This document shows positions 1 through 14,823 of a stretch of 14,823 bases of DNA, one piece after another. The DNA comes from Archangium sp. (GTDB lineage Bacteria > Myxococcota > Myxococcia > Myxococcales > Myxococcaceae). The stretch is from positions 1 to 14,823 of the forward strand of contig JAEUJR010000431.1 in the NCBI GenBank assembly GCA_016793585.1, in the 5' to 3' direction. Positions within the stretch are counted from its first letter, which is position 1; the number at the start of each line of letters is the position of its first letter. The notes beneath the pieces are model-generated. The model did no database searches. It was not told the origin of the DNA and worked only from the letters and a program-made list of their open reading frames with translations. The translations under genes were made by a program, and so were the position numbers.

Positions 1-75
1 GCACCAGCAGACGAGCTTGGGGCGCCGGCAACGCAGGCACAGTTCGCGGTAGGCGTCGGCGGCAGGTGCTTCCAT
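1..75 (-). CDS. DTW domain protein, tRNA aminocarboxypropyltransferase family (5' fragment)
   Basis: Reading leftward from the ATG at 75-73 gives 25 codons that run off the window edge. The peptide ends RELCLRCRRPKLVCWC. Its Cys-x2-Cys-x-Arg-Pro-x3-Cys-x-Cys pattern is the N-terminal metal-binding signature of DTW-domain proteins (TapT/YfiP family). Family members add a 3-amino-3-carboxypropyl group from S-adenosylmethionine to uridine in tRNA. The DTW and SAM-binding motifs lie outside the window, so the assignment rests on this cysteine cluster alone. The gene is divergent from rsmE across 85 bp, which puts two RNA-modification genes back to back. The start is the only ATG visible and sits a typical short distance before the cysteine motif. 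Confidence 0.72.
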   Translation of the reverse strand, partial: MEAPAADAYRELCLRCRRPKLVCWC

Positions 76-160
76 CGTCGGCGGCCTTGTGCCGTGCCCG
101 GAGAATCGGTGCAAGGCGGGTGAGCGTGCGGCATAGAATCAGCCTCCCCATCGGGGCTCC
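76..160. promoter_or_regulatory. Divergent intergenic region between DTW gene and rsmE
   Basis: This 85-bp gap must hold the 5' signals of both divergent genes. On the + strand TAGAAT at 134-139 matches the -10 consensus TATAAT at five of six bases. No convincing -35 lies 16-18 bp upstream of it. A G/C-rich inverted repeat (CCCC at 146-149, GGGG at 153-156) lies just before the GTG start of rsmE and could fold over the ribosome binding region. No purine-rich Shine-Dalgarno sequence is evident at either gene. The promoter call is tentative. Confidence 0.3.
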
Positions 161-898
161 GTGAATCTGCTCCTCCTTCAGCCAGGTGAAGTCGACGCGT
201 CTGGCGTCGCGGTGCTGCGCGACCGGCGCCTCGTGCACGCGCGGGAGGTCTTACGAGTCTCCGACGGTGACACACTGCGAGTCGGCATTCGTGGCGGAGC
301 CCTCGGCACGGCGCTCGTCACCGCTCAATCGAAGAGCGAGCTGACCCTGCAGATCACCGCCACCGAGCCGCCGCCCCCACGGCCCGGCATCGATCTCATC
401 ATTGCCATTCCCCGGCCGAAGGCGCTCAAGCGCGTCATTCCTGCCATCGCCTCGCTCGGCGTCGATCGCGTCGTGCTCATCAACGCCGCGCGGGTCGAGA
501 AGAGCTACTTCGACGCGAAGGTGCTCACCACCGAGGCGCTCGACGCGCTGATCGATCTCGGCCTCGAACAGGCCAAAGACACGCTTCCACCGCGCATCGA
601 GGTTCGTGAACGCTTCAAGCCCTTCGTCGAAGACGAACTGCCGACCTGGGCGCCCGCTGGCGCGCTCCGCTTCGTGCCCCACCCCACCGCCGTCGTCGTG
701 GCGCACGCGATGCCCGCCGATCGCCGCCTCGTGGTGGCCATCGGCCCCGATGGCGGCTGGGTTCCCTTCGAGGTCGATCTGCTCGCCCGCCACGGCTTCG
801 CGCCGATCTCCCTCGGCCCTCGCGTGCTGCGCGGCGAGGTCGCGATTCCCGCGGTACTGTCTGCCCTGCGCCCCACGCTCACGATGGAAACGCCATGA
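161..898 (+). CDS. rsmE: 16S rRNA (uracil(1498)-N(3))-methyltransferase RsmE
   Basis: A 245-residue protein of normal RsmE length. It methylates N3 of U1498 in the decoding region of 16S rRNA, using S-adenosylmethionine. The N-terminal PUA-like part holds the family pattern HAREVLRVSDGD at about residues 26-37. The C-terminal SPOUT knot holds IGPDGGWVPFE at 194-204 and LGPRVLRGEVA at 218-228, equivalent to the usual IGPEGG and LGPRILRTETA loops. The final loop is unusual, with Gly225 and Val227 where threonines are normal. The gene starts with GTG at 161 and its stop overlaps the next start as ATGA (895-898), so it is coupled to the aminopeptidase. The family is certain; the divergent SAM-loop residues could mark a subfamily. 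Confidence 0.93.
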   Translation: MNLLLLQPGEVDASGVAVLRDRRLVHAREVLRVSDGDTLRVGIRGGALGTALVTAQSKSELTLQITATEPPPPRPGIDLIIAIPRPKALKRVIPAIASLGVDRVVLINAARVEKSYFDAKVLTTEALDALIDLGLEQAKDTLPPRIEVRERFKPFVEDELPTWAPAGALRFVPHPTAVVVAHAMPADRRLVVAIGPDGGWVPFEVDLLARHGFAPISLGPRVLRGEVAIPAVLSALRPTLTMETP

Positions 899-2331
899 CC
901 TTCCAGAACGACCAGAAGCCCGCCGAGAAGCCGAAGGACCCGAACAACCCCGAGGCCCTCGTTCGCTTCATGATGACGGAGTGGAAACCCCAATCGAAGC
1001 CGCTGCCAAAGGCCATTCCAGCGGCCGACTTTCACGCTCGACGGCGGGCAGCGCTCTCGGCGCGCTTTCCGGGTGAGACGCTCGTCATTCCCACTGGCCA
1101 CGAGAAGGTGCGCGCAAACGACACCTACTACCGCTTTCGCCCGGGCTCCGACTTCTTCTACCTGACCGGCAACACCGAGCCTGACTGCGTGCTGGTGATG
1201 ACGCCGCGTGAGGGTGGCCACGACGCGCAGCTCTTCGTCGAGCCCAACCCGGGCCGCGCGAGCGAGACCTTCTACACCGACCGCAAGAAGGGCGAGCTGT
1301 GGGTGGGCGCGCGCCTGGGGGTCGAACAGAGCCGCGCGCACTACGGAGTCGACGCGGCCCTCCCGCTCGACGGGCTGAAGGCGTTCCTTGGCCAGCACTC
1401 GCGCGCGCGGGTGCTCCGTGGCTACTCGGCGCTGGTCGACGCGACGATCGCGAAGCGCGACGAAGGCAAACCCGACGACGAGCTCGCGACGGCGCTCTCG
1501 GAGCAACGGCTCGTCAAAGACGCCCTCGAGATCAAAGAGCTCAAGAAGGTCATCGACGCCACGAAGCGCGGCTTCGAAGACATCATTCGCACGCTGCCAA
1601 AGGCGAAGAGCGAGCGCGAAGTCGAGGGCACGTTCAACCTGCGCGCCCGCGTCGAGGGGCAGGACGTGGGCTACGGAACCATCGCGGCGAGCGGGGCCAA
1701 CGCCTGCATCCTCCACTGGACTCGGAACCACGGCACCCTGAAGAAGAAAGACCTGCTGCTCGTCGACGCCGGCATCGAGGGCCATGCGCTGTACACCGCA
1801 GACATCACGCGCACGCTGCCCATCTCGGGGAAGCTCTCGAGCGCGCAGCGAACCATCTACGAGCTCGTCTGGAACGCGCAGCAGGCGGCGCTGAAAGAGG
1901 TGAAGCCGGGCAACGACTTCATGGCCCCCAACCTCGCGGCCTCGAAGGTGCTCGCGCAGGGGCTCAAAGACCTCGGCATTCTGCCCATGCCCGTCGAAGA
2001 GGCGCTCAAACCAGAACACCTCTTCTTCAAGCGCTGGTCGCTCCACAACGTCAGCCACATGCTCGGCCTCGATGTGCATGACTGTGCGAAGGCGCGAGAG
2101 CAGGTGTATCGCTACGGCAAGCTCGTGCCCGGCATGGTGCTCACGGTCGAGCCCGGTCTCTACTTCCAGCTCGACGACCTCACCGTGCCGGCGAAGTTCC
2201 GCGGCATCGGCGTTCGCATCGAAGACGACGTGCTCGTCACCGAGACGGGCATGAAGAACCTCTCGGCCTCGATTCCGAGTGAGGCGAGCGCGGTCGAGGG
2301 GTGGATGAAGGCCACCTGGAAGAAGCGTTAG
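895..2331 (+). CDS. pepP: Xaa-Pro aminopeptidase (aminopeptidase P, M24B)
   Basis: A 478-residue cytoplasmic metallopeptidase that removes N-terminal residues preceding proline. Residues about 45-190 form the AMP_N domain (RFRPGSDFFYLTGNTEPD). The pita-bread catalytic domain follows. The five dinuclear-metal ligands of the family are all visible: Asp291 (VDAG), Asp303 (ADITRT), His388 (VSHMLGLDVHD), Glu419 (VEPGLY) and Glu443 (RIEDDV). The accessory histidines His274 and His395 are also present. It should therefore be active with two Mn(II) or similar ions. A hydrophilic, Lys/Pro-rich extension of about 40 residues precedes the usual start and has no signal peptide. The ATG at 895 overlaps the rsmE stop by four bases. 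The stop TAG overlaps the convergent DUF2914 gene stop by four bases, leaving no room for a terminator. Confidence 0.95.
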   Translation: MTFQNDQKPAEKPKDPNNPEALVRFMMTEWKPQSKPLPKAIPAADFHARRRAALSARFPGETLVIPTGHEKVRANDTYYRFRPGSDFFYLTGNTEPDCVLVMTPREGGHDAQLFVEPNPGRASETFYTDRKKGELWVGARLGVEQSRAHYGVDAALPLDGLKAFLGQHSRARVLRGYSALVDATIAKRDEGKPDDELATALSEQRLVKDALEIKELKKVIDATKRGFEDIIRTLPKAKSEREVEGTFNLRARVEGQDVGYGTIAASGANACILHWTRNHGTLKKKDLLLVDAGIEGHALYTADITRTLPISGKLSSAQRTIYELVWNAQQAALKEVKPGNDFMAPNLAASKVLAQGLKDLGILPMPVEEALKPEHLFFKRWSLHNVSHMLGLDVHDCAKAREQVYRYGKLVPGMVLTVEPGLYFQLDDLTVPAKFRGIGVRIEDDVLVTETGMKNLSASIPSEASAVEGWMKATWKKR

Positions 2332-3581
2332 TCGGTCTCGATGCTCGTCGCAGGCTGATCGCCCAGCTTCGCGTCGAAGGTGAGCCGCCCAATCTCACGG
2401 CCGTCTTCGGTCAAGACCCGCACACGATAGGCAGTCGCCTCGCTGATGGTGGTGTACGCGAACGTTCGATACCCCTCTTCGTTGCCGCCGCTCAGGCCCG
2501 CAGCGAAGGGAGCGCCCCGCTCCGTCCACCCCTTCTTCGGGTCATCCATCTCCCAGGCGAACTTCACCTGATCGCGGAACTTCGCGGGCGCGAAGATTCG
2601 GGTGAACACCCACGCCCGCTTCGCAGAACAGACGTACCCCAACCCCTTGCACGGCTCGTCGTTCTCACAGGCGATGTCCGACGGCGCGTAGTGCTCCTTG
2701 CGCTTGAGACACACGCCGGTCGGTGAGGCGATGAAGACCGACGAGTGTTTGCGCCAGACCTGCCACGACGGCGCGGGTTGGTAGGCCAGTTGATAATGAA
2801 CACCGCTCTCGTCCTTCGTCGGTGAAATGCTGGCGTAGACATCGATGTGTTTGAGCGACAGCGGCACCGGGGGGATCGCGCCGAGCACGTAGAAGACGAG
2901 CAGCGTGGCCTGCACCACGAGCCCGGGCACGACCGCACGCTTGAACGTCCAGTTCGGGTCGTGGGTGAACCGGGTGAACACCTTCCACAACCCGAACGTC
3001 ACGCCCGCGCCGATGAGAATCGACACGTAGTACTGCCAGCTCGAGAGCTCTCCGACGATCACGGGCAGCAGGTACGCGAGGAACGAGGTGGTGGCGAACG
3101 ACAGCATCGCCACGCGCACGACTGGGCCCTGCTGACGAAACCGCGGCAGCTCGTTGGCGACGATGAGTCCGGCGAGCGCGACGAGGAAGATGAACGAGAG
3201 CACTCCGCTCGACGCGCGGAAATAGAAGACCATGAACGCGTTGAGCAGCGTGCCGAGGAAGAAGTGCATCACCCACAGGCGGAAGCTCGCGAGCTTTCCG
3301 AGAAACCCCTCGGGCTCCTTGCCGCTCACGTGCAGGCGGTGGTCGACGAAGATCAGCAACGCCGAGAGCACCAGGTAGCAGGCCTGGTGAATCAGCAGCG
3401 GCGTCGAGTCGATGCGATGCAGCAGCACCACGTCGAAGAGGAACCCGGCGAAGAAGAAGCCGACCTCGAACGCGATGTGATGCTGCTCTTTGAAGGCCTT
3501 GAAGCTGGCCCAGGGGCCGGTGGCGGCAGGCTCAGCTGTAGCGATCGTCTCGCCAGGGGTGGGCGGTGTCGGAGTAGCCAC
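2328..3581 (-). CDS. DUF2914 domain membrane protein
   Basis: A 417-residue protein with about seven hydrophobic helices between residues 38 and 240, then a soluble C-terminal region. The end (YRTFAYTTISEATAYRVRV to IGRLTFDA, about 371-404) matches the DUF2914 pattern, a domain of unknown function found on bacterial membrane proteins. Before it is a segment with four cysteines (291, 305, 311, 318), which would probably form two disulfides if the domain faces the periplasm. It starts with GTG at 3581, inside the last 50 bases of the molybdoenzyme gene. No other ATG, GTG or TTG occurs in frame before the first membrane helix, so the overlap appears genuine and the two genes should be translationally coupled. 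Function is unknown. Its place at the end of a redox/Fe-S operon suggests an envelope redox role, but that is inference. Confidence 0.85.
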   Translation of the reverse strand: MATPTPPTPGETIATAEPAATGPWASFKAFKEQHHIAFEVGFFFAGFLFDVVLLHRIDSTPLLIHQACYLVLSALLIFVDHRLHVSGKEPEGFLGKLASFRLWVMHFFLGTLLNAFMVFYFRASSGVLSFIFLVALAGLIVANELPRFRQQGPVVRVAMLSFATTSFLAYLLPVIVGELSSWQYYVSILIGAGVTFGLWKVFTRFTHDPNWTFKRAVVPGLVVQATLLVFYVLGAIPPVPLSLKHIDVYASISPTKDESGVHYQLAYQPAPSWQVWRKHSSVFIASPTGVCLKRKEHYAPSDIACENDEPCKGLGYVCSAKRAWVFTRIFAPAKFRDQVKFAWEMDDPKKGWTERGAPFAAGLSGGNEEGYRTFAYTTISEATAYRVRVLTEDGREIGRLTFDAKLGDQPATSIETD

Positions 3582-4221
3582 GGTCTTCCCAGAATCCCAG
3601 CTTGTTCTGTTTCAGCAACTCGATTCGGCTGATCCACTTCGCGCCCTTCCACGCGTAGAGCTGCGGGGTGATGAGGCGCACCGGCCCGCCATGATCACGC
3701 GGCAGCGGCTGATCATTCCAGGTGTGCACCAGCAGCACGTCGTCTTTGAGCAGCTCGTACAGCGCGACGTTCGTGGTGTACTCGTCGAAGGCGTGAATCA
3801 TCGCGTACTGCGCCGACTCGAGCGGCCGGGCGAGCGCCAACACCGTCGAGGCCTGAACGCCTCTCCACTTCGAGTCCATCAGGCTCCAGGTGGTGACGCA
3901 GTGGAAGTCCGAGACGTCTTCGGTCTGGGGCAACGCCATGAAGGTCGCCCAGTCGAGCGTGACCGGCTCTTCCACCGCGCCGTCGATGGTCAGCTTCCAC
4001 GTCGAGGGCGTGACGTTTGGCTTCACGCCCAGGTCGAGCACCGGCCAGCTCTTCGTCTGGTGCTGGCCGGGCGGTAGCTTGGGCATGCCGTGACGGTTCG
4101 GCGCTCCGGTGCCCATCGGCCGCGGGTCACTCATCGACGCGGAGTCGCGAATCTTGCCCAGGTGCCGCTCGCGCAGCTTGAGGCGCGCTTCGACGATGCG
4201 GCGCTGCTTCTCGTCGTCCAC
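3532..4221 (-). CDS. Sulfite-oxidase-like molybdopterin-dependent oxidoreductase (cytoplasmic)
   Basis: A 229-residue member of the small SUOX-fold oxidoreductases (COG2041-like). The signature FHCVTTWS places the molybdenum-ligating cysteine at Cys108. Other family features are LPPGQHQTKSWPVLDLG (about 49-65), EPVTLDWATFMALPQ (85-99), the HGGPVRLI loop and a terminal segment LGFWEDRGYSDTAHPWRDD. The protein has no Tat or Sec signal, so unlike MsrP/YedY it should stay in the cytoplasm. The first 25 residues are a charged helix. The substrate cannot be told from sequence. The GTG start at 4221 is 9 bp after the glutaredoxin stop, with AAGGG a short way upstream. The gene lies in the yqgE-bolA-glutaredoxin operon, and its 3' end overlaps the DUF2914 start by 50 bp. 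Confidence 0.88.
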   Translation of the reverse strand: MDDEKQRRIVEARLKLRERHLGKIRDSASMSDPRPMGTGAPNRHGMPKLPPGQHQTKSWPVLDLGVKPNVTPSTWKLTIDGAVEEPVTLDWATFMALPQTEDVSDFHCVTTWSLMDSKWRGVQASTVLALARPLESAQYAMIHAFDEYTTNVALYELLKDDVLLVHTWNDQPLPRDHGGPVRLITPQLYAWKGAKWISRIELLKQNKLGFWEDRGYSDTAHPWRDDRYS

Positions 4222-4230
4222 GTGCGCGGC

Positions 4231-4542
4231 TCAGCCCTTCACGAGCGCTTCGAGCTCACCGCGCTCGGCGAGATCGGCGACGATGTCGCTGCCGCCGACG
4301 AACTTTCCTTTGATGTACACCTGCGGAATCGTCGGCCAATTCGAATACACCTTGATGCCGTCGCGAACCGCGGGCTCTTTCAGTACGTCGACCGCGTAGA
4401 TCTTGCCGAACGGTTGCAGCAGTTGCACCGCGCGGGCCGAGAAGCCGCACTGCGGGAAGAGCACGTTGCCCTTCATGTAGATCACGATGGGGTTCTCGGA
4501 GATCTCTTTGTCGAACCGGGCCTTCAACGCTTCGTCGATCAT
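4231..4542 (-). CDS. grxD: Monothiol glutaredoxin, CGFS type (Grx4/GrxD)
   Basis: A 103-residue class II glutaredoxin. The CGFS active site is at residues 32-35 (FPQCGFSA), preceded by the MKG glutathione/cluster-binding lysine at 24. It is followed by WPTIPQVYIKGKFVGGSDI, the TIP cis-proline and GG-S/C-D glutathione-binding motifs. Proteins of this class bind a bridging [2Fe-2S] cluster with glutathione and pass clusters on, often as heterodimers with BolA. I chose the ATG at 4542 rather than one at 4560, because it forms an ATGA overlap with the bolA stop and has AAGGTGA a few bases upstream. The loop before the active site reads NVLF where TPDF or similar is common. Direct coupling to bolA supports joint function. 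Confidence 0.95.
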   Translation of the reverse strand: MIDEALKARFDKEISENPIVIYMKGNVLFPQCGFSARAVQLLQPFGKIYAVDVLKEPAVRDGIKVYSNWPTIPQVYIKGKFVGGSDIVADLAERGELEALVKG

Positions 4543-4793
4543 CGCTTCACCTTGCTCCACTGCTCGGGGGTGTACGTCTTGAGGGCCAGGGCGTGCAGCT
4601 CGCCAGTGGCCAACACGTCTTGAAGCGGGGCGTAGACCTGCTGGTGCTGCTGCACCATCGACAGCCCCACGAACGTCGGGCTCACCACGCGCGCTTCGAA
4701 GTGATCGCCAGTGCCCGTGGTGTCACGGATCTCGACGATCGCTCCAGCCAGCGCCTGCTCGAGGCGCGCCTTCAATACCTGCGGGTCCAACAT
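4539..4793 (-). CDS. bolA: BolA family protein
   Basis: An 84-residue BolA/IbaG-type protein. BolA proteins have an alpha/beta KH-like fold and partner CGFS glutaredoxins in [2Fe-2S] binding; some members also bind DNA. The family helix-strand pattern VQQHQQVYAPL (47-57) and LHALALKTYTPEQW (66-79) are present. They contain the near-invariant His67 and a second candidate ligand, His50. Gln replaces the common Arg just before His50. GDHFEARVVS (29-38) is the central strand region. The ATG at 4793 overlaps the yqgE stop (TGATG, one shared base), and the bolA stop overlaps the glutaredoxin start (ATGA). The three genes are therefore read as one coupled unit. Confidence 0.95.
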   Translation of the reverse strand: MLDPQVLKARLEQALAGAIVEIRDTTGTGDHFEARVVSPTFVGLSMVQQHQQVYAPLQDVLATGELHALALKTYTPEQWSKVKR

Positions 4794-5338
4794 CAGTTGA
4801 TGCCTCCGGTGGTGATCAACATGGCGGGGTCGACGCCCATGCTCTTAATGACCTCACTCCAGATGTGCTCGGGCTCGGTGTGCAACACGGGGCCGGTCTG
4901 GGCCTCGGTGAACAGCCAGCTGCCCTGGGCGATCTCCTTCTCGAGCTGCCCCGGCCCCCAGCCCGAATAGCCGAGGCAGAAGCGCAGCTTGGTCGCCGGG
5001 TCGCGCAGGAGCGGCTCGAGGGCGTCGGTCGTCACCGAGAGGAACAGGCCTGGAAGCAGCGGCGCACGCTCGCCGATGGAGTCGCGATCGTGCAGCACGA
5101 AGCCGCGGTAGGGCTCGACGGGGCCACCGACGAAGATCGCGTCGTCTTCACGAACGGTGGCGATCTCGAGCGACTGCGACTTGCCGAGGTCGGCGAACGT
5201 CAGCTCGGCCGTGCGGTTGATGATGAGGCCCATCGACCCCTCGTCGTTGTGCTCGAGCATCAACACCACGGTCTTCGAGAAGTTCGGGTCCTGCATCTGG
5301 GGCATGGCAATCAGAAACCCGGGGGCGAGCGCCTTCAC
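4793..5338 (-). CDS. yqgE: YqgE/AlgH family protein (UPF0301)
   Basis: A 181-residue protein of normal family length. Diagnostic stretches are LAPGFLIAMPQMQDPNFSKTV near the N terminus, EHNDEGSMGLIINR (about 29-42), FVGGPVEPYRGFVLHD (69-84) and LGYSGWGPGQLEKEI (122-136). The family is widespread. AlgH has been linked to alginate regulation in Pseudomonas, but the biochemical role is not settled. It is the first gene of the leftward operon. The GTG start at 5338 follows a TATACT -10-like element whose expected transcription start falls at the start codon, so the message may be leaderless. No Shine-Dalgarno sequence is clear. Its stop shares one base with the bolA start. Confidence 0.95.
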   Translation of the reverse strand: MKALAPGFLIAMPQMQDPNFSKTVVLMLEHNDEGSMGLIINRTAELTFADLGKSQSLEIATVREDDAIFVGGPVEPYRGFVLHDRDSIGERAPLLPGLFLSVTTDALEPLLRDPATKLRFCLGYSGWGPGQLEKEIAQGSWLFTEAQTGPVLHTEPEHIWSEVIKSMGVDPAMLITTGGIN

Positions 5339-5359
5339 GTTTCTCAGTATACGGGCCCC
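5339..5359. promoter_or_regulatory. 21-bp divergent gap with palindromic GTATAC, candidate bidirectional promoter core
   Basis: Only 21 bp separate the GTG of yqgE (5338, leftward) from the ATG of the quinone reductase (5360, rightward). The gap contains the palindrome GTATAC (5347-5352). Read leftward it gives TATACT (5351-5346), five of six matches to TATAAT. Read rightward it gives TATACG (5348-5353), four of six. In both directions a transcription start about 7 bp downstream falls on the start codon, so both mRNAs may be leaderless. Any -35 elements would lie inside the opposite coding region, and neither is convincing. GGGCCC (5353-5358) is a second small palindrome beside it. Confidence 0.42.
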
Positions 5360-6385
5360 ATGCGCGCACTGGTGAACCGGAAGGCTGGGGGACCCGAAGT
5401 TCTCGTCGTCGAAGAGCGACCCGATCTCACACCGGGTGCGGGCGAGGTGCGCGTACGGGTGAAACGCGCCGGCCTCAACTTCGCCGACATCTCGGCGCGC
5501 GTGGGTCTGTACCCCGACGCTCCGAAGTTCCCCATGGTGATGGGCTACGAAGTGTCAGGCGTCGTCGATGGCGTTGGCGCTGGCGTCACGTCACTCCAAG
5601 ACGGCGACCGCGTCACCTCGATGTGCCGCTTCGGTGGCCAGGCGACGATGATCTGCGTGCCGGCGTCACAGGCCCGCCGCATTCCCGACGCGATGAGCTT
5701 CGACGAGGCCGCCGCCCTGCCCGTCAACTACCTCACGGCGTACCAGATGCTGTTCTGGACCGCGCCCATTCGGCCGGGAATGACGGTGCTGATTCACATG
5801 GCCGCCGGGGGCGTCGGCCTCGCGGCGATTCAGCTGTGCAAGACCGTCGAGAACGTGACGATGCTCGGCACCTCGTCTGCGGGCAAACACGAGGTCCTTC
5901 GCAAGCAAGGCCTGCACCACCCCATCGACTACCGCACCCAGGACTACGTCGCAGAGACGATGCGGCTCACCGACAAGCGCGGCGCCGATCGCATTCTCGA
6001 CGCGCTCGGCGGCAAAGACTGGGAGCGCGGTGTGTCGGCCTTGCGATCTGGCGGCACGCTCTACGCGTTCGGCTGGGCGAACATGATCGACGGCGAGAAA
6101 CGCAGCCTGCTGCACGTCGCGAAGGAGTTCCTGTCGATGCGCAAGTGGAGCCCCATGCAGTTGATGGACCTCAACAAGGGCGTCATCGGCATCAACCTGG
6201 GGCACCTCTGGCACGAAGGCGCGCTCATGGGGTCGCACCTCGACGCGCTGCTCGCGATGTACGAGCGCGGGCAGATCAAGCCTCACGTCGATCGCGTGTT
6301 CCCCATGTCGAAGGCGGGGGAAGCGCACGCGCATGTGCAGGGGCGCAAGAACGTCGGCAAGGTGCTCTTCGACGTCGAGGCCTGA
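5360..6385 (+). CDS. VAT-1-like zinc-free quinone oxidoreductase (MDR superfamily)
   Basis: A 341-residue medium-chain dehydrogenase/reductase. The N-terminal GroES-like half has GLNFADISARVGLYPDAP (about 38-55) and GYEVSGVVDGVG. The Rossmann half has the NAD(P)H-binding motif HMAAGGVGLAAIQLC with AAGGVG at 148-153, then GTSSAGKHEVLRKQGLHHPIDY. The conserved NLGHLW segment follows. These are hallmarks of the VAT-1/quinone oxidoreductase branch, which lacks the catalytic zinc cysteines of alcohol dehydrogenases. The expected activity is NADPH-dependent reduction of quinones or enones; the substrate is unknown. The frame is open far upstream, but homology begins at the ATG at 5360. No Shine-Dalgarno sequence is seen. 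The stop directly abuts the stop of the convergent gene at 6386. Confidence 0.9.
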   Translation: MRALVNRKAGGPEVLVVEERPDLTPGAGEVRVRVKRAGLNFADISARVGLYPDAPKFPMVMGYEVSGVVDGVGAGVTSLQDGDRVTSMCRFGGQATMICVPASQARRIPDAMSFDEAAALPVNYLTAYQMLFWTAPIRPGMTVLIHMAAGGVGLAAIQLCKTVENVTMLGTSSAGKHEVLRKQGLHHPIDYRTQDYVAETMRLTDKRGADRILDALGGKDWERGVSALRSGGTLYAFGWANMIDGEKRSLLHVAKEFLSMRKWSPMQLMDLNKGVIGINLGHLWHEGALMGSHLDALLAMYERGQIKPHVDRVFPMSKAGEAHAHVQGRKNVGKVLFDVEA

Positions 6386-6982
6386 TCAGATTCGTTCGAC
6401 ACCAATCTCGCGAAGCGCCTGAACGAACTCGCCCTGACCGATCGACTCTCGGGCGCCGCTGCGCAAGACGAGAAAGGTGAAGTGCGCGTTGAACGAGATG
6501 GTGATGCCGGCGATCTCCCGGGGCGCGATGGCGCGACCCGACAGCACCACCATTTCGCGTGAGACGGCGACGGGCGGCATCCGAAGGAAGAAGAGCGCGG
6601 GCACGAAGCAGAAGATGGCGCACACGGGAGCCCGGGTGACCGCCATCACCACCACGAGCGTGATCGCAATCGCGACGCCGATCGGTCGAAGGTCGCGGCT
6701 GCGCGAGACGTAGATGGGGACGTGGGCTCGGAGCGTGGCCACGGCGCTGGCGACCGACTCCACCCTCGTCGCATCGCGGAGAAGCGTCAGCACCTCACGA
6801 ACCGCGGCCAGGAAGTGCTCCCGCAGTGGCCATGCGGGATCGCCTGGCCTGAAGTCGTCGAGCACCGACGCAAAGGCCGAGAGCCGATCGAGATCGCTCG
6901 CCCACAGTCGGCCGCGCTCGAGGCGCTCGAGCAGCGCTTGCAGCGTCATCTCCGCTCGGCGAATTCGGTCTGCGTGCTTCAC
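6386..6982 (-). CDS. Tandem membrane paralog 3 (short, divergent), unknown family
   Basis: A 198-residue protein of no family I recognise. It resembles the two genes upstream of it. A charged helical N-terminal region (1-80) precedes HVPIYVS (87-93). Two hydrophobic helices follow (about 100-116 and 118-133), then a beta-rich tail starting PPVAVSREMVVL (136-147) and ending GEFVQALREIGVERI. The equivalent segments in the paralogs are HVPIRLS and VPVVVSASSLRL. The helical region is about 21 residues shorter and much less similar. The GTG at 6982 forms a GTGA overlap with the preceding stop and is preferred to an upstream start at 7021. No signal peptide is present. The function is unknown, and the C-terminal fold may be PH-like by inference. 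Confidence 0.8.
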   Translation of the reverse strand: MKHADRIRRAEMTLQALLERLERGRLWASDLDRLSAFASVLDDFRPGDPAWPLREHFLAAVREVLTLLRDATRVESVASAVATLRAHVPIYVSRSRDLRPIGVAIAITLVVVMAVTRAPVCAIFCFVPALFFLRMPPVAVSREMVVLSGRAIAPREIAGITISFNAHFTFLVLRSGARESIGQGEFVQALREIGVERI

Positions 6983-7704
6983 GATGGGTCCTCGGCCCGC
7001 ACCGACACGGAAACGCGGCAAGTCCGGAGCGCCGCGAGCAGCGGGTCAACCGCGCCCGGGAGCAGCACCTCGCAGGTGGTGCCAGCGGACGTCTCGATCG
7101 TCGCCACCACCATCGAAGGCCCGTCGATCACGATTCGCCTGAGGTCGTCGAGCGCCCACGAGCGCGCTCCCAGCCGCAACCGCGTCGCCGACACCACGAC
7201 CCGCTTCGTTCCGTGCACGAACGAGACGCCGAGCAACGCCAGGGCTGCGATCAGCAACGGCAAGACGGGAACGCCCGCAGGCATCACAACGGCCGCCCCG
7301 ATCAGCAACGCGGGAATCAGCAGCGCTCCGACTTTCTCCCTGCGCGTGCGGGCCAGGGTCGTGGACAAGTGAATTGGAAGGTGAGGCCCGAGGGCTGCGC
7401 GAACCTCGTGCAGCGAGCGTGGCAGGGGCACATCGAGGTGCCGACACAATCGCCGTGCCCCGCGAAGAAGCTGCGTCATCTCTGCGGCGACGGCTCGAAA
7501 CGCGGCGACGACCTCTGGGTTCGTCGAAAACCGCCGCGTGGCAGGCACCATCGCCGCGATCGTTCGTAGCGCCAGGTCGACTCGCTCCAGGTCCTCCCGT
7601 GCCACGCGTGTGTTCCGCATCAGCGCCCCGACTCGGCGCATGTTCTCGACCGCTGCTTCGACCTGCTCGAGGCGGCCCTCGAGCGCAATTCGCACGTCGC
7701 TCAC
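6979..7704 (-). CDS. Tandem membrane paralog 2, unknown family
   Basis: A 241-residue protein. From the GTG at 7704, residues 1-116 align with the preceding paralog without gaps: IALEGRLEQVEAAV against IQLEGKLEQVEAAV, and RSLHEVRAALGPHLPIHLS against RSVHEVQRLLMPHVPIRLS. This supports the chosen start and the GTGA overlap (7701-7704). Helical region 1-105, then HLPIHLS (108-114), then hydrophobic segments at about 125-145 and 146-163 that would make a membrane hairpin. The C-terminal beta-rich domain begins KRVVVSATRLRLGARSWALDDLRRI (167-191), continues through an ETSAG turn, and closes with a helix (AVDPLLAALRTC). The layout suggests both termini face the cytoplasm. I do not recognise the family and assign no function. 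Confidence 0.83.
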   Translation of the reverse strand: MSDVRIALEGRLEQVEAAVENMRRVGALMRNTRVAREDLERVDLALRTIAAMVPATRRFSTNPEVVAAFRAVAAEMTQLLRGARRLCRHLDVPLPRSLHEVRAALGPHLPIHLSTTLARTRREKVGALLIPALLIGAAVVMPAGVPVLPLLIAALALLGVSFVHGTKRVVVSATRLRLGARSWALDDLRRIVIDGPSMVVATIETSAGTTCEVLLPGAVDPLLAALRTCRVSVSVRAEDPS

Positions 7705-8474
7705 GGCGACCACCACGAGGTGAGGCCCGAGCGCGAGACAGGAACCCCAGCAGCTCGAACCGCGGCCATCAGCCCGTCGACCGCGTTCGGAACCTTCACG
7801 CGTGTCGTGCGGCCGAGCGTGGTCTCCACGACGATCACGACCCGCTGCCCCCGCTGCTGCGCCCAGCCTGGAATCTCGAAGTGCACGTTGCGCAGCTCAC
7901 GAAGGCGCCACTCGAAGCGGCCCAGCCGCAGCGAGCTCGCCGAGACCACGACTGGCACCGAGCGCACCGCGAGGAAACCGAGCTGCACCAGCCACACGAT
8001 GAGGAAGATCGGCGGCATCGGTGCGCCGTGCGCTCGCCCCGTCTCGAAGGTGATCATCGCCGTCACGAACATCGAGAAGACGAACATCGCCCCGAACAAC
8101 ACGAGCTCCGAGCCACGCGCGATCAGGCGCGTGCTCAACCGAATCGGAACGTGCGGCATCAGCAGCCGTTGCACCTCGTGGACCGAGCGCGGCGCCTCGA
8201 GGCCCAGGGTTCGGCACAGCCTGGCGGCGTTTCGCACGAGCGCCTCGGTCTGGCTGCGAACCGAGGCGAGCACCCCGTTGACCTCGGCGCTGTCCCGGCG
8301 CCTGCGAAGCTGCGGCAGCAACGCCTCGAGGGTCTCGAGCTGCGGCGTGAGGTTGGCGAGTTCATGCGGCCGAATCGTCTCGGCTCGAATCGAAGCACTC
8401 ACCTGCTTCAGCGCCACGACAGCGGCCTCGACCTGCTCCAGCTTGCCCTCGAGTTGAATGCGTGCCGCGTCCAT
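7701..8474 (-). CDS. Tandem membrane paralog 1, unknown family
   Basis: A 257-residue protein and first gene of the three-gene set. The helical N-terminal region (1-105, probably coiled coil or helical bundle, rich in Leu, Glu and Arg) ends at the motif HVPIRLS (108-114). Two membrane helices lie at about 123-143 and 154-173. The C-terminal domain (174-245) has strands VPVVVSASSLRLGRFEWRL and VVIVVETTLGRTTRVKVP and ends in a helix AVDGLMAAVRAAG. The strand-turn-strand then helix order resembles bacterial PH-like domains found after membrane hairpins, but this is a shape match and not a motif match. The ATG at 8474 has no strong Shine-Dalgarno sequence. The stop overlaps the next start as GTGA. 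Function unknown. Confidence 0.83.
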   Translation of the reverse strand: MDAARIQLEGKLEQVEAAVVALKQVSASIRAETIRPHELANLTPQLETLEALLPQLRRRRDSAEVNGVLASVRSQTEALVRNAARLCRTLGLEAPRSVHEVQRLLMPHVPIRLSTRLIARGSELVLFGAMFVFSMFVTAMITFETGRAHGAPMPPIFLIVWLVQLGFLAVRSVPVVVSASSLRLGRFEWRLRELRNVHFEIPGWAQQRGQRVVIVVETTLGRTTRVKVPNAVDGLMAAVRAAGVPVSRSGLTSWWSP

Positions 8475-8615
8475 GTCCGGCCGCGATGCAGGTCAGACGC
8501 CAGCTCCAGCCCATTGAAACAAGGCGCGCGTTCTGGCCCAGACGCGATTCTTCTCGTGTTCGCCAGCAACTGACTCACGCGCACGATCGGTCGGCCTGTG
8601 GCATCACCTCGACAC
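8475..8615. promoter_or_regulatory. Divergent intergenic region, signals not resolved
   Basis: This 141-bp gap separates the leftward three-paralog operon from the rightward small-protein/desaturase/kinase block, and it is the largest non-coding stretch in the window. It should contain promoters for both directions. TTGAAA at 8514-8519 on the + strand resembles a -35 hexamer, but no acceptable -10 follows at 16-18 bp. I found no sigma-54-type GG/GC pair at proper spacing and no clear operator palindrome. No small open reading frame here stands out. Confidence 0.3.
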
Positions 8616-8822
8616 ATGACCGAGCCCGCGTCGAAGCCCCCTTTCCTCAAGGCCGCCACTGTCATCTGGGCGATCGTGATCGTCGCGGCGCTCGTGTGCA
8701 CGGCGACGGGCGTGGTGACGCTCTTCGGCTCCAAGTTCGGGCCCGGCTTCGACCCGGAGCGCATTCAACGCACGCCGCCCTCGAGCAGCCGGCACACTCG
8801 CCCCGACGCCGGCGGCTTCTGA
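8616..8822 (+). CDS. Small single-span membrane protein, hypothetical
   Basis: A 68-residue reading frame from the ATG at 8616. It has a short polar N terminus (MTEPASKPPFLK), one strong hydrophobic helix of about 20 residues (AATVIWAIVIVAALVCTATG, 13-32), then a polar tail rich in Pro, Ser and Arg (PERIQRTPPSSSRHTRPDAG). The positive charge before the helix and the lack of a cleavage site fit a membrane anchor. No family is recognised. Support comes from this well-formed membrane segment, the lack of any competing frame on either strand, and its place at the head of a same-direction gene run. No clear Shine-Dalgarno sequence is visible. A slightly longer form starting at 8598 is possible. 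Confidence 0.55.
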   Translation: MTEPASKPPFLKAATVIWAIVIVAALVCTATGVVTLFGSKFGPGFDPERIQRTPPSSSRHTRPDAGGF

Positions 8823-8862
8823 GATTGGAACTCGAAGGCCCTGCCGTGCTTTCAATCGCACC

Positions 8863-9090
8863 ATGAAACGCGGACTGAGGCTTGCTTCGGTGGTGATGGC
8901 GGTCTGCTTCGTCTGTGCTGCCGCGCTCGCGCAGACCAACGCCGCGCCGAAGCCAAAGAAGACGACGCTCGATGCTGGCACGCCGGTTCGCATCGACTAC
9001 CTGCGCACGACCAAGGCCCCGCCGATGGACTTCCGCCGCGAAGAGTCACCGCCTCAGGCGCCTCAGCAACCGCCAGCCCAGAAACCATGA
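8863..9090 (+). CDS. Small secreted proline-rich protein, hypothetical
   Basis: A 75-residue frame with a classic Sec signal peptide: MKRGLR, a hydrophobic core (LASVVMAVCFVCAAA) and a likely cleavage after ALA near residue 23. The mature part is about 52 residues, basic at first (KPKKTTLDAG) and Pro/Gln-rich at the end (SPPQAPQQPPAQKP). It contains no cysteine and no recognised domain. Its stop overlaps the start of the sterol-desaturase gene as ATGA (9087-9090). This coupling is good evidence that the small gene is real and is expressed with the desaturase. It could act in the periplasm or at the outer membrane, but nothing in the sequence specifies how. Confidence 0.68.
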   Translation: MKRGLRLASVVMAVCFVCAAALAQTNAAPKPKKTTLDAGTPVRIDYLRTTKAPPMDFRREESPPQAPQQPPAQKP

Positions 9091-9945
9091 ACGCGCTTCA
9101 GGCCTGGCTGATCTCGGTCGTGGTGCTCGCGTCGGTCTACTGGCCACTCGAGTGGGCGTGGCCTGCGCGTGAAGGGCAGCGATGGTTGCGGGCGCGTGTC
9201 GGCACCGACTTTCTGTTCCTGACCGGTCAGTACCTGCTGTGGAACGCGGTGGCCCTGTCGGTGTTGCTGTTCGTTCGTGAGCAGGCCGATCTCTCGAGCG
9301 CCCTCACCTCGTTCCGCGCGCTCGCGCACCAGCAGCCCTTCGCACTCCAGGTGCTCGAGGCGCTGCTGCTCGGAGATCTGAGCGTCTACTGGTTCCACCG
9401 CGCCTCTCACCGCTTCGAGTTGCTGTGGCGCTTTCACGCCGTGCATCACACGTCGGAGACCGTCGACTGGATCGCCGCGCATCGGGAGCACCCCGTCGAT
9501 GGTGTGCTGACGCAGCTCTTCATCAACCTGCCCGGTATTGCGCTGGGCTTCGACTTCGCGACGATCTCGTCCTTCATCGTGTTTCGAGGGCTGTGGGCGA
9601 TCTTCATCCACTCCAACGTGCGCCTGCCGCTGGGCCCGCTCGCGTACCTCTTCGGCTCGCCGCAATGGCACCGCTGGCACCACGCCAAGCACCCTGGCGT
9701 GGTGGCGAACTTCGCCAACCTGTCTCCCTGGTGCGACTTCCTCTTCCGCACGCATCACCACGGAGCGAGCGGCAACGAGACGTACGAGCTGGGGGTTCCC
9801 GAGTCGTGGCCGACCTCGTACCCCGGTCAACTGCTCGCGCCATTTCTGCCCCGGGCCTGGTGGCCGCGGGTGTTCGGTTCCCTCACACGAGCGCCATCGG
9901 TTTCCACTGAGCCCGACGCGCAGGTGATGCAGACTCCCGAAGCGA

Positions 9946-12528
<2,583 letters not shown>

Positions 12529-12529
12529 G

Positions 12530-13561
12530 TCAGCGACCCAGCTCGCGATCGATGGCCTTGCGAAACGCCTCTTCTGGTTGAGCGCCCGCCATGGGCAGCC
12601 CGTTGATGAAGAAGGCCGGCGTGCCGTTGATGCCCAGGGCCTCGCCCGCCTTCCGATCCTTCTCCACCATCGCCTTCATGCGCCCCGACTCGAGGCACTC
12701 GACGAACGGCTTCACGTCGAGCCCGAGCGTCACCGCGTGCGCCTTCAACGAGGTCTCGTCGAGTTCGCGCGGGTTCGCGAAGAGGTGATCGTGGTACTCC
12801 CAGAAGTGGCCCTGCTCACCCGCGCAGGCGCTTGCTTCGGCCGCCTTTGGCGCCAGCGGGTGATTGCCCAGCGGAAAGTGGCGGAAGACCACGCGCACGT
12901 CGGCCGGGTACTCGGCAGCGACCTTCTTCACGATGTCAGAGGCCTTCGAGCAGTACGGGCACTGGAAGTCGGCGAACTCGACGATGGTGACGCGCGCGTT
13001 CGGCGGGCCCTTGCCGGGGCCGCTCGCGTCGACCGTCTTGCGTGGGCGATCGGGCTGCACGAGCAACACCTCGTAGCCGGCACGGCGCTTCAGCTCTTCG
13101 AACATCTCTCTCGCGCGCTTCACCTTCGCCTCGCGCATGAGCGCCCGCACGAGCTGCGGCTTCACCTCGGCGAAGCTGGCGTCGTCGGGCAGCTTGTTCT
13201 TCACCCTCGAATAGAACTCCTGCAGCTCTCCCTCCGAGGGGGTGCGCAGGCCGGTCTCGAGGCGCTGCTCGACCCAGGCGTCTTCCGACAGGCCGTCCTT
13301 CTTCGCCTCCTGCTCGACGAGGAACTCGATGGCGATGCGCTCGGCCGAGTCGACGCGCAGCTCGTAGAGCTGATCCTGCAGCTTGTAGAAGTCGTCGCCC
13401 GCGCGCTTGTCGGCTTCGGACTGGAGGATGAGCCGGTTGCCCACCTTCACGACTGGCGGGTCTCCGACAGGAACTGCGGCGTGGACCTCTGACGGCTTCG
13501 CAACGGGAGTCGTGGCGCAGCCGAAGGCGGCCAGCACACTCAGCAAGACGAATGAACGCAT
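12530..13561 (-). CDS. DsbA-like thioredoxin-fold oxidoreductase with SurA-like N-terminal domain, probable lipoprotein
   Basis: A 343-residue envelope protein. A signal sequence (MRSFVLLSVLAAFG) ends at Cys15, a probable lipid attachment site, although Phe at -2 is not canonical. Residues 37-165 are charged helices with a VVKVGNRLI opening and GLSEDAWVEQRL, reminiscent of SurA/parvulin-type chaperone domains. Residues 190-343 are a DsbA-type thioredoxin fold with VTIVEFADFQCPYC (active cysteines 201 and 204), FPLGNHPLAPKAAEA and the cis-Pro loop GTPAFFING (Pro315). The expected role is thiol-disulfide exchange or chaperoning in the periplasm. The ATG at 13561 is preferred to an upstream GTG at 13579 because it gives a cleaner signal sequence. 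The stop is 1 bp from the convergent kinase stop. Confidence 0.9.
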   Translation of the reverse strand: MRSFVLLSVLAAFGCATTPVAKPSEVHAAVPVGDPPVVKVGNRLILQSEADKRAGDDFYKLQDQLYELRVDSAERIAIEFLVEQEAKKDGLSEDAWVEQRLETGLRTPSEGELQEFYSRVKNKLPDDASFAEVKPQLVRALMREAKVKRAREMFEELKRRAGYEVLLVQPDRPRKTVDASGPGKGPPNARVTIVEFADFQCPYCSKASDIVKKVAAEYPADVRVVFRHFPLGNHPLAPKAAEASACAGEQGHFWEYHDHLFANPRELDETSLKAHAVTLGLDVKPFVECLESGRMKAMVEKDRKAGEALGINGTPAFFINGLPMAGAQPEEAFRKAIDRELGR

Positions 13562-13582
13562 GAGCGGCCAGCGTCTCACAGT

Positions 13583-13930
13583 TCAGCCGTCGCTGCGCGC
13601 TCCTGGCAGGCAGGCGCCGACGGGCGCGCCCCGGCCCTTCCCCGAGCTCGGCAGCGTCCAGTACTGCCCCGCTTCGACGAACTGCCCGCAGCGCTGCTGA
13701 GCCGGGCACTGCAGATCGCCTTCGCACGGGTCGACGCACTCCCCCATCGTCGCGAACCCATCGCTCGCCGGCTTCACGAGGCACCGCTCGCTGCCGTGGC
13801 AATCGGCGTGCACCAGACACGGCCCGTGAATCGGCTTCGCGCGCGTCGTGGGCGTGAGCACCCAGGCTGCGATCGTCGCGACCAGCAGCCCGGGAAGAAT
13901 GAACCGCCGGTACTTCTGCAACGCGTCCAT
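13583..13930 (-). CDS. Small membrane-anchored cysteine-repeat protein, hypothetical
   Basis: A 115-residue protein. After MDALQKYRR comes one hydrophobic helix (10-25), probably an uncleaved N-terminal anchor. The outer part has eight cysteines (38, 44, 50, 65, 69, 75, 81, 107). They form two copies of Cys-x5-Cys-x5-Cys, PCLVHADCHGSERC and PCEGDLQCPAQQRC, plus Cys65 and Cys107. This is an internal duplication of a disulfide-knot type of module seen in secreted proteins of myxobacteria and their relatives. The family name is not known to me. The ATG at 13930 shares one base with the lon stop (TGATG). Downstream, 21 bp away, is the DsbA-like gene, whose product could oxidise these cysteines. 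Confidence 0.78.
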   Translation of the reverse strand: MDALQKYRRFILPGLLVATIAAWVLTPTTRAKPIHGPCLVHADCHGSERCLVKPASDGFATMGECVDPCEGDLQCPAQQRCGQFVEAGQYWTLPSSGKGRGAPVGACLPGARSDG

Positions 13931-14823
13931 CAAGACGGCGTGGGCGAGACCTCAGGCGAGGTGCGGAAGAAGTCCTCGGGGTGCTCGAGCTTGAGCGCCT
14001 CGCGGAGCACCTCGTCGACCGAGTCGACCAGTACGATGCGCATCGCCGAGCGAATGTTCTTCGGGATGTCGCGCAGGTCTTTCTTGTTCTCGCGCGGCAC
14101 GATGATGGTCCTGATGCCGAGGCGATGCGCGGCGAGGCACTTCTCCTTGAGCCCGCCGATGGGCGTCACGCGGCCACGCAGCGTGATCTCTCCCGTCATG
14201 GCCACGTCGCGGCGAACTGGAATGCGGGTGATCGCCGAGACCAGCGCCGTCGCCATCGTCACGCCCGCCGACGGCCCGTCCTTCGGGAACGCGCCGGGGA
14301 AGTGAATGTGCATGTCGTTCTTCTCGAAGAAGGCGTCTTCGATGCCGAGGCGGCGCGCGCGGGTACGAACCCACGTCACGGCCGCCTGCGCAGACTCCTT
14401 CATCACGTCACGCAGCACGCCGGTGACGATCAGCTTGCCCTTGCCGGGCATCGTCGTGGCTTCGGTGTGCAGCACTTCGCCGCCGTACTCCGTCCACGCG
14501 AGGCCGTTCACCATGCCGATCTGATCGGTCTTCTCGTTCTTGTCCTTCGGAACGCGGGGCACGCCGAGCAGCTTCTTCACGCGGCGGCGATCGACGCGAA
14601 TGGGGCCCTTGTCTCCGCCGATGACCTCGCGCGCCACCTTGCGGAACACCGAGGCGATCTCACGCTCGAGGCTGCGTACGCCCGACTCCCGCGTGTAGCG
14701 GCGAATGACGGTCTTGAGGCCCAGCGTGGTGAGCGCGACCTTGGTGTCTTTGAGGCCGTTCGCTTCCTGCTGCTTGGGAATGAGGTACTTCCTCGCGATG
14801 CTGAGCTTCTCGTCTTCGGTGTA
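13930..14823 (-). CDS. lon: ATP-dependent Lon protease, C-terminal 297 residues (partial)
   Basis: The frame enters from the right edge and is open to the stop at 13930-13932. The first part (YTEDEKLSIARKYLIPKQ) is the AAA+ lid. TVIRRYTRESGVRSLEREI leads into the proteolytic domain. Residues of this fragment include the catalytic Ser185 (KDGPSAGVTM) and Lys228 (GGLKEK, second Lys), spaced as in the Ser679/Lys722 dyad of E. coli Lon. MTGEITLRGRVTPIGGLKEK and HFPGAFPKDGPSAG are near-invariant in the family. Lon degrades misfolded and regulatory proteins in the cytoplasm. The N-terminal and ATP-binding domains lie beyond the window. The last 20 residues (after LEHPEDF) are polar and poorly conserved. 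The stop overlaps the next start (TGATG). Confidence 0.97.
   Translation of the reverse strand, partial: YTEDEKLSIARKYLIPKQQEANGLKDTKVALTTLGLKTVIRRYTRESGVRSLEREIASVFRKVAREVIGGDKGPIRVDRRRVKKLLGVPRVPKDKNEKTDQIGMVNGLAWTEYGGEVLHTEATTMPGKGKLIVTGVLRDVMKESAQAAVTWVRTRARRLGIEDAFFEKNDMHIHFPGAFPKDGPSAGVTMATALVSAITRIPVRRDVAMTGEITLRGRVTPIGGLKEKCLAAHRLGIRTIIVPRENKKDLRDIPKNIRSAMRIVLVDSVDEVLREALKLEHPEDFFRTSPEVSPTPS

Follow-up and report, generated by a model that had tools for sequence, protein, structure and literature searches.

The locus raises the question of what three consecutive, leftward-reading genes for membrane proteins are, how they are related to one another and whether their products act together. 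The window (the whole 14,823-nucleotide stretch of Archangium sp. DNA that was analysed) carries them where a preliminary description had placed them, and all three were confirmed as minus-strand ORFs: gene A (7701..8474, 257 aa), gene B (6979..7704, 241 aa) and gene C (6386..6982, 198 aa). B likely starts at a GTG codon (7704) within the stop of A, and C likely starts at a GTG codon (6982) within the stop of B; the starts in the mechanical ORF list are slightly earlier than these, and homologues start at or close to the overlap GTG positions. The resulting 4 bp overlaps lie on the minus strand at 7701..7704 (A/B; GTGA in the window, ATGA in the related genome L010) and 6979..6982 (B/C; GTGA in both), and their conservation in L010, the one relative checked, bore out the earlier proposal of retained coupling. 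A scan of 6300-8700 for promoters and terminators returned nothing exceeding chance.

Judged by sequence comparison, A and B are clear paralogues, with 36 % identity overall by BLASTP (E 1.75e-34) and a gapless comparison over their first 116-123 residues at 41-42 % identity, in agreement with the approximately 116 residues first reported. All three proteins likewise carry the H[VL]PIx[LV]S motif, as HVPIRLS in A (residues 108-114; 8133..8153, minus strand), HLPIHLS in B (residues 108-114; 7363..7383, minus strand) and HVPIYVS in C (residues 87-93; 6704..6724, minus strand). BLASTP of C against A or B gave no significant match (best E 1.1), and when the C-type profile (A2, 10 rows) was compared with a narrow profile (A1, 12 rows), the alignment was confined to 83 N-terminal columns, with a probability of 58 %. 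Alignment of A2 to a broader profile (A4, 34 rows) extended over 185 columns with a score of 48.4 and a probability of 90 % (E 1.4e-6 as a single-comparison value). The corresponding controls scored 14.3 +/- 2.5, with a maximum of 24.1, for 150 shuffles in which columns stayed inside their own one of three regions; reversing the profile gave 15.2. Because 48.4 exceeds both the shuffle maximum and the reversed-profile score, we take C to be a true, strongly diverged paralogue whose profile aligns over almost its full length, i.e. the shorter, diverged copy originally described. That C is an unrelated membrane protein, as the blank BLASTP result and the partial first profile alignment might have suggested, was rejected by the shuffle control.

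Structure models were generated for A and C as single chains. The model of A comprised a predicted N-terminal helical bundle (residues 2-89; 8208..8471, minus strand), for which the fold search also returned bundle matches, and a probable PH-like domain. The motif runs into the first predicted strand of this domain (residues 113-117), upstream of a predicted membrane hairpin (residues 121-170; 7965..8114, minus strand) that is placed between PH-like strands 1 and 2, whilst model and fold search both point to residues 173-249 (7728..7958, minus strand) as the rest of the domain. The evidence for A supports a pair of hydrophobic segments and, at the C-terminus, a probable PH-like domain. Hydrophobic regions were also located in B (residues 122-167; 7204..7341, minus strand) and C (residues 95-141; 6560..6700, minus strand). 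The model of C was poor (mean pLDDT 62.6) and a fold search with it gave no PH row among the 50 matches listed; the PH-like domain in C therefore rests on the profile alignment. Net charges flanking the hydrophobic region in the window were +3/+3 for A, +2/+2 for B and +2/+1 for C, and both flanks were positive in 26 of 44 rows overall in a crude scan that misplaced the region in some rows; this charge pattern weakly suggests a hairpin with both ends inside. The predicted helical bundle of A may be likened to the syntaxin Habc domain, which is among the closest known systems, and we retain the SNARE-like reading as a fold resemblance only: Syntaxin_2 was the sole syntaxin-type Pfam row for A (E 0.12; 12.9 bits vs a cut-off of 26.5), and the Pfam scan of A gave no SNARE-segment row.

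The preliminary description regarded the family as unrecognised, and at the level of the three proteins this stood: none had a Pfam model over its cut-off or an NCBIfam match, and none of five proteins matched PADLOC models at E <= 0.1, giving no named anti-phage defence system. Membership of an already characterised family was rejected on these grounds, there being no strong full-length match of all three in Pfam, NCBIfam or PADLOC. Sub-threshold Pfam rows were DUF2397 and Syntaxin_2 for A, Snf7, Talin_middle and PhaC_N for B, and ENOD93 for C; other Pfam rows turned up in single members of the family. The term was nevertheless overstated for the wider family, in which matches at E <= 0.1 among 34 members included DUF3093 (three), bPH_10 (three), DUF6232 (two), bPH_2 (one) and bPH_4 (one). 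The relative P0010 scored 23.1 bits against DUF3093 (PF11292), over the cut-off of 23.0 by 0.1 bit, with residues 114-192 aligned to profile positions 2-80 of 140 across the strand-hairpin-strand region, and two further members matched at E 0.06-0.09. A, B and C themselves lacked any DUF3093 row even with E allowed up to 5 and are thus not members by Pfam's criterion. The DUF3093 family is laid out as a strand, a membrane hairpin and then PH-like strands, and such a layout is predicted by the model of A; the A-B-C family differs in that about 100 residues with the helical bundle precede the module. Across 14 control genomes PF11292 was found in Corynebacterium glutamicum only, and at E 0.1 it was found in none of seven genus-level genomes, a result of little weight since the search also misses the A-B-C genes. 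Literature searches gave one paper with DUF3093, a mutagenesis study that lists it in a table, and, among the papers listed, none on the A-B-C family, which lacks a name that could be queried.

Likeness to bPH_2, bPH_4, bPH_10 and DUF6232 was weak and limited to few members; the bPH_2 (E 0.02), bPH_4 and DUF6232 rows were below their respective cut-offs, and bPH_10 reached a best E of 2.5e-4 (E value only). In Xu et al. 2010 (PMC2817789), membrane families with PHb domains are grouped, strand 1 is described as seemingly absent from them, and they are proposed to act as membrane transporters or pores via PHb oligomerization. The same paper gives PF08000 (PHb1/PHb2) as the one family among its PHb families that has no membrane segments, unlike the proteins described here, in which a hairpin would follow strand 1. 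YdbS/YdbT and DdE/DdF, pairs from leaderless bacteriocin loci described in a further report (PMC8657885), are likewise adjoining membrane proteins in which each PHb2 domain comes with two TM helices (DdE and YdbS having one such domain each), and DdE and DdF are required for bacteriocin export. The present genes differ from these in having no bPH_2 match over cut-off and no recognized bacteriocin locus. At odds with the PH-like reading, two of ten C-type members (P0011-P0019 and C of the window) gave weak CBS matches (best E 0.0013). The single PHROGs match, of 29 residues on the membrane segment of A (E 2e-4, function unknown), was read as a hydrophobic-segment match, and a phage origin was rejected after a search of the viral fold library with A found nothing at E <= 0.001. 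The membrane hairpin and PH-like half look like a known kind of module and the whole protein like a lineage-specific variant of it.

Comparison of the chromosomal slot covered G001, G096, G094, G093, G091 and G095, with G092 left out; the quinone oxidoreductase gene qor served as an anchor at E 1e-60 in six of seven genus-level genomes. On one side the slot is bordered by a largely conserved series, rsmE, pepP, a membrane protein with a near-threshold DUF2914 match, a molybdopterin oxidoreductase, glutaredoxin, BolA, AlgH and qor, and on the other by a DsbA-like protein and Lon. The A-B-C order recurred in G001. G096 carried one gene of a further type, D, together with a beta-helix-type protein and without B or C, and G094 carried the beta-helix protein and an apparent deletion scar (L017, about 8240-8300). 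This scar comprised a 74 bp match at 90.5 % identity that spans the end of qor and the end of the D gene, whilst the D-gene body had no match and homology returned upstream of the D start. One of its frames reads VTQTGGLW-stop, corresponding to the D tail; the last 51 nt are gapless with 29 identical, so the relic is short, and the remnant is probably a deletion scar. Only about 45 bp separate qor from the next gene in G093, and qor adjoins the DsbA-like gene in G091 and G095. The slot thus exists with three genes, one gene, a scar or none among these relatives, and because these states differ the locus is accessory and a family gene has probably been lost at least once.

Several other features of the region were recorded. 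The beta-helix-type protein (L017 8498-10342 and L009 7149-9080, assigned from a Pfam scan of just the L017 copy) is present at this position in G094 and G096 but in neither the window nor G001. A Ser/Thr kinase-TPR gene (window 9946-12528, plus strand) separates the fatty-acid hydroxylase gene from the DsbA-like gene and looks like a lineage-specific insertion, because these flanking genes adjoin or overlap in G001, G096, G094 and G093. Two small hypothetical genes without a Pfam match (window 8598-9090, plus strand) are kept beside the slot in the same four genomes, and a small protein (window 13583-13933, minus strand) has a partial WAP-domain match of 23.2 bits vs a cut-off of 20.8. It holds, as first stated, that function cannot be read from the neighbours.

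Protein searches listed ten proteins for A, nine for C and 24 for a B-centred alignment, with P0010 found twice. The four members named with an organism were MAGs labelled Myxococcaceae (two), Archangiaceae (one) and Myxococcales (one), and full-length A-type proteins were present in nine database clusters (P0001-P0009) beyond the window. A scan of genome contigs confirmed one locus, on an Archangiaceae MAG contig in G001. In whole-genome searches, which score the best first-look candidates only and may miss distant copies, the A/B/D profile matched two genomes among the 145 searched at order level (E 1e-5), and the same two, G001 and G096, among the 195 searched at phylum level (E 1e-4). The A1 profile matched 4 of 96 family-level genomes at E 0.01, two of which (E ~0.004 over 55-78 positions) were treated as chance, and the C profile was found in one of 96, G001. 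A tree of 39 rows, without the fragments P0035, P0036, P0038, P0040 and P0041 and midpoint-rooted for drawing only, resolved A, B and C as one group each (support 97/94, 100/100 and 100/100); P0042 (137 aa) was left out of every alignment. The C branch was long (3.19). Type D, which includes the G096 copy and whose copy number is known from that genome only, was not one group (two changes needed), and the branch of A, B and P0010 lay within or beside it. P0010 fell at the base of B (99/97) on a long branch, its placement being unsure. The simplest reading is that a single D-like gene duplicated to give A and B, in what appears to be a small, fast-changing family.

Rates were compared between the window and G001. 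Protein identity was 74 % for A, 81 % for B and 82 % for C, compared with 88.6 to 100 % for nine conserved neighbours (fatty-acid hydroxylase 88.6, rsmE 92.7, the other seven 95-100) and 82 and 85 % for the two small hypothetical genes. dN/dS (Nei-Gojobori, one genome pair, glutaredoxin and BolA left out) was 0.22-0.41 for A-C and 0.00-0.13 for the nine conserved neighbours; the two small genes had values of 0.22-0.25. The three family genes are under purifying selection, and their rate of evolution exceeds that of the conserved neighbours, though not that of the small hypothetical genes.

The explanation that we favour, at a probability of about 45 %, is that A, B and C make up a scaffold in the inner membrane, facing the cytosol and composed of three diverged subunits that arose by duplication at one slot. 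They would constitute a lineage-specific tandem family, each subunit sitting in the inner membrane with its helical bundle and PH-like domain both cytosolic and anchored by the hairpin, which would run through the fold after PH strand 1 and before strand 2. The PH-like domains may pack against one another at their edges or hold a cytosolic peptide or protein, and a further contact surface could come from the helical bundle. In the A-B-C lineage the three subunits would be translated together and would probably assemble with each other, whilst in the single-copy relative a homo-oligomer may fill the same role. Hetero-assembly is favoured because of the gene overlaps in the window and L010 and the indirect evidence that the A, B and C types co-occur. 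An essential three-part machine is disfavoured by the single-copy relative and the scar, and G096, with its one copy and neither B nor C, indicates that not every carrier requires three subunits. The more specific proposal places the hairpin within the PH-like domain, after strand 1 and before strand 2, and has the three subunits combine at the inner membrane into a hetero-oligomeric ring or platform; it is tentative and, taken as a whole, unlikely.

The same overlaps and co-occurrence, in suggesting joint use, weigh against three separately acting paralogues, each homo-oligomeric with its own partner and in tandem order through duplication only. We consider that alternative doubtful, although the single copy in G096, the deep divergence of C and the differing dN/dS among A, B and C would all fit it. 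Patchy presence and fast evolution, together with the two TM helices and one PHb2 domain of DdE and YdbS and the export role of DdE and DdF (PMC8657885), could instead indicate a module for export or self-protection against antimicrobial peptides or envelope attack. This is distinctly improbable, as no neighbour has a Pfam match suggesting a peptide transporter or bacteriocin (very short ORFs being outside the scan), bPH_2 appeared in only 1 of 34 members and PADLOC matched none of the five proteins. Least likely of all is a decaying or nearly neutral locus without important function: the scar in G094, the gap in G093 and the elevated dN/dS relative to the nine conserved neighbours (the two nearby small genes being equally loose) are compatible with decay, yet dN/dS is below 0.5 in A, B and C, A-type proteins are full length in the nine further clusters and the overlaps are kept in L010.

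Membrane-anchored bacterial PH-like proteins are poorly understood, and the anchor-through-fold topology predicted here is a concrete idea that can be checked in larger families. If such an insertion is general, membrane PHb families described without strand 1, as by Xu et al. 2010 (PMC2817789), may carry that strand upstream of the hairpin. A single chromosomal position at which related genomes have three genes, one gene, a scar or nothing would likewise offer a good setting in which to study how a single PH-like protein becomes a set of subunits.
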